From the NCBI GenBank assembly GCA_017510335.1, contig JAFWNM010000039.1:1-64000 (forward strand): a stretch of DNA of 64,000 bases, given 5' to 3'. Source of the stretch: Paracoccaceae bacterium. Its GTDB lineage: Bacteria > Pseudomonadota > Alphaproteobacteria > Rhodobacterales > Rhodobacteraceae. The notes beneath the pieces were generated by a model that was not told the origin of the DNA, did not search any database, and worked only from the letters and a program-made list of their open reading frames with translations. Position numbers and translations under genes: made by a program. Each line of letters opens with the position of its first letter. The first letter of the stretch is position 1. Positions 1 to 64,000 of the stretch are shown one piece after another.

Positions 1-54
1 CACAGCGGGGCGGGCGGGTGGGCCATCTGCGCGCGGGCCGGGCCGCTGCGCGCA

Positions 55-3000
55 TCATACAACCACGTCCAGCCGCGCGAAGGGTCCCGGCCCCACCACA
101 TCCGACACTTGCGCCACCTCCACCACGAAAGCAGCCCCTGCCCCGTCTGCCAGCCGGTCTTGCAGCGCATAGGTCCAGCCGGGGGCGTCCAGCACCACCT
201 CGCGCAGCACCTGCCCGCCAACGCGCACGCGCAGCACATAGCATTCCACGCTTTCCGACAGGGGCACATCCCCTGCCCCCCAGCCATCGCCTCCGCGCCG
301 CGTGCGGCGCACCCACTCTATCAGGACATCCCCACCGGCCTGCAGCCCTGCGCGCAGATGCACCGGCCGGTAGGGCCGCAGCCCCACGCCGGAAAACGCC
401 ACGCGGTGGTCGCGGTGGCTGGAATCCGTCAGGGGGCGGCTGGCCGGGCCTATGCGGTAGGCGCGTTCCAGCCCCAGCGCATCCAGCGGCAGACCCAGTT
501 GCGCAAGGCGGTCATCCACCATCACCACCACTGCACCTTGCGGCCAGACCTGTGGCATCACCCCGTCTGTGCCCTGTTGCCCGCGCAAGCGCATCCGCAG
601 ATCATAGGTATCAGGCGCCACCAGTTCGGCTTCGGAAAACTGGAACAGCTCCCAATCCGCGCCCGTGCCAATGGCCATCAGGTTTGCCCCCGCCAGCACA
701 TCCGCCGGAACCACCGAGGCCAGTTCCCCCGACACCATCTGCACCCGAAGCGCTGGCCCGCGGTCCCACAGCCCGGCAGGCGCGGCAAATAACGGGCCTT
801 GCGTAACCCCCACCCGCGCGGGCGCACCGATCATCGCGTCCAGATCAAACGCCCCGCCCGTGGTGGCGCGGTGCACAGCCACCGCCCCCCCCCAGGGCCG
901 CGCAGTCACGGCCAGCCAGGGCGCCTGGGGCACTTCCTCGCCCGTGATCAGCGGCAGGTCCGCAAACAGCACCTGCACTGGCGCGGGCGCTTCATAGCCT
1001 GTCAGCGCGGTGCCCCCGCGCGCCGTGTCGCCCCACCCATACAGGCCCGGCTCCACGCGCGTGGCGTCCACCTCTCGCACGTCGGACAGGGTGGCGCGGT
1101 CTATGCGCCACAGCCCTGCAACAGCATCCTCCATGTCCAGCGCGACCACATCACCCGCCCCCAAATTGCTGGAAGGCGGCAGCGCAAAACGCGCCGTGTC
1201 GCGCGCAACGCGCGATTCCGCCAGCCAGCGCTGCGCGATCAACTGCGCCTCGCCCGCTGTCATGACAAGCGGCAGGTCCGACCCTGCCGCGCGCAGCGCG
1301 CTGTCATCGGGGAAGGCCGCTTCCGCAACCCGCATGTCGAAATCCGCGCCTTCCTCGACATAGCCCAGCCGGATGCGCCCTGTCACATCGGCCTGCGGCG
1401 CGCGCACCAGCGTCAGATCCCCCGCCTGCCCCTGCACCAGATCATCGCGCGTCAATGTCGCACGCGGGCGCGCATGGCGCATGGCGAAAACCAGCCTGCC
1501 GTCGCGTTCTGCCGCTTCCACACCATAGGCCAGCATCAGCGATTGCAACATGGCGCGCGCGCTGTCGGTAGACGGGGCCGCGAACCCCCGCACCACCCCA
1601 TGCACGCGCGACACATCCACGTCCCGCACCCCCGCTTGCGCGCAAATGGCCGCAATCACCGCATCCAGCGGCTGGCCCGTTGCGCGCCCTGTCAGCCAGT
1701 GCCCGCGCGCCCAGTTCGCCCCATCCGACCACAGCGCAGCATTGCCCGGAAACCACGGATATGGCCGCGCATCCCACGCCCAGGCATGCGCGCGCGACAT
1801 ATCCACCATTGGCCCGCCATACAGTTCCGACACAGGGTTATGCGCGGGATCGGCCCAATATTCGCCCATCGCGCGGTAATACTGCATCTGGATCGCATCA
1901 TCACGCCAGCCGCGCGAAAAATACGGCACAGCGCTTTCGCTGGATTTGGGATCGACAAAAACATTGGGTTGGTTGGTGCCCCGGTCAATGGCCGCGCAGC
2001 CATATTCGGTAAACCAGAACGGTTTGGACCGCGGCACCCATGCGGTGGGTTGGGCGCTGCGCACGCCCCCCACGCGGTCATGGTGGTCATTGCCCCACCA
2101 CCCTGCCAGATCCTTAGTGCGCCAGATCCAGTCCTCGGCCCATTCGGAGGTGTCCACAATGGGCGTGCGGTGCTGCGCGGCGCGGTCGGTGTCGCTGGTA
2201 TAAAACCAGTCAAACCCTTCGCCGCCTGCAATATTGGCCTTCAGATAGGCCAGATCATGCACATCCCCCCAATGCGCATCCAGATGGTCAGTACCATCGC
2301 GCCAGTCCGACAGCGGCATGTAATTGTCGATGCCGATAAAATCGATATTGTCATCTGCCCAAAGCGCGTCCAGATGGAAAAAACGGTCCCCGTCCGCCGT
2401 GATATAGCCGAAATATTCCGACCAGTCGGCGGCATAGCTCAGCTTGACATCCGGCCCAAGGATGGCGCGCACGTCTGCGGCAAGTGCAATCAGCGCGGTG
2501 ACAGCGGGAAAGCTGTTCATATCGCCGCGAATTTGCGTCAGCGCGCGCATTTCCGACCCGATGCAAAACGCCTCCACGCCGCCCGCTGCCGCACATAGCG
2601 CCGCCTGATGCAGGATGAAACGCCGGTAGCGCCATTCGGGCGGGCCGGAATAGCTGACACTGCCCCCTGTAATGGTGAAATCGCTGGCCGCAGCGGTGCC
2701 GAAAAACGCAGCCACTTCTACCGCTGCCGCTGCAGTGCCGTCCGCGCTGCCGCTTTGGCCGGGGGCCTTGGCGGTGGTGATGCGCCCGCGCCATGGCAAA
2801 TGCGGCTGGGCGGGCGCGTCCGACCATGGGTCCGGCAGGGTGTTGCCCTGCAAGATATCCATCAGGATAAACGGGTAATAGACCACCTTTTGCCCGCGCG
2901 CCTTCAGCGCCGCAATCGCTTGCAGCACCGACAGGTCGGACGGTGTGCCCCCGTAAACGGGGCGGCCGTCAATGCGGGGCACTTGCGGGGTTTGCGCGGC

Positions 3001-3993
3001 CACCCGCCCCGCCACAGCCCAAGGTGCCGCAGGGGCCAGGCGGTCGGAATATTCGACCTTCGGTTCCACGCGGCAGGTGCCCGCGCGCAGGTCATCGCCA
3101 AACCATGACACAATCAGCAAACTGGACGCGCAACCGGGCAATTCGCGCACCAGCCCGTCAAGGGCGGCATCCAGATCAACGCGGCCCGTGGGGGAATTGC
3201 GGTTTTGCGCCACTTCCGCACCGGCCAGAAACCCCGTCTGCGCCGCGCTTGTGGTATAGACCGGCTGGGTGGCCAGGGCGAAATCCCCGCTGCCGGGCAT
3301 CAGGGCCACAGCGCGCAGATGATCGGCCAGTGTCTGGGGCTGGGAGTGGGACTGGGACTGCGGCGCAGGTGTCGCGCGGATCACTTCGAAACTGAATTGT
3401 GGCACGCGGTTGCCAAAGGCACCAAGGGCAAGATCCTCGATCACGACATAGGCAATCCCGCGATAGGCGGGCGCGCGTCCTGCGCCCTGCACCGCATCAA
3501 TCAGCGGGTCGGGCAACTGGTCCTCGGTGCCTGTATAAAGGCGCAGGTTCAGATCCGCAGGTGTTATTTCCTGCCCGTCCGCCCAGATGCGCCCGACCCC
3601 CAGAATGGTGCCTTCGCACAGCGCCACCGCCAGCGACACAGAATAGCTGTATTCGCGCAATGTGGGTTGTCGGGGCTTCTTGCCGCCCCCACCCCCGCCG
3701 GAAACGCGCAAGTCTTCTACAAAATCGCTGGCCCAGATGACCTGCCCGCCCAGCCGCACGCGCCCCCAGACCTGCGCGACGGGCGTACCGTCAGATGCGC
3801 CGGTCAGCCGCAGGCGTTCGATGCGCCCGCCCTCAAGGATCTGCGATCCGCCGCCCATCAGGCGCTGGTCGATCATGCGCCCCACTGTTGCGCCCACCGC
3901 GCGGCCGATCACCATGCCCGACAGGCCCAGAACCGCCCCGCCAAACCCGGACCCGATAGCGGCACCAGCCGCCGCAAGCACTATGGTTGCCAT
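55..3993 (-). CDS. GTA tail tip / host-specificity protein with TIM-barrel domain (gp15)
   Basis: 1312 residues, the largest gene of the cluster and its last one. Known family members form the distal tail tip (megatron) of RcGTA-like particles. The N-terminus (about residues 5-30) is rich in Ala and Gly and hydrophobic, followed by a Gly run near residue 100 (GGGGGG). The middle third (about 430-750) has the aromatic-rich, glycosidase-like character of the GTA TIM-barrel domain, for example FTEYGCAAIDRG. Length fits the family. The stop codon lies 54 bases from the window edge, so the next gene is not seen. It starts 18 bases after gp14 stops, consistent with one transcription unit. Function is by family homology and position. 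Confidence 0.93.
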   Translation of the reverse strand: MATIVLAAAGAAIGSGFGGAVLGLSGMVIGRAVGATVGRMIDQRLMGGGSQILEGGRIERLRLTGASDGTPVAQVWGRVRLGGQVIWASDFVEDLRVSGGGGGGKKPRQPTLREYSYSVSLAVALCEGTILGVGRIWADGQEITPADLNLRLYTGTEDQLPDPLIDAVQGAGRAPAYRGIAYVVIEDLALGAFGNRVPQFSFEVIRATPAPQSQSHSQPQTLADHLRAVALMPGSGDFALATQPVYTTSAAQTGFLAGAEVAQNRNSPTGRVDLDAALDGLVRELPGCASSLLIVSWFGDDLRAGTCRVEPKVEYSDRLAPAAPWAVAGRVAAQTPQVPRIDGRPVYGGTPSDLSVLQAIAALKARGQKVVYYPFILMDILQGNTLPDPWSDAPAQPHLPWRGRITTAKAPGQSGSADGTAAAAVEVAAFFGTAAASDFTITGGSVSYSGPPEWRYRRFILHQAALCAAAGGVEAFCIGSEMRALTQIRGDMNSFPAVTALIALAADVRAILGPDVKLSYAADWSEYFGYITADGDRFFHLDALWADDNIDFIGIDNYMPLSDWRDGTDHLDAHWGDVHDLAYLKANIAGGEGFDWFYTSDTDRAAQHRTPIVDTSEWAEDWIWRTKDLAGWWGNDHHDRVGGVRSAQPTAWVPRSKPFWFTEYGCAAIDRGTNQPNVFVDPKSSESAVPYFSRGWRDDAIQMQYYRAMGEYWADPAHNPVSELYGGPMVDMSRAHAWAWDARPYPWFPGNAALWSDGANWARGHWLTGRATGQPLDAVIAAICAQAGVRDVDVSRVHGVVRGFAAPSTDSARAMLQSLMLAYGVEAAERDGRLVFAMRHARPRATLTRDDLVQGQAGDLTLVRAPQADVTGRIRLGYVEEGADFDMRVAEAAFPDDSALRAAGSDLPLVMTAGEAQLIAQRWLAESRVARDTARFALPPSSNLGAGDVVALDMEDAVAGLWRIDRATLSDVREVDATRVEPGLYGWGDTARGGTALTGYEAPAPVQVLFADLPLITGEEVPQAPWLAVTARPWGGAVAVHRATTGGAFDLDAMIGAPARVGVTQGPLFAAPAGLWDRGPALRVQMVSGELASVVPADVLAGANLMAIGTGADWELFQFSEAELVAPDTYDLRMRLRGQQGTDGVMPQVWPQGAVVVMVDDRLAQLGLPLDALGLERAYRIGPASRPLTDSSHRDHRVAFSGVGLRPYRPVHLRAGLQAGGDVLIEWVRRTRRGGDGWGAGDVPLSESVECYVLRVRVGGQVLREVVLDAPGWTYALQDRLADGAGAAFVVEVAQVSDVVGPGPFARLDVVV

Positions 3994-4011
3994 TGTCAGA
4001 ATACTCCGTTG

Positions 4012-4458
4012 TCACCCTGTTGGCAGGGCGGGAAAATCAAACCGCGCCACAATGCGCCGCGCCCATGGCGTCGAAAGCGGCGCCTCAATCACGCCTGCGC
4101 GCGGGCAGGCATGGATAAACGCAGCGCCCCCGCGCGATTGCATGCCCAGATGTTTGGCCATCGCATTGGGACCAAGGCGGAACAGCAGCACCTGCCCGTC
4201 GCCGGGCTGCGGGCGTTCCACCAGATGGGTGCGCAACGCCGCCAACAGCGGCTCGCGCCCCGCCGGTTCGGACCAGTCGGGCGCATAGGGGGGCACATCC
4301 GGCCCGCTGCCGCCATACAGCGCGCACCACACCCCCCGCACAAGGCCCAGACAATCCGCCCCTGCCCCGCGCAGCGCCGCGCGGTGGCGGTAGGGCGTGC
4401 CGATCCAGCCGCGCGCAATGTCCAGCGCGCGCGCATTCAGCGGGGAGATTTGTGCCAT
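4012..4458 (-). CDS. NlpC/P60-family cell wall peptidase (GTA gp14)
   Basis: 148 residues from the ATG encoding MAQISPLNAR. A longer reading frame runs upstream but overlaps gp13, so it was not used. The likely catalytic Cys36 is in GADCLGLV and the likely His103 in KHLGMQ, with a further His116, matching the Cys-His-polar triad of NlpC/P60 endopeptidases. In RcGTA-like particles this protein sits at the tail tip and is thought to cut recipient peptidoglycan during DNA entry. It lies between gp13 and gp15 in the canonical order. The role is inferred from family and context. Confidence 0.9.
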   Translation of the reverse strand: MAQISPLNARALDIARGWIGTPYRHRAALRGAGADCLGLVRGVWCALYGGSGPDVPPYAPDWSEPAGREPLLAALRTHLVERPQPGDGQVLLFRLGPNAMAKHLGMQSRGGAAFIHACPRAGVIEAPLSTPWARRIVARFDFPALPTG

Positions 4459-4463
4459 GCACC

Positions 4464-5342
4464 CTACCCCCTGATCCTGCCGCCACGATTGGGCTGGCCC
4501 TGACGGGGATAGGCGGTCATCCAGTCTTCGCCCGGAATATGGGGAAACCCGCGAAAGTTCAGGAAATTGTCGAATTTCAGGCGGCAGGTTCCGGCCTGCT
4601 TGTCGCAGCCCGCGTCCAGCCGCAGCATATCGCCCGCAACAAGGGGCGCGCGAATGCTGTCCCACAGCGTGATCACGCGCGCCCCGTCCGCGCCTGCGCG
4701 GTCCTGCCGCACCAGCCCCACCAGCCCCGCCGCCTGTCCGGTCTGAACCGTGACGCGGCCATGGTCAAACCAGCCCGCGCTGACCGATGGCACGGGGGCG
4801 AAACGCAGTTCCGCCCCTGTAACCGCCACCAGCGGCACCTGCACAAAATACCCCGGCGTGTTCAGGTCAAACCGGCACGCCCCGTCGCCCAGAACCGCCG
4901 CACAGGCCGCATGATAGACACGCCCCCCTTGGGTGTTCAGTGCTTCCGACAGGCCGCGCAATTCGGCGCGAAAGGCCCCGCCTGTGCGGGTAATTTCCCC
5001 CAGGGTGCCGCGAAACAGGATCTGGCGTTGCGCCACATCGGCCCAGTTCACCTGCCAGATGACCAGGCCCGCCCCGTCATAGCGCCCCGCCATGATGTCA
5101 GACTCGCGCAGGCCCGCATCCATCAGCGCGCCTGCCGCTTCGGAATTGTCCACAGCCAGCCCTGTGACCTGTTCCAACGCGCGTGCCGACAGGCCCGAAT
5201 GGGCGGCAAATGTCACACCGTCAAAGGCCAGATCGGTGTCGTGGTCGGTAAATCCCAGCACCACACCATCAGCGCGCGTGACCGCCCATGCGCGCGCAAC
5301 CGTGGTCGCGCCGCTGTCCAGATGGGCTTGCAGGCCGGTCAT
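4464..5342 (-). CDS. DUF2163 / BR0599-type GTA baseplate protein (gp13)
   Basis: 292 residues. The N-terminal half is of the DUF2163 type (TDHDTDLAFDG near residue 35). The C-terminal part carries the BR0599 pattern: two cysteines (DAGCDKQAGTC) followed by NFLNFRGFPHIPG. In GTA and siphophage tails this protein forms part of the baseplate hub that links the tail tube to the tip. The start codon overlaps the stop region of gp12 by four bases, so the two are translationally coupled. Identification rests on domain pattern, length and gene order. Confidence 0.92.
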   Translation of the reverse strand: MTGLQAHLDSGATTVARAWAVTRADGVVLGFTDHDTDLAFDGVTFAAHSGLSARALEQVTGLAVDNSEAAGALMDAGLRESDIMAGRYDGAGLVIWQVNWADVAQRQILFRGTLGEITRTGGAFRAELRGLSEALNTQGGRVYHAACAAVLGDGACRFDLNTPGYFVQVPLVAVTGAELRFAPVPSVSAGWFDHGRVTVQTGQAAGLVGLVRQDRAGADGARVITLWDSIRAPLVAGDMLRLDAGCDKQAGTCRLKFDNFLNFRGFPHIPGEDWMTAYPRQGQPNRGGRIRG

Positions 5343-5971
5343 AGGCGCACCTCGATCAGCGGCACTTTGGGCACTTCGCCCGCGCGGAAACTGGCCACGG
5401 AAATTTGCAACATGTCGGTGTCGAACCGCACCGGCACATCGAATTCGAACCCCGCGCGGATTTCCGCGCCGTTTTCGGGCGGGCGCTGGAAAGTGATGAC
5501 CCCGCGCGCAGTGTCCACGCTGAAATCATTGCCCTGCAACAGCGCATCCTGCCCCACAGCGGCCTGAACACTGCCCGCAACAGGTTTGGCGACCGCGCGC
5601 CAATAGGTCTGCGCGCCCGACGCATAGCCCTTGCGCAGCGCGAAATCGCGCGTTTGCCCGTCGCCATGGCCCAGCAACTGGTCAAAGGGGGTCATATCCG
5701 TTGATGCGGGCGCAGACCGGAAATCGCCCCAATCCTTCCAGCGGAAGGCATGCAGCATGCCCTGACGCGCCTCAAAGAACGCGATCAGCGTTTCCAGATC
5801 ATCCAGCGCGCGCAACCCTGTACCCGCGTCATAGCGCCTGCGCGATGCCTGCCACGGCGTGTTGCGTTCTTCAAACCCGTTGGCAAGGCGCACGATTTCG
5901 GTGCGCCGTTCCGGCCCGCCCAATGCGCCGAAACTTAGCGCGGGCGGAAATCTGATGTCGTGAAATGCCAT
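5339..5971 (-). CDS. DUF2460 family GTA distal tail protein (gp12)
   Basis: 210 residues beginning MAFHDIRFPPALSFGALGG, typical of the TIGR02217/DUF2460 phage and GTA family. Members form the distal tail ring below the tail tube. The conserved N-terminal FPxxLSFGA block and the GGPERRTEIV segment that follows are visible. The gene overlaps gp13 by four bases and lies 24 bases after gp11. Nothing unusual is seen. The structural role is known from the family, not shown here. Confidence 0.92.
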   Translation of the reverse strand: MAFHDIRFPPALSFGALGGPERRTEIVRLANGFEERNTPWQASRRRYDAGTGLRALDDLETLIAFFEARQGMLHAFRWKDWGDFRSAPASTDMTPFDQLLGHGDGQTRDFALRKGYASGAQTYWRAVAKPVAGSVQAAVGQDALLQGNDFSVDTARGVITFQRPPENGAEIRAGFEFDVPVRFDTDMLQISVASFRAGEVPKVPLIEVRL

Positions 5972-5995
5972 GATGCGGCGTCCTTTTGTCTGGTG

Positions 5996-6649
5996 TCAGC
6001 GGTTGCGCTGGCCTTGCGCCAGCAGGCGCGACATTTGCGCGGCAATCTGGGTCTGGCTGCGGTCAAACCCTGCCACATCGGGGGTGGAGACATTGATGGT
6101 GACATTCATGCCGCCCCCGCCCGCCGCACGCACGCCCAACCGCCCGTCAGGGCCACGCGACAGCGGCATAATCGCTTCTGGTCCCGCCTCGCCCATAAGC
6201 CCTGTAGCGCCGCCGCGCATGGGAAAGGCTGTCGCCTGACTGACCACGCCCCCCTTGGCAAAGGGCATCACGCGGCCCGCGCTGAACGCACCGCCCTGCG
6301 CAAACGGCATGACAGACCCCATCATCCCCGCCACCCCTTGGGCAAGCGCAGACCCGAAGGCGTTTTGCACAGGGCGCATGGCGGTATTATAGACCGATTG
6401 CGACATGGTTTGCGCCACACCGCGCAGCGCGTCCTGCAAGCGCATCCCGTCAAACACCACCCCGTCAAAAGCCCGGCGCAACCCCGACCCGAAATTGCGC
6501 GACAGGCTGTCCACTTCGCGCCCCGTGAAGGTCAGGCTGCGGCCAAGCTGCGCCAGTTCGGCGTCAAAATCCGCAACCAACCCGGCAGACTGGCCAAGGC
6601 GGGAGTCAAGCGCGTCAATCTGGGTTTCAAAATCGGAAATGCGGCTCAT
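5996..6649 (-). CDS. GTA tail tape measure protein (gp11)
   Basis: 217 residues, short for a tape measure protein but normal for RcGTA-like particles, whose tails are only about 50 nm long. The N-terminal third is helical and charged (SDFETQIDALDSRLGQ). The centre has hydrophobic Gly/Ala/Met stretches (GVAGMMGSVMPFAQGG) typical of tape measure proteins, and a Gly-rich GGGMNVTINV segment lies near the C-terminus. It overlaps the upstream 70-residue gene by four bases. Confidence 0.88.
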   Translation of the reverse strand: MSRISDFETQIDALDSRLGQSAGLVADFDAELAQLGRSLTFTGREVDSLSRNFGSGLRRAFDGVVFDGMRLQDALRGVAQTMSQSVYNTAMRPVQNAFGSALAQGVAGMMGSVMPFAQGGAFSAGRVMPFAKGGVVSQATAFPMRGGATGLMGEAGPEAIMPLSRGPDGRLGVRAAGGGGMNVTINVSTPDVAGFDRSQTQIAAQMSRLLAQGQRNR

Positions 6650-6858
6650 GGCTGTGGCCCTTTCGCATGGTCGGGATAGCGCGCGGCCAGGTCTTCCAGC
6701 CGTGCGCGGGTCAGGGGGGCGGGGGCGCTGTCCAGCCCCAGCATGATCATCAACTCCACCGGCGTCAGCGCCCAGAAATCGCGCGGATGCAGGCGCAGCC
6801 GGTGCAGGCCAAGGCGCATCAGCGCAGGCCAGTCAAAGGGGGGCGGGGTGCTGTTCAT
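6646..6858 (-). CDS. GTA tail assembly chaperone-like protein, TIGR02216 family (gp10.1)
   Basis: 70 residues. The W-x-x-L-x-x-x-G-L-x-x-L-R-L-x-P-x-x-F-W-x-L-T-P-x-E-L pattern (residues about 10-36) is characteristic of the small TIGR02216 phage/GTA family found between gp10 and gp11. By position it corresponds to the second of a pair of tail assembly chaperones. It overlaps both neighbours by four bases (ATGA junctions). No frameshift fusion with gp10 is needed because each gene has its own start. The chaperone role is inferred. Confidence 0.85.
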   Translation of the reverse strand: MNSTPPPFDWPALMRLGLHRLRLHPRDFWALTPVELMIMLGLDSAPAPLTRARLEDLAARYPDHAKGPQP

Positions 6859-7169
6859 GGTGGCGGCGTGAAGGCATGTGCCAGCAGGCTGGCGGCCACG
6901 CGCGCCGCGCCCTGCAAGCCGCCCTCGATATCGGCGCTAAGCAGATCGGCGGCGCTGCCTTGCCAGCCGCCCCCGCGCAGCCCCGCCACCACAAGCGCCA
7001 GCACGTCACGGCTGGAAAACTGCCCGCCTTCGAACCGTTCAACCAGCGCCAGTATGGTGTCGGTGCCCATGGCGGTTTCCAGTTCCGCCAGCGCGCCCAG
7101 CGTCAGGCGCAGCACATGCGCGCGCCCGTCAATGCACAGCGTCACGTCGCCCGCAAAAGGGTTGGCCAT
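6855..7169 (-). CDS. GTA-gp10 family protein, tail assembly chaperone
   Basis: 104 residues. The N-terminus has the family signature of a small beta segment followed by LRLTLGALAELETAMG, as in the GTA-gp10/phage TAC family. It is two bases from the gp9 stop and overlaps the next gene by four bases. The protein probably acts with the 70-residue neighbour in tail tube assembly around the tape measure. Length is normal for the family. Confidence 0.87.
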   Translation of the reverse strand: MANPFAGDVTLCIDGRAHVLRLTLGALAELETAMGTDTILALVERFEGGQFSSRDVLALVVAGLRGGGWQGSAADLLSADIEGGLQGAARVAASLLAHAFTPPP

Positions 7170-7171
7170 GA

Positions 7172-7585
7172 TCAGGCCGCCACAAATACAAGCCGCCCGG
7201 CCGATGCCAGCGACACTTCGAATGTGGCTTCGCCATTATGGCTGCCTGCGTAGTCAAGGCCGGTAATCATGAACGGCCCTTCGATGATGCCGAAATCAGG
7301 GATGATGACCTGAAAGCCCGGCGTTTCGCCATTGAAGAAGATGGCGCGCGCGCGTTCATCGGTGCCCGCATCACGAAACACCCCCGCGCCCGAAATGCTG
7401 GCCGATTTCGCGCCAGCGCCCCCCAGCAATTCGCGCCAGCCCCCTTGGGACGACAGCGATGTGACATCGATGGTTTCGGCATTGAAGGACACGCGCGTGG
7501 CGCGCAGCCCTGCCATTGTTTCAAACTGGCCATCACCAGTCATGTCGACCTTGATCAGCAGGTCCTTGCCGTTTTGTGCGCCCAT
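7172..7585 (-). CDS. GTA major tail tube protein (gp9)
   Basis: 137 residues from the ATG of MGAQNGKDLLIKVD, chosen because CCCGGAGGTATCGCC just upstream provides a strong GGAGG ribosome site. A longer in-frame extension would overlap gp8 and lacks this site. The beta-rich sequence with VTSLSSQGGWRELLGGAG is typical of the TP901-1/TSP-1 major tail protein group. It forms the tail tube by polymerising in hexameric rings. Context between gp8 and gp10 supports the call. Confidence 0.92.
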   Translation of the reverse strand: MGAQNGKDLLIKVDMTGDGQFETMAGLRATRVSFNAETIDVTSLSSQGGWRELLGGAGAKSASISGAGVFRDAGTDERARAIFFNGETPGFQVIIPDFGIIEGPFMITGLDYAGSHNGEATFEVSLASAGRLVFVAA

Positions 7586-7610
7586 GGCGATACCTCCGGG
7601 GAATGGAAAA

Positions 7611-8027
7611 TCAGGTGTTGTCTTCGACCCGCGCGCGAAAGCGCAGGTCAATGCGGCGGGTCAGGTTGCCTTCCAGCTTGCGCGCCTGCGCGCGGTCAAA
7701 CCACAGCCCCACCAGACGCCCGCGCGCCAGTGCAGGCAGGGGCTGTGTGGCCAGCACATCGCAAATGCGCGCGGCAATATCCTTGGCGGCCAGAAAGCCG
7801 GTGGCATTGGTGACCACTGCAATGGTCAGGCGGTGTTCGGCACCCGCCGCCGTGTTGTCGGACCGGTCCACCGCATCTTCAGTGCCGATCAGCGCATAGG
7901 TTGCGGGCGGTGTGGCGGGGGGAATGGCGTCATAGATTGCGCCCTGCAACGCCGCTTGCAGGGGGGCGTCATTGGCCAGATGCTGGAAAATCGCGGCTTG
8001 CAGCGCGGGGGCCATGGCGTAGCTCAT
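7611..8027 (-). CDS. DUF3168 family tail terminator (GTA gp8)
   Basis: 138 residues with the DUF3168 pattern: an N-terminal helix (ALQAAIFQHLANDAPLQAAL), then YALIGTED and a later HRLTIAVVTNATGFLAAKDIA block. In siphophage-type particles DUF3168 proteins terminate the tail tube and join it to the head connector. The gene overlaps gp7 by four bases and lies 25 bases before the gp9 start. No anomaly is seen. Confidence 0.9.
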   Translation of the reverse strand: MSYAMAPALQAAIFQHLANDAPLQAALQGAIYDAIPPATPPATYALIGTEDAVDRSDNTAAGAEHRLTIAVVTNATGFLAAKDIAARICDVLATQPLPALARGRLVGLWFDRAQARKLEGNLTRRIDLRFRARVEDNT

Positions 8028-8362
8028 GCGGGGGCCTCCTCAATCGCGGTGCAGATCAGGTAGCGGCCTTGCGGGTCGGATTCGGCCACGGCCAGAATGC
8101 GGAACACACGCGCCCCTTCGCGCAGGCGCTGGTCGGGGCGGGGGCGGCTGGCCGACCCATGCGGGGCCGCGCGCAGCGTGATGCGCAACCGCACTTCGCC
8201 CGAAGGGCCAAGTGTGGCCAGACGTTCGCGCCCGCTGCCGGCGCGGATTTCGGCCCAAAGCGTGCCAAGGGCCTGCCATGTGGTGGAAAACCCGCCAGCG
8301 CCATCGGGCACTGTCACAGGGGTTTCCAGCACCAGCGCGCGGGTCAGCGCAGGCACACTCAT
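8024..8362 (-). CDS. Head-tail adaptor / stopper protein (GTA gp7)
   Basis: 112 residues. The order LVLETPVTVPDGAGGFSTTW, WAEIRAGSGRER and the C-terminal FRILAVAESDPQGRYL match the SPP1 gp16-like head-tail adaptor family used as stopper in GTA and siphophage necks. It overlaps gp6 and gp8 by four bases each, so the three neck genes are coupled. The role is by family and order. Confidence 0.9.
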   Translation of the reverse strand: MSVPALTRALVLETPVTVPDGAGGFSTTWQALGTLWAEIRAGSGRERLATLGPSGEVRLRITLRAAPHGSASRPRPDQRLREGARVFRILAVAESDPQGRYLICTAIEEAPA

Positions 8363-8946
8363 GTCCGGCCCCCCATGCGCATGTCGCGCCAGCGTTCCAG
8401 CAGGGCCGCAACGCCAAACCCCATATCCTGCGCGCCGCCACTGTCGCGGTGTTCATAATATTGTGCGGCCAGCAGCAACACGGCCTGGCGCAGATCAGCG
8501 GGAATATCATCCCAGGCCGCGCCAAACCCTGCCGAAAACGCAATTTCCACCGTGCCGCGCGACGCGATGGCGGGCAAAGTGGCGCCTGTGGCAACAATGC
8601 GCGGGCGTGCGCCGTCCGCTTGCAGGATGTAGCGGTCCGCGGGCACCAGGGTTTGCGCGCCAGAACGGTCGCGCAAGGTCAGGGCGGTCACCACCACCAC
8701 CGGCGCACGCGGCAGGGTTTGCGCATAGTCATCGCGCCAGCGCGTCAGGCGCAGCGTGTAGTCGCGCAAGAACAACGCCCGCGACACGCGCCTTTCAACG
8801 CTCTCCAGCGCGGCGCGCAAATATTGTTCCAGAAGCGCATCTTCGGTGACACCATCGGCAAATCCCGACGACAGGCGCAGGTGATCCCGAAACGCCGCCA
8901 CAGGCAGCGCGGCGGGGGGAATGGGGCTTGTTGCTTGCAGGTCCAT
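8359..8946 (-). CDS. Head-tail connector protein (GTA gp6)
   Basis: 195 residues from the ATG of MDLQATSPIPPAAL. The frame remains open for 42 more codons upstream, but that part reads as non-conserved GC-rich sequence. The conserved core (DHLRLSSGFADGVTEDALLEQYLRAAL split over helices, then WRDDYAQTLPRAPVV) fits the phiE125 gp8/gp6-type connector. A 201-base gap separates it from the capsid gene. That gap holds a perfect 6-bp hairpin (CCTGCA-CA-TGCAGG, 9003-9016) and no recognisable gene. Confidence 0.88.
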   Translation of the reverse strand: MDLQATSPIPPAALPVAAFRDHLRLSSGFADGVTEDALLEQYLRAALESVERRVSRALFLRDYTLRLTRWRDDYAQTLPRAPVVVVTALTLRDRSGAQTLVPADRYILQADGARPRIVATGATLPAIASRGTVEIAFSAGFGAAWDDIPADLRQAVLLLAAQYYEHRDSGGAQDMGFGVAALLERWRDMRMGGRT

Positions 8947-9147
8947 GACAGCAGCCTTTGCGCAGGGGTCAAAAGGAAAACGGGGGCACGCGGTGCGGGC
9001 TGCCTGCACATGCAGGGGCGCAAAATGGGACACCGGACAGGCAAGGCCCGCCACCGCGCGCCCCCTGCCCACCTATGCGCCCGAATGCGGCGCGGCGGGA
9101 TGGGGGCAGGACTGCGCGATCAGGGCCGCGCAGCCCGCGAACAAGGA

Positions 9148-10347
9148 TCAGCTAAGGGCGAATTTCAGCAGCTTGATGGCCTTGAAGTCCGACACATCGC
9201 CGCCCACGCGCTTGGTGGCATAGAACAAGACATGCGGTTTCGCGCTGAACGGGTCGCGCAACACGCGCATGTCGGGGCGTTCGGCAATGGTATAGCCGGC
9301 CTCGAAATCGCCAAAGGCAATGGCGCAGGCGTTGTTGGCAATGTCGGGCATGTCTTCGGCCACCAGCACCGGATAGCCCATAAGGCGCGCAGGTTCACCC
9401 GCCGCCAGCCCGTCCGACCACAAGAAGCGCCCGTCGGCATCTTTCATCTTGCGCACAGCGCCTGCGGTTTTGGAATTCATCACAAATACCGCATTCGCGC
9501 GGTAGCTGGCACCCAGCGCATAGACCAGATCAACAATCGCATCGGCGGCATTGGTGCTGGCAAAATCGCCTGCCGCGCCAGTCGCAATATACCCCAGACT
9601 GCCCCATTCCCAGATTTCATCAGGAATGTCGGAATGGGTCAGGAACCCGCGCGGTTTGTCCACCCCGTCGCCGTGGATGAAGGCGGCCGCTTCCGCGCGC
9701 GCGAATTTGGACGCAATGCGCGCCGCCAGCCACCCTTCAATGTCAAAGGCGCTGTCATCGAGCAGGCGCTGGCTGGCCTTGGGCATGGCCGACAATTCAT
9801 GCAGCCGGATGGGGATGCGGTCAATCTTGGGGGTGTCGGAATCGGCAGTGGCCAGGGCCTCGGTCGCCCAGCCGGTGGACACATCCGTATGATCCACCAG
9901 CACATCAAACGATGTCGATTCCACACTGACCACAGACGCAATCGCGCGGATGGATGCGGTCGCATGCAGCACGTCGCGAATGGCCTGCGCGGTTTCAGGG
10001 TCCACCAGATAGCCGCCATCGGCAGCAATTTGGGTGTTCAGGCCCTTGGTGTCCAGCTCCAGCCCGCGCATGGGGCTGTCATCGCCCGAGCGCAGATAGG
10101 CGTCAAACGCCTTGTGGTGCAGGGTTGCGCCTGCATCGGCGGCGCATAGCGCGGGGCGGGCGGGGGAAAAGGCAGTCTTGCGGTCCAGCATGGTCAGTCG
10201 CTCTTCATGTTGATGGAACTTACGGATGATTTCGGCCTGAAAACTGCCGAATTCGGTGGTGAAATCATGCAAGGCAGTTTTCACCTCGGGGGCGTCCGGC
10301 ACGGATGTGCCGGTCCGGCCCGCTGCCTGTGGCGCGGGGTCTGTCAT
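9148..10347 (-). CDS. HK97-fold major capsid protein (GTA gp5)
   Basis: 399 residues. About the first 100 residues are charged and helical (ALHDFTTEFGSFQAEIIRKF), as in HK97-like precursors whose N-terminal scaffold is removed by the gp4 protease. The remainder shows the HK97-fold capsid motifs, for example DGGYLVDPETAQAIRDVL, FIHGDGVDKPRGFL and DMPDIANNACAIAFGDF. A CAGGAG ribosome site lies 8 bases upstream of the start. In RcGTA this protein builds the small head. Very confident by sequence pattern and position after gp4. Confidence 0.95.
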   Translation of the reverse strand: MTDPAPQAAGRTGTSVPDAPEVKTALHDFTTEFGSFQAEIIRKFHQHEERLTMLDRKTAFSPARPALCAADAGATLHHKAFDAYLRSGDDSPMRGLELDTKGLNTQIAADGGYLVDPETAQAIRDVLHATASIRAIASVVSVESTSFDVLVDHTDVSTGWATEALATADSDTPKIDRIPIRLHELSAMPKASQRLLDDSAFDIEGWLAARIASKFARAEAAAFIHGDGVDKPRGFLTHSDIPDEIWEWGSLGYIATGAAGDFASTNAADAIVDLVYALGASYRANAVFVMNSKTAGAVRKMKDADGRFLWSDGLAAGEPARLMGYPVLVAEDMPDIANNACAIAFGDFEAGYTIAERPDMRVLRDPFSAKPHVLFYATKRVGGDVSDFKAIKLLKFALS

Positions 10348-10440
10348 GTCGCTCTCCTGCGAAAAAATGGAACGATGATGCGATCAGGGGCTAGTGTAGC
10401 GGGCACAGCCCAAGATCAGGTGAAAGCAGCGTGCGCAGCC

Positions 10441-10971
10441 CTACAGGCGCGCAACAGCGTCGCGCGCATCGCGCAGGCTGGCTGTGGCCATGGCCAGATC
10501 GGCCAGCAGGCCGGATTTCGCGCCAAGACGCGCCTGTGTCTGCATGGGAAATGTCACAAGGCTGACTTCCCACAATTCCAGTTCAATCAGGCTGCGCCCG
10601 CCCGTGGCCAGCGCCTGCGCGCGCAGCGTGCGGTAGCCAATGGACAGCCCGTCCAGCGCGCCCGCCTGCACCAGCGCCAGCGCTTCGCGCGCGCGCGCCA
10701 CATCAGGCAGCAAGCGGCCCTTGACGAACAGGCCGTGGGCGTCTTCAAACACCTCATCCCAGATGCCGATGGGCTGGGCAGGGTCGTGTTGCCACAGCAT
10801 GCGCACCTTGTCCCCGCGCGCGGCCAGCCGCTGCAACGATGCGCCGTAAGCCCCGCGCAGGACCGTATCCCCGCCCTTGTCGCGCAGGCCGAACACACTG
10901 GCATAACCCGAAATCTCCTGCCCGTCCGTCAGGACCAGGCCCGCTTCGGGTTTGCAGAACTTGTATTCCAT
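10441..10971 (-). CDS. HK97 family prohead protease (GTA gp4)
   Basis: 176 residues. The start MEYKFCKP was chosen because AAAGGGGGCAAC precedes it; an upstream ATG (MKGG) lies inside that site. Probable catalytic His62 is in MLWQHDPAQPIG and probable Ser110 in ALDGLSIGYR, the pair expected for this serine protease family. EISGYASVF near residue 20 is the family hallmark. It processes the capsid scaffold during head maturation and precedes the gp5 gene in transcription order. Confidence 0.94.
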   Translation of the reverse strand: MEYKFCKPEAGLVLTDGQEISGYASVFGLRDKGGDTVLRGAYGASLQRLAARGDKVRMLWQHDPAQPIGIWDEVFEDAHGLFVKGRLLPDVARAREALALVQAGALDGLSIGYRTLRAQALATGGRSLIELELWEVSLVTFPMQTQARLGAKSGLLADLAMATASLRDARDAVARL

Positions 10972-10982
10972 GTTGCCCCCTT

Positions 10983-11225
10983 TCATTGGTTGGCAGTCAG
11001 CAGCGCCAGCGCGCCATGCAGCAACACACCTGCAGCCACAGCATAGACTGCCAGCCACAAGCGCCGCTCCAGCCGCTCGACGGCGGTTTCCAACCGCGTC
11101 ATACGAAATTCCAGCGCTTCCTTGCGCACCTCGAACACGCGTTCCTGCGCGTCAATGCGCGCCTGCGCCGCTTCAAAACTGTCATACAGGTAGCGCGACC
11201 CGCCTGTTTGACGGCGCGCGCTCAT
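10983..11225 (-). CDS. GTA head formation protein, RCAP_rcc01685 family
   Basis: 80 residues. A charged amphipathic helix (about residues 15-55, rich in Arg and Glu, heptad-like) is followed by one predicted membrane segment near residues 57-76 (LWLAVYAVAAGVLLHGALALL). The same small membrane-anchored gene lies between portal and protease in RcGTA-type clusters. It overlaps the portal stop by four bases. Its mechanism is unknown; participation in head assembly is assigned by family name and position only. Confidence 0.8.
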   Translation of the reverse strand: MSARRQTGGSRYLYDSFEAAQARIDAQERVFEVRKEALEFRMTRLETAVERLERRLWLAVYAVAAGVLLHGALALLTANQ

Positions 11226-12457
11226 GCCCCCTCGACGCGGGCAGGCAGGCCCAGAAGGGCGCGTTTTTCAGCGTCATCCAGAAAACCGGCCTGCCCGATG
11301 CGGCGCCATTGCTGTTCGCGTTCTTCCGCCAATGCGGGCACCTGGTCCAGATCGGGCTTCAGCACCACCGCACCGGGCACAAACCCCGACAGCCAATGCG
11401 CCACAGATGCCGCAACACGCTGCGCCATGGGCAACACTGTCAGGCGGTAAAAGGCGCGGTTGGCTTCTTGATAATTGGCATAGGTCGCATCGCCCGGAAT
11501 GCCCAGCAACATGGGCGGCACCCCGAAGGCGATGGCGATTTCGCGCGCGGCCGCTTCCTTGGTGCGGTGGAATTCCATGTCAGACGGCGAAAAGCCCATG
11601 GGCTTCCAGTCCAGCCCCCCTTCCAGCAGCATGGGCCGGCCCGCATTGCGCGCGCCCTGATGGTTGGTTTCAATCTCCGATTGCAGGCGTTCGAACTGCT
11701 CGGCACTCATGCTGCCCTGCCCGTCCGGCCCGCGATAGACAATCGCACCGGACGGACGCGCGGCATTGTCCAACAGCGCCTTGGACCAGTTTGATGCGGC
11801 ATTATGCACATCGACCGCGCGCGCCGCAGCCACCAGCGGCGACAGGCCGTAATGGTCATCATGGGGATGGAAGGACCGGATATGGCAAATGGGCGCCAAT
11901 CCGTCGCGCATATGAAAGCGGTGCTTTTTCGCGCCCACTGTGTAATCCCAGGCAATGGGCCAGCCATCGGCACCGGGCACAACGCTGATGCGGTCCGATC
12001 GCAGGACATGCAGCTCCTGCACCCCGCCCTCAGCGCCGGTCACCGCCTCGACATACGCATTGCCCGACAGCAGCAGTTGGGCATAAAGCGCCTCGAAGAA
12101 CTCTGCGCGCCCCTGCACCGGATTGGGCCGGGTGATCAGGTCCAGAAGCGGATGCACATCATAGCGGCGCGCGCTGTCCTGCACCACCAGCGGCAACGCG
12201 CTGGCCGCTTCCGAAATCAGGCGCACAGCGCGAAACCCGATCGGGTTGCCCACAAACCCCGCGCGCGCCAGCGACACGCCATCGCGCAGCAGGCCCGCAC
12301 CAGCCACGCCCACAAGGCCAGTGCCCGCCCCCCCAAGGCTGGCGGTTCTTGCCCCGATGCGCCCCGCTGTCAGCGGCCCGACCGCAGACGCCTTGGCCTG
12401 TGCCGGCTGGCCTGCCGCAGCTTCGGACAGTTGTGATTTGCGAAAGATATCAAACAT
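11222..12457 (-). CDS. Phage portal protein (GTA gp3)
   Basis: 411 residues of the HK97-type portal family. Visible conserved blocks are NPIGFRAVRLISEAASALP, then LLLSGNAYVEAVTG, IRSFHPHDDHYGLSPL, and the late MLLGIPGDATYANYQEA motif. The portal forms the dodecameric ring for DNA packaging and tail joining. A 154-base gap separates it from the terminase gene and holds one copy of a dispersed repeat (12485-12505). That gap makes this the least compact junction in the cluster apart from the one before gp5. Confidence 0.95.
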   Translation of the reverse strand: MFDIFRKSQLSEAAAGQPAQAKASAVGPLTAGRIGARTASLGGAGTGLVGVAGAGLLRDGVSLARAGFVGNPIGFRAVRLISEAASALPLVVQDSARRYDVHPLLDLITRPNPVQGRAEFFEALYAQLLLSGNAYVEAVTGAEGGVQELHVLRSDRISVVPGADGWPIAWDYTVGAKKHRFHMRDGLAPICHIRSFHPHDDHYGLSPLVAAARAVDVHNAASNWSKALLDNAARPSGAIVYRGPDGQGSMSAEQFERLQSEIETNHQGARNAGRPMLLEGGLDWKPMGFSPSDMEFHRTKEAAAREIAIAFGVPPMLLGIPGDATYANYQEANRAFYRLTVLPMAQRVAASVAHWLSGFVPGAVVLKPDLDQVPALAEEREQQWRRIGQAGFLDDAEKRALLGLPARVEGA

Positions 12458-12484
12458 CTCGGATATGCTCCATTCCTTGGCCCC

Positions 12485-12505
12485 TTCATCTTGCCCTAAA
12501 TACTC
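12485..12505 (-). repeat. Copy A of a terminator-linked dispersed repeat, inside the GTA cluster
   Basis: The plus strand reads TTCATCTTGC-N3-AAATACTC. The same 18 fixed bases with the same 3-base variable gap recur at 16616 and 24642. On the transcribed minus strand the element reads GAGTATTT-N3-GCAAGATGAA and stands 28 bases before the gp3 start. A GC-rich segment with only a weak 4-bp hairpin (CGGC/GCCG) lies immediately upstream in transcription, whereas the other two copies have strong hairpins there. Confidence 0.8.
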
Positions 12506-12611
12506 AAATGCGGCGGCTGCGGCCGGGCGGCACGTCAGACTGTTGCCCTGCCCCAGCCCCGTTCAGGACTGTCTGAAAGCACCCTAGCGCAACGGGATGA
12601 ACGCGCGCTTA

Positions 12612-13994
12612 TTACAGCGTGCGCACCATGGGGCGCGACCAGCGCGCGGCCGGGGCCAGCACCAGATCATGCACCGCCCCGACCAACGCATCCACGCGGT
12701 CGGGGCTGCCGGTGCCTGCAAACCCTTGGGCCGTCATTTGCGCCATCTGGTCTTCCAGCGGGCCAAGGGGGGCTGTGTGAAACACCCGCCCCTGTTCATA
12801 AAGGGCCGCCACAGGTTCTGCGCGCAGCACCTTGCCACGGCTGGCATGCACCGCGCGAAACGGCACCAGCGGGTCGATCTGGCGCAGCACTTCGGCCACC
12901 AGATTGCCGCCCTGGTTCACCTCGGCCACGATGCGGTCCCCGCCATGGCGGTGCAGCGCGTCAATGGCCGCGCGCGCCCATTGGCTGGGCGATGTGGCGC
13001 GCAGGCTGGCATCTTCCAGCACATAGGCGCGCCAGTCGGCGGGCGGCCCTTCGGTCACCGCCCCCACAACCACAATCCCGCACAGGTCGGACCGCGCATG
13101 CGCGCTAACCGCAGGGTCCACCGCGACCACGATGCGCGAACACTCCGGCGCATGGTCCACCCGCGCCCCTTCCAGCAACGCTTGCGGCCAAAGCGTGCCT
13201 GCCGCATCTTCCAGCAACTGCCCGTCCAGTTCCTGCCGTTCCAGCCGCGTGCCACGGTAGCGGTGGCGGATTTCTTCCAGGAATGACGGGGCCAGCCATG
13301 CGCGGTTCGCTTCGGTCGCGGCATGGGTCAGCACTGTGGACGGGGCGCGCAGTATGCCCTTCAGCGTGGCCTGATTGCGCGGTGTGGTGGTGACCAGCTG
13401 GCGCGGATGGGTGCCCAGACGCAGCGCGAATTGCAACATGTCCCAGGCGTCTTCTGCCTTGGGCCATTTGGCCAGTTCGTCGCACCATGCCGCATCGAAT
13501 TGTGGCCCGCGCAGCGCTTGCGGGTCGGATGCACTGAAACACTGCGCAACCGCGCCATTGGGCCAGACCAGCCGGCGCTTGCCCGCTTCCCAATGCGGCA
13601 GGCGGTCGGCGGGCGAACAGGCCATGATGCCGCTGTCGCCAAACACCATCACATCGCGCGCCTGATCATAGGTTTCCCCCACCAGCGCCACGCGCCGCGC
13701 GCGCCCCCCGTCCAGCGGGCGCGCCCCTTCGACCTGCGCGCGCACCCATTCGGCACCTGCGCGCGTCTTGCCCGCGCCGCGCCCGCCCATGCACACCCAT
13801 GTCCGCCAGTCGCCAGACGGGGGCAACTGGTGCGGCGCGGCCCAGAATTCGAACAACCACGGCAGGGCGGCCAAGGCAGCATCACTCAGGCTGTCCAGAA
13901 ATTCCGCCACGGTTTCCGGCGGCGCGCAGGCAAGCCAGTCTGCGGGCGATTTCGTCCCTTGCGGCCCCAAGGTCAAGGCTGGTGGAACGGGCAT
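12612..13994 (-). CDS. Terminase large subunit / DNA packaging ATPase-nuclease (GTA gp2)
   Basis: 460 residues from the ATG of MPVPPALTLG, preferred because AAGGGCGGCGAAG precedes it. An ATG 39 bases upstream (14033) is an alternative with a more distant GGAG. Walker A is at about residues 69-77 (GGRGAGKT). A Walker-B-like RRVALVGETYDQARDVM region follows. The C-terminal RNase H-like nuclease domain begins with IVVAVDPAVSAHARSD. The enzyme packages random host DNA headfuls in GTA producers. It overlaps the gp1 frame by 113 bases, which is typical for this cluster. Confidence 0.93.
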   Translation of the reverse strand: MPVPPALTLGPQGTKSPADWLACAPPETVAEFLDSLSDAALAALPWLFEFWAAPHQLPPSGDWRTWVCMGGRGAGKTRAGAEWVRAQVEGARPLDGGRARRVALVGETYDQARDVMVFGDSGIMACSPADRLPHWEAGKRRLVWPNGAVAQCFSASDPQALRGPQFDAAWCDELAKWPKAEDAWDMLQFALRLGTHPRQLVTTTPRNQATLKGILRAPSTVLTHAATEANRAWLAPSFLEEIRHRYRGTRLERQELDGQLLEDAAGTLWPQALLEGARVDHAPECSRIVVAVDPAVSAHARSDLCGIVVVGAVTEGPPADWRAYVLEDASLRATSPSQWARAAIDALHRHGGDRIVAEVNQGGNLVAEVLRQIDPLVPFRAVHASRGKVLRAEPVAALYEQGRVFHTAPLGPLEDQMAQMTAQGFAGTGSPDRVDALVGAVHDLVLAPAARWSRPMVRTL

Positions 13995-14241
13995 CTTCGC
14001 CGCCCTTGAGTTTCTGGATATTGGCACGTTCATGATAAGCAATCTCCAACGCCTTGCGCAGGCTGCGGAACTCCTCGGCCAGTTCCTTGCCAGCCAGCGC
14101 AGCGGGCATATCGTCATAGGTTTCAAGAATGCGCGTCAGCCGCGCGATGGAATGGTTCAGCAACTGCTCGGAATAGGACACCATGTTTTCAGGTGTCGGC
14201 CCCCCATCGGCCCGCGTGTCGGGCTGCGTGTCTTTGATCAT
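13882..14241 (-). CDS. GTA gp1, probable terminase small subunit
   Basis: 119 residues starting at MIKDTQPDTR. It is the first gene of the cluster. The middle segment is strongly helical (LLNHSIARLTRILETYDDMPAALAGKELAEEF without the last residues), as in the small terminase partner of GTA. An AGGCAAAACCTT sequence precedes the ATG. Its 3' end lies inside the beginning of gp2, so both are probably coupled. The small-terminase role is family-based; sequence conservation in this protein is low. Confidence 0.78.
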   Translation of the reverse strand: MIKDTQPDTRADGGPTPENMVSYSEQLLNHSIARLTRILETYDDMPAALAGKELAEEFRSLRKALEIAYHERANIQKLKGGEDARSTSLDLGAARDEIARRLACLRAAGNRGGISGQPE

Positions 14242-14599
14242 AAGGTTTTGCCTGTTTCTGTGGCCCCTGCACGGGGACGGGCCGCGTCTGTTGCAACGCC
14301 CCCCGCCCACCGGACCCCGCCAAACACGAAAGACCACCTTAGGGCATAAAGCTGTGAACTTGGCTAAGGGCGCGTGCGCTGCCTGTTCGCACGGCCAAAG
14401 GGGAATGCGCCCCAAGGCGCGAAGCCATAGGCGCAAGCCCGCCACGCCGCAGGACTGCCCGTCCTGCGCCCTGCCGATCTGGCTGGCGTCAGTGAATTTC
14501 CACAATCTCGGGCATAGGGCACCTGCATGACCCGCAGTCTCGCGCGGTCACACCGGCAAACCCCGTCCCGCCGCTGGCGCAGGTTCTGCCCGTGCGCGC
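14242..14599. other. 358-base region upstream of the GTA cluster, no gene; one strong hairpin
   Basis: No credible coding sequence. It must hold the promoter of the GTA cluster (minus strand), but no confident -35/-10 pair can be named. A perfect 8-bp hairpin lies at 14448-14468 (CGCAGGAC, loop TGCCC). It has no T-tract and lies about 130 bases after the stop of the permease gene, so it may separate that transcript from GTA transcription. Confidence 0.5.
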
Positions 14600-16435
14600 C
14601 TAAAGCGGCCAGAAAATCGGGATGAAGAACGCCGCCACAGCTGCCAAGACAACGTTCATCGGAATGCCGACCCGCAGAAAATCAGTGAACCGGTAGCCGC
14701 CAGGACCATAGACCAATGTGTTGGTCTGATAGCCGATCGGCGTGGCAAACGATGCCGAAGCCCCCATCATGACAGCGACAACCAGACCGCGCGGATCAAT
14801 CCCCAACGCAAGCCCAAGACCAATCACAATAGGGGTCAGAATCACCGCAACCGCATTATTTGTGACCAGCTCTGTCAGAAAACTGGTTAATGCGTAAACT
14901 GCCAACACCAGCAGCACTGGCGACAAGCCCGACATATACGGCGCCAGCGTCGAGACGATCAAGCTGACTGCCCCCGAACTTTCCAGCCCCGCCCCAACCC
15001 AGAGCATTGCAAAAATCAACGCCAGCAACCGCCCGTCAATGAAACCAAACGCCTCATCCGCATCAATGCAGCGCGTCAACAGCACCACGGCCACGCCCGC
15101 GAAGGCCATCAGCGAAATCGGGGCCAGATTCAGCGCCGAGAAAATGACAATTGCCATCAATGTCGCAATCACAATGGGCGCATGCCCGCGCCGGTAGGCG
15201 CGTTCCGATGTCAGCGTGATATCGCCCAGGTTCATGTCCTGCGCCAGCCGCTGGACATCTTCGGGCGTGCCTTCCAGCAGCAGCGTATCGCCCACGCGCA
15301 CCACCAGATTTTCGAAATTCGTGCCGATATTCTGGTTTCTGCGATGCACAGCCAGCGGATAGACCCCGTACCGCCTGCGCAACCGCATGCCCCCCAGCGC
15401 GCGGCCCACCATCTTGCAATCGGGGGGAATCAGCACTTCCACCGTGGTGGTCTGCACAGATGACAGGCGGTCCACATCGCGCATGCCGGGCGGGTCATCC
15501 GCCGGGGACCGGGTTTCGCGGGCCTCTTCAACCTGGGCCACGTCCTTGTTGGCCTTCAGACCCAGCACTTCGGAAATCTGGGTGCGCAACACCACACGGT
15601 CGCCCGCCTGCAGCACCACCGCGCCCATATCCCACCGCAAAGAGGCATCCCCGCGCAACACGTCGATCACCCGCGCCCCTTCGCGCTTGAACAGATCCAC
15701 ATCGCCGATTTTGCGGCCAATCAACCCCGAGGTTTCGGGAATCGCCACTTCGGTAAAGAACTTCGTGCGCCCCCGGTCGGCCATGATATCACTCATGGAA
15801 CTGCGCTCGGGCAGCAGGTGACGGCCCACCAACACCAGATACCCCACCCCCACCACGGCCATGATGGCCCCCAGCTTGGTGATCTCGAACACTGTAAACG
15901 GCGCCAGCCCGTTGGCCCGCGCCACCCCGTCCACCAACAGGTTGGTGGATGTGCCGATCAAGGTCAGCGTGCCCCCCATGATGGAAAGATAGCTAAGCGG
16001 TATCAACAACTTGGACGATGTGGTTTTCAACGTCTTGGCCAATGTGATGAACACTGGAATCATGACAACCACAATGGGCGTATTGTTCACAAAGGCCGAC
16101 AGGCCCAGAACTGTCAGCGTCAACGCCGACAGCGTCAGAACCGGGGCCGTCTTCACATGCTTGATGGCCAGCTGGGTAATCCAGTCCAGCGCGCCTGTGC
16201 GCACCAAAGCCCCAACAATGATAAACAACGCGCCAATGGTCCAGGGGGCGTGGTTTGACAGCGCCGCAAAGGCCGCATCGCGCGGCAATATGCCCAGGAC
16301 CAGCATGGCCACGGCCCCGCCGATGGCCGTCACTTCCACCGGGTAGATTTCTTTCATGAAGGCAATGAACATGCCCACAACAATGCTCAAGGCAATGATG
16401 GCCTGCGTTGTCTGACCCAGTTCCAAGCCCAACAT
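14600..16435 (-). CDS. SLC13/DASS-type anion permease with two RCK_C (TrkA-C) domains
   Basis: 611 residues from the ATG of MLGLELGQTT, preceded by GTCAGGGGGTAGA. Membrane segments occupy about 1-200 and 400-611, with the paired SLC13 features FVNNTPIVVVMIPVF near residue 115 and LVTNNAVAVILTPIVIGLG near the C-terminus. Between them lie two regulatory RCK_C-like domains (FTEVAIPETSGLIGRKI and the VEVLIPPDCKMVGRALGG block). The family moves dicarboxylates or sulfate with sodium. The substrate cannot be told from sequence. It lies upstream of, and in the same direction as, the GTA cluster. Confidence 0.88.
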   Translation of the reverse strand: MLGLELGQTTQAIIALSIVVGMFIAFMKEIYPVEVTAIGGAVAMLVLGILPRDAAFAALSNHAPWTIGALFIIVGALVRTGALDWITQLAIKHVKTAPVLTLSALTLTVLGLSAFVNNTPIVVVMIPVFITLAKTLKTTSSKLLIPLSYLSIMGGTLTLIGTSTNLLVDGVARANGLAPFTVFEITKLGAIMAVVGVGYLVLVGRHLLPERSSMSDIMADRGRTKFFTEVAIPETSGLIGRKIGDVDLFKREGARVIDVLRGDASLRWDMGAVVLQAGDRVVLRTQISEVLGLKANKDVAQVEEARETRSPADDPPGMRDVDRLSSVQTTTVEVLIPPDCKMVGRALGGMRLRRRYGVYPLAVHRRNQNIGTNFENLVVRVGDTLLLEGTPEDVQRLAQDMNLGDITLTSERAYRRGHAPIVIATLMAIVIFSALNLAPISLMAFAGVAVVLLTRCIDADEAFGFIDGRLLALIFAMLWVGAGLESSGAVSLIVSTLAPYMSGLSPVLLVLAVYALTSFLTELVTNNAVAVILTPIVIGLGLALGIDPRGLVVAVMMGASASFATPIGYQTNTLVYGPGGYRFTDFLRVGIPMNVVLAAVAAFFIPIFWPL

Positions 16436-16615
16436 TCTACCCCCTGACGCTGCCAACCAAGCGGTCTGGCCATTTTTGCAACTTATTGCCAGTTCGCAGC
16501 ATCATTGCAAGCCCGCGCAAGCTGCGGGCGGGGTCCGCGCCACCAGCCGCAGACAAGCGCTGCATTGCTGTGCACGCGCGCCATGGCACTGCGCGCCCCT
16601 GCCCCGCGCCGGTCC

Positions 16616-16668
16616 TTCATCTTGCAAAAAATACTCTCGGGGGGTGCGGGGGGCAGACAGCCCCCCGC
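16616..16668 (-). repeat. Copy B of the terminator-linked repeat with perfect 8-bp hairpin
   Basis: The conserved 21-base part is 16616-16636 (TTCATCTTGC-AAA-AAATACTC on plus). A perfect hairpin follows at 16646-16668 (GCGGGGGG, loop CAGACAG, CCCCCCGC). On the minus strand the hairpin comes first, 63 bases after the ymdB-like stop codon, then the GAGTATTT box. It is probably a transcription end signal for that gene. The rest of the 295-base gap shows no gene. Confidence 0.75.
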
Positions 16669-16730
16669 CTTTGCGGCGCGTCGGCGCGCGCCTTGCGCAA
16701 AACGCCTGCCTTGGGGCAGGCCCGCGCGGT

Positions 16731-17585
16731 TCAACCCGGCGTTCCGGCCATTCCCGACAGGTCCAGCGCCGATGGTCCTGCCTGCGCCAGCCGCCCGCCT
16801 ATGCGCACCATCTCGATGCGCGTGGCCTGCCCTGTGCGGTCATCGGTTTCGATATACACCCCCGACACAGTGACCGCGCCCTGGGCGGGTTCAAACCGCG
16901 CGCGCGGCATGCCCGTGATAAAACGGCGCATGGGTTCGTCTTTTTGCATGCCGATGACAGAATCATAGTCCCCGCACATGCCCGCATCGGACTGAAAGGC
17001 CGTGCCACCTGCCAGAATTTGCGCATCGGCTGTGGGAATATGGGTGTGCGTGCCCACCACAAGGCTGGCGCGCCCGTCGCACCACAACCCCATTGCGGCT
17101 TTTTCGGATGTGGCCTCGCAATGAATATCCACAATCGCGGCCTGCACCATGCCCCCGCGCGGATGGGCGCGCAGCACCGGATCAATCGCGGAAAACGGGT
17201 CGCTATAGGGCTGTTTCATGAACACCTGCCCCAGCGCCTGCGCCACCAGCACACGCCGCCCGCCTGGCGCGTCAAACACGCGCGCGCCGGCGCCCGGCGC
17301 GCCGGATTTGGCAATATTCAGCGGTCGTATGATGCGCGGCTCCTGCGCGCAGAACTCGCGCATGGTTTTTTGGTCAAAGGCATGATCGCCCAATGTGATG
17401 ACATCGGCGCCCGCTTCCAGCAGGGATTTCGCGTGTTCGGGCGTCAGCCCCATGCCGCCTGTGGCGTTTTCGCCGTTCACGACCGCGAAATCCAGCCGCC
17501 AGTCACGGCGCATCACGGGCAGCAGCGCGGCAACTGCCGCGCGCCCTGCCCGTCCCATTACATCGCCCAGAAACACTATTCGCAT
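16731..17585 (-). CDS. YmdB-like metallophosphoesterase (TIGR00282 family)
   Basis: 284 residues. Metal-site motifs of the calcineurin-like YmdB family are present: FLGDVMG (Asp8), VVNGEN (Asn40), TLGDHAFDQ and VGTHTHIPTAD. The third is GDH rather than the GNH of the Bacillus and Mycoplasma prototypes; the change keeps a possible metal ligand. Prototype enzymes hydrolyse 2',3'-cyclic nucleotides. The gene is followed by the dispersed repeat copy B. The substrate in this organism is unknown. Confidence 0.9.
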   Translation of the reverse strand: MRIVFLGDVMGRAGRAAVAALLPVMRRDWRLDFAVVNGENATGGMGLTPEHAKSLLEAGADVITLGDHAFDQKTMREFCAQEPRIIRPLNIAKSGAPGAGARVFDAPGGRRVLVAQALGQVFMKQPYSDPFSAIDPVLRAHPRGGMVQAAIVDIHCEATSEKAAMGLWCDGRASLVVGTHTHIPTADAQILAGGTAFQSDAGMCGDYDSVIGMQKDEPMRRFITGMPRARFEPAQGAVTVSGVYIETDDRTGQATRIEMVRIGGRLAQAGPSALDLSGMAGTPG

Positions 17586-17638
17586 GGGCGCGTGTCATAG
17601 GCGTGTCGGCCCCGCAGGGCAAGGCCAAAGCGCAGTTT

Positions 17639-18097
17639 TCAGCGCACGCGCACCTGCAGGCGCACCAATTGTGTCAACGGCACCCCCAATGCGCGGAACC
17701 CGTCCAGCGACAACTGGCTGCCCGCCCCCGCCGCTGCGCCTGAGGGGCGCAATTCGACCTGCACAGTTGCACCCCCCGGCGCGGTCACCTGCCCCGGTGT
17801 CACTTGCGTGACCAGTCCGGTGCGCAACCACAGCCCCGGTTCGGTGGGCGCGCCAAGGCTGGCCAATGTGTCGCCCAGACCTTGGCCTGCCGTAACGGGC
17901 TGGCCTGCGGGCACAACTGCCGCATCCGCATCAGGGCGCGTCATCGGGCGGGGGGTCTGCGCATCTGCGGGCTGCGCCACGGCCGGGGGTTCGCCCCCGT
18001 CGTCCGCGCGGGTCCCGAAAGGCAGCGACACTTGCCCGCACGCTTGCAGGACCAGCACAGGCAGTATGATCATCAGGGGATGGAGAACATGTTTCAT
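17639..18097 (-). CDS. Small secreted lipoprotein of unknown function
   Basis: 152 residues from the ATG of MKHVLHPLMI. A lipoprotein signal peptide ends at LVLQAC, a good lipobox with Cys at about residue 20. The mature part is low-complexity Pro/Ala-rich, then a beta-rich C-terminal part (VTAPGGATVQVELRP). Similar short proteins in Rhodobacteraceae carry the misleading database name D-galactarate dehydratase; no catalytic features of that enzyme are visible. It lies divergently from moaA with only 83 bases between the starts, so they may share a control region. Confidence 0.7.
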   Translation of the reverse strand: MKHVLHPLMIILPVLVLQACGQVSLPFGTRADDGGEPPAVAQPADAQTPRPMTRPDADAAVVPAGQPVTAGQGLGDTLASLGAPTEPGLWLRTGLVTQVTPGQVTAPGGATVQVELRPSGAAAGAGSQLSLDGFRALGVPLTQLVRLQVRVR

Positions 18098-18180
18098 GTT
18101 TCCCAGATTAATGCGAAACCCCCGACAGAACAATCATCTTCGCGCTTGCCGCACGCGCCGGTGATGGTTACCTTCAACCT

Positions 18181-19185
18181 ATGACAACACCGCTTATCGA
18201 TCCGTTCGCCCGCCCTATTTCCTACCTGCGCGTCTCGGTCACGGACAGGTGCGATTTTCGCTGTGTGTATTGCATGGCCGAAAACATGACCTTCCTGCCC
18301 AAGAAGGAATTGCTGACGCTGGAAGAACTGGACCGCATGTGTTCGACCTTCATCCGGCTTGGGGTGGAAAAGCTGCGCATCACCGGGGGCGAACCCTTGG
18401 TGCGCAAGGGGATCATGACCTTCTTTCAGGGCATGACGCGCCATCTGGACGCAGGGCGCCTGCGCGAACTGACGCTGACCACCAATGGCAGCCAGTTGCG
18501 CCGCTATGCACAGGATCTGGCTGATTGCGGGGTGCGGCGGGTCAATATTTCGCTCGACACGCTGGATGACAAGAAATTCGCCGACATCACCCGCTGGGGC
18601 CGCCTGGCCCAGGTGCTGGACGGGATTGATGCCGCGCAACATGCCGGGCTGCGCGTGAAAATCAACGCTGTCGCGCTGAAGGGCTTTAATGAAGACGAAT
18701 TGTTCACCATGGTCGAGTGGTGTGCCAGCCGCGACATGGACCTGACCTTCATCGAGGTTATGCCCATGGGCGATCTGGGCAATGAAGACCGGCTGGACCA
18801 ATACTGGCCCCTGTCGGACCTGCGCGCGCGGCTGGCCGAACGCTTCACCCTGACCGATCTGGCGGAACGATCAGGCGGTCCTGCGCGCTATGTCCGCCTG
18901 AACGAGAGCGGCCAGAAAATTGGTTTCATCACGCCGCTGACGCATAATTTCTGCGAAAGCTGCAACCGCGTGCGCCTGACCTGCACAGGGGAATTGTATA
19001 TGTGCCTTGGGCAGGAAGACATGGCCGATCTGCGCGCGCCCTTGCGCGCCAGTGCCGATGATGCCGTTCTGGAAGACGCCATCCGCCGCGCGATTGCCCA
19101 TAAGCCCAAAGGGCATGATTTCGACTATTCCCGCCAGAAGGTCGACGGGCAGATGACCCGCCACATGAGCCATACAGGCGGCTAG
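18181..19185 (+). CDS. moaA: GTP 3',8-cyclase, molybdenum cofactor biosynthesis
   Basis: 334 residues. The radical SAM cluster CDFRCVYC gives Cys24, Cys28 and Cys31. The second iron-sulfur cluster motif is near the C-terminus ([19 protein letters not shown]). The chain ends in Gly-Gly, which MoaA needs for catalysis and presumably for interaction with MoaC. It converts GTP to 3',8-cyclo-GTP in the first step of molybdopterin synthesis. No other moa gene is adjacent. Confidence 0.97.
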
Positions 19186-19305
19186 CGCGCCGGTTTTTGG
19201 CGTGAAGGGAAGTTCGGGGAAATGCCCCAGTGCGGAGCAAAGGCCGCAGGCCGCCGCACACTCGGCGGGCCGTCCCGCGGCCTGCCGAAAGCGCGGGCTT
19301 CATCC

Positions 19306-19375
19306 AGGTGCCACCGCCCCCTTCAAGCCCCATGTCAAACAGACATGCCCAGGATATGCCTGTGCCGGGGCACCT
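19306..19375 (-). other. Nested inverted repeats at the end of the pot operon
   Basis: An outer perfect 7-bp pair, AGGTGCC (19306-19312) and GGCACCT (19369-19375), encloses a perfect 6-bp hairpin CATGTC-AAACA-GACATG (19331-19347). The outer arm touches the potI stop codon. It lies between convergent moaA and potI, so it may be a bidirectional end structure or a 3'-UTR-derived RNA. No T-tract is present. Confidence 0.5.
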
Positions 19376-20176
19376 TTACAGACCTTTGGACATTTGCTTG
19401 CGCATCAACCACGCGGCCCCCAGAACGGCAACAAACACAAAACCGATAATGATTGTCGCCAGCGCGTTCACATCGGGGCTGACGCCCAACCGCACCTTCG
19501 AGAAGATCACCATCGGCAAGGTTGACGCTCCCGGCCCTGTCACGAAACTGGCGATAACCAGATCATCCAGCGACAGGGTGAACGCCAGCAACCACCCCGA
19601 CACCAGCGCTGGCGTGATCACGGGCAGGGTAACGTCGAAAAACACCCGCACAGGCCCTGCGCCCAGATCACGCGCAGCTTCTTCCAGCGATTCGTCCATG
19701 CTGCGCAACCGCGACTGCGCAATCACCGCCACAAACGCTGCGCAAAATGTCGTATGCGCAATAATCACGGTGACCAACCCCCGCCCCGCAGGCCAACCAA
19801 GCGTCAGTTCCATGGAGATGAACAGCAACAACAGCGACAGGCCCGTGATCACTTCGGGCATGACCAGCGGCGCGGTAATCATGCCCGTCAGCAACAAGCG
19901 CCCCGTAAAGCGGCTGAAGCGCGTCAGGACAAACGCCCCCAGCGTGCCGATAACCGTTGCCAGTGTGGCGCTGAAGAACGCCACTTTCAGGCTGACCCAT
20001 GCCGCACCGATAATCTGGCGGTCATTGAGCAATTCGCCATACCACCGCGTCGAAAACCCGCCCCAGACCGTGACAAGGCGCGAGTCATTGAAGGAAAACA
20101 CCACCAGCGAAATGATGGGCGCATAAAGAAAGATGAACCCCAGCAACACCGCCAAGGGCAGGAACCACCCCCGCAT
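19376..20176 (-). CDS. potI: Putrescine ABC transporter permease PotI
   Basis: 266 residues from MRGWFLPLAV; the frame extends further upstream but overlaps potH. Six hydrophobic segments are evident, and the EAA loop contacting the ATPase reads EEAARDLGAGPVRVFFDV. It is the second permease of a PotFGHI-type putrescine importer. Its ATG overlaps the potH stop by one base (TGATG). Last gene of the operon; nested inverted repeats follow directly. Confidence 0.92.
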   Translation of the reverse strand: MRGWFLPLAVLLGFIFLYAPIISLVVFSFNDSRLVTVWGGFSTRWYGELLNDRQIIGAAWVSLKVAFFSATLATVIGTLGAFVLTRFSRFTGRLLLTGMITAPLVMPEVITGLSLLLLFISMELTLGWPAGRGLVTVIIAHTTFCAAFVAVIAQSRLRSMDESLEEAARDLGAGPVRVFFDVTLPVITPALVSGWLLAFTLSLDDLVIASFVTGPGASTLPMVIFSKVRLGVSPDVNALATIIIGFVFVAVLGAAWLMRKQMSKGL

Positions 20177-21123
20177 CAGTCTGCCCCCCGCCGGTTTTGC
20201 ACCGATTGCAGCCACATGATGGGCGCGACCACCAGCACCAGCATGACAATCGCCACCGCCGATGCCACTGGCCAATCGCGGCTTCCGAAAAATTCATCCC
20301 ACAGCACACGGCCAATCATCAGCGTGTCCGGCCCGCCCAGCAACGCGGGGATCACATATTCCCCGATGGCGGGAATAAATACCAGCATGGACCCCGCCAC
20401 GATGCCCGGCAGCGACAGCGGCAAGGTGACGGTGAAAAATGTCACCACCGGAGAGGCACCAAGGTCGCTGGCCGCTTCCAGTAGCGCGCCGTCCAGTTTC
20501 GTCAGGTTGGCGTAAAGCGGCAAAATCATGAAGGGCAGATAGGTGTAGACGATGCCGATATAGACCGCAAAATCAGTCTGCATCATCACCAGCGGCTGGT
20601 CGATCACCCCCAACCCCATCAGCATGTTATTGATCACACCATTGGTGCGCAAAAACCCCATCCATGCGTAAACCCGCAACAGGAAACTGGTCCAGAATGG
20701 CAAGATGACCAGCAGCAGCAACAGTGACCGGCGCGGTTCGGGGGCGCGGGCAATGAAATAGGCCATCGGGTAGCCGATCAGCAGCGCGAAAATCGTCGAA
20801 ACTGCGGCAATCCTGATCGAGGACAGATAGGCGTTGCGATACAGCGCATCAGTCAGCAAAAAGCGGTAGTTTTCCAGACTGGCGAAAATTTCCAGCGCCC
20901 CGTCAGGCCCGCGTTCAAACAGCGGTGTATAGGGCGGTCGGGCAATGATCGCCTCGGCCAGTGAAATGCGCCCCAGCACGAAAAACGGCGCCAGAAAAAA
21001 GACCAGCAACCACAACATGGGAATGGCAATCACCAATGTGCGCCCCGACAGGCCCAGTTTTCCCATGGCCCATGCCGTGCCCCGCCAAGGGATTGAGCGT
21101 GTTATGGCGTTCCCCCCCCTCAT
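20176..21123 (-). CDS. potH: Putrescine ABC transporter permease PotH
   Basis: 315 residues. Six membrane spans and the EAA motif LEAASDLGASPVVTFFTV mark an ABC importer permease of the spermidine/putrescine class. The start overlaps the potG stop by four bases (ATGA), supporting the first Met. It pairs with PotI to form the channel. Substrate assignment comes from the PotF-like binding protein at 22326. Confidence 0.92.
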   Translation of the reverse strand: MRGGNAITRSIPWRGTAWAMGKLGLSGRTLVIAIPMLWLLVFFLAPFFVLGRISLAEAIIARPPYTPLFERGPDGALEIFASLENYRFLLTDALYRNAYLSSIRIAAVSTIFALLIGYPMAYFIARAPEPRRSLLLLLVILPFWTSFLLRVYAWMGFLRTNGVINNMLMGLGVIDQPLVMMQTDFAVYIGIVYTYLPFMILPLYANLTKLDGALLEAASDLGASPVVTFFTVTLPLSLPGIVAGSMLVFIPAIGEYVIPALLGGPDTLMIGRVLWDEFFGSRDWPVASAVAIVMLVLVVAPIMWLQSVQNRRGAD

Positions 21124-22253
21124 TCCGTCAGCACCCTGAAGGCGGCGGGCTGCACGCTGATCCAGACCTGTTCATCCCATGAAATGGGGTCTTCGTCGCG
21201 CAGACGGTTGGACTGGCTGGCACGAATAAGGCGGCCGTTTTCCAGCCGGATGCGATACTGCGTCATATGGCCAATATAGCCCAGTTCCTCGACCACACCC
21301 GCCCATGCGTTGCGTGCGCCGTCGGGGCGTTGGCGCGACAGGGCAAAGCGTTCGGGCCGCACGCCGCCCCAGACTTGTTGGCCCCGCGTCAGCCCTGTTT
21401 GCGGCGGCACCAGCACTGGTCCCAGTTCTGCGGTTTCAATGCGCATCAAATCAGGGGCAACAGCATCCACCTTGCCTTCGAACAGGTTGACCGTGCCAAT
21501 AAAATCCGCCACGAAACGGGAATTGGGGCGTTCGTAAATTTCCTGCGGTTCGCCGATTTGTTTGATGATCCCGTCCTTCATCACCCCGATGCGCGTTGCA
21601 AGGGTCATCGCTTCGTCCTGATCATGGGTGACGACAATAAAGGTCACCCCAAGGCTTTCTTGTATCTTGATCAGTTCGAACTGCGTTTCTTCGCGCAGCT
21701 TCTTGTCCAGCGCGCCCAACGGTTCATCCAGCAACAGCAATTTGGGCCGTTTGACAAGCGCACGCGCAAGGGCCACGCGCTGGCGCTGGCCACCCGACAA
21801 TTGGTCGGGTTTGCGCCGCGCCAGTTTTTCCAGCTTGACCATTTTCAGCATCTCGCCCGCGCGGGCATAGGCTTCGCGCTTGCCCAGCCCTTCGCGCAGC
21901 AACCCGTAGGCCACGTTCTTTTCCACGCTCATATGCGGAAACAACGCATAGGACTGAAACATCATATTGGTGGGGCGGCGGTCCGGGGGAACGCGGGCCA
22001 TATCCTCGCCATCTATGACAATGCGCCCGTGGGTCGGGGTTTCAAACCCGGCCAGCATGCGCAGCAATGTGGATTTGCCGCAGCCCGACTCCCCCAGCAG
22101 GCAAAACAATTCGCCCTTGTAGATGTCCAGGTCCACATCCGACACGGCGGTAAAATCGCTGAACTGTTTGACCAGCCCCTGCACGGAAATAAACGGGACC
22201 GACCCTGACTTGCGCCAGGGTTTGGTATCAGCCGCGATTGCTGGTTTTGGCAT
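21120..22253 (-). CDS. potG: Putrescine ABC transporter ATPase PotG
   Basis: 377 residues. Walker A GESGCGKST is at 54-62, the signature LSGGQRQR and Walker B LLLLDEPLGALD follow, and the C-terminal third is a TOBE-type regulatory domain (MRIETAELGPVLVPP). The protein powers import through PotH/PotI. It is separated from potF by 72 bases that contain an intrinsic terminator, so its expression is probably reduced relative to the binding protein. Confidence 0.94.
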   Translation of the reverse strand: MPKPAIAADTKPWRKSGSVPFISVQGLVKQFSDFTAVSDVDLDIYKGELFCLLGESGCGKSTLLRMLAGFETPTHGRIVIDGEDMARVPPDRRPTNMMFQSYALFPHMSVEKNVAYGLLREGLGKREAYARAGEMLKMVKLEKLARRKPDQLSGGQRQRVALARALVKRPKLLLLDEPLGALDKKLREETQFELIKIQESLGVTFIVVTHDQDEAMTLATRIGVMKDGIIKQIGEPQEIYERPNSRFVADFIGTVNLFEGKVDAVAPDLMRIETAELGPVLVPPQTGLTRGQQVWGGVRPERFALSRQRPDGARNAWAGVVEELGYIGHMTQYRIRLENGRLIRASQSNRLRDEDPISWDEQVWISVQPAAFRVLTE

Positions 22254-22277
22254 AAGGCATTCCCGAAGAAGGGCCAG

Positions 22278-22317
22278 AAAAAATGCGCCGCGACCACAGG
22301 TCTGATGTGGTCGCGGC
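22278..22317 (-). terminator. Intrinsic terminator/attenuator between potF and potG
   Basis: A perfect 12-bp stem (22287-22298 with 22306-22317) has a 7-base loop. On the minus strand it is followed by GCGCATTTTTTC, giving a run of six T. Partial read-through would give more PotF than PotGHI, a common arrangement for ABC importers. Confidence 0.88.
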
Positions 22318-22325
22318 GGCGGGTG

Positions 22326-23435
22326 CTACTGGCCTGTGCGCAAACGCGTCCACAGGCGTGTGCTTACGCGTTCGGTGCGGTTGTCATAGGGCTGCAATGT
22401 CCAGAACCCTGCGCGCGCGGCATCCGATGGGTAAACTGTGGGGTCATTCAGCACCGCTTCGTCAATCAACGGGGTGGATGCCGCATTCGCATTGGGGAAC
22501 ATCACATAATTGGTGATATCGGCTGCAATCTGCGCATCCATGACGAAATTGATGAACGCATGCGCCCCTTCGGGATTGGGCGCATCGGCGGGAATGGTCA
22601 GCATGTCGAACCACAAATGCGCGCCCTCATCGGGGATGGCATAGCCCACCTCGAAACTCTGGCCGGTTTCGGACGCGCGCTCGGCCGCTTGCAACACATC
22701 GCCCGACCACCCCACAGCAAGGCAGATCTCGCCATTGGCCAGATCGGAAATATACTGCGACGAATGGAAATAGCGCACTGTCGGGCGCACCTGCATCAAC
22801 ATCTCGGCGGCGGCGTTGAAATCCTCCTCCGAAGTGGAGGTGGGGTCCAGACCCAGATAGCGCATTGCCGGCGGAATCAGTTCCTTTTCGGTGTCCAGCC
22901 ATGCGATACCGCAATCCTGAAACAGCGCCGCCTTTTCAGGGTCAAAAATGATGGACCAGCTGTCCACCACATAATCCTCGCCCAGCCGGTCCGCCACGGC
23001 CTGCGTGTTATAGCCAATACCTGTCGTGCCCCACAGGTAAATGACCGAATGTGCGTTATCTGCGTCAAACGCCGCCGCCAGCGCCATCAGGTCGGCATCC
23101 ATGTTTTCCAGATTGGGCAACAGGTCGCGCTCAAGCGGCTGATAGACCCCTGCCATGATCTGGCGCTGCATGTAATCCGATGTCGGAACCACCACATCAA
23201 ACCCCGACGACCCTGCCAGCATCCTTGCTTCCAATGTCTCGTTGGAATCAAACACGTCATAGTTGACGGAAATGCCGGTTGCGGCAGTGAATTTTTCGAT
23301 CGTGTCAGGCGCGATATAGTCTGACCAATTGAAAACATTAATACTATTTGCAGTCGCGGCACTGGCTTGCACCACCATCGCGGCCGTCGCGGCCAGGATG
23401 AAACAGTTTGTTCGTGTGCCTTTTGATGCAGTCAT
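22326..23435 (-). CDS. potF: Putrescine-binding periplasmic protein PotF
   Basis: 369 residues from MTASKGTRTN, preceded by CAGGGAGATCACA. A signal peptide ends near ASAATA. The mature part begins SINVFNWSDYIAPDTIEKF and keeps the PotF landmarks: WSDY near the start, YFHSSQYISDLANGEI, VGWSGD and WFDML, which supply the aromatic and acidic amine-binding residues in E. coli PotF. Resemblance to PotF is clearly stronger than to PotD. It is the first gene of the operon. Confidence 0.92.
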   Translation of the reverse strand: MTASKGTRTNCFILAATAAMVVQASAATANSINVFNWSDYIAPDTIEKFTAATGISVNYDVFDSNETLEARMLAGSSGFDVVVPTSDYMQRQIMAGVYQPLERDLLPNLENMDADLMALAAAFDADNAHSVIYLWGTTGIGYNTQAVADRLGEDYVVDSWSIIFDPEKAALFQDCGIAWLDTEKELIPPAMRYLGLDPTSTSEEDFNAAAEMLMQVRPTVRYFHSSQYISDLANGEICLAVGWSGDVLQAAERASETGQSFEVGYAIPDEGAHLWFDMLTIPADAPNPEGAHAFINFVMDAQIAADITNYVMFPNANAASTPLIDEAVLNDPTVYPSDAARAGFWTLQPYDNRTERVSTRLWTRLRTGQ

Positions 23436-23633
23436 TGTGATCTCCCTGTGCTGGACAGATGTTGCGCAAACACGGCTATACAGGGCCGCGCAGCACCCGT
23501 CTTTATATCTTTGCATTCCACAAGAAAATGGCACGTCTTGGCAAGACCGATTGTGATGCAGGCACAAAAACGATGACTTTCCCGCCCGGCGGGCAGGGCC
23601 TTCGCCCTCGGAACGCCGGAATATTCGGCGCCT

Positions 23634-24626
23634 TCAGTCCCCGACTTTCAGAACGATCTTGCCAATATGAACGGAGCTTTCCATCCGGGCATGGGCCGCG
23701 CCTGCATCCGCCAGCGCAAATTCGCTGTCCATCACCGGGGCCAGCCGCCCGTCACGCAGCAATGGCCAGACCTTCGCTTCCAGCTCTGCGGCGATGGCAG
23801 CCTTGGCCGCATCGGATTGCGGGCGCAAGGTGGACCCGGTAATGGTCAGGCGGCGCATCATCAGGGGCGCAAAATTCACGGCAATCCTGGGGCCTTGCAG
23901 AAATGCAATCTGCACCAGTCGCCCGTCATCAGCCAGCGCCTTCAGATTGCGCGGAATATAGTCACCCCCCACCATGTCCAGAATCAGGTTCGCCCCGCCT
24001 TCTGCTTGCAAAACCTCCACGAAATCCTGATTGCGGTAATTGATCGCCTGCTCTGCCCCAAGCTGGATACAGGCTGCACATTTTTCGTCATTGCCCGCAG
24101 TGGCAAACACCCGCGCGCCCATGGCATGCGCCAGCTGAATGGCTGTGGTGCCAATACCCGACGACCCACCATGCACCAAAAACCGCTCGCCCGCCTGCAA
24201 ATGCCCGCGCATGAACACATTGGACCACACCGTAAAAAATGTTTCCGGCAGGCAGGCCGCCGCTTTCAGCGACATGCCACCGGGCACAGGCAAAACCTGC
24301 CCCGCATCCGTCGCGGCATATTCGGCATAGGCCCCGCCGGGAAACAGCGCACAGACCGCATCGCCAATCTGCCAGCGCGTCACACCTGCCCCCAGGGCCA
24401 CAACATGCCCCGCCCCTTCCAGACCGGGCAAGGGGGACGCGCCTGCAGGCGGGTCATAGGCACCTGCGCGCTGCAACGCATCGGGGCGGTTGACACCGGC
24501 ATAGGCCAGCCGGATCACCACCTGCCCCGCGCCCGGCACCGGCACCGGACAGACAGCTTCGCGCAACACCTCCGGCCCGCCGGGCGCAGAAATCTCTATC
24601 GCACGCATCATATGTGACATATCCAT
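23634..24626 (-). CDS. NAD(P)H quinone oxidoreductase, zinc-free MDR family (PIG3-like)
   Basis: 330 residues. The start is ambiguous among four close ATGs (24626, 24620, 24611, 24608); CAGGAGCGGG upstream favours the first two. The nucleotide-binding loop is GGSSGIGTTAIQLAHAMGA, and the N-terminal IRLAYAGVNRPDALQRAG block is typical of the PIG3/quinone reductase branch of medium-chain dehydrogenases. No zinc-binding cysteines are evident. A longer upstream frame covers a dispersed repeat and is not protein-coding. Confidence 0.88.
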   Translation of the reverse strand: MDMSHMMRAIEISAPGGPEVLREAVCPVPVPGAGQVVIRLAYAGVNRPDALQRAGAYDPPAGASPLPGLEGAGHVVALGAGVTRWQIGDAVCALFPGGAYAEYAATDAGQVLPVPGGMSLKAAACLPETFFTVWSNVFMRGHLQAGERFLVHGGSSGIGTTAIQLAHAMGARVFATAGNDEKCAACIQLGAEQAINYRNQDFVEVLQAEGGANLILDMVGGDYIPRNLKALADDGRLVQIAFLQGPRIAVNFAPLMMRRLTITGSTLRPQSDAAKAAIAAELEAKVWPLLRDGRLAPVMDSEFALADAGAAHARMESSVHIGKIVLKVGD

Positions 24627-24641
24627 CCCGCTCCTGCCCGT

Positions 24642-24687
24642 TTCATCTTGCCCCAAATACTCCGGGGGGCAAGGGGGCAGCGCCCCC
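24642..24687 (-). repeat. Copy C of the terminator-linked repeat with hairpin
   Basis: The conserved 21-base part is 24642-24662, with TTCATCTTGC-CCC-AAATACTC on plus. The hairpin is 24673-24687 (GGGGGC, loop AGC, GCCCCC). On the minus strand the hairpin comes 15 bases after the aminotransferase stop codon, and the conserved box ends 15 bases before the quinone reductase start. Confidence 0.78.
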
Positions 24688-24701
24688 AAACCCCGCCCGG
24701 C

Positions 24702-25565
24702 TTATACCGCAGCGCTCAGCGCATAGTCCCAATACAACTGCCGCGCCCGTTCCCCCATGCGGGGGGTGCCCATGTCGCGGTCCAGATAGCGCGACACCGG
24801 CATCACCTTGGCAATATTGCCAGTCACGAAAATTTCTTCCGCGGCATTGAAATCATCCAGGGTCAGGCTGGTTTCGACAACCTCGACCCCATCGGCGCGC
24901 AGCAATCCGATAACGCGCTGGCGGGTAATCCCGTTCAGGAACATGCCGTTGGGCACGGGCGTGAACACCACCCCATCGTGCAGCATGAACACATTGGTGG
25001 ACGCGGTTTCGGCCACATGCCCCTCCACATCCAGTGACAGCGCATTGGAAAACCCGCGCGCGCGGGCATCGGCCATGATGCGGGCGTTATTGGCATAAAG
25101 CGACCCGGCCTTGGCCTCGGTCAGGGCCATATCAGGGCGCGGCCGGCAAAAGGGCGAGACTGTCAGCGAAAAACTGCCTGGTTCGGGCATGGCCAGTGCT
25201 TCGATACAAATCGCAAACCCGGTGCTGTCGGGCACAGCGTCAATAATACCCGGCGCGGAGTCGCGCGACCACATCATCGGGCGCAGATACAGCGCTGCAT
25301 CGGGGGCGAACTGTTTGCAGCCTTCTTCCAGAAGCCCCTGAACTGTATCCGCATCCACAGGCGGCACCATGCCCATGGCCTGCGCAGACCGGATAATGCG
25401 CGCCGAATGCAGGTCCAGATCAGGGCGCGCGCCGTCAAACTGGCGCGCCCCGTCGAACACTTGTGATCCCAGCCAAGCGGCATGATCAGCGGCCCCTATG
25501 ATGGGGGCATTGCCCTTGTGCCACTGGCCTTCATACCAGGTTACGATCTCTTTTCCGACAGCCAT
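24702..25565 (-). CDS. Branched-chain amino acid aminotransferase-like, PLP class IV
   Basis: 287 residues from MAVGKEIVTW. Fold-type IV features include the likely PLP lysine Lys152 in LTEAKAGSLYANN, followed by ALSLDVEGHVAETASTNVF and the phosphate-binding FVTGNIAKVMPV segment near the C-terminus. The family transfers amino groups between branched-chain amino acids and 2-oxoglutarate. Some relatives act on D-amino acids or aminodeoxychorismate, so the exact substrate is not certain. The symbol ilvE is plausible but not proven. Confidence 0.85.
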   Translation of the reverse strand: MAVGKEIVTWYEGQWHKGNAPIIGAADHAAWLGSQVFDGARQFDGARPDLDLHSARIIRSAQAMGMVPPVDADTVQGLLEEGCKQFAPDAALYLRPMMWSRDSAPGIIDAVPDSTGFAICIEALAMPEPGSFSLTVSPFCRPRPDMALTEAKAGSLYANNARIMADARARGFSNALSLDVEGHVAETASTNVFMLHDGVVFTPVPNGMFLNGITRQRVIGLLRADGVEVVETSLTLDDFNAAEEIFVTGNIAKVMPVSRYLDRDMGTPRMGERARQLYWDYALSAAV

Positions 25566-25623
25566 CCAGCTTTCCCCGCGTGATCCCACAACCGGCGCAA
25601 CCTGCGGCGCAAATGCGCGGGCG

Positions 25624-26319
25624 TCAACCCTGCGCGGGCGGCGTGGGCCGCAAATGTCCGGGCAGGTCGTTGCGCAGATCGGGGGACGGGGCCTTGATGC
25701 ACGACAGGACTGCGCGCGGGCCGGCCAGCACAGTGCGCAACAGCGGGTTGCGGTTTGCCGCTGCCTTCACCCGTTCGAATTGCATCACGTCATCAATGCG
25801 GCGGTCCAGAAACGACCATGTTGCCTGTGCGCCCGCGCTGTCATCGCCCAGCCAGAACAGAACTGTGGCCGAATACACCCCCGACAGGGTGGCGCGTTTG
25901 GTATACCAGTTCACATCTTGCGATGTATCGCCAAGGGCCGTCCATATCTGGTCGGCCGTGCCCCAGATCGCGCGCGCGCCGTCTGCGGCATAGGGGGGCA
26001 GCGCAAAAAGCGTGGTGCCGCGCCGCACCAGTTCGCGGTCCTCGCAGGCCTCGATCCGCAGGCGCACGGCAGTTGCGATGCGGTCCCGAAACCGCAATTG
26101 CTGCAAATCCGTTTCTGCCAGCCGTGCCAGCATCTGGCCGTCCCCGCGCCGGTGATAGGCCAGCGCCAGGTCCACACCGCCGCGCGGGAACAGGGCTTTA
26201 GCATGGGCCACGTCCAGCCCCACATCGCGCGCGGCAGCGCGCAGGCTGTCATCACTCCAGCCATCGAAGGGAACATGGTTCAACGCTGCATCCAGCACTC
26301 TATCAGATTTATCGGTCAT
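25624..26319 (-). CDS. COQ9-like protein, ubiquinone biosynthesis
   Basis: 231 residues from MTDKSDRVLD with CAGGAG ten bases upstream. The N-terminal part resembles a TetR-like three-helix bundle (LDAALNHVPFDGWSDDSLRAAA). The C-terminal part has the COQ9 hallmark DVNWYTKRATLSGVYSATVL. COQ9 proteins bind lipid and support ubiquinone synthesis at the membrane. It is divergent from rpsU, with a 7-bp dyad in the shared region. Confidence 0.9.
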   Translation of the reverse strand: MTDKSDRVLDAALNHVPFDGWSDDSLRAAARDVGLDVAHAKALFPRGGVDLALAYHRRGDGQMLARLAETDLQQLRFRDRIATAVRLRIEACEDRELVRRGTTLFALPPYAADGARAIWGTADQIWTALGDTSQDVNWYTKRATLSGVYSATVLFWLGDDSAGAQATWSFLDRRIDDVMQFERVKAAANRNPLLRTVLAGPRAVLSCIKAPSPDLRNDLPGHLRPTPPAQG

Positions 26320-26361
26320 GGTGCCGCATCTCCTGCTTTTCACGGGTTGCTTGTGTCTAGA

Positions 26362-26384
26362 CATAGCACATGGTTTTTGCTATG
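26362..26384. promoter_or_regulatory. Perfect 7-bp dyad in the coq9-like/rpsU divergent region
   Basis: CATAGCA (26362-26368) and TGCTATG (26378-26384) are separated by 9 bases. The centre lies about 66 bases before the rpsU start and about 54 bases before the COQ9-like start. It could be an operator or a leader hairpin. No regulator is identified. Confidence 0.45.
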
Positions 26385-26438
26385 CGAACGCTTCCTGCAC
26401 TATATGCAACTCTAACTTGGAAAGGTGGTGAAAACCAC

Positions 26439-26645
26439 ATGCAGGTATCGGTTCGTGATAACAACGTCGATCAGGCGCTTCGTGCGCTGAAGAAAAAACT
26501 TCAGCGGGAAGGTGTGTTTCGTGAAATGAAGCTTAAAGAGCATTTCGAGAAACCCTCTGAGAAGAAGGCCCGCGAGAAAGCTGAAGCGATCCGCCGTGCG
26601 CGCAAACTGGCGCGCAAGAAGGCGCAACGCGAAGGTATGGTCTGA
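26439..26645 (+). CDS. rpsU: 30S ribosomal protein S21
   Basis: 68 residues starting [20 protein letters not shown] and ending in a Lys/Arg-rich helix ([15 protein letters not shown]). AAGGTGGTG precedes the ATG; a longer in-frame extension is not S21-like. S21 binds the small ribosomal subunit near the 3' end of 16S rRNA and helps initiation. The gene is monocistronic, with a strong terminator 46 bases later. Just before it lies a perfect inverted repeat TATGGC-GCAT-GCCATA (about 26664-26679). Confidence 0.98.
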
Positions 26646-26690
26646 TCCGTCAGAGCCGCCCCGTATGGCGCATGCCATATCGGAAATGCG

Positions 26691-26722
26691 AACCCCCTCA
26701 GGCCCGTCCTGCGGGGGTTTTT
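26691..26722 (+). terminator. Intrinsic terminator of rpsU
   Basis: The stem AACCCCC/GGGGGTT continues after one mismatch into CAGG/CCTG with loop CCCGT. Five T follow the stem. It is a textbook rho-independent terminator. Confidence 0.92.
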
Positions 26723-26870
26723 ATTTGCCCGCGCGCGCCGCGCATGCGCACACCCACAGGGCAAGTCCGGCGTTGACGTAGGGACATTTGCGCCGATCTG
26801 ACGCACAGGCTTGCGTTTATCGTGGTTTTGCGTGTTAGTATTTACCACCGGAAATACTGCGACAGGACCC

Positions 26871-27644
26871 ATGCCCACGACGCCCGTAATAGAAATCCGC
26901 GATCTGCATAAATCCTATGGCATGCTGGACGTGCTCAAGGGGGTCAGCGTCAACGCGCAAAAGGGGGACGTGGTGTCACTGATCGGATCATCTGGTTCGG
27001 GCAAATCCACGCTGTTGCGGTGCTGCAACCTGCTTGAAGACAGCCAGCAAGGCGACATCCTGTTTCAGGGCGAACCCGTGCGCTGGCGCGGCACGGGACA
27101 GGGGCGCCACCCTGCAGACCGCGCACAGGTGACGCGCATTCGCACCAACCTGTCGATGGTGTTTCAAAGTTTCAACCTGTGGGCGCATATGAGCGTGCTG
27201 CAAAATGTCATGGAAGCGCCGCTTCATGTCCTTAAACAGGACCGCGCCAGTGTCGAGGCCCGCGCACGCGCGCTGCTGGACAAGGTGGGCATTGGCGACA
27301 AGGCAGACGTGTTTCCCGCGCAAATGTCGGGCGGGCAGCAACAACGCGCAGCGATTGCGCGCGCGCTGTGCATGGAACCGGCAGCACTGCTGTTTGACGA
27401 ACCCACATCCGCGCTGGACCCGGAACTGGAACAGGAAGTGGTGCGCGTGATCAAGGCCCTGGCCCAGGAAGGGCGCACCATGCTGATTGTCACCCATGAC
27501 ATGCGGCTGGCGGCAGATGTGTCGAATCATGTCATTTTCCTGCATGATGGCAGGATCGAGGAACAAGGCCCGCCGGACTCGCTGTTCAAGACGCCACAAT
27601 CGGCGCGGCTCAAACAATTCCTCAGCCATGCGCAAGCGGCCTGA
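26871..27644 (+). CDS. Polar amino acid/amine ABC transporter ATPase (HisP/GlnQ type)
   Basis: 257 residues from MPTTPVIEIR with AGGA six bases upstream. Walker A GSSGSGKST is at 39-47, the Q-loop is VFQSFNLWAHMSVL, the signature MSGGQQQR, and Walker B LLFDEPTSALD. The HisP-like insertion with RWRGTGQGRHPADRA between Walker A and the Q-loop supports the His/Glu/Arg importer class. It opens an operon with a binding protein, two permeases and gamma-glutamylation enzymes. Confidence 0.92.
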   Translation: MPTTPVIEIRDLHKSYGMLDVLKGVSVNAQKGDVVSLIGSSGSGKSTLLRCCNLLEDSQQGDILFQGEPVRWRGTGQGRHPADRAQVTRIRTNLSMVFQSFNLWAHMSVLQNVMEAPLHVLKQDRASVEARARALLDKVGIGDKADVFPAQMSGGQQQRAAIARALCMEPAALLFDEPTSALDPELEQEVVRVIKALAQEGRTMLIVTHDMRLAADVSNHVIFLHDGRIEEQGPPDSLFKTPQSARLKQFLSHAQAA

Positions 27645-27676
27645 GGCATAATCCAACAACCATAAGGGAGATTGTT

Positions 27677-28414
27677 ATGAAAACAACAAGCCTGACGCTG
27701 GCTGCATTGGCCTTGGCAACGTCCGGGGCAATGGCGCAAGACGTGGTGCGCATGGGGTCCGAAGGGGCCTACCCCCCCTATAACTTCATCAACGACGCCA
27801 CCGGCGAACTGGACGGCTATGAACGCGAACTGGGCGACGAGATTTGCCGCCGCGCGGAATTGAACTGCGAATGGGTCATCAATGACTGGGACACGATCAT
27901 CCCCAATCTGGTGTCGGGCAATTACGACACCATCATGGCGGGCATGAGCATCACCGACGCGCGCATGGAAGTGATTGCTTTCACACAGAACTATCTGCTG
28001 CCCGAACCCTCGGCCTATATCGGGCTGGCGGGGACCGACGATTCCGTGCGGGACAGCGGCGTGATTGCCGCGCAATCCAACACCATTCAGGCAGGCCATG
28101 TCGCAGAAGGCGACGCAGACCTGCTGGAATTCCCGACCCCTGATGAAACCATTTCCGCGCTGCGCAACGGCGAAGCCGATGCCGTGCTGGCCGACAAGGC
28201 ATTTCTGGCACCCTATGTCAGCGATTCGGGTGGTGAACTGGTGTTTCTGGGCGATGACGTGTTGCTGGGTGGCGGAATCGGAATTGGCCTGCGCCAAAGC
28301 GATGACAGCCTGCGCGAAACCCTTGATGCCGCAATCGCCAGCATGAAGGACGATGGCACATTGAATGAAATGATCGTCAAATGGTTTGGCGACGAACACC
28401 CGTTGTTTGACTGA
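27677..28414 (+). CDS. Periplasmic amino acid/amine-binding protein (HisJ family)
   Basis: 245 residues. The signal peptide ends at SGAMA. The mature protein starts QDVVRMGSEGAYPPYNFIN, the family signature, and has MAGMSITDARMEVIAFT and ALRNGEADAVLADKAF. Family members bind basic or polar amino acids. The downstream enzymes suggest that an amine or amino acid fed into gamma-glutamylation is the ligand, but the residues seen do not settle it. A perfect hairpin follows the gene. Confidence 0.92.
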   Translation: MKTTSLTLAALALATSGAMAQDVVRMGSEGAYPPYNFINDATGELDGYERELGDEICRRAELNCEWVINDWDTIIPNLVSGNYDTIMAGMSITDARMEVIAFTQNYLLPEPSAYIGLAGTDDSVRDSGVIAAQSNTIQAGHVAEGDADLLEFPTPDETISALRNGEADAVLADKAFLAPYVSDSGGELVFLGDDVLLGGGIGIGLRQSDDSLRETLDAAIASMKDDGTLNEMIVKWFGDEHPLFD

Positions 28415-28423
28415 TACCCCATC

Positions 28424-28447
28424 AGGCGGGGCCACCACGCCCCGCCT
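28424..28447 (+). terminator. Hairpin between binding-protein and permease genes
   Basis: A perfect 9-bp stem AGGCGGGGC (28424-28432) and GCCCCGCCT (28439-28447) encloses CACCAC. There is no T-tract. It probably stabilises the upstream mRNA or attenuates transcription, so that the binding protein is made in excess. Confidence 0.65.
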
Positions 28448-28465
28448 GTGGCCTTGTGCGCGCGC

Positions 28466-29347
28466 ATGTTCAGTTTTTGCACCGACCCGTCCAGCCTGCC
28501 GGAATGGCAGTGGTTCGCCTGTTATCTGACAAGCGCAACCCATCTGAATTTTTATCGCGCCTTCGGGGTGGTGCTGCTGCTTCTGGCCATCACCGCGCCT
28601 GCTGCGCTTGCCATGGGCATGGCGGGGGCTTTGGCGCTGCGCTCGCGCATTGCGCCGCTGCAATGGCTGGGCAAGGGGTATGTCAACATCGTGCGCGGTG
28701 TGCCTGATATCGTGTTTTTCCTGTTTGTTCCCATTGCATTGGGGCAAGGGATTGAATGGGTCATGCACCAGATCAACTGCCCCGACTGGGACCAACCCAT
28801 CCGGCAGGGAAATGATTTCATTGTTTGCCGCGACGCCAAGGTGCCGCCGGTAAATTCGCCGCGCTGGGTGTATGATATCTATGGGTTTTTCATGGCCGTC
28901 GTCGCCTTCGCGCTGGTTTTCGGCGCGTTTGTGGCCAACACACTTTTCGGGGCCATGCGGGCCGTGCCGCAGGCACAAATCGAAACCGCCGAAGCCTATG
29001 GCATGACGCAGCGTCAGGCGTTCCGGCGTATTATCCTGCCGCAAATGTGGGTCTATGCGCTGCCGGGCCTGTCCAATATCTGGCAGATCCTGACCAAGGC
29101 CACGCCGCTTTTGTTCCTGCTGGGCATTCAGGACATTGTGTATTGGGCGCGCGAATTGGGCGGGCAGAAAACTTCGCTGTTTACCTATCCGCATCCTGAC
29201 TGGCGGGTGTGGTATTTCCTTGTTCTGCTATGTTTCTACCTGACGCTGACATGGGCCAGCGAACGGGCATTCGCGCGGCTGAATGACAAGCTGTCGCGCG
29301 GTCAGGCCACAGCGGCGGGCGAACGCCAGCGAAGGGCCGCGCCATGA
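28466..29347 (+). CDS. Polar amino acid ABC transporter permease (HisQ type)
   Basis: 293 residues from MFSFCTDPSS; no good ribosome site is visible, so an alternative start at 28448 cannot be excluded. Membrane segments begin at FYRAFGVVLLLLAITAPAAL. The EAA loop reads ETAEAYGMTQRQAFRRIILPQ. An insertion of about 50 residues with a Cys pair (NCPDWDQPIRQGNDFIVCRD) between spans is longer than in E. coli HisQ. It ends in an ATGA overlap with the second permease. Confidence 0.88.
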   Translation: MFSFCTDPSSLPEWQWFACYLTSATHLNFYRAFGVVLLLLAITAPAALAMGMAGALALRSRIAPLQWLGKGYVNIVRGVPDIVFFLFVPIALGQGIEWVMHQINCPDWDQPIRQGNDFIVCRDAKVPPVNSPRWVYDIYGFFMAVVAFALVFGAFVANTLFGAMRAVPQAQIETAEAYGMTQRQAFRRIILPQMWVYALPGLSNIWQILTKATPLLFLLGIQDIVYWARELGGQKTSLFTYPHPDWRVWYFLVLLCFYLTLTWASERAFARLNDKLSRGQATAAGERQRRAAP

Positions 29348-30195
29348 GGACCTGTCTGGAAAGTTTCCAAGCCTATGGGCTGCGCGCGCTGGGGCGGCAA
29401 TATGGCGAAAACCTGTTGCCGCGGGGGTTGGACATCACGCTTTGCGACCAGATTTTCCTGATCGGCAGCGGGTTGATCTGGAACATCTATTTTGCGGCTA
29501 TCGCCGTTGCTGTGGGTTTCTTTCTGGCCACTGGTGTTGCGCTGGCCAAATTCAGCCAGACCGCATGGGTCAATCGTCCTGCATCTGCGTTTGTGTTTGT
29601 GTTTCGCGGCTCGCCGCTGTTTATCCAGTTCTTCTTCTTCTATGCGCTGTTTATCCTGCTGCCGCGCACGGGGCTGGAAATCCCGCTTGGCGTCACCACA
29701 CTTACCATTGATACCAGCGCGCTGACCACCGCACAGGTGGGCGGGCTGGTGGTTCTGGTGCTCAACACCACGGCCTATTCGGCGGAATTGTTCTATGGCG
29801 CGCTGCGGTCCATCCCCAAGGGCGATCTGGAAGCCGCGGACGCCTACGGCATGCAGGGCATGACCAAGTTCCGGCGCGTTGTCTTTCCGTCCATGTTGCG
29901 GCTGGCATGGCCCAGTTACACCAATGAAGCAATCTTTCTGACGCATTCCACCACGCTGGTCTTTTTGTCCGCATTCCCCGCGCGCCAACAATCCGGCGAG
30001 GCGTTCTATTACGCGCGCTATTTCGTGGACCAGACCTTCAACCCGTTTGTGGCCTATCCGATTGTGGCGGCCTATTTCGTGGCGCTGACGCTGGTTATCA
30101 TTGGCATATTCGCACTGGCCAATCTGCGCCTGAACCGCCATCTTCCGCGCGAACGCCGCCAGCGCCTGCGGTTTCGCCCCCAATACATCCGCTAG
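29344..30195 (+). CDS. Polar amino acid ABC transporter permease (HisM type)
   Basis: 283 residues with HisM/GlnP-type membrane segments and the EAA loop EAADAYGMQGMTKFRRVVFP. FRGSPLFIQFFFFYALF is the usual conserved span of this family. The gene overlaps the first permease by four bases and ends three bases before the first ligase gene, so transport and catabolism are probably co-transcribed. No substrate can be named from the permease itself. Confidence 0.9.
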   Translation: MRTCLESFQAYGLRALGRQYGENLLPRGLDITLCDQIFLIGSGLIWNIYFAAIAVAVGFFLATGVALAKFSQTAWVNRPASAFVFVFRGSPLFIQFFFFYALFILLPRTGLEIPLGVTTLTIDTSALTTAQVGGLVVLVLNTTAYSAELFYGALRSIPKGDLEAADAYGMQGMTKFRRVVFPSMLRLAWPSYTNEAIFLTHSTTLVFLSAFPARQQSGEAFYYARYFVDQTFNPFVAYPIVAAYFVALTLVIIGIFALANLRLNRHLPRERRQRLRFRPQYIR

Positions 30196-30198
30196 GAC

Positions 30199-31518
30199 AT
30201 GGACGCCCAGAAATTGCAGAATATCCGCATCGCCATTCCCGACCTGAACGGACAGGCCCGCGCCAAGCGGGTGCCGGCCGTGCAATATGAAAAACTGATG
30301 CGCGGCGAAGCGAAAATGCCGCTTTCAGCACTGAACCTTGATATCTGGGGCAATGACATCGCGGACAGCCCGCTATTGTTCCAGACAGGCGATGCGGACG
30401 GATTTCTGCGCCCGACGGAACGCGGGCTATTGCCCATGCCCTGGATCGGGCCGGACGCCGCGCTTCTGCCGATGAGCATGTATTATGATGATGGCCGCCC
30501 CTTCGCCGGGGATGCGCGCCATGCGTTGTCACAGGTTGTCGCGCGCCTGCAGGCCCGTGGCCTGACCGCAATCACGGCCACCGAACTGGAATTCTACCTG
30601 ATTGATGACAGCGGGCCGGAATACCTGCCGCCGGTCAGTCCGGTATCGGGGCGGCGGGCCATCGGGGCGGCCACGTTGTCGCTGCGCATGCTTGATGAAT
30701 TCAACGCTTTTTTCGATGCGCTTTATGACGGCTGCGATGCGATGGGCATTGACGCCGACACCGCCACGTCGGAAGCGGGGCCGGGGCAGTTTGAAATCAA
30801 CCTGAACCACGGGTCCGACCCCATGAAAATGGCCGATGACACATGGCTGTTCAAGCTGTTGGTGCGCAGACTGGCCCGCCAGCACGGCATGGCCGCCAGT
30901 TTCATGGCCAAACCCTATTCGGGGGCGTCGGGCAGTGGCATGCACCTGCATGCGTCCTTGCAGGACCGCGACGGCGCGAACATATTTGACAATGGCGGGC
31001 GCGAGGGCAGCGCGGCGCTGCACCATGCCATTGCCGGCACGCTGGCCAGCATGGCGGAGGCCACATTGATCTTTGCGCCCCATGCCAACAGCTATGACCG
31101 CCTTGTGCCCGGTGCGCATGCACCCACTGCCATTGCATGGGGCTATGAAAACCGCACGGCGTCAGTGCGCGTTCCCTTGGGCGCCCCGCGCGCGCGCAGG
31201 CTGGAACACCGCGTTGCAGGTGGCGATGTGAACCCCTATCTGGTGATGGCGGCAGTGCTGGGCGGCATGGCCCTGGGGTTGGAAGACGCGCTTGCCCCCC
31301 CTGCCCCCATCAAGGGCGATGCCTATGCGCAGGACCTGCCGCAAATACCCGCAACATGGTCCGAAGCGCTGGCGTCATTCGAACACTCCGCTGCGATGCG
31401 CCGTATCTTTGACCCGATGTTGCTGGACAATATGATCCGCACAAAACGTCAGGAAATGGCCGCGTTGCAAGGGCTGGAGCCACAGAAAGTTCTGGACCTG
31501 TATCTGGAAACGGTCTGA
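30199..31518 (+). CDS. Glutamine synthetase-like gamma-glutamyl ligase (paralogue 1, PuuA-like)
   Basis: 439 residues of the glutamine synthetase superfamily. Metal and ATP-site motifs are TATELEFYL, EAGPGQFEINLNHGSDP, GSGMHLHASL and ENRTASVRVP. The QFEINL.H spacing is that of PuuA-type ligases rather than ammonia-assimilating GlnA. PuuA attaches glutamate to putrescine; relatives use other amines such as ethanolamine. No adenylylation-site segment typical of GlnA was recognised. It lies three bases after the transporter and shares an operon with a second paralogue at 32306. Confidence 0.85.
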   Translation: MDAQKLQNIRIAIPDLNGQARAKRVPAVQYEKLMRGEAKMPLSALNLDIWGNDIADSPLLFQTGDADGFLRPTERGLLPMPWIGPDAALLPMSMYYDDGRPFAGDARHALSQVVARLQARGLTAITATELEFYLIDDSGPEYLPPVSPVSGRRAIGAATLSLRMLDEFNAFFDALYDGCDAMGIDADTATSEAGPGQFEINLNHGSDPMKMADDTWLFKLLVRRLARQHGMAASFMAKPYSGASGSGMHLHASLQDRDGANIFDNGGREGSAALHHAIAGTLASMAEATLIFAPHANSYDRLVPGAHAPTAIAWGYENRTASVRVPLGAPRARRLEHRVAGGDVNPYLVMAAVLGGMALGLEDALAPPAPIKGDAYAQDLPQIPATWSEALASFEHSAAMRRIFDPMLLDNMIRTKRQEMAALQGLEPQKVLDLYLETV

Positions 31519-31581
31519 CCGCATCCTTGCCCGCGCATTGCAACACTGCTAGCCTTGGCCAAATTCCGAAAGTTCGCAACA

Positions 31582-32286
31582 ATGAAAATCGGCATCCTTC
31601 AAACCGGGCAATCCCCGGAAATACTGCGCAGTGAATTGGGGGATTACCCCGCAATGTTCGAAAGACTGCTTTCCAGCGGCGGTTTCACTTTTCAGACATG
31701 GCATGTCGAAGGACTGGACTTTCCCGCATCCGTCCACGCGGCCGATGGCTGGTTGATTACGGGATCACGCCATGGGGTATATGAACCCCATGCCTTCATC
31801 GCACCGCTGGAACAATTCATCCGCGATGCCTTTGCCGCAGAACTGCCTGTTGCCGGTATCTGCTTTGGCCATCAGGTCATGGCGCAAGCGCTTGGCGGAC
31901 AGGTGGGGAAATACCAGGGCGGCTGGGCCGTTGGCGCGCAAGAGTATGATTTTGAAGGAAAAATCCTGACCCTGAACGCATGGCACCAAGATCAGGTGCT
32001 GACCCCGCCACATGGCGCGCGGATCATCGCCAGCAATGAATTCTGCCGCTATGCCGGGCTGTCCTATAGCGATCAGGGCTATTCCGTGCAGGCCCATCCG
32101 GAATTCTCCGACAGGTTCATACAGGGGCTGATTGACACGCGCGGCAAGGGTGTTGTCCCTGAATCCTTGCTGGACCAGGCCAGTGCCGCGCAAGGGGGCC
32201 CGCGCGATTCCAATATCATTGCCGACCAGATTGTGGCACTTTTCCAACATCACGACAGAAAACGCAGCAGCGCATCCCGCGCGTGA
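31582..32286 (+). CDS. Class I glutamine amidotransferase-like hydrolase
   Basis: 234 residues from MKIGILQTGQ. The GATase triad is complete: Cys94 in GICFGHQ, His172 and Glu174 in VQAHPEF. The fold is of the GMP-synthase-glutaminase type, not the PuuD (peptidase C26) type with its longer N-terminus. In this setting it may hydrolyse a gamma-glutamyl intermediate, as PuuD does to release GABA, but this is inferred from context. The gene ends 19 bases before the second ligase. Confidence 0.8.
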   Translation: MKIGILQTGQSPEILRSELGDYPAMFERLLSSGGFTFQTWHVEGLDFPASVHAADGWLITGSRHGVYEPHAFIAPLEQFIRDAFAAELPVAGICFGHQVMAQALGGQVGKYQGGWAVGAQEYDFEGKILTLNAWHQDQVLTPPHGARIIASNEFCRYAGLSYSDQGYSVQAHPEFSDRFIQGLIDTRGKGVVPESLLDQASAAQGGPRDSNIIADQIVALFQHHDRKRSSASRA

Positions 32287-32305
32287 ACCCCCTGTAGGAG
32301 GCCCA

Positions 32306-33661
32306 ATGGCCGAATGGAGAGATCAGATCCCCCAAACCGCACGCGACTACCTTAGCGGGCGCAGGCTGGACGAGGTTGAATGCATCATTGCCGATATGGC
32401 GGGCGTGGCCCGCGGCAAGGCCATGCCCGCGTTCAAGTTTGACGGCGCAACGACATATTACCTGCCCACATCCATCTTTTTGCAGACAATCACCGGCGGC
32501 TGGGCGGAATTCAGGGATGGCGCGGATCTGGAACCCGACATGATCATGCGCCCCGACTTTTCCACTGCCACTGCCGCGCCATGGACCGCCGACTGGACCT
32601 TGCAGATCATCCATGATGCAGAAGATGCGAACGGCACCCCCATTCCCACCGCGCCGCGCAATGTGCTGAAACAAGTTCTGGACCTGTATCGCGCCGAAGG
32701 CTGGCAACCTGTTATCGCGCCGGAACTGGAATTCTTCTTTGTCGCGCGCAACACCGACCCCAATATGCCGATCATTCCGCCCATGGGCCGCACGGGGCGG
32801 CGCGCGGCAGCGCGGCAGGCGTATTCCATGTCAGCGGTGGACGAATACGGCAAGGTGATCGACGATATCTATGATTTCGCCGAAGCCATGGGGCTGGAAA
32901 TTGACGGCATCTTGCAAGAAGGCGGCGCCGGACAAGTCGAGATTAACCTGGCGCATGGCGACCCGATCCAACTGGCCGATCAGGTGTTCTTTTTCAAACG
33001 CATGATCCGCGAAGCAGCCTTGCGCCACGACATGTTCGCCACCTTCATGGCCAAACCCATCGAAGGCGAGCCGGGCAGCGCCATGCATATCCACCATTCG
33101 GTGATTGATATTGCAACCGGACAGAACCTGTTTTCCACGAAAGACGGCGAAAGCACGGAAATGTTCATGCATTTCATCGGGGGCCTGCAACGCCACCTGC
33201 CTTCGGCTGTGGCGTTGATTGCGCCCTATGTGAACAGCTATCGCCGCTATGTTCCTGATTTTGCGGCCCCCATCAACCTGGAATGGGGGTATGACAACCG
33301 CACTACGGGCTTGCGTGTTCCCATATCCTCGCCATCCTCGCGGCGGGTGGAAAACCGTTTGGCAGGCATGGATTGCAACCCCTATCTGGGTATCGCGGCC
33401 TCTCTTGCGTGTGGGTATCTGGGCTTGAAGGAACAGCAGCATCCGCGCGCGCAATGCACAACCAACGCTTATATGGACGACAATGAACTGCCCATGACAC
33501 TGGGCGCGGCGCTGGACATGTTCGACAATGCCCAGAAGCTGCACACAATCCTGGGACCAGAATTTTGCCGGATATACAGCGCTGTCAAACGCGACGAATA
33601 TAACGAGTTCTTGCAGGTCATCAGTCCGTGGGAACGCGAACATCTGCTTTTGAACGTATGA
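32306..33661 (+). CDS. Glutamine synthetase-like gamma-glutamyl ligase (paralogue 2, PuuA-like)
   Basis: 451 residues from MAEWRDQIPQ, with a perfect TAGGAGG ribosome site. Motifs are APELEFFFV, EGGAGQVEINLAHGDP, GSAMHIHHSV and DNRTTGLRVP. These differ from paralogue 1 at several substrate-side positions (QVEINLAHGDP against QFEINLNHGSD, MHIHHS against MHLHAS), suggesting a different amine substrate or hetero-oligomer. It overlaps the oxidase gene by four bases. Confidence 0.87.
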   Translation: MAEWRDQIPQTARDYLSGRRLDEVECIIADMAGVARGKAMPAFKFDGATTYYLPTSIFLQTITGGWAEFRDGADLEPDMIMRPDFSTATAAPWTADWTLQIIHDAEDANGTPIPTAPRNVLKQVLDLYRAEGWQPVIAPELEFFFVARNTDPNMPIIPPMGRTGRRAAARQAYSMSAVDEYGKVIDDIYDFAEAMGLEIDGILQEGGAGQVEINLAHGDPIQLADQVFFFKRMIREAALRHDMFATFMAKPIEGEPGSAMHIHHSVIDIATGQNLFSTKDGESTEMFMHFIGGLQRHLPSAVALIAPYVNSYRRYVPDFAAPINLEWGYDNRTTGLRVPISSPSSRRVENRLAGMDCNPYLGIAASLACGYLGLKEQQHPRAQCTTNAYMDDNELPMTLGAALDMFDNAQKLHTILGPEFCRIYSAVKRDEYNEFLQVISPWEREHLLLNV

Positions 33662-34953
33662 ACCTGCTGTTTGCCAATGACGCGGCGGGCACATACCCGC
33701 CAAGCTATTACGCGGCATCAACCGACACGCTGCCGCCCCTGCCCCCGCTGGCAGGCGCGGTACAGGTCGATGTCTGCATTGTGGGGGCGGGATATACCGG
33801 CCTGTCCGCCGCGTTGCATCTGGCGCAGCGGGGCTACCGCGTTGCAGTGCTGGAAGCGCACCGCGCGGGGTTTGGCGCGTCCGGGCGCAATGGCGGTCAG
33901 GTCAGTTCGGGCCAACGCATTGAACAGGACGCAATCGAACGCATGGTGGGCCGCGATGATGCGCGCAAACTGTGGCAGATCGGAGAGGACGCGAAGGCCC
34001 TTGTCAAGCATCTGATTGCGACCCACGACATGGGCACCCGCTTTCGCCCCGGTGTCATTCATGCGGACTGGCAGGCGCGCGATGTGCCCCATTCCCATGC
34101 CTATGCCGAAAAGCTGGCGCGGGAATATGGCTACGATCAGGTCAAGCCGCTGAACCGCGCCGACATACAGGCCATTATCCGTTCAGACGCCTATCAGGGC
34201 GGAACGCTGGACATGGGCGCGGGCCATGTCCACCCGCTGGCCTATGCGCTGGGACTGGCGCGCGCGGCGCAGGCAGCGGGCGCGCAGATATTCGAAAACA
34301 CATTTGTGGAAACTATTACCCAAGGCACGCGCGTTTGCGCCAGAACCCGCAATGGACATGTGGAAGCGGACCATCTGCTGCTGGCGGCAAACGGCTATCT
34401 GGGGGGGCTGGCCCCGCAGGTTGCCGCCCGGGTCATGCCCATCAACAATTTCATTGTGGCAACCGCCCCCCTGCCCCAAGGCACTGTGCTGACGCAGGAT
34501 GTGGCCGTGGCTGACAGCAAATTCGTCATCAACTATTTCCGCCAGTCCCGCGACGGGCGGCTGTTGTTCGGCGGGGGCGAAAGTTACGGCTACCGCTTTC
34601 CCGACATTCTGAAAACAGTGCGCAAACCCATGCTGCAGGTCTTTCCACAGTTGCACGACACGCGCATTGACTATGCATGGGGCGGGACGCTGGCAATCAC
34701 TGTCAACCGCATGCCGCATTTCGCGCGCATCGCGCCAAATATCCTGTCGGCGTCTGGCTATTCAGGGGCGGGTGTCGGCATGGCCACCCTGGCGGGCCGC
34801 ATCATGGCAGACACCATCGCGGGACAGGCCGAAGAATTCGATCTGATGGCGGCATTGGACCTGCCGCAATTTCCGGGGGGGTCGGCGCTGCGCAGCCCGC
34901 TTCTGGCCCTGGCGATGACGTGGTTTGCCCTGCGGGACCGGCTGGGGTGGTGA
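33658..34953 (+). CDS. FAD-dependent amine oxidoreductase (PuuB-like)
   Basis: 431 residues from MNLLFANDAA. The dinucleotide fold is VDVCIVGAGYTGLSAALHL (GxGxxG at 43-48), followed by FGASGRNGGQVSSGQR, a signature of the DAO/PuuB family. The C-terminal GYSGAGVGMATLAGR closes the FAD site. PuuB oxidises gamma-glutamylputrescine to the aldehyde. Coupling to two PuuA-like ligases makes that reaction likely, but the amine is not proven. No aldehyde dehydrogenase (PuuC) follows. Its stop codon directly abuts the convergent phaR stop. Confidence 0.86.
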   Translation: MNLLFANDAAGTYPPSYYAASTDTLPPLPPLAGAVQVDVCIVGAGYTGLSAALHLAQRGYRVAVLEAHRAGFGASGRNGGQVSSGQRIEQDAIERMVGRDDARKLWQIGEDAKALVKHLIATHDMGTRFRPGVIHADWQARDVPHSHAYAEKLAREYGYDQVKPLNRADIQAIIRSDAYQGGTLDMGAGHVHPLAYALGLARAAQAAGAQIFENTFVETITQGTRVCARTRNGHVEADHLLLAANGYLGGLAPQVAARVMPINNFIVATAPLPQGTVLTQDVAVADSKFVINYFRQSRDGRLLFGGGESYGYRFPDILKTVRKPMLQVFPQLHDTRIDYAWGGTLAITVNRMPHFARIAPNILSASGYSGAGVGMATLAGRIMADTIAGQAEEFDLMAALDLPQFPGGSALRSPLLALAMTWFALRDRLGW

Positions 34954-35505
34954 CTACTTGTCCAGCCCTGACAGCTTGCTTTGCAGTTCTGCCAACTGGC
35001 GCTTGATATCCGACAATTCATCTGACGGGGTTTTGTCGCCTTCGGGGTCGTTGGTGGCGGCCATGGGCGGCCATCCGGCCATCATTGTTTTCATGAAGGC
35101 TTGTTGCTGGCGCTGCATTTCTTCGAACCCCGGCATGGCCGCCATGGGATTGGCGCGCGTCATGTTTTCCACGATATGCGACTGCCCGTCACGCAGCATT
35201 TCAAACGACATGGCCAGAAACTGTGGCACAACACTTTGCGCCTGGGTGGTGTAGCTGCGCACAAGGTCCGTCAGCACATCCAGGGGCAGCACATTTTCAC
35301 CGCGACTTTCGTGTTCGGCAACGATCTGCAGCAAATACTGGCGCGTCAGGTCGTCGCCTGATTTCAGATCGACAATCTGCACTTCGCGCCCGGCGCGAAT
35401 GAAACCGGCGATATCTTCCAAGGTGACATAATCACTGGTTTCGGTGTTGTATAACCGGCGGCTGGCGTAGCGCTTGATCAGAAGCGGTTTGTCATCTTGG
35501 GCCAC
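34954..35505 (-). CDS. phaR: Polyhydroxyalkanoate synthesis repressor PhaR
   Basis: 183 residues. Translation starts at GTG (MAQDDKPLLIKRYASRRLYN) with AAGGAGGG seven bases upstream. The N-terminal DNA-binding part has the PHB accumulation regulatory signature (KRYASRRLYNTETSDYVTLEDIA), then the second conserved block. In relatives such as Paracoccus, PhaR binds PHB granules and TGC-rich DNA, repressing phaP and itself. TGCA-rich repeats lie upstream here. It is transcribed after phaP but beyond a terminator. Confidence 0.94.
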   Translation of the reverse strand: MAQDDKPLLIKRYASRRLYNTETSDYVTLEDIAGFIRAGREVQIVDLKSGDDLTRQYLLQIVAEHESRGENVLPLDVLTDLVRSYTTQAQSVVPQFLAMSFEMLRDGQSHIVENMTRANPMAAMPGFEEMQRQQQAFMKTMMAGWPPMAATNDPEGDKTPSDELSDIKRQLAELQSKLSGLDK

Positions 35506-35525
35506 GAGCGTCCCTCCTTGGGGTT

Positions 35526-35560
35526 TTGCATTGCAGCAACACTAGGCGAGCAAATTGCAA
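35526..35560. promoter_or_regulatory. TGCA-rich candidate PhaR operator upstream of phaR
   Basis: TTGC-ATTGCA-GCAA (35526-35539) and the palindrome TTGCAA (35555-35560) lie 21-55 bases upstream of the phaR start. They resemble the TGC-rich sites reported for PhaR in relatives, which would fit autorepression. Inference only. Confidence 0.45.
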
Positions 35561-35563
35561 AAG

Positions 35564-35592
35564 AAAAGGGCGAGCATGACGCTCGCCCTTTT
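35564..35592 (-). terminator. Intrinsic terminator of phaP
   Basis: A perfect 12-bp stem (AAAAGGGCGAGC with GCTCGCCCTTTT) has loop ATGAC. On the minus strand TTTTCTTTTGC follows. It ends the phaP transcript 54 bases after the stop codon and shields phaR. Confidence 0.9.
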
Positions 35593-35645
35593 TGAAGGCA
35601 TCAGATGGGGAGGACATCGATGCGCTTCGCAGTCAGGTCCGACGC

Positions 35646-36089
35646 TTATTTCGCGCCAGCGGTCTTTGCAGCTTTGGTTGCTGTGTCGGTCGCTTTTTTC
35701 ACGGCCGCAGCGGTTTCTTCCTGCATGTCCTTGCCAGCGGCCATCAGCAGTTCAACTGTGTCCATCTGCACTTTTTTCGCGATTTCAGCGAAAGCGGCAA
35801 CATGCTCGGCTGTCATCTCGGCCTGGGCCGATGCGAAATCGGTCAGCGCCTTGGTGTAGTCTGCGGGGTCTTCCTTGATGGTGGACACATCGCCGACTTT
35901 GGCCAGGGTTGTTTTGGTCCATTTGGTCGAAACTTCGGTCGACTTTTCAGCGGCTTCCAGCGCAACCTTGCTCATTTTTTCGGCCAGGGCAGCTTGCGAT
36001 TTGAACGCATCCTGCATGGCGGTGGTTTCCATGGGGAATGCACCCATCATGTCTTTCATCATTTTGGTGTAATCAACGGTCTTGGTCAT
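35646..36089 (-). CDS. phaP: Phasin family protein, PHA granule-associated
   Basis: 147 residues, helical and amphipathic, rich in Ala, Lys, Thr and Glu, without Cys. It starts MTKTVDYTKMMKDMMGAFP and ends in a low-complexity Ala/Lys/Thr tail (KKATDTATKAAKTAGAK), as typical for alphaproteobacterial phasins. Phasins coat PHB granules and control their size. The position next to phaC and phaR supports this. Two TGCAG-type palindromes upstream may be PhaR operators. Confidence 0.92.
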   Translation of the reverse strand: MTKTVDYTKMMKDMMGAFPMETTAMQDAFKSQAALAEKMSKVALEAAEKSTEVSTKWTKTTLAKVGDVSTIKEDPADYTKALTDFASAQAEMTAEHVAAFAEIAKKVQMDTVELLMAAGKDMQEETAAAVKKATDTATKAAKTAGAK

Positions 36090-36162
36090 AATCTCTCTCC
36101 TGGTGTTATCTGGCTTGCAGTTTCAGGATCATCCTTTCCCTGCGTCTGAAATCAATATGCGC

Positions 36163-36204
36163 GCTGCATCGCAGCATTTCAAGATATTTCTTTCTGCACT
36201 GCAG
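36163..36204. promoter_or_regulatory. Pair of TGCAG-type palindromes upstream of phaP (candidate PhaR operator)
   Basis: GCTGC-ATC-GCAGC (36163-36175) and CTGCA-C-TGCAG (36194-36204) lie 74 to 115 bases upstream of phaP, with centres 30 bases apart (about three helical turns). Their TGC/GCA content matches the reported preference of PhaR. Binding is inferred. Confidence 0.55.
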
Positions 36205-36230
36205 CATTTTCTTGTAAAGGAAAATTAACC

Positions 36231-38033
36231 CTATGACATATCGTCATTTTTCGAACTGACGACATAGGTTCCAGGCGCATCGCAAAGTGCCGGAAAGGAC
36301 GAATCACCCGGAATACGGGCGGCAACTTTCGCGCCGGACCGCCTTTTCAGCCAGTCATCCCAGCGCGGCCACCATGACCCCTCGTTGAAATCGGCATTTG
36401 CCTTCCAGTCATCGGGGCTGCCGTCAGGGGCTGCGCCGGTGTAATGGCCGTATTTCCTTTTGGTTGGCGGGTTGATGATGCCGGCAATATGCCCCGATTG
36501 GGACAACACGAATGTCTTGTCCCGGCTGCCCATCCGGGACACCCCACGAAAGCTGGAACGCCATGCCGCGATATGGTCCGTCTCGCAGGCAATCGCACAT
36601 AGCGGGTGTTTGACATCCTTGATGCTGACATCCTCGCCGCAAATGCGGAAACTGTCAGCGGCAAAGCGGTCCTGTTGGCACAGCCCGCGCAGGTATTCGA
36701 CACACATTTTCCCCGGCAGGTTTGTGCCGTCCCCATTCCAGTAAAGCAAGTCAAAGGCAGGTGGGGCTTCGCCCATCATGTAGCTGCGGATTGCGGGCGC
36801 ATAAATCAGATCATTTGATCGCAGGAACGAAAATGTCCGCGACATGAAGAAACTGTCCAGATACCCGTTTTCGGTGCACTCTGCTTCTATGCCGTCGACG
36901 AAATCATCCTCCAGGAAAACGCCGACCTCGCCCTGGTCGGAAAAATCCGTAAGCGTGGTGAAGAAGGTGGTCGACCGCACGGATTTGTCCTTGCGTTTGC
37001 TCATCAACGCCAGAACCAGCGACAGCGTGGTGCCCGCAATGCAATAGCCCACCGCATTGACCTGCGCCTCGCCGGTGATTTCCTTGGCCACGCGAATGGC
37101 CTCCAGGTAGCCTTCTTCGACATAGGTATCCATGCCGACATCAGCATAGCTGGCATCAGGGTTCACCCAGGACACGACAAACAGCGTGTAGCCCTGATCC
37201 ACGATCCATTTTATCAGACTGTTCTGCGGCTTCAGGTCCATGATGTAGAATTTGTTGATCCATGGCGGAAAGATCACGACAGGGGTGCGGTATACCTGTT
37301 CGGTGGTGGGCGCATACTGAATCAGTTCGAACATGCGGTTGCGGAAAACCACCTTGCCGGGGGTTGTTGCCAGATTTTCGCCCACCTTGAACGCTTCCTT
37401 GTCAGCCAGGCTTACCAGCAATTCACCGCCGCCCGCTTCTATGTCATTGACAAGGTTCTCCAAGCCCCGGATCAGGCTTTCGCCCTCTGTCTCGACGGCC
37501 TTCATCAGCGCATCGGGGTTGGTCGCCAGAAAATTCGTCGGGGCCATCATGTCGACGATCTGCTGCGTGAAATACTGCAGGCGTTTCTTCTCGCGTGGGG
37601 TGATTGTGTCCAGCGCCATGACCGTGTCCTGAACCGCTTCGCTGGCCGTCAGGTATTGTTGCTTGATGTAATTGAAATACGGGTGGGTTTTCCAAAGCGG
37701 GTTTGAAAACCGCCGGTCGTCGGGTGTGTGGTCTTCGGGGGCCTGAAACTTGCCGGCCCGCAGCGCTTCCTGAACCTCGACCACATGTTTCAGGGACTTG
37801 CCCCAGTAATCCAGCTGTTTTTCCAGAATTTTGGACGGGTTCTTGACCATCTCGGTCCAGAATGCTGCGGTGGCCTGCACGAATATGTCGGAATCCGGGG
37901 CTTGCAGGCTGCCGCGCGGTTGTTCGCGGTGGGCAAGGGCAGTGGTCAGGCGCGCGGTCAACTCCTCTATGCGTGCCATATTTGCCTTCATACGTTCAGC
38001 TTTTTGGTCGGTATCATATTCAGAAGTTGTCAT
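36231..38033 (-). CDS. phaC: Class I poly(3-hydroxyalkanoate) synthase
   Basis: 600 residues. The lipase-like box GYCIAG gives nucleophile Cys331, with Asp485 in ACETDHIAAW and His514 in SQSGHIAG completing the triad. The length and the N-terminal TAAFWTEMVKNPSKILEKQ block are of class I synthases that act without PhaE or PhaR-subunit partners. It polymerises 3-hydroxybutyryl-CoA on the granule surface. AGGGGGG precedes the start. It is divergent from phaZ and 141 bases upstream of phaP. Confidence 0.96.
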   Translation of the reverse strand: MTTSEYDTDQKAERMKANMARIEELTARLTTALAHREQPRGSLQAPDSDIFVQATAAFWTEMVKNPSKILEKQLDYWGKSLKHVVEVQEALRAGKFQAPEDHTPDDRRFSNPLWKTHPYFNYIKQQYLTASEAVQDTVMALDTITPREKKRLQYFTQQIVDMMAPTNFLATNPDALMKAVETEGESLIRGLENLVNDIEAGGGELLVSLADKEAFKVGENLATTPGKVVFRNRMFELIQYAPTTEQVYRTPVVIFPPWINKFYIMDLKPQNSLIKWIVDQGYTLFVVSWVNPDASYADVGMDTYVEEGYLEAIRVAKEITGEAQVNAVGYCIAGTTLSLVLALMSKRKDKSVRSTTFFTTLTDFSDQGEVGVFLEDDFVDGIEAECTENGYLDSFFMSRTFSFLRSNDLIYAPAIRSYMMGEAPPAFDLLYWNGDGTNLPGKMCVEYLRGLCQQDRFAADSFRICGEDVSIKDVKHPLCAIACETDHIAAWRSSFRGVSRMGSRDKTFVLSQSGHIAGIINPPTKRKYGHYTGAAPDGSPDDWKANADFNEGSWWPRWDDWLKRRSGAKVAARIPGDSSFPALCDAPGTYVVSSKNDDMS

Positions 38034-38147
38034 GGAAAGATTTCCCCCCTATCCTTCGCACGTGCAGCATAAAGTAGCTGATGGTTAAGTAAAGTCAGGT
38101 ATACCCGAATCGCTACGGGAAAACCGGGCAGCTTGAAAGGGACTGGT

Positions 38148-39425
38148 ATGAAGGGCATGGCAACCTATGATATGATGGAAACCATCCGAAACACGAATGA
38201 GTGGATGGGCGCGTCTGCGCGCGCTTTCGCATCATACCCGATCTGGGGCATGGTTCCAAACCCGATGTTCAAGGCGCTATCGGCATGGGGCCGCGTGACA
38301 GAACGCAGTTTCGCGCGCATGGTCATCAAGCCTGACTGGGGCATCCGCTCCGTTGTGGGCGCAGATGGCCGCGATCATGTTGTCGAAGAAATCGTAGAAG
38401 TCGCGCGCCCCTTCGGGGATCTGCTGCGCTTCAAGGTGCATGACCGCCCGGAAAAGCCCCGCCGCGTGCTGCTGGTTGCCCCCATGTCGGGGCATTATGC
38501 AACCTTGCTGCGGTCAACCGTCGGCAGTCTGCTGCCTGATTGTGAAGTTTGGGTCACCGACTGGCACAATGCCCGCGACATTCCCGTGTCCGAAGGCAAG
38601 TTCGACATCGAAGATTACACGCTGTATCTGGTGGATTTCATGCGCCATATGGGGCCGGATACGCATGTTCTGGCCATTTGCCAGCCTGTGCCGCTGGCGC
38701 TTGCGGCAACTGCCTATCTGGCGGAACTGGAACCGGACGCGCAGCCGCGCACCCTGACGCTGACGGGTGGGCCGGTGGACCCGGACGCAGCCCCCACAGA
38801 AGTGACCGATTTCGGGCGCAGTGTGACCATGGGCCAACTGGAACATCTGGCGATCCAGCGGGTGGGGTTCAAATACAGCGGCGTGGGGCGGCTGGTCTAT
38901 CCGGGGCTGTTGCAATTGGGCGGGTTCATTTCGATGAATCTGGAACGCCACGCCAATGCCTTTGCCGACAAGATTTCCGCAGCCGCGCGCGGGGAAGATG
39001 GCGAAAGTGACAAACACAACCGCTTCTACGATGAATATCTGGCCGTCATGGACATGACTGCAGAATTCTACCTGTCCACAGTGGAACGGATTTTCAAAGA
39101 CCGCGAAATCGCGCGCAATGCGTTTGTCGTCGATGGACACAAGGTCGATATCGGCAAGATTACCAAAGTCGCCGTCAAGATTGTTGAGGGCGAGAAGGAC
39201 GACATCAGCGCGCCCGGCCAGTGCCTTGCGGCATTGGGTCTGTTGACGGGGCTGACAGACGACCTGAAAGCAAGCCATCTGGAACCCGGCGCCGGGCATT
39301 ACGGCATTTTCGCAGGCAAATCATGGCGCAACAACATAAGACCGTTGGTCATGGATTTCATGGACAGCCATTCAGGCCCCAGCGGCGGCAAACCACAGCT
39401 AAAGGCAGTGGCGTCAAACGCGTAG
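38148..39425 (+). CDS. phaZ: Intracellular PHB depolymerase
   Basis: 425 residues from MKGMATYDMM, preceded by AAAGGGACTGGT; a TTG at 38133 is possible but less likely. The nucleophile is Cys178 in LAICQPVPLAL, the Cys-type active site of intracellular PhaZ. APMSGHYATLLRSTV forms the oxyanion-hole region, and GAGHYGIFAG near the C-terminus supplies the catalytic His. It mobilises stored PHB. It is divergent from phaC with 114 bases between the starts. Confidence 0.93.
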   Translation: MKGMATYDMMETIRNTNEWMGASARAFASYPIWGMVPNPMFKALSAWGRVTERSFARMVIKPDWGIRSVVGADGRDHVVEEIVEVARPFGDLLRFKVHDRPEKPRRVLLVAPMSGHYATLLRSTVGSLLPDCEVWVTDWHNARDIPVSEGKFDIEDYTLYLVDFMRHMGPDTHVLAICQPVPLALAATAYLAELEPDAQPRTLTLTGGPVDPDAAPTEVTDFGRSVTMGQLEHLAIQRVGFKYSGVGRLVYPGLLQLGGFISMNLERHANAFADKISAAARGEDGESDKHNRFYDEYLAVMDMTAEFYLSTVERIFKDREIARNAFVVDGHKVDIGKITKVAVKIVEGEKDDISAPGQCLAALGLLTGLTDDLKASHLEPGAGHYGIFAGKSWRNNIRPLVMDFMDSHSGPSGGKPQLKAVASNA

Positions 39426-39462
39426 ACCCGGTGTAAACGGTCATCTTGATGTCAAAAGGAAG

Positions 39463-39479
39463 GGGGCGCATTGCGCCCC
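39463..39479 (+). terminator. Hairpin after phaZ
   Basis: GGGGCGC (39463-39469), loop ATT, and GCGCCCC (39473-39479), extendable by A-T pairs into AAG/CTT flanks. Only TTT follows. It lies 38 bases after the stop codon. Confidence 0.65.
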
Positions 39480-39906
39480 TTTGGCCTGAAGAATGGCCGC
39501 GTTGCGCGGCATAGCTTGCAGCGCCAGCGCGTGTCGTGCGAAACAGGAACACGGTTTCACGCATAAAGGCGCGCGACCATAAAGGGGGGTGGAATGGGTC
39601 GGGCGACCGCAAGTGACCGCGACACTTTCCAAGCCTGTAGCGCCTGCCGTCCGAAAGTGGGAAGCGGTTTAAGCGCCTGGGGCATGCGAAACCCATAAGT
39701 CAGAGCATGTCCCGCGAACGCGATATGCTAAAGGCTTAGTTTTGCGGAACGGGGCAACAGCCCCCCACCTGCAAGCAGCGCACCGGCTTGTCCACGAAGC
39801 CGCGTTGGGCGCGTGCGCGGCCAGTGTTTTGTCTGACACCGACACGGCACCTGACTGTCAGCTTGTTTCTGAAATCACCCGACTGCGCCCTGCGGCCATG
39901 ATCCTG
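39480..39906. other. 427-base region without a recognised gene; imperfect stem-loop at 39616-39668
   Basis: No convincing coding sequence on either strand. CACTTTC (39623-39629) pairs with GAAAGTG (39653-39659), and ACCGC (39616-39620) with GCGGT (39664-39668), giving a bulged stem of up to 12 bp around a 23-base loop. This lies between convergent phaZ and the TPR gene. It might be a small RNA or a chance structure. Confidence 0.4.
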
Positions 39907-41325
39907 TCATGGACCGCGAGAGGCGTTCAACCCCTGGCGTGTTTCGGCCGTTGCCAATTGCGAATGCAGCCTTTCAAACTGTTCAAGGGCCACGCCTCTT
40001 TGGCCGGAATTCAAATAGGCATAGGCCCGCAGCATGGCCAGATCGCGGCGCAAACTGCCATTCACCTGTTCCAATGCGTTGAAATACCCGATCGCGTGGC
40101 CATAATCCCCCAAACGGTAGGCCCGAACCCCGCGCTGGTCAAGAACGATGCTTTCGATCTCCCGGCGCTGGGTGGGGTCCAGATTGACCTGAGATGCAAC
40201 CTGCGCCCCCTGTTCGGTCATGTTCATCGACAAATAGGACAGCGCCATGCCGAACGTGGCATCGCGGCCCACATTCGGCCCCAGCCGGTCCCCTGCCCGC
40301 GCAGCTTGCTGAAAACCGAAAAGCGCTTCGGTCGGGCGGTCATGGCTATAGGCGCACCATGAACGCTCGTATAGCACATCCAGCGACCTTGGTGCGGCGG
40401 ATGAGGCAAGGCAGCGCGCGAATTGTTCCTGCTCTTTCAAGCGGCGCACTTCTGCCAGGCGGGGGTCACCTTGCAAGGGCAGGTTGGTCGGCGCGGCAGT
40501 TTGCGGAACGGCTGGCGCGCTGGTCTGGGGCATGGGTGCAGGTTGGGCGGCGGCCTGTCGTTGGGGCGCGGGGGCTGCGGCCTGTGGTGCCGCGGCGGTG
40601 CCCCCGCCCGTCAGTTCCGCATATAGGGCGTCCAGTTGCGCCGACGCCCCGCTATTGGCCGCGCGCGCCACTGCGAACAATTCCCGCAATTGCGGGCCTG
40701 ATGCCACGGCGCTGGCCTTTTGCAACGTGGGCTGCATCTGGCTGAAGCTGGTGCAGGACTGGACAGAATTGCGATAGGTCGTCAGCGCCGCTGGCACCTG
40801 CCCCGCCAGAACATACATATCGGCCAGAAGCCACGCGTTGTTGATACGCTCGCAGGTCATGATCTGGGGGGAACGGCGGGCGACGGCGATTGCCTGCCCC
40901 GCATCACGACTGGCCACGGCAGCGTCAAAACTGCTTTGTGCTTCGTTCATTTCCAGCACACGCAGCATATCTGAAGGCGGCGTCCAGCCCGCGACACGGG
41001 CGCGCCCGTCATCTATCAGGCGGCGTGCAGTGACATAATCCCTTGCTTCGATGCGCCGCCAGATTGCGGCCTCGTCCACGGCGGCTGCTGCAGGCGGGGC
41101 GGCAAGCAGCTGATTGAGGTCCGATGGCGGGCGCCAGTCCGGAAACGCCCCGCGCAGGCGGCGCAACTCTGCCTGTGCGGCGGGGCCGTCATTCTGCGTC
41201 AGGTAATACCGCAGCGCGCGCAGGTCATCATAGCTGGCGGTTTGTGCCATCAGCCCCGTGGCCGACGCCGCAAACAGGAACCCTGCAAGCGCAAGGGGAC
41301 GAAATTTTGGCGGGATACTGGTCAT
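39907..41325 (-). CDS. TPR-repeat protein of the cellulose operon (BcsC-like, no outer-membrane barrel)
   Basis: 472 residues from MTSIPPKFRP, in ATGA overlap with bcsZ. A signal peptide ends near TGLMA. The body is helical tetratricopeptide-like repeats, broken by a Pro/Ala/Gln linker (about 245-290) and continuing to the C-terminus (YGHAIGYFNALEQVNG). BcsC of E. coli has TPRs plus a C-terminal beta-barrel; no barrel-like segment is seen here. It probably acts periplasmically in cellulose export or modification. Its exact role is unknown. Confidence 0.75.
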   Translation of the reverse strand: MTSIPPKFRPLALAGFLFAASATGLMAQTASYDDLRALRYYLTQNDGPAAQAELRRLRGAFPDWRPPSDLNQLLAAPPAAAAVDEAAIWRRIEARDYVTARRLIDDGRARVAGWTPPSDMLRVLEMNEAQSSFDAAVASRDAGQAIAVARRSPQIMTCERINNAWLLADMYVLAGQVPAALTTYRNSVQSCTSFSQMQPTLQKASAVASGPQLRELFAVARAANSGASAQLDALYAELTGGGTAAAPQAAAPAPQRQAAAQPAPMPQTSAPAVPQTAAPTNLPLQGDPRLAEVRRLKEQEQFARCLASSAAPRSLDVLYERSWCAYSHDRPTEALFGFQQAARAGDRLGPNVGRDATFGMALSYLSMNMTEQGAQVASQVNLDPTQRREIESIVLDQRGVRAYRLGDYGHAIGYFNALEQVNGSLRRDLAMLRAYAYLNSGQRGVALEQFERLHSQLATAETRQGLNASRGP

Positions 41326-42398
41326 AGCGGCACACATTCCGGAAGGGTTTCATTCGCGGCGATCATTGCAAATAACTGCAATGAGGCAGGGTAATAGGGC
41401 TGGTTCGGGGTGAAGGGCGGGATGGCCGCACCAAGACTGTTCTGCGCGGAACACATGGTCAACCCCGCAAGGGCCTGATAGCCCATATCACCACTGGTTT
41501 CCAGCACCACGCCAGACAGGGGTTCAATCACTGTGGGCACGCCAACACCGGGCTGCACAGTGCGTTCATACACTGCAACCATACGCTGGACCGCCGCGTG
41601 TTGCGGCACGCGCGACCAGATCATGAATAACGGCACGCGCATCGCTTCATAGCCTGCATTGGACGACAGGGATTGCGACCCGCTGATGGCGCCTGCGCGA
41701 ATATCCACCCAATCGGGCACCAGCCCTTCAGCGGCAATCCGGTTCAACAGGGCCTCGCCTTGCTGGGCACAAATGGCAAGACGGCTGACGCCAGTGGCCG
41801 CAGCCAGTTCCCGCATGGCCAGTGGCATGTAATAGGACGGGTTTATGGTAATGTGGCTGTCATGCACGAAACCGAAACTTGCAGGCACGAACAGCGTCTG
41901 GTCGGACGATCCGGGCATGGCCACAACACATGTTTCCGCAAGTGCCTGCGCAATCTGCTGGGCGCGCAGCAGATAGGCGCGATTATCGAACTTTGTTGCC
42001 GCGCGCATCAGCGCCCAGGCATAAAACAGATCCCCGTCTGATGCATTGTTGCGGTCGGGCACCGGATTGCCCTGCCCCGGCAGCCAGCGCCACGCCAGAA
42101 GCGGGTCGGGCCGGATGGCCAGATGCCGTTCTGTCCATTGATACATGGACTGAAAACTTGCCGCATCATCAAACACAGTTGCCAGAAGCATGCCATAGCC
42201 CTGCCCTTCGGAATGGCTGGCATCGCGCTGCAACCCGTCAATCACGCGCCCGTCACTGCCCAGAAACGCGGCTTTCCAACTGTCCCAGACCGGCCTTGCG
42301 GAAACCGCCAGATCAACTGTCCCGAAGGCCATAGCCGGCATGCCGCCTGCAACAGCCGCAACCGCGCCAAGCCCGGCAATCAGTGTTCTTCTGTTCAT
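41322..42398 (-). CDS. bcsZ: Glycoside hydrolase family 8 endoglucanase of the cellulose operon
   Basis: 358 residues from MNRRTLIAGL. The signal peptide carries twin arginines (NRRTLIAG), so Tat export is possible. GH8 features are the acid Glu in SEGQGYGM and the NNASDGDLFYAWALM block that holds the family Asp residues; Tyr replaces the usual Ile or Met of the family pattern. BcsZ trims nascent cellulose in the periplasm and is needed for good synthesis in other species. It overlaps both neighbours by four bases. Confidence 0.9.
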   Translation of the reverse strand: MNRRTLIAGLGAVAAVAGGMPAMAFGTVDLAVSARPVWDSWKAAFLGSDGRVIDGLQRDASHSEGQGYGMLLATVFDDAASFQSMYQWTERHLAIRPDPLLAWRWLPGQGNPVPDRNNASDGDLFYAWALMRAATKFDNRAYLLRAQQIAQALAETCVVAMPGSSDQTLFVPASFGFVHDSHITINPSYYMPLAMRELAAATGVSRLAICAQQGEALLNRIAAEGLVPDWVDIRAGAISGSQSLSSNAGYEAMRVPLFMIWSRVPQHAAVQRMVAVYERTVQPGVGVPTVIEPLSGVVLETSGDMGYQALAGLTMCSAQNSLGAAIPPFTPNQPYYPASLQLFAMIAANETLPECVPL

Positions 42399-44668
42399 GA
42401 CTTGGTGTCTCTTGTTGAAATGACCAGACGCAGCGCAATCACGGCCGAAAGCAGCGCAAGGAAAATGATCATGAGGGTAAAGAAGATGGGCCGCGCAGAC
42501 ACGAAATTCCCCATCGCATAGCGAAAGTTCCGCAGCGACCACGGTTCCAGCAATAGCGGGCGACGATCAGGTGCAATCCAGTTTTGCCATGCCCCATGAT
42601 GGCCCAGTATCGACACCTGACCACGCGGCCCCGCACCACTGACACGCGCTGCGGCAAACGCATGGGCAATTGTGTTTATGTCGCTGTCGGGGCTGCGCAG
42701 CATCCAGATTTCGTCAGGACGCGCCGGGTCCAGATGGAACAATACGGCCTGCCCGCGCCGGTTGGCCAGCCATTGGTTCAGTTGCTCGCCCGAACTGGGG
42801 AATATGCGGTCCTTCACCCATGCCAGACTGTCGGACACCCGGTTCCACCCAGTGCTGAATGCCTGACCAAAGCCGACACTCAGCCCGCTTTCTTGCTGGC
42901 GACGGCGTTGAAACGGGTCGTCCATCACATCAGCCATCATATCGGGGGACGCACCGGGCACTTGCGGAACGGTCAGCACAATATCTTCCAGCAAGCGCCG
43001 GTCAGCCCTGTGTTTGCCAGCAGGCACAGACCCAAGGTCATCTACCGAAATCAGGTGCAGCGTGGCGGCACGCATATCAGCCTGTGAACGCGCCAGCGCG
43101 GCCGACAGCGTCAGGATATCGGCATCGCTGAAGGCGCGCGCCGTCATCTCGTTGCGCCGGATGCTGTCAGGGGTCAGCGCGCCGAACGCTAGGTCCATGT
43201 CCGGAATTGCCATAGACGGGCTGTAGGGCACATTCAGGGTCGACGTGTCGCTGATTTGCAGGAAGGGGCGTTCCACGGCAGGACAGGGCAAATCCGGCGG
43301 ATCACCGGGAACCATCAGTTCAAATGTCATGCGGTTGCTGCCGGGCTGCAGGATGCGCGCTTCAAAATCAATCGGGAACTGCGAAATCAGCTTCCCCCCT
43401 TCATCGCGCAGCGGCAACAAGCGGATGGCTTCGCCATTGACGCTGATCAACAGCATCGACTCCCTCGGCAGGTCGGTGGCATAGACGTAATCGAAATTCA
43501 GACGCGCCTTCGCGGCGGTCAGCACCAGCCAGTCATCGGGCAGGCGAAACGGATAGTCGCGCCGCGCATAGCGCTGGGAAAAGCTTTCTGTTTGCACCCC
43601 GAACGCCGAAAGCGGCACATCTTGTTCAGGGGAAATCAACGGGGCACGGCTGGCCATGGGTTGCGGGGCCAGTTGCGCAATGGCCGTCAGCACATTTTGC
43701 GGCCGCGTATCGGGGCCAACTTCCAGCACCATCACAAAGGCGCCGTCCCCGCCGGTTACATAACTGACGCGCCCGCTGGATGCTGGCAGAATTGTAATTC
43801 TGGCAAGCGCACGATCCTGTTGTTCCACGGTCCAGTAATCGCTGAACCGGAACGCGACAGGACTACCCAGAAAGGTCTGGTTGAAGCTGCGCATCAGATG
43901 CTGGCGCCAGTCCGGGGCCTGCGGTCCCAGCCGGTCCAGCCCGCGTATCTCAACGGGGGCGCCGCTGGCGGCCTGCGCGGCGAAAGCCATCATGAAATCG
44001 TCGGCCTCGATGGTGCTTTGCCTCTCGCGCACCAGAAGGCCGGACTGCGCAAGGTCAATATCGGTCCACAACCCGAAGGACGCTTCCGGCCCGCAGAAAA
44101 TGCGGTGACCCTGACGGAATTCGATCTGCACAATGTTGCGCCCGACGGTCAGCAGCCCGTCGGGAATGTCCACGGTTGCGCGGTCAAACCCATCGAAATT
44201 CCCCAAACCGGCCACACCGATATCCTGCCCGTTCAGCAACACCCGCATGGAGGATCGCTCGGGCAGCAAATCGATGCTGGATTGTGTGAACAGTTGCAAC
44301 TGGTTATGCGATGACGGGGAACTGACATACAGATCAAATGCCACCATCTGGCGTTCACCGCTGATACGCGCAGCCGTGCCGCTGACGGGTATTTGCAGGT
44401 CTGTCAGCCGCAAGGGGGACACCCAACCCTGTGCGCCGGTTTGCGCGGCACTGTCCAACCCGCGCCGTGCAGGATCAAACCTGTCGTCGCTTGGTCCGGA
44501 CGTGCCTGGTTCGTTTTCCACCCCACCCGAAAGCCCGTCATTGTCCGGCAACAGGATAAGCCCCCCGCCAGATGTCTGGGCCTGCAAGATTCCCCCGCCC
44601 ATGACAGTCAGCAACAACGCGGCGGCGCATACCGCATATGCCGCGCGTCCGCTGGCGCGCGCGCTCAT
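42395..44668 (-). CDS. bcsB: Cellulose synthase periplasmic subunit BcsB
   Basis: 757 residues. It has an N-terminal signal segment, a large beta-rich periplasmic part with carbohydrate-binding-like and ferredoxin-like domains (ISGERQMVAFDLYVSSPSSH, FRQGHRIFCGPEASFGLW), and a single C-terminal membrane anchor (IFFTLMIIFLALLSAVIALRL) that in the R. sphaeroides complex packs against BcsA. It guides the polymer out of the membrane. It overlaps bcsA and bcsZ by four bases each. Confidence 0.94.
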   Translation of the reverse strand: MSARASGRAAYAVCAAALLLTVMGGGILQAQTSGGGLILLPDNDGLSGGVENEPGTSGPSDDRFDPARRGLDSAAQTGAQGWVSPLRLTDLQIPVSGTAARISGERQMVAFDLYVSSPSSHNQLQLFTQSSIDLLPERSSMRVLLNGQDIGVAGLGNFDGFDRATVDIPDGLLTVGRNIVQIEFRQGHRIFCGPEASFGLWTDIDLAQSGLLVRERQSTIEADDFMMAFAAQAASGAPVEIRGLDRLGPQAPDWRQHLMRSFNQTFLGSPVAFRFSDYWTVEQQDRALARITILPASSGRVSYVTGGDGAFVMVLEVGPDTRPQNVLTAIAQLAPQPMASRAPLISPEQDVPLSAFGVQTESFSQRYARRDYPFRLPDDWLVLTAAKARLNFDYVYATDLPRESMLLISVNGEAIRLLPLRDEGGKLISQFPIDFEARILQPGSNRMTFELMVPGDPPDLPCPAVERPFLQISDTSTLNVPYSPSMAIPDMDLAFGALTPDSIRRNEMTARAFSDADILTLSAALARSQADMRAATLHLISVDDLGSVPAGKHRADRRLLEDIVLTVPQVPGASPDMMADVMDDPFQRRRQQESGLSVGFGQAFSTGWNRVSDSLAWVKDRIFPSSGEQLNQWLANRRGQAVLFHLDPARPDEIWMLRSPDSDINTIAHAFAAARVSGAGPRGQVSILGHHGAWQNWIAPDRRPLLLEPWSLRNFRYAMGNFVSARPIFFTLMIIFLALLSAVIALRLVISTRDTKS

Positions 44669-47100
44669 CTTGGAACCTCCGGGTTCGGGTATGGCTGGAC
44701 CGAAGGTATTGGGGCGGCAGTCATCTGGTGCAGCACCTGCCGGTGCGTGGCCGTGGAATAGGGTCGGGGCATGTCGGGATTGACCACAACAGGATCAAAG
44801 GCTTCGCCAAATGCCAGAATATGCGCGGGCGCCTGCGTCACCCCGACTTCGGCACGGTCGCGTTCTTCGGCACGCTGGCGGCGGGCGGGTTCACCGGCCA
44901 GCGCGACCATAGTGTGATACACCCCGCTGAACGCCAGATACACCACATACCCGAAGCCCGAAAACAGGCCCTTGGGCTTGTTCCTGCTTTCGCGGATGGT
45001 TTCCCATACAGCAGAATCCCCGAAAATAAGATGCGCGATGGTTTCACGCACGATCATGGGCTGCCCGGGGTCATAGCGCACCCCCACAATCACGCCAGCA
45101 TTGGTGCGCTGGACATTCTGAACCTGCACGCAGATGGCATTTTCCAGATGCGGGGATTTGGGAAATTCCGGTGTAAAATAAAAGATGTAGCCCTTCTCAA
45201 GTGCGGAAAATTCGGCCATGTCGGTATCTGGTCCGGGGCGCAGCAACAGCCGCGCGCCACTGGTCGAGGAATCCAGAACCGTGGCGCCTGTAAAGCTGAA
45301 CGTGTCATTGCGGCCAATCGCGGCAACGGCGGGCACGCTCATCTCCACACGGGGCACACCGCGGCGTTGCTGGCGTTCTGCGATGGCGCGCAGTGCGGCG
45401 CTGACAATCAGAAAGTTGAAAACAGCCCAGCCCCCGACGATGGACAAAATGGTTTGGTCGCCGGGGAACATGAACCAGCGAATGCCTGCCGCCAGAACCC
45501 CCATCAGCGCCAGAACCCAGACAATCAATAACGGCTTGTACAGGGGCGAGATATAGTCCTCGATCAGGACTTCGTCCTTGGCGGTCACATTGAACTTCGC
45601 CCCGCGCGGCTTGAAAATCGTCTTGAGGACCACACCCGAAAGATAGGGCGCCTGCGCGGTTTCATAAAGTTCCGAAATCAAGGGCCAGCGCACCCGTGCA
45701 TAAAGGGCATTCTGCACCATGAAACTGATGGCCATATAGGCACCCATATAGACAAGCACTTCTTCAATCGTGGCCACAAAGATGTGCAGCCCGAAAAACA
45801 GATAGGCCAAGGGTGCCAGAATGAAGACCATCCGCACCAGCGGAAACAGCCAGAATGTCATGGAATTCAGGTAGCACAGGCGCTGGCTCAGACTCATGCC
45901 TTTGCGGCGCAAGGGGTTTTTCAGCATCAAAAGCTGCATCATACCCGCCGCCCAGCGCCCGCGCTGTTCGATGAAGGTCACAAAAGTTTCAGGTTGCAGC
46001 CCCGCAATCATCGCATGATCGACATACAGGCTTTTCCAGCCGCGACTGTGAATTTCCAGCGCAGTTTCCGCATCTTCGGTGATGGTTTCGCCAGCAAACC
46101 CGCCCACATCATCCAGCGCGGCACGCCGCAGCACCGATGCGGAGCCGCAAAAAAAAGCGCCGCCCCAGCGGTCAAGGCCGCGGTGCCCCTGATGGTAGAA
46201 CATCTCGTTTTCAGGCGGGCAATCGCCACGCAACCCAAGGTTACGGTCAATCGGGTCGGGGTTCAGAAAGAAATGCGGCGTCTGGACCAGAAACAGTTTC
46301 GGGTCGACCACGAAATACCCGACAGTGCGCGCCAGAAAATCACGGCTGGGCACATGGTCGGCGTCAAACACGACCACCAATTCGCCGTCCAGCCGTTCCA
46401 GCGCAGCGGACATATTGCCCGCCTTGGCGTGTTCGTTGCGCGCACGGGTCGAATAGACGATGCCAAGTTCCGCGCACAGGGCCTGCAATTCCGCGCGGCG
46501 CGCGCGGGCCTTGCGGGCAATTTCGGGGTTTTCATGGTTGCACCGCTCATCCGTGCCGCCATCATCGCACAGAACGACAGTGCGCTTGTTGGCCGGATAA
46601 TGCATGTTCTTGGCCGCCGACAAGGTGACGGCCAACATTTCTATGGGTTCGTTATAGCTTGGCACCAGAATATCGACAGTCGGCAGGCTTTCGGCAGCAA
46701 CTTTCGGGGGCAAGGTGCGGTCGATCGGGTCGGCAGTCACGAAGGAGCTGACGAAGAAAACCCAGATCGCATAGGTTTCCACCACAAACAGCGACACGGC
46801 AATTGCGAATTCCAGTGGATTGGCCGAAGCAGGCAATGTTTCCATCAGGCGCCATGTCCAGTAGCGCATGACAATCGCGCTGGCGATGGCCAGAAGCGCG
46901 AAACGCGCCACGATGGTTTTCATGGTAAATGGTTTCAGCGCGGCCACAATCAGCACGGCAAACAGCCCCAAGGCACCTTGCACAGCGGTGGATGTGGGAA
47001 TGCTGGCCAGAAATGCCAGCGGAATGACAACTGCCACCCACATCAGGGCCAAAAGCACCTCGGCGGGTCGCAGACGCCTGTTGGCTATTAACATGCTCAT
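44665..47100 (-). CDS. bcsA: Cellulose synthase catalytic subunit BcsA with PilZ domain
   Basis: 811 residues. Processive GT2 motifs fall at DDG 179-181, DAD 246-248, TED 341-343 and QRGRW 379-383, the same numbers as in R. sphaeroides BcsA, with FFCGS near 317-321. The gating loop is FNVTAK. The PilZ domain after residue 570 has RGVPR and DSSTSG, matching the RxxxR and DxSxxG motifs that bind cyclic di-GMP. It polymerises UDP-glucose and exports the chain. Synthesis should therefore depend on cyclic di-GMP. Confidence 0.97.
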   Translation of the reverse strand: MSMLIANRRLRPAEVLLALMWVAVVIPLAFLASIPTSTAVQGALGLFAVLIVAALKPFTMKTIVARFALLAIASAIVMRYWTWRLMETLPASANPLEFAIAVSLFVVETYAIWVFFVSSFVTADPIDRTLPPKVAAESLPTVDILVPSYNEPIEMLAVTLSAAKNMHYPANKRTVVLCDDGGTDERCNHENPEIARKARARRAELQALCAELGIVYSTRARNEHAKAGNMSAALERLDGELVVVFDADHVPSRDFLARTVGYFVVDPKLFLVQTPHFFLNPDPIDRNLGLRGDCPPENEMFYHQGHRGLDRWGGAFFCGSASVLRRAALDDVGGFAGETITEDAETALEIHSRGWKSLYVDHAMIAGLQPETFVTFIEQRGRWAAGMMQLLMLKNPLRRKGMSLSQRLCYLNSMTFWLFPLVRMVFILAPLAYLFFGLHIFVATIEEVLVYMGAYMAISFMVQNALYARVRWPLISELYETAQAPYLSGVVLKTIFKPRGAKFNVTAKDEVLIEDYISPLYKPLLIVWVLALMGVLAAGIRWFMFPGDQTILSIVGGWAVFNFLIVSAALRAIAERQQRRGVPRVEMSVPAVAAIGRNDTFSFTGATVLDSSTSGARLLLRPGPDTDMAEFSALEKGYIFYFTPEFPKSPHLENAICVQVQNVQRTNAGVIVGVRYDPGQPMIVRETIAHLIFGDSAVWETIRESRNKPKGLFSGFGYVVYLAFSGVYHTMVALAGEPARRQRAEERDRAEVGVTQAPAHILAFGEAFDPVVVNPDMPRPYSTATHRQVLHQMTAAPIPSVQPYPNPEVPR

Positions 47101-47121
47101 GAAAAATGCCTTTTGTTATGC

Positions 47122-47784
47122 CTATTGAAAAACAGGAGAGGCCAGACCAAACGCCCCCTGCCCTATCGGGGCAAGGGCACGTTCGGTCGGGCCGGAAATA
47201 CAATTCCTAAGCATGATATCAAGCGCAGACGCGCCCCGCGGCAGCGCGCGCGCCCCGATCTGGCTGCGCCGGAAGGCCAGCACACATGTCACATCCCCGC
47301 CCGGCGCGCGCGAGGTGTATGTGATGTCGCCATACTGGTCTGAAACTGCGGTCAATCCACTGTCGGTCACTGCACCAAAAGGCGCAGGCGCGCCCCCGAA
47401 CTGGCGCAGCACATCTTCCAGCACCAAGCGCGACCGGCTGGCGGTCAGCGCGGTCTGGGCGCGCAGGATAATGGTATTTTCGCCTTGCAGGCTGGTGGAA
47501 TTGGGAAGCGTGATGCGCTGTTCCAACGCGCCGTCAAGGTCGCGTTCCAGCACGATCAAGGCGTTGGGCACATTGATCAGCGCGCGTGACGTGGGAACAA
47601 CGCGGAACTCTGTGACAGCTTCGGCAAGTTCGGTCGGGCTTGACCCGTCCAGACTGGCCAGAAAACCGCCGTCACATGCCGACACGCCAAGCGCTGCAAT
47701 GCCCAAAAGCCCCAATATGCGCACACGCGCTGCGCCCCTGAAGAACGCGCTGGTCAGTTCGCCAAACGAATAATCTTTATACAT
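47122..47784 (-). CDS. bcsN: Probable cellulose biosynthesis protein BcsN
   Basis: 220 residues, 21 bases upstream of bcsA. A probable lipoprotein signal ends at ALGVSAC (Cys near residue 37), although the N-terminus before it is long and charged. The VVPTSRALINVPNALIVLERD block, LPNSTSLQGENTIILRAQ, and a later GGDVTCVLAFRR segment resemble BcsN of alphaproteobacterial cellulose operons. Its role in cellulose production is not defined biochemically. A structured, relatively AT-rich leader lies upstream. Naming is moderately certain. Confidence 0.65.
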   Translation of the reverse strand: MYKDYSFGELTSAFFRGAARVRILGLLGIAALGVSACDGGFLASLDGSSPTELAEAVTEFRVVPTSRALINVPNALIVLERDLDGALEQRITLPNSTSLQGENTIILRAQTALTASRSRLVLEDVLRQFGGAPAPFGAVTDSGLTAVSDQYGDITYTSRAPGGDVTCVLAFRRSQIGARALPRGASALDIMLRNCISGPTERALAPIGQGAFGLASPVFQ

Positions 47785-47910
47785 TGCCCTGCCTGCTCAG
47801 GCATACTCCGCAAAAAGACATTCAGGATGCTGCACATCCTGGCGCCACAGTTGCGAAGACGGTCAAATGACCTGCCCATTACTTGCCCATGCCCATACGA
47901 CTGCGCACCT

Positions 47911-47982
47911 CTGACGGGTGCTCTTATCGTCAGTATCCAGCGTTTTATGCTGGTAATCTTGATTTCTTCATTGAAGATTACC
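47911..47982. other. Chain of three inverted repeats in the cellulose operon leader
   Basis: CTGACG/CGTCAG (47911-47916, 47928-47933), CCAGC/GCTGG (47937-47941, 47949-47953) and a perfect 9-bp pair GGTAATCTT/AAGATTACC (47952-47960, 47974-47982). The second and third share two bases, so they cannot both form fully. The pattern suggests a structured leader or stacked operators before bcsN. The rest of the 441-base gap (47785-48225) shows no gene. Confidence 0.5.
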
Positions 47983-48114
47983 GCAGTGCATGGGTCTTTG
48001 CAACGATTGATAAACCATGTCCTGAACGGGGCCGCCGGCTGGCACCGGCTGGCGACAAAAGCTGCGCAATATCTGTGCGCTTTTGCATAATTCCAACCGC
48101 ATGCCCAAAAGCAA

Positions 48115-48140
48115 GGGGCGCAGATAGCCCCCTGCGCCCC
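48115..48140 (-). terminator. Hairpin after the RaiA-like gene
   Basis: A perfect 9-bp stem (GGGGCGCAG with CTGCGCCCC) has an 8-base loop. It lies about 85 bases after the stop codon on the minus strand. No T-tract, so termination is uncertain. Confidence 0.55.
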
Positions 48141-48225
48141 GGAATTCACTACATGTCGTGGCAGCGTGGGCCAGGCGCGATTGTTGCGCATTCGCCACAG
48201 GCGCGTGTCCGGCAGGATTTCCCGC

Positions 48226-48543
48226 CTAGCGGCGCGCGCGCTGTTTGCCCAGTTCACTGTCCAGAACATTGCGCATCTTGTCGGTTGCGCCGGTCACAGC
48301 GGACTGAATATTGTCGGCCGCATGTTCGGCCGTCACAGGCTGGCGTCCCTCAAGGCGGACTTCTACCTTGCAATGCTTGTCATCAGGTCCGCTTTTCGCG
48401 GCGTTCTGGTCACGCAAATACACTTCTACCCGCGTGATGGGGCCTGAAACCGCGCCAAGCTTGGACTCGATCACCTGTGTGACAAAGCGGGTCACATCCT
48501 AGCGCCCTTCGATTGTGTTGTCTGTATTGACCTGAATATGCAT
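48226..48543 (-). pseudogene. HPF/RaiA-family ribosome-associated protein gene with in-frame amber codon
   Basis: The natural start is the ATG at 48543, preceded by AAAGGGCACAGCC. It encodes MHIQVNTDNTIEGR, then TAG at 48501-48499, then in the same frame DVTRFVTQVIESKLG and the rest of an HPF-like fold (ITRVEVYLRDQNAAKSGPDDK without the ending). Without the stop the product would be 105 residues, normal for short HPF/RaiA proteins that bind the decoding region of idle ribosomes. A GTG six bases after the stop (48495) could restart translation, giving 89 residues without the first beta strand. It may be a pseudogene, a re-initiation product or a sequencing error. Confidence 0.75.
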
Positions 48544-48602
48544 GGCTGTGCCCTTTTTGGCTTGTTCTTACACCTTGAGGGTATGCATCCTTCGCGTTCG
48601 CT

Positions 48603-49100
<498 letters not shown>

Positions 49101-49880
49101 CTACACCGCCACCGGGGCCTTGATCCCGGGATGGGGATCATAGCCTTCGATCTGGAAATCATCATAGCGGAAATCGAAAACCGTATCCGGTGTCCGAAGA
49201 ATGTTCATTCTGGGCAAGGGGCGCGGGTCGCGCGCAAGCTGCGTGCGCACCTGATCCATATGGTTGGAATAGATATGCGCATCCCCCAGCGTATGCACAA
49301 AACTGCCCAGCCCCAGCCCTGCAACACGCGCCAGCATCATCTGCAAAAGCGCGTAGGACGCAATATTGAACGGAACCCCCAGAAACATATCGGCAGAGCG
49401 CTGATATAATTGCAAATGCAGCTTGCCCGCCAGAACCCGCACCTGCCACAGCGTATGGCAGGGCGGCAGCGCCATTTCCGGTACATCGGGCGGGTTCCAT
49501 GCCGAGACGATCATGCGGCGGCTGTCGGGGGCCTGCAGAATCATACGTTGCAATTCTGCAATCTGGTCAACACCACCAAAGTCACGCCATTGCCGCCCGT
49601 AAACCGGTCCCAGATCGCCCGACGCGTCGGCCCATTCATCCCAGATACGGACGCCGTTTTCCTTCAGGTAGCCAATATTCGTGTCACCTGACAGAAACCA
49701 CAACAATTCATGGATGATGGATTTCAGGTGCACCTTCTTGGTGGTCACCAATGGAAACCCGTCTTCCAGATCATAGCGCATCTGCATTCCAAACACCGAC
49801 ACTGTGCCCGTTCCCGTGCGATCATCCGATGGCACACCATGGTCCAGAATATGCTGCAACGCATCCAGATACTGTTTCAC
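49101..49880 (-). CDS. thyA: Thymidylate synthase
   Basis: 259 residues from a GTG start ([15 protein letters not shown]), chosen because this matches the conserved ThyA N-terminus; an upstream ATG at 49919 would add 13 unconserved residues. GGGGGCATT precedes it. The nucleophile is Cys141 in LPPCHTLWQ, with [20 protein letters not shown] and the C-terminal [11 protein letters not shown]. It makes dTMP using methylene-tetrahydrofolate. Confidence 0.97.
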
Positions 49881-50009
49881 AATGCCCCCGCCCCGCAAGA
49901 TGTGGTGTATTCGGCGCACAATGGCGGGAAGGTGCTGATTCTGGAACCCCCAAGGGCATTGAACAGCACGGAAATTCAGTTACCATGTTCATCAAAAGGA
50001 GTGCGCAAC

Positions 50010-50432
50010 ATGAAATATCTTCACACAATGGTCCGCGTCAAAGATCTTGACGCCACGATCGCGTTTTTCAAACTTCTGGGGCTGGAAGAAACCCGCCGCC
50101 ATGAAAGCGAACAGGGCCGCTTCACGCTGGTGTTCATGGCCCCGCCCGGACAGCCCGAATGCCCGGTGGAACTGACCTATAACTGGGACGGGGACGAGGG
50201 GCTGCCATCGGACAGCCGCCATTTCGGCCATCTGGCCTATGAAGTGGCCGACATATACGCAAAATGCGCGGAATTGCAGGCCGCTGGCGTCACAATCAAC
50301 CGCCCGCCCCGCGATGGCCGCATGGCCTTCGTGCGGTCGCCGGACAATGTGTCAATCGAACTGTTGCAGGCCGGGGACGCCCTGCCCCCGCAGGAACCCT
50401 GGGCCAGCATGGGCAATACAGGGCATTGGTAA
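50010..50432 (+). CDS. Glyoxalase/VOC superfamily protein (lactoylglutathione lyase-like)
   Basis: 140 residues from MKYLHTMVRVKDLDATIAFF, with AAAAGGAG nine bases upstream. Two VOC half-domains are visible, with metal-site candidates in the first strand (LHTMVRV), VELTYNW, FGHLAYEV and VSIELLQ: His, Glu, His, Glu as in glyoxalase I. It probably detoxifies methylglutathione-type hemithioacetals such as that from methylglyoxal. Close relatives include other metal-dependent lyases, so the substrate is tentative. Confidence 0.82.
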   Translation: MKYLHTMVRVKDLDATIAFFKLLGLEETRRHESEQGRFTLVFMAPPGQPECPVELTYNWDGDEGLPSDSRHFGHLAYEVADIYAKCAELQAAGVTINRPPRDGRMAFVRSPDNVSIELLQAGDALPPQEPWASMGNTGHW

Positions 50433-50440
50433 CGCGCCCC

Positions 50441-51280
50441 TCAGGCGCGCTGCACTGGCGCAAAGAAAATGCCATCGTCCAGAACCGACTGGACGGTGGC
50501 GCGTTTTACCACCGGGTCATCTTGTGCGAATGCATATGTCAGTGACATATCGCAAAGCTGGTTGATCAGCCGCGGCACACCGCCCGTCACGTCAAAGATC
50601 AGCATCGCGGCCTGTTTGCTGAACACACTGGACCGCCCGCCCGCAATTTTCAGGCGATGGGCGATGTAATGTGCAACGGTTTCGGCCTTCATATACGGCA
50701 GATGATAGTTTGCCGCGACACGCTGCGCGAATTGCACCAGATCGCGGCGGCGCACATGGTCGCGCAATTCGGGCTGGCCAATCAGGAAAAGTTGCAGCAC
50801 TTCTTCCTTGCCCAGATTGATATTTGTCAGCATGCGCAATTCTTCCAGCGCTTCAGGCGACAGGTTTTGCGCTTCATCGATGACCAGCAGCACGCGACGG
50901 CCTTCGTTATATTCCTGTATCAGAAATTCCTGAACCTTCAGGAATTTGCCTTCCTCGCTCAGGTCGGATTTCGTCAGTTCCGGCAGCAGCCATTGCAAGA
51001 TGTCGCGCGTGTTGGGACGTGTGTTGGTAACCAGCGCGATGGACAACGAGTCGTCATCTTCCGCTTCTTCGATGAAATGCTGCAACAACACGGTTTTGCC
51101 CGCGCCAATTTCGCCTGTCAGCATTGTTATCGGGGACCGTGTGGCCAGCCCGTATTGCAGCATGGCATAGGCCCCGCGCGCCGCGTCCGACCAGAACAGG
51201 AACTCCGGGTCCGGGGTCAAGGAAAACGGGCGCTGATGCAGCCCGAAATGTTCCAGATATGAACTAAATCTATGTGTCAT
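50441..51280 (-). CDS. ExeA-like AAA+ ATPase
   Basis: 279 residues. The N-terminal EHFGLHQRPFSLTPDPEFLFW motif is shared by ExeA and exopolysaccharide/exosortase-associated ATPases. Walker A GEIGAGKT is at 56-63, Walker B is VLLVIDEAQNL, and the sensor region is QLFLIGQPEL. It is divergent from a sugar transferase gene, which fits a role in surface polysaccharide assembly, but neither partner nor substrate is shown. It converges on the VOC gene with 8 bases between. Confidence 0.85.
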   Translation of the reverse strand: MTHRFSSYLEHFGLHQRPFSLTPDPEFLFWSDAARGAYAMLQYGLATRSPITMLTGEIGAGKTVLLQHFIEEAEDDDSLSIALVTNTRPNTRDILQWLLPELTKSDLSEEGKFLKVQEFLIQEYNEGRRVLLVIDEAQNLSPEALEELRMLTNINLGKEEVLQLFLIGQPELRDHVRRRDLVQFAQRVAANYHLPYMKAETVAHYIAHRLKIAGGRSSVFSKQAAMLIFDVTGGVPRLINQLCDMSLTYAFAQDDPVVKRATVQSVLDDGIFFAPVQRA

Positions 51281-51726
51281 GTGTCCATGTGGCCGATACG
51301 CTACGCTGATCGTAAACTACTTCACCTGCTCTACAAGCCGGATGTGACGAAATTCAAGCTGAAACAAGTCAAGGTAATGGCACTACGCCGCGATATGGTG
51401 CCCGAACTGCCATGATTCGACCCGCAAACTGCCACGGGCCAGAATTCTGGCGCAATCTGGACAAAATCGCGGCACGCCCCCGAAACACGCGGCCAGATTG
51501 CACGGCATAATGACAACAATCAACGCAATGCATGACCACAGGCCATAAGTCATGAACAATGCCCTTCCATGCACCGGAAAAAACCGCCGGGGCTGGCCTT
51601 GATTCCAAGTTTTCGTGTCGCCAGAACCTTTAAGTCTTGTATAAATTTTTACGTGTTTAGACTTCGGTAATCCTTGGAATTGACCAAGGCCCATGTCGCA
51701 ACGTCGCATTGATCAGGACAGGTATT
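51281..51726. other. 446-base divergent region, no gene; AT-rich patch with inverted repeat
   Basis: No credible coding sequence. A locally AT-rich stretch holds AAGTCT (51632-51637) and AGACTT (51659-51664) around TGTATAAATTTTT, the best promoter-like DNA here. A short direct repeat GTCGCA-AC-GTCGCA lies at about 51695-51708, just before the sugar transferase gene. This is probably the control region of both divergent genes. Confidence 0.45.
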
Positions 51727-52422
51727 ATGGCTTTCACTTCATCGGACCTTCCCCTTCAGGGCACCCATGCACAGGCGCATACATCGCGCTTGCCACGGAA
51801 TACGGCCAAGGGGCTGTATGCCAATGGTGGCAAGCGGCTGCTCGATATTGTGCTGGTTGTGCTGTTGTTGCCGATCGCCATTCCCGTGATTGTTGCCTGC
51901 GCATTCCTGCTGGTCGCCAGCGGGTCCAGCCCGTTTTTCGCGCAAACCCGCATTGGCCGGCATGGCAAGGTGTTCCGCATCTGGAAGTTGCGCACCATGC
52001 ATGCCGATGCAGAACAGCGTCTGAACGCCATTCTGGCCGCCGACGGCAACTTGCGCGCAGAATGGGACGACAAGCAGAAACTGCGCAACGACCCCCGGAT
52101 CACAAAATTCGGGCATATCCTGCGGCAGACATCCCTTGATGAACTGCCCCAGCTTTTGAACGTGCTGCGCGGCGATATGAGCCTGCTTGGCCCCCGCCCC
52201 ATGCTGCCTGAACAGCGTTCGCTGTATGGCGCGTCACTGCCTGTCTATCTGGCGCTTCGTCCGGGGATTTCCGGACTGTGGCAGGTGACCGAACGCAATG
52301 ATGCCAGTTTTGAACAACGTGCCCGCATTGATGCCACCTATGGCGCAACGCTGAGTTTCGCAAATGACCTGCGCCTTGTCTGGAAAACCGTTCTGGTGGT
52401 CTTGTGCCGCCGCGGAATTTGA
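51727..52422 (+). CDS. Bacterial sugar transferase (polyprenyl-phosphate glycosyl-1-phosphate transferase)
   Basis: 231 residues from MAFTSSDLPL with AGGACAGG upstream. The membrane anchor KRLLDIVLVVLLLPIAIPVI is followed by the conserved catalytic blocks: FFAQTRIGRHGKVFRIWKLR, TSLDELPQLLNVLRGDMSLLGPRP and LRPGISGLWQV. Such enzymes start exopolysaccharide or O-antigen repeat units on undecaprenyl phosphate. No Wzx/Wzy or other glycosyltransferase is adjacent. It is followed six bases later by a rhomboid protease. Confidence 0.92.
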   Translation: MAFTSSDLPLQGTHAQAHTSRLPRNTAKGLYANGGKRLLDIVLVVLLLPIAIPVIVACAFLLVASGSSPFFAQTRIGRHGKVFRIWKLRTMHADAEQRLNAILAADGNLRAEWDDKQKLRNDPRITKFGHILRQTSLDELPQLLNVLRGDMSLLGPRPMLPEQRSLYGASLPVYLALRPGISGLWQVTERNDASFEQRARIDATYGATLSFANDLRLVWKTVLVVLCRRGI

Positions 52423-52428
52423 ACAATC

Positions 52429-53166
52429 ATGCGTCTGATCGCCAAACCTTCGGGGCAGCCTCAAAATGATCCCGACCGCTTGCAACGGGTAGAAGACAAT
52501 GTCAAAGCGGCGCTTATGGCCCCCAGAAATGTAACCTTCCCAACCAGAACCAACAGCCCCGCCGTGCTGGCGCTGGTGGCTGCGACATGTTTGCCGGAAA
52601 TCCTGCTGACCTTGCTTGGCGTGATCATCAGCAGTGCCAATGAATGGCGCATGACGACGATTGCCTACGGGGCGTTCTGGAACGGCCTTTTGCAGGGGTG
52701 GGACCCCCTGTATCCGTTGCAGCGCGAAGTCATGTTCATCAGCCATGCGTTTTTGCATGGCGGTCTTATGCATCTGCTGGGCAATATGGTGGCTGTTCTG
52801 GCGCTTGGCGGTATCGTCGTGGCCCGCATCGGGCAAAAGGGGTTCTTGCTGCTCTATGCGATCAGCGTGATCGGCGGCGCAGCGGGCTTTGCCCTTCTGT
52901 CGAGCACCGAAACCCCCATGGTTGGCGCGTCAGGCGCAGTTTTCGGCCTGATTGGCGCATGGAAATTCTGGGAATGGCAGGCCCGCCAGCATTTCGGCAG
53001 CCCCATGCGGCCGCTATGGATGTCGCTTCTGGGCCTTGCTGTGCTGAATGTGGTTCTTTGGGTGTTGCTATCGGGCTTGCTGGCCTGGGAAGCGCATCTT
53101 GGCGGGTTCGTCGCGGGTGTGTTGTTTGCGGCACTGGTGACACCGACACTGCGCTATCGCGTGTAG
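52429..53166 (+). CDS. Rhomboid family intramembrane serine protease
   Basis: 245 residues. Catalytic Ser168 in GASGAVFG and His223 in AWEAHLGGF form the dyad. The HGGLMHLLGNM motif (110-120) is the rhomboid loop with the oxyanion-hole Asn. About 40 polar residues precede the first span; an internal ATG at 52516 is a possible alternative start. Substrates are unknown. It is probably co-transcribed with the sugar transferase. Confidence 0.92.
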   Translation: MRLIAKPSGQPQNDPDRLQRVEDNVKAALMAPRNVTFPTRTNSPAVLALVAATCLPEILLTLLGVIISSANEWRMTTIAYGAFWNGLLQGWDPLYPLQREVMFISHAFLHGGLMHLLGNMVAVLALGGIVVARIGQKGFLLLYAISVIGGAAGFALLSSTETPMVGASGAVFGLIGAWKFWEWQARQHFGSPMRPLWMSLLGLAVLNVVLWVLLSGLLAWEAHLGGFVAGVLFAALVTPTLRYRV

Positions 53167-53169
53167 CTG

Positions 53170-53922
53170 CTATTTCGGCACGACGCCGGCGGCGCGCAGG
53201 GCCGGCAGGTTTGACCGGCTTACCGGAACGCTTGCCCCGTCAGCCATGATCAGGCTTGTCTTGCCCTGATGGCGTGCGACCTGCCGGATTTCGGCAGGCA
53301 CCACCCAGTGCGACCGATGGACCCGCAGACCTATGCCCTGCAACACCGCTTCGGCATCTGCCATGCGCATCAACACCAGCTCCGACCCGTTTTGCGTGAC
53401 AACATTCAGGTAATGGTCCTGCGCTTCAAGGCGGATCAGCGGCCCGCGCTTGTGCAATGGCAAGCGCGCCAGAAACGCATCTGCCGACACGTCCTTGACG
53501 CCACCTGCTGCATCGGCAGGGCGCAACCATGCCACCACTGCGTGAATGGCCCCCACAACCACCACAACAATCATGATCAGCCACAGAAGCTTGGCAAACT
53601 GCCCCCCCTCCCAGCCAGGAAACAGCCAGACATTCACCCCGAATAGAAGCACACCCAGGACAACTGCATATGCCCCGCTTGCCGCTGCCCGACTTGCCCT
53701 GTGCGCGGGAAGATATCCTTGCACATGCCGCGTGACAAAATGCAGCGCGATGGCAACCCCGACCACGCCGCCCCAATAGCAGGCACGCGCCAGAAAGGAC
53801 AACGCGTCCATTGTCCCGAACGGCCCCGCCAAAGTGGCAAGACCCGTCAGCCCCGCCCACAAGAAACCGACCCTGTGCCATTCACGAAGCGTGACTTGCA
53901 GCGCCCTGAAATAAGCAGCCAT
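53170..53922 (-). CDS. Membrane-anchored LytTR DNA-binding regulator
   Basis: 250 residues. Four hydrophobic spans lie in about residues 18-130, followed by a linker and a C-terminal LytTR domain (about 150-245) with LIRLEAQDHYLNVVT and LRVHRSHWVVPAEIRQV. LytTR domains bind direct repeats in promoters, and membrane-tethered versions have no receiver domain. Its stop codon lies three bases from the rhomboid stop (convergent). A link between the protease and release of the regulator is tempting but unproven. Confidence 0.88.
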   Translation of the reverse strand: MAAYFRALQVTLREWHRVGFLWAGLTGLATLAGPFGTMDALSFLARACYWGGVVGVAIALHFVTRHVQGYLPAHRASRAAASGAYAVVLGVLLFGVNVWLFPGWEGGQFAKLLWLIMIVVVVVGAIHAVVAWLRPADAAGGVKDVSADAFLARLPLHKRGPLIRLEAQDHYLNVVTQNGSELVLMRMADAEAVLQGIGLRVHRSHWVVPAEIRQVARHQGKTSLIMADGASVPVSRSNLPALRAAGVVPK

Positions 53923-54021
53923 TCACGAAATCCCCCGACAGTCGACGCAGCCTTTATTGCCGCGCCACCCTGCCCAATGCAAACCCTGCTGCAGAAATTC
54001 AACAGATGGAATGGCACATAA

Positions 54022-54426
54022 ATGACACTGAACCTGCACCCGCTTTTGACCACAACATTGGCAATCCAGCTTCATACCGCCAGCGCGCTGGTTGCAATAA
54101 TCGTCACATTGCTGATTTTCACGCGCCCACGGGGGTCAGGCGCACACCGCGTCCTTGGCTGGATATGGGTTTGTGCCATGTTGGGTGTCGCCATCACCAG
54201 CTTTGGCATTTCGCGCGATGGCCCGGTCTGGGGGTATGGGTGGATACATCTGCTCTCTGCCTGGGTGATTGCGGGCATTATTTATGCGATTATCCAGATC
54301 AGGCGCGGGCGCGTCGCACGCCACCGCGGCATGATGCTGGGCATCGTCTGGGGCGGGCTGGTCATCGCAGGTGCCTTCACCCTGGCGCCCGGCCGCATCA
54401 TGCACGCGGTTCTCCTCGGGGGCTAG
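54022..54426 (+). CDS. DUF2306 family membrane protein
   Basis: 134 residues with four membrane segments. His18 (QLHTASALVAI), His42 (AHRVLGWIW) and later HRGMM carry the histidines conserved in this family, whose function is unknown. Short relatives of this type are often found alone. It lies between the LytTR regulator (divergent) and folD (convergent, 49 bases away). Confidence 0.78.
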   Translation: MTLNLHPLLTTTLAIQLHTASALVAIIVTLLIFTRPRGSGAHRVLGWIWVCAMLGVAITSFGISRDGPVWGYGWIHLLSAWVIAGIIYAIIQIRRGRVARHRGMMLGIVWGGLVIAGAFTLAPGRIMHAVLLGG

Positions 54427-54475
54427 CGCATGTTCAGGAAGCTCAGAACCGGTCCCTGATTCTGGGCAGCATGGC

Positions 54476-55366
54476 CTATGCAGTCAACCCTTCAGGTTCC
54501 GCCAACCCTGTGGCACGACATGCCGCCGTCACTGTATTGGCCAGCAAACATGCAATGGTCATGGGTCCAACGCCCCCCGGCACCGGGGTGATTGCCCCGG
54601 CAACGGCGGCGGCGCTGTCGAAATGCACATCCCCCACCAGTTTGGTGCGCCCTTCGCGCTCCACACGGTTAATGCCCACATCAATGACCGTCGCCCCCGG
54701 TTTGATCCAGTCCCCCGGTATCATTTCTGCGCGCCCCACTGCTGCAACCAGAATATCAGCGCTGCGGCACATGGCAGGCAGATCTTTCGTGCGCGAATGG
54801 GCAATGGTGACAGTGCAACTGTCCCCCAACAAAAGCTGCGCCATGGGCTTGCCCACAATATTGGACCGCCCCACGACCACAGCGTGCATGCCCGACAAAT
54901 CGCCGTGATGCTCGCGCAGCATCATCAGACAGCCCAGTGGCGTGCAGGGCACCATGCTTTTCTGTCCGGTTCCCAACAGCCCGACATTGGAAATGTGGAA
55001 CCCGTCCACATCCTTGGCGGGATCAATCGCATTGATAACCAGATCAGAATCCAGATGCGCCGGAAGCGGCAATTGCACAAGAATGCCATGCACCTGCGGG
55101 TCGTGGTTCAGGCGGTCAATCACCCCAAGCAATTCCGCTTCCGATATATCATCCGCCAGCTTGTGCTCGTAGGAGTTCATGCCCACTTCAACAGTCTGCT
55201 TACCCTTGGAGCGAACATAAACCTGGCTTGCAGGATCTTCGCCCACCAAAACCACCGCCAGTCCGGGCGTCAGGTCGTGATCTGCCTTCAGGCGCGCGAC
55301 ATGTGCCGCCACCCGCGCGCGCACCCGCGCCGCAAATTCCTTACCATCGATAACAGCTGCGCTCAT
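54476..55366 (-). CDS. folD: Methylene-tetrahydrofolate dehydrogenase/cyclohydrolase
   Basis: 296 residues. YVRSK at 50-54 supplies the catalytic Tyr and Lys; [10 protein letters not shown] and [11 protein letters not shown] follow, and [17 protein letters not shown] is the NADP site. It interconverts methylene-, methenyl- and formyl-tetrahydrofolate. It is transcribed 144 bases after fhs, with a hairpin between. Confidence 0.97.
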
Positions 55367-55463
55367 GTCTTGATCCTTCTTTCAGTTTTCCCCGAAACGC
55401 CTGTCTCAAGGGGCGGGTTATCCGTTTGCAGATGGGCCTGTAGGGGATGGTGGGCGGGGCGAT

Positions 55464-55480
55464 GCGCCCGGAACGGGCGC
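55464..55480. other. Hairpin between fhs and folD
   Basis: GCGCCCG-GAA-CGGGCGC is a perfect 7-bp stem. It lies 30 bases after the fhs stop with no T-tract. It may act as an mRNA end or processing signal. Confidence 0.5.
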
Positions 55481-55510
55481 GAGCGTCCGACCATCATCCC
55501 CCCTCAGCGC

Positions 55511-57187
<1,677 letters not shown>

Positions 57188-57351
57188 GTCTCTCTCTTCC
57201 CTGCGGTCGTTTGTCGCTGCTGCGACAGCTATAACGGTGCCCTGCCGGATACACAGCCGCGATTGCGACATTTTCGGCACCGGAAACGCCTTTCATATTT
57301 CCGATTGGAAACCAAAGGCCATGAGCGGGAAACCTGCGCCGCCCAAAGAAA

Positions 57352-57378
57352 AAGGCACGGGGGCCTGCCCCGTGCCTT
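57352..57378 (-). terminator. Intrinsic terminator after the nuclease gene
   Basis: A perfect 11-bp stem (AAGGCACGGGG with CCCCGTGCCTT) has a 5-base loop. On the minus strand TTTCTTTGGG follows directly. It lies 24 bases after the stop codon. Confidence 0.85.
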
Positions 57379-57402
57379 CTTAATCATCGTTTGTTTGAGA
57401 AC

Positions 57403-57930
57403 TCAATCTGACATGACATCTGGGGGCGTCGCCTCGTCAGAGATCAGAAGACACCACGGAACTTCAGTGGAGTCCGTTTCCCACGCGACCGCCAAACCCC
57501 TATCCAGCAACTCCTTGCTAAGACTCAACCAACGATCAGAGCGGAAGCGCTGGATATCTGCAAGCATTCTACCAGACCAAACATCGTATTGAACATCCTT
57601 CAGCCTGATGCTTGTTCCAACGGGATAAAGGCGCTCAACTTGCTGCTTTGCACGTAAACCCCACTCCTGCTCTTTCTCACATGCTGCTCCCCGAATTTCA
57701 GGCGCATCGATACCACGAACTCTTATTGAGTAGTGAGCAATCAATCCAGGCCATAGGGCTACTACTGCTTCCACAGTATCACCATCAATCACCCGGACCA
57801 CTTCTGCCGTATAGGGGCCTTCAAAAACAGTCGTTCGACTTCTAACGTCCAATTCGGATGCCGAAGCAAAGCTGAATGAAGCAATCAAGCTGATCACAGC
57901 ACCACAAGAAAAGAGTTTCAAGCGCATCAT
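57403..57930 (-). CDS. Secreted thermonuclease-like protein (SNase domain)
   Basis: 175 residues from MMRLKLFSCG with GGAAGGAAAGC upstream. A signal peptide ends near FASAS. SNase motifs are VVRVIDGDTVEAVV, IRVRGIDAPEIRG and GRMLADIQ, giving the Asp, Arg and Glu residues of the metal and phosphate site. Its codon use is visibly less GC-rich in third positions than its neighbours, suggesting later acquisition. It is placed between fhs and asd with its own terminator. The biological substrate is unknown. Confidence 0.85.
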   Translation of the reverse strand: MMRLKLFSCGAVISLIASFSFASASELDVRSRTTVFEGPYTAEVVRVIDGDTVEAVVALWPGLIAHYSIRVRGIDAPEIRGAACEKEQEWGLRAKQQVERLYPVGTSIRLKDVQYDVWSGRMLADIQRFRSDRWLSLSKELLDRGLAVAWETDSTEVPWCLLISDEATPPDVMSD

Positions 57931-57963
57931 GCAAGCTTTCCTTCCGATTGACAAACTAAAGCT

Positions 57964-58986
57964 TCACCCCTTTTTCAGGCAGCGGTTCCCCAGCACTTCG
58001 GCAATCTGGACCGCGTTCAGGGCCGCGCCCTTGCGCAGGTTGTCGGACACACACCACAGGTTCAGCCCGTTATCGATGGTCGAATCCTGACGGATGCGGC
58101 TGATATAGGTCGCATAGTCGCCCACACATTCCACCGGCGTCATGTAGCCGCCGGCCTCGCGCTTGTCGATCACCAGAATGCCGGGCGCTTCGCGCAGGAT
58201 CTCGCGCGCCTCGTCCTCGTCCAGAAAATCCTCGAATTCGATATTGATGGATTCCGAATGCCCCACGAAAACCGGCACGCGCACACATGTCGCCGTGACC
58301 TTGATTTTGGGGTCGATGATTTTCTTGGTTTCGACGACCATTTTCCATTCTTCCTTGGTCGACCCGTCTTCCATGAACACATCGATATGGGGAATGACAT
58401 TGAACGCGATCTGTTTGGGATACACTTTCGGGGCCACTTCCTGACCAGGGACATAGACGCCCTTGGTCTGGTTCCACAGTTCGTCAATGGCGTCCTTGCC
58501 CGACCCGGACACTGACTGATAGGTGCTGACCACAACACGCTTGATGCGCGCACGGTCATGCAGCGGTTTGAGGGCAACAACCATCTGTGCGGTCGAACAG
58601 TTGGGGTTGGCGATGATGTTTTTCTTGGTGTAGCCGTCCACGGCTTCCGCGTTCACTTCCGGCACCACCAACGGCACGTCGGGATCATAGCGATACAGCG
58701 ACGAATTATCGATGACCACACAGCCCGCCTTGGCCGCGATGGGGGCGTATTTCTTGGTTGCGTCGGACCCGATGGCAAACAGCGCCATATCCCAGCCCGT
58801 GAAATCGAACTGTTCGATGTCCTGACATTTCAAAGTTCGGTCGCCAAAGCTGATTTCAGTGCCCTGAGAACGGCGTGACGCCAGCGCCACGATCTCATCC
58901 ACCGGAAACTCGCGTTCGGCGAGGATATTCAGCATTTCGCGGCCCACATTGCCCGTGGCACCCGCAACGACGACTTTATAGCCCAT
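57964..58986 (-). CDS. asd: Aspartate-semialdehyde dehydrogenase
   Basis: 340 residues from MGYKVVVAGA with AAGGAGG nine bases upstream. The NADP site is AGATGNVGREML, the nucleophile Cys130 in IANPNCSTAQMV, and YQSVSGSGKDAIDEL follows. It forms aspartate semialdehyde for lysine, threonine and methionine synthesis and for cell wall diaminopimelate. It is divergent from the urease operon across a 294-base AT-rich region. Confidence 0.97.
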   Translation of the reverse strand: MGYKVVVAGATGNVGREMLNILAEREFPVDEIVALASRRSQGTEISFGDRTLKCQDIEQFDFTGWDMALFAIGSDATKKYAPIAAKAGCVVIDNSSLYRYDPDVPLVVPEVNAEAVDGYTKKNIIANPNCSTAQMVVALKPLHDRARIKRVVVSTYQSVSGSGKDAIDELWNQTKGVYVPGQEVAPKVYPKQIAFNVIPHIDVFMEDGSTKEEWKMVVETKKIIDPKIKVTATCVRVPVFVGHSESINIEFEDFLDEDEAREILREAPGILVIDKREAGGYMTPVECVGDYATYISRIRQDSTIDNGLNLWCVSDNLRKGAALNAVQIAEVLGNRCLKKG

Positions 58987-59132
58987 TTCGGCCTCCTTGA
59001 AATCAAGTGAGGGGGGCATACCGCATCCTTGGCCAAAGGTGAAGGGGCGCTGACATGTCGCGCGCCGTGCATGGCCCGTATTCGGCCTGTCCGGCGCCCG
59101 GCCCCAAAGGTGCCATAGCGTCAAATTTCACA

Positions 59133-59175
59133 ATCGCACAAAATAACTGCATATCGCACATTAATTAATCACGCA
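59133..59175. promoter_or_regulatory. Direct repeats ATCGCACA 20 bp apart in the asd/ureD divergent region
   Basis: ATCGCACA occurs at 59133-59140 and 59153-59160, exactly 20 bp apart (two helical turns), with a related ATCACGCA at 59168-59175 and TTAATTAA between. The region is AT-rich for this genome. It is probably a binding site for a regulator of ure or asd. The regulator is unknown. Confidence 0.5.
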
Positions 59176-59280
59176 TTGGCGCAAATCATAGCAAGTGTGC
59201 ACATTCCACAGCCCTGCACGCGGCGGGGCTGGATTGCGCCCCTGCGGCCTTGTTAGCGACAACCCAAACAAGAGGTGCGC

Positions 59281-60090
59281 ATGATCCCGCTAAAACTGCC
59301 CGACCCCCACCAGCGCAGCAAGGGCATTGCCCGTGCCAGCTTCATGGCGCGGGGCGGGCGAACAGTGCTGGACCAGCTTTTCCAGCAAGGGTCCGGCAAA
59401 CTGATCTTGCTGCCCGGGCCGGAACTGGTGTTTCTGAACACTTCTGGCGGGTTGACGGGCGGGGACAGGTTGTCGCTGAATATTACCCTTGGCACAGATT
59501 GCCGCCTGACAGCCACGACCCAGACCGCAGAACGCGCCTATCGCAGCACATCAGGGGCGGCGCATGTGGATATCGCGCTGCAAGTGGGCGATGGCGCGCA
59601 TCTGGACTGGCTGCCACAAGAAACCATCCTGTTTGATGCCGCGCAATTGCGGCGGCGCACCATTGTCACCCTTGGGGCGGGCGCAAGTTGCCTGATGGCC
59701 GAAACTGTGGTTCTGGGGCGCGCTGCCATGGGCGAACAGGTCACCGCGCTGGATTTCCACGACTGGCGGCTGGTGCAGCAAGGCGACACCCCCTGCCATG
59801 CCGAAGCGCTGGCGCTGGATGCCGCGCGCCTGAACAGCCGTGCTGCAGGTTTGGCGGGCATGCGCGCGTTTGCCACGCTTGTTCTGGTGGGCGATGGCGC
59901 GGCCGACAAGCTGGCGCTGGCACGCGCCGCCCTGCACCCCGACCCCGATGTAAACGCCGCCGCATCCGCGCTGCCGGGGCGGTTGGTCGTGCGCCTGATG
60001 GCGCGTGACAACTGGCCGTTGCGCAAACAGATGGTGCGCCTGTTGCAGGCGCTGCGCCCTTCCGCCCTTCCCCGTGTCTGGCAAATGTGA
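59281..60090 (+). CDS. ureD: Urease accessory protein UreD
   Basis: 269 residues from the ATG after CAAGAGGTGCGC; a GTG six bases upstream is an alternative. UreD features are FLNTSGGLTGGDRLSLNITL, TTQTAERAYRS and LDWLPQETILFDAA. With UreF and UreG it forms the complex that delivers nickel to the apo-urease. It is the first gene of the operon; ureA follows ten bases later. Confidence 0.95.
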   Translation: MIPLKLPDPHQRSKGIARASFMARGGRTVLDQLFQQGSGKLILLPGPELVFLNTSGGLTGGDRLSLNITLGTDCRLTATTQTAERAYRSTSGAAHVDIALQVGDGAHLDWLPQETILFDAAQLRRRTIVTLGAGASCLMAETVVLGRAAMGEQVTALDFHDWRLVQQGDTPCHAEALALDAARLNSRAAGLAGMRAFATLVLVGDGAADKLALARAALHPDPDVNAAASALPGRLVVRLMARDNWPLRKQMVRLLQALRPSALPRVWQM

Positions 60091-60100
60091 GTGAATCGTC

Positions 60101-60418
60101 ATGAACCTGAACCCTCGTGAAAAAGACAAGCTTCTGGTGGCACTGGCTGCCATGGTCGCGCGCAACCGGCTGGCGCGCGGGGTGAAGCTGAACCACCCCG
60201 AAGCCATCGCGCTGATCACGGATTATGTCGTCGAAGGGGCGCGCGACGGGCGCAGCGTGGCCGACCTGATGCAGGCAGGCGCGCATGTCATCACCGCTGA
60301 TCAATGCATGGACGGCATTCCATCCATGATCCATTCCGTGCAGGTCGAAGCCACGTTTCCCGATGGCACGAAGCTGGTCACTGTTCACCACCCTATCCGC
60401 GAAAAGGCAAGCGCATGA
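60101..60418 (+). CDS. ureA: Urease gamma subunit
   Basis: 105 residues. [20 protein letters not shown] and [20 protein letters not shown] are the family blocks; [25 protein letters not shown] closes it. The length is slightly over the usual 100 because of a short C-terminal tail (REKASA). It is a structural part of the urease trimer. It overlaps ureB by four bases. Confidence 0.97.
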
Positions 60419-60720
60419 TCCCCGGAGAGATTTTTACCCCTGATGGCGAATTGGACGTGAACGCGGGCCAGCCGGTCACTGTGCTGATGGTGGCCAATAC
60501 CGGCGACCGCCCCATTCAGGTTGGCAGCCATTTCCATTTCGCCGAGGCCAATGCCGGCCTTGATTTCGACCGCGCTGCCGCACGCGGGCTGCGGCTGGAC
60601 ATTCCCGCAGGAACGGCCGTGCGCTTTGAACCGGGCCAGCGGCGCGATGTGTCGCTGGTGCCCTATGGCGGGGCGCGCGTGGTTTACGGGTTCAATGCCA
60701 AGGTTATGGGGGCGCTGTAA
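60415..60720 (+). CDS. ureB: Urease beta subunit
   Basis: 101 residues from [18 protein letters not shown] with [21 protein letters not shown] and [16 protein letters not shown], all standard UreB motifs. It is a separate subunit, as in most bacteria, not fused to UreA as in Helicobacter. Its stop codon is directly followed by the ureC start. Confidence 0.97.
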
Positions 60721-62466
60721 ATGTCATACAAGATCACACGCGCAGCCTATGCCGACATGTATGGCCCCACTGTGGGCGACAAGGTGCGGCTGGGCGACAC
60801 CGATTTGATCATTGAAGTGGAACGCGACATTATCGCAGAACGCTCTGGCAGCGGGACTGGCCCCAATGCCCTGTACTACGGCGAAGAAGTCAAGTTCGGC
60901 GGCGGCAAGGTCATCCGCGACGGGATGGGCCAGTCGCAACTGACGCGCGCACAGGGGGCCATGGACACGGTCATCACCAACGCGCTGATCGTGGATTACA
61001 CGGGCATCATCAAGGCCGATGTGGGCCTGCGCGGCGGGCGGATTGCCAAGATCGGCAAGGCCGGAAACCCCGACACCCAACCCGGTGTTGATGTCATCAT
61101 CGGGCCGGGCACCGAAATCATCGCGGGCGAAGGCAAGATCCTGACCGCTGGCGGGTTTGATGCGCATATCCATTTCATCTGCCCGCAACAGATTGACGAT
61201 GCGCTGCATTCGGGCCTGACCACCATGCTGGGCGGCGGCACCGGCCCCGCACATGGCACGCTGGCCACCACCTGCACCCCCGGCCCGTGGCATCTGGGGC
61301 GCATGATGCAAGCCGCGGATGCATTTCCCATGAACCTGGCCTTCGCGGGCAAGGGCAATGCCAGCCTGCCCGATGCGTTGCATGAACAGGTGCGCGCAGG
61401 CGCAGCAGCCCTGAAACTGCACGAAGATTGGGGCACCACCCCCGCCGCCATTGATTGCTGCCTGTCCGTGGCTGAGGAAACCGATATTCAGGTGATGATC
61501 CACACCGATACACTCAATGAATCGGGGTTTGTGGAAAACACGCTTGCCGCCATCAAGGGCCGCACCATCCACGCCTTCCATACCGAAGGGGCCGGCGGCG
61601 GCCATGCGCCCGACATTATCAAGGTGGTCAGCAGCCAGAACATTCTGCCCAGCTCCACCAACCCGACCATGCCTTACACGGTCAACACCATCGAAGAACA
61701 TCTGGACATGCTGATGGTGTGCCACCATCTGGACCGCAAGGTGCCCGAGGATGTGGCTTTTGCCGAATCCCGCATCCGGCGCGAAACCATCGCGGCCGAA
61801 GATATCTTGCATGACATGGGCGCGTTTTCCGTTATTTCGTCCGACAGTCAGGCCATGGGCCGCGTGGGCGAAGTGATCACGCGCACATGGCAGACCGCCC
61901 ACAAAATGAAACAGCAACGCGGGCGGCTGGCAGAAGAAACCGGCAATAACGACAATTTCCGCGTGCGTCGCTATATTGCGAAATACACGATCAACCCCGC
62001 CATTGTGCATGGCCTGTCGCGCCATATCGGCAGCGTGGAAGAAGGCAAACGCGCCGATCTGGTGCTGTGGTCACCCGCGTTTTTCGGCGCGAAGCCTGAA
62101 ATGGTGCTGTTGGGCGGGTCCATTGTCGTGGCCCAAATGGGCGACCCGAACGCGTCCATCCCTGTGCAGCCCATGCATTCGCGGCCCATGTTCGGCGCGT
62201 TCGGGCGTGCGGTCGAACGCTCTGCCGTGGTGTTTGTGTCGCAAGCAGGCCAGTCGGCGGGCATTGGTGCGGAACTGGGACTAGCGAAAACCACGCTTGC
62301 GGTGGAAAACTGCCGCGGCATTGCCAAGGCCGACATGCGCCTGAACAGCGCGACCCCCCATATAGATGTGGACCCCGAAACCTATGAAGTGCGCGCAGAC
62401 GGCGTGTTGCTGACCTGCGAACCGGCCACCGAACTGCCCCTTGCCCAGCGCTATTTCTTGTTCTGA
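60721..62466 (+). CDS. ureC: Urease alpha (catalytic) subunit with 12-residue insertion
   Basis: 581 residues. Nickel ligands and active-site residues by motif are His149 and His151 (DAHIHFICP), carbamylated Lys232 (ALKLHEDWG), His261 (MIHTDTLNE), His287 (TEGAGGGH), catalytic His335 (CHHLD) and Asp375 (SSDSQAMGR). All are conserved. Compared with typical UreC (about 567-572 residues), an extra segment lies at about residues 37-51 ([15 protein letters not shown]) before [11 protein letters not shown]. It hydrolyses urea to ammonia and carbamate. Confidence 0.97.
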
Positions 62467-62621
62467 TGCCCATGTTTCATGCAGCTTTGGCGCAGCACTG
62501 CAACAGTTGCGCAGAAAATGCCGCGTCGCAGCATAGCGCACGCAGTGTTCATAAGGATTTTACGACCCGCTGTGATACTCCCTGTTGGTGGGAGGAGTGT
62601 TTCTACCTGACGGAGGGTGAA

Positions 62622-62855
62622 ATGCGACAACGACCGGCAAATTCCAACCTTAGCCCGCACCAATCCCGGCGGCTGGACTGTTTTCTGGCCGCAACGGGGT
62701 TTGGCTGCAACCCGTCCCTTGGACGCAGCGCGCGCGAAGCCGAATTCGCCCGCCTTGACCGCCTGCCTGATGGCGCGCTTGCCTCAATGGGCCTGTCCCG
62801 GCGCGGGCTTGCGGCCCATGTTTACCGCGATATTTTCCACACAGGTGCAAAATGA
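62622..62855 (+). CDS. Small DUF1127-like protein inserted between ureC and ureE
   Basis: 77 residues from MRQRPANSNL, preceded by a strong GGAGGGTGAA. The C-terminal half (EFARLDRLPDGALASMGLSRRGLAAHVYRDIF without the last residues) resembles DUF1127 segments, which have L-S-D-x-x-L-x-D-I-G-L-x-R; here Gly-Ala-Leu-Ala-Ser-Met-Gly. No nickel-binding residues stand out. It follows a 155-base gap and overlaps ureE by four bases, so it belongs to the operon. Function unknown; DUF1127 relation is tentative. Confidence 0.65.
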   Translation: MRQRPANSNLSPHQSRRLDCFLAATGFGCNPSLGRSAREAEFARLDRLPDGALASMGLSRRGLAAHVYRDIFHTGAK

Positions 62856-63388
62856 CCGATCTGCCCCCCCTGAACCGGCTTCTGAAAACCCGCCCCGACC
62901 GTTGCGACGGGGCGGTTATTCTGGATTATGACGCCCGCATGATCCGGCGCAAACGCCTGACCACCGCCGAAGGGCGCGGCTTCATGGTCAACCTGCCCGA
63001 AGTCACCAATCTGGATGCCTATTGGGGGTTCGAGTTGACAGACGGCACCACGCTGGAAATCGTCGCCGCCGATGAACCCCTGGTCGAGGTGACGGGCGAC
63101 CTGCCCCGTCTGGCCTGGCATATCGGCAACCGCCACACCCCCTGCCAGATCGGCGCAACGCGCCTGCTGATCCGCCGCGATCATGTGATCGAATCCATGT
63201 TGCAACATCTTGGCGCGGGCCTGCGCCCCGTCAGTGGCCCCTTCACGCCCGAAGGGGGCGCTTATGGTCATGGCCGCACCATGGGCCATGACCACGGGCC
63301 TGATTCCGGCCACAGCCACAGCCATAGCCACAGCCATAGCCACGGGCACACTGCCCACGGACATGGCCACCACCACCCCCACGCCTGA
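62852..63388 (+). CDS. ureE: Urease accessory protein UreE, nickel metallochaperone
   Basis: 178 residues. The N-terminal domain (RKRLTTAEGRGFMVNLPEV) and the metal-binding domain (LAWHIGNRHTPCQIGATRLLI) are standard, with His of the HIGNRH motif. The C-terminal tail from about residue 139 is very rich in His (HSHSHSHSHSHGHTAHGHGHHHPH), so it could store several nickel ions. It hands nickel to the UreDFG complex. Confidence 0.95.
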   Translation: MTDLPPLNRLLKTRPDRCDGAVILDYDARMIRRKRLTTAEGRGFMVNLPEVTNLDAYWGFELTDGTTLEIVAADEPLVEVTGDLPRLAWHIGNRHTPCQIGATRLLIRRDHVIESMLQHLGAGLRPVSGPFTPEGGAYGHGRTMGHDHGPDSGHSHSHSHSHSHGHTAHGHGHHHPHA

Positions 63389-63391
63389 CCC

Positions 63392-64000
63392 ATGCTGACC
63401 CCTGCCGCGCTGACCCTTGTGCAATGGCTGTCCCCGGCATTTCCGACCGGCGCCTTCGCCTATAGCCACGGGTTGGAACAGGTCATTGCCGATGGCGGCG
63501 TGCAGGATGCAGCCAGCCTGCAGGACTGGCTGGCCGATATGGTGCAATTCGGGACCGGCTGGCAGGATGCCATTCTGATGGCCCATGCGTTGCGCGACGG
63601 GGCCGATATGGGCGCGCTGGACGCGCTTTGCACAGCGCTGCAACCTTGCGCCGAACGCCTGCAAGAAGCGCGCGAACAAGGCGCGGCCTTCGCACGCACG
63701 CTTGGCACCATGACCGGCACGCCGCTTCCCGCGCGCGCCCTGCCGCTGGCGGTGGCTGAAGCGGCCCGCCCGCTGGACCTGCCCAGCACCGATGTGATTG
63801 CCCTGTATCTTCAGGCGTTTGTCAGTAACCTTGTCACCATGGGCGTGAAACATATTCCCTTGGGGCAAAGTGCGGGCCAGAAGGTGCTGGCCAATCTGCT
63901 GCCGGTCATCGTATCAATTGCCAGCCGTGCCGAAACGGCAGAACTGGACGCATTGGCGAATTCCTGCCTTGCCGCCGATCTGGCCGCGATGCACCATGAA
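63392..64000 (+). CDS. ureF: Urease accessory protein UreF, cut by the window end
   Basis: 203 residues are visible, starting MLTPAALTLVQWLSPAFPTGAFAYSHGLE, the UreF N-terminus; no stop is reached at 64000. The sequence continues with QAFVSNLVTMGVKHIPLGQSAGQ, the conserved C-terminal helix region. It activates urease with UreD and UreG. ureG is expected next but is not in the window. Confidence 0.95.
   Translation, partial: MLTPAALTLVQWLSPAFPTGAFAYSHGLEQVIADGGVQDAASLQDWLADMVQFGTGWQDAILMAHALRDGADMGALDALCTALQPCAERLQEAREQGAAFARTLGTMTGTPLPARALPLAVAEAARPLDLPSTDVIALYLQAFVSNLVTMGVKHIPLGQSAGQKVLANLLPVIVSIASRAETAELDALANSCLAADLAAMHHE

Follow-up and report, generated by a model that had tools for sequence, protein, structure and literature searches.

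On the minus strand, at positions 48226..48543 of the 64,000-nucleotide window (the whole stretch of DNA that was analysed), a 105-codon gene for a short HPF with an S30AE domain is interrupted by a single in-frame TAG at codon 15. We consider it likely, with a probability of about 0.73, that an accessory short HPF gene was knocked out in this lineage by a single, recent nonsense mutation. The gene is probably a dispensable accessory HPF with a recent nonsense allele, and the interruption probably reflects gene decay of the ordinary kind and has no role as a regulatory switch. The identification of the gene draws on its translation, its match to PF02482, its orthologues and the fold of a read-through model. 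The host is described as a soda-lake-type bacterium.

The frame opens with the ATG at 48543-48541 and, translated on the minus strand (48226-48543), reads MHIQVNTDNTIEGR, followed by the premature TAG (48499..48501) and then by DVTRFV...GKQRARR up to the natural stop, a TAG at 48228-48226, which is reached after 90 sense codons past the premature one. Seven bases 5' of the natural ATG lies an intact, ribosome-binding-like AAGGG (48551..48555, minus strand), and purine-rich stretches are found in relatives at the matching position. The read-through protein matched the Ribosomal_S30AE family (PF02482) with an E-value of 2.4e-8 and 35 bits (curated cut-off 23.7), and the part downstream of the stop matched it on its own (E 8.3e-8, 33.3 bits); a search against NCBIfam yielded no near-cut-off match for the frame. 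These matches bear out the assignment to the S30AE/HPF family made by an earlier, sequence-only reading of the locus, and the translation confirmed its description of one in-frame TAG with no frameshift. 48226-48543 is a real gene frame interrupted by a stop, without a frameshift, and not a product of chance. An uninterrupted frame from the usual start is absent from the window copy, which is, on this evidence, a broken copy of a PF02482 family member and not a working one.

The AlphaFold2 model of the read-through protein (pLDDT 88.9) contains strands at residues 2-7, 36-45, 56-64 and 70-76 and helices at residues 14-32 and 79-104, and thus shows the beta-alpha-beta-beta-beta-alpha order of the S30AE fold. 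A structure search with this model returned 25 matches at E <= 0.001, all of which were HPF, RaiA, YfiA, pY or related hibernation factors. The premature TAG falls within the first turn of helix 1 in the model, and the 14-codon stub preceding it (48502..48543, minus strand) holds residues 2-7, which form strand 1, together with six of the 14 alignment columns that are invariant.

A search of the genus, represented by one genome per species, detected a match in 32 of 38 genomes, the host's own included. Among the 37 other congeners, 29 carry a close orthologue (65-93% identity), 2 (G042 and G046) only a distant homologue (43-45% identity), and 6 none. All 29 close orthologues are 105 residues long, and those of the nearest congeners, G012 and G021, are 93% identical to the whole frame. 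Alignment of the orthologues revealed that the TAG replaces an acidic residue in 29/29 cases, with Glu at this place in 26 of them and Asp in the other 3, and the earlier proposal that a single base change created the stop holds. The apparently disabling change is absent from the intact orthologues, as expected for a pseudogene: a search for the same TAG came back empty (0/29 close congeneric orthologues). Furthermore, the TAG was seen in no other copy with its frame read in the genus and family samples, a count that leaves two partial G090 matches outside. Copies in G056 and G358 were rejected as further interrupted genes; their marked stops are the natural C-termini. Two genomes (G010, contig C44, locus L024; G052, contig C258) carry, beside the orthologue, a second and more distant short HPF with 42-43% identity. 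The nearest relatives of the gene lie within Rhodobacteraceae and include named contig records of Roseinatronobacter and Natronohydrobacter. In the family sample of 394 genomes, the host's own included, the short gene was matched in 38, that is, its distribution is patchy.

The interrupted gene occupies a conserved position. Its upstream neighbour is folA, encoding dihydrofolate reductase (48603..49097, minus strand), and its downstream neighbour is a bcsN-like gene (47122..47784, minus strand), both of which are open frames; the latter matched PF17038 with an E-value of 4.8e-5 and 23.3 bits, below the family cut-off of 25.6. In 5/5 relatives examined, the thyA, folA, short HPF, bcsN-like and cellulose-synthase-like genes occur together, with the short HPF gene between folA and the bcsN-like gene. 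Because a terminator-like hairpin of 10 pairs (48115..48140, minus strand), a consensus match only, separates the short HPF gene from the bcsN-like gene, the premature stop is unlikely to act in a polar manner. All 5 terminator-like matches in the region 47780-48750 fell within 47785-48225 (~440 bases), compared with 1.3 in shuffles, although three of these matches overlap and represent a single hairpin. A promoter scan around the locus found none.

Eight congeners lack a close orthologue, and folA could be located in 6 of them (L138-L143). In all 6, no short HPF gene stands between folA and bcsN, and the folA-bcsN gap measures 418-486 bases, versus 819-972 bases in 20 gene-bearing genomes. 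No credible short HPF copy was found by tblastn in these loci: the match in L140 (E 0.025) lies inside the bcsN match, that in L142 (E 1.6, 40 residues) is located in the gap on the strand opposite to the neighbours, and L143 yielded three matches with E-values of 2.8-7.9, all of which we took as chance. In a folA+bcsN tree of 26 genomes (10 of the 36 input genomes were left out, with bcsN, and in one case also folA, absent from the fetched stretch), the 6 gene-less genomes formed one clade with support of 1.000. Thus, judging from the tree, they represent one ancestral absence, not six, whether by loss or because the gene was never gained. Given that one congeneric clade does without the short HPF gene at the same locus, the gene appears to be accessory, and its loss would be tolerable.

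The genome encodes a second S30AE protein, a long HPF of 189 amino acids (contig C7) carrying PF02482 and PF16321. This protein has the N-terminal S30AE domain in common with the short HPF but, unlike the short copy, possesses the C-terminal PF16321, the role of which is dimerisation, has no internal stop, and is encoded upstream of a 154-amino-acid frame that we take to be ptsN. PF02482 was detected in 25/25 genomes of a relatives sample, whereas the short gene is patchy (38/394). Loss of the short factor without loss of hibernation is therefore plausible, with the intact long HPF encoded elsewhere in the genome. Under the favoured reading of a recent inactivating mutation, translation would begin at the usual ATG, RF1 would free a 14-residue peptide at the TAG, the functional 105-residue protein would not be made, and ribosome hibernation would be carried by the long HPF.

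The age of the stop was approached through the codons that follow it. In comparison with the sister genome G012, the 90 post-stop codons displayed a dN/dS of 0.054 (dN 0.033, dS 0.61), and the values for the neighbouring genes in the same pair were higher (folA 0.125, thyA 0.089, bcsN-like 0.082, bcsA-like 0.062). When the count was restricted to changes polarisable with G018, 11 synonymous and 3 non-synonymous ones were assigned to the window branch; the polarisable changes on the G012/G021 stem were 8 synonymous and 1 non-synonymous. Two of the 3 non-synonymous changes on the window branch depart from the residue common to the outgroups G010 and G022. A rough Poisson estimate, with ~34 non-synonymous changes expected on a fully neutral branch and a selected rate of 0.06, limited the neutral share of the branch to <=8.5% (1 change) or <=17.9% (3 changes). 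Thus, relaxed constraint past the stop was not visible at the level of this estimate. Because the post-stop codons look constrained, the stop would be recent relative to the split of the sister species, or the product may still be made, or the TAG may not be real. The earlier reading as a whole, which had a recent pseudogene among its options, holds in part: the 0/29 orthologues with the TAG and the intact long HPF favour a pseudogene, but the downstream frame shows no decay. Such a well-kept downstream frame would be equally expected of a still-translated gene or of an assembly error.

The second of these possibilities, namely that the natural gene is intact and the TAG reflects a mistake in sequencing or assembly, or a change acquired by the sequenced culture, appears unlikely to us, although it deserves some weight. 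One base change would suffice, the TAG occurs in this assembly alone, a 3.61-Mb draft of 43 contigs, and the rest of the short HPF gene is without decay. Against an error, consensus substitutions in draft assemblies are rare, and a survey for broken genes, in which 42 frames of G021 (>=90 amino acids) were matched to 19.4-64.0 kb of the window (1-19.4 kb has no counterpart in the G021 stretch used), uncovered no break inside a coding part besides that in the short HPF gene. The covered part of the window therefore looks clean. Ten frames were flagged in the survey, the short HPF included. Three of the others, with stops at 20296, 47799 and 53925, were rejected as broken genes, the stops being situated in extensions before the probable starts, and so was the frame 48618-50003 with 2 stops, which by its coordinates is antisense to folA/thyA. 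The remaining five were flagged for partial coverage and contain no stops: G021 57101, 62039 and 66038 correspond to open frames in the window and diverge at the ends alone; the matched part of G021 29118 is open, and this frame is probably not a gene; and G021 17141 matches only at 34% and is not an orthologue.

It is more doubtful still that translation restarts at the GTG at 48495-48493, which opens a possible 89-residue frame (48226..48495, minus strand), and yields an N-terminally shortened factor with some function kept. The sequence-only reading had pointed to this GTG and to the AAGGG (48509-48505) nine bases 5' of it, and both are indeed present at the site, where terminating ribosomes would arrive. 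Moreover, the remaining frame is constrained, and bacterial translation is known to restart after early amber codons. However, only 10 of 29 relatives have GTG at this codon, the other 19 having GTC or GTT, and the AAGGG is present in 3/29, the nearest ones, as coding sequence. An out-of-frame ATG with a TGA immediately behind it (48492-48497, minus strand) also overlaps the restart site. The restart product would be deprived of strand 1, judging from the read-through model, and of M1, I3, Q4, N6, T7 and D8, which make up 6 of the 14 columns that are invariant in an alignment of 27 sequences. A functional restart is unsupported.

Even less probable, in our view, is a selected arrangement in which the TAG lowers but does not abolish output, so that small amounts of short HPF, full-length or restarted, would be made, for instance during starvation, in a quantity sufficient for selection to preserve the gene, and the amber codon would control ribosome hibernation through the dose of the factor.

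Decoding of TAG as a sense codon was considered at the level of the genome as well as at the locus. RF1 is present (483 bits; cut-off 423), and TAG terminates 13 of 40 conserved window frames, the short HPF's own end included (TGA 23, TAA 4); genome-wide recoding or suppression was accordingly judged unlikely. No tRNA with a CUA anticodon was among the 35 found above the cut-off in a survey that missed the expected Phe, Tyr and Ile tRNAs and gave one further weak match (17.5 bits). The RNA fold, predicted for secondary structure without pseudoknots, was ordinary relative to shuffles, both in the 121 bases around the TAG (z -0.69) and in the 78 bases after it (z +0.66). Read-through of the TAG, programmed or by a suppressor tRNA, as the regulated or low-dose switch raised earlier is hardly credible: the frame past the TAG is open and conserved, but the codon is an ordinary stop in this window, RF1 is present, no TAG-reading tRNA turned up in the incomplete survey, the RNA fold is unremarkable, and the conservation of the stop expected of programmed read-through is not seen in any of the 29 close orthologues.

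If the nonsense mutation is real, the locus captures a gene shortly after its switch-off and suggests that cells with the long HPF can do without the accessory short one. In practical terms, the value is small and consists in a caution for the annotation of hibernation genes and in a natural test of the redundancy between short and long HPFs.

The closest known counterparts of the interrupted gene are the intact short HPF orthologues of the genus, including those at loci L025 and L026, which are 93% and 90% identical over 105 residues; an internal stop occurs in 0/29 of the intact congeneric orthologues, whereas the window copy has the TAG at codon 15. Among known structures, the best match of the read-through model is 7M4Z, the Acinetobacter baumannii HPF on the 70S ribosome (TM 0.88 and 0.90, rmsd 1.5, 32% identity), the 116-residue chain of which also ranks first by sequence in a search with the family profile (E 2e-30 over positions 1-103). 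Unlike the HPF in 7M4Z, the window copy is truncated by the stop at codon 15. As described in PMC8263017, the A. baumannii HPF is bound to the 70S ribosome at a site that partly overlaps a 30S drug site.
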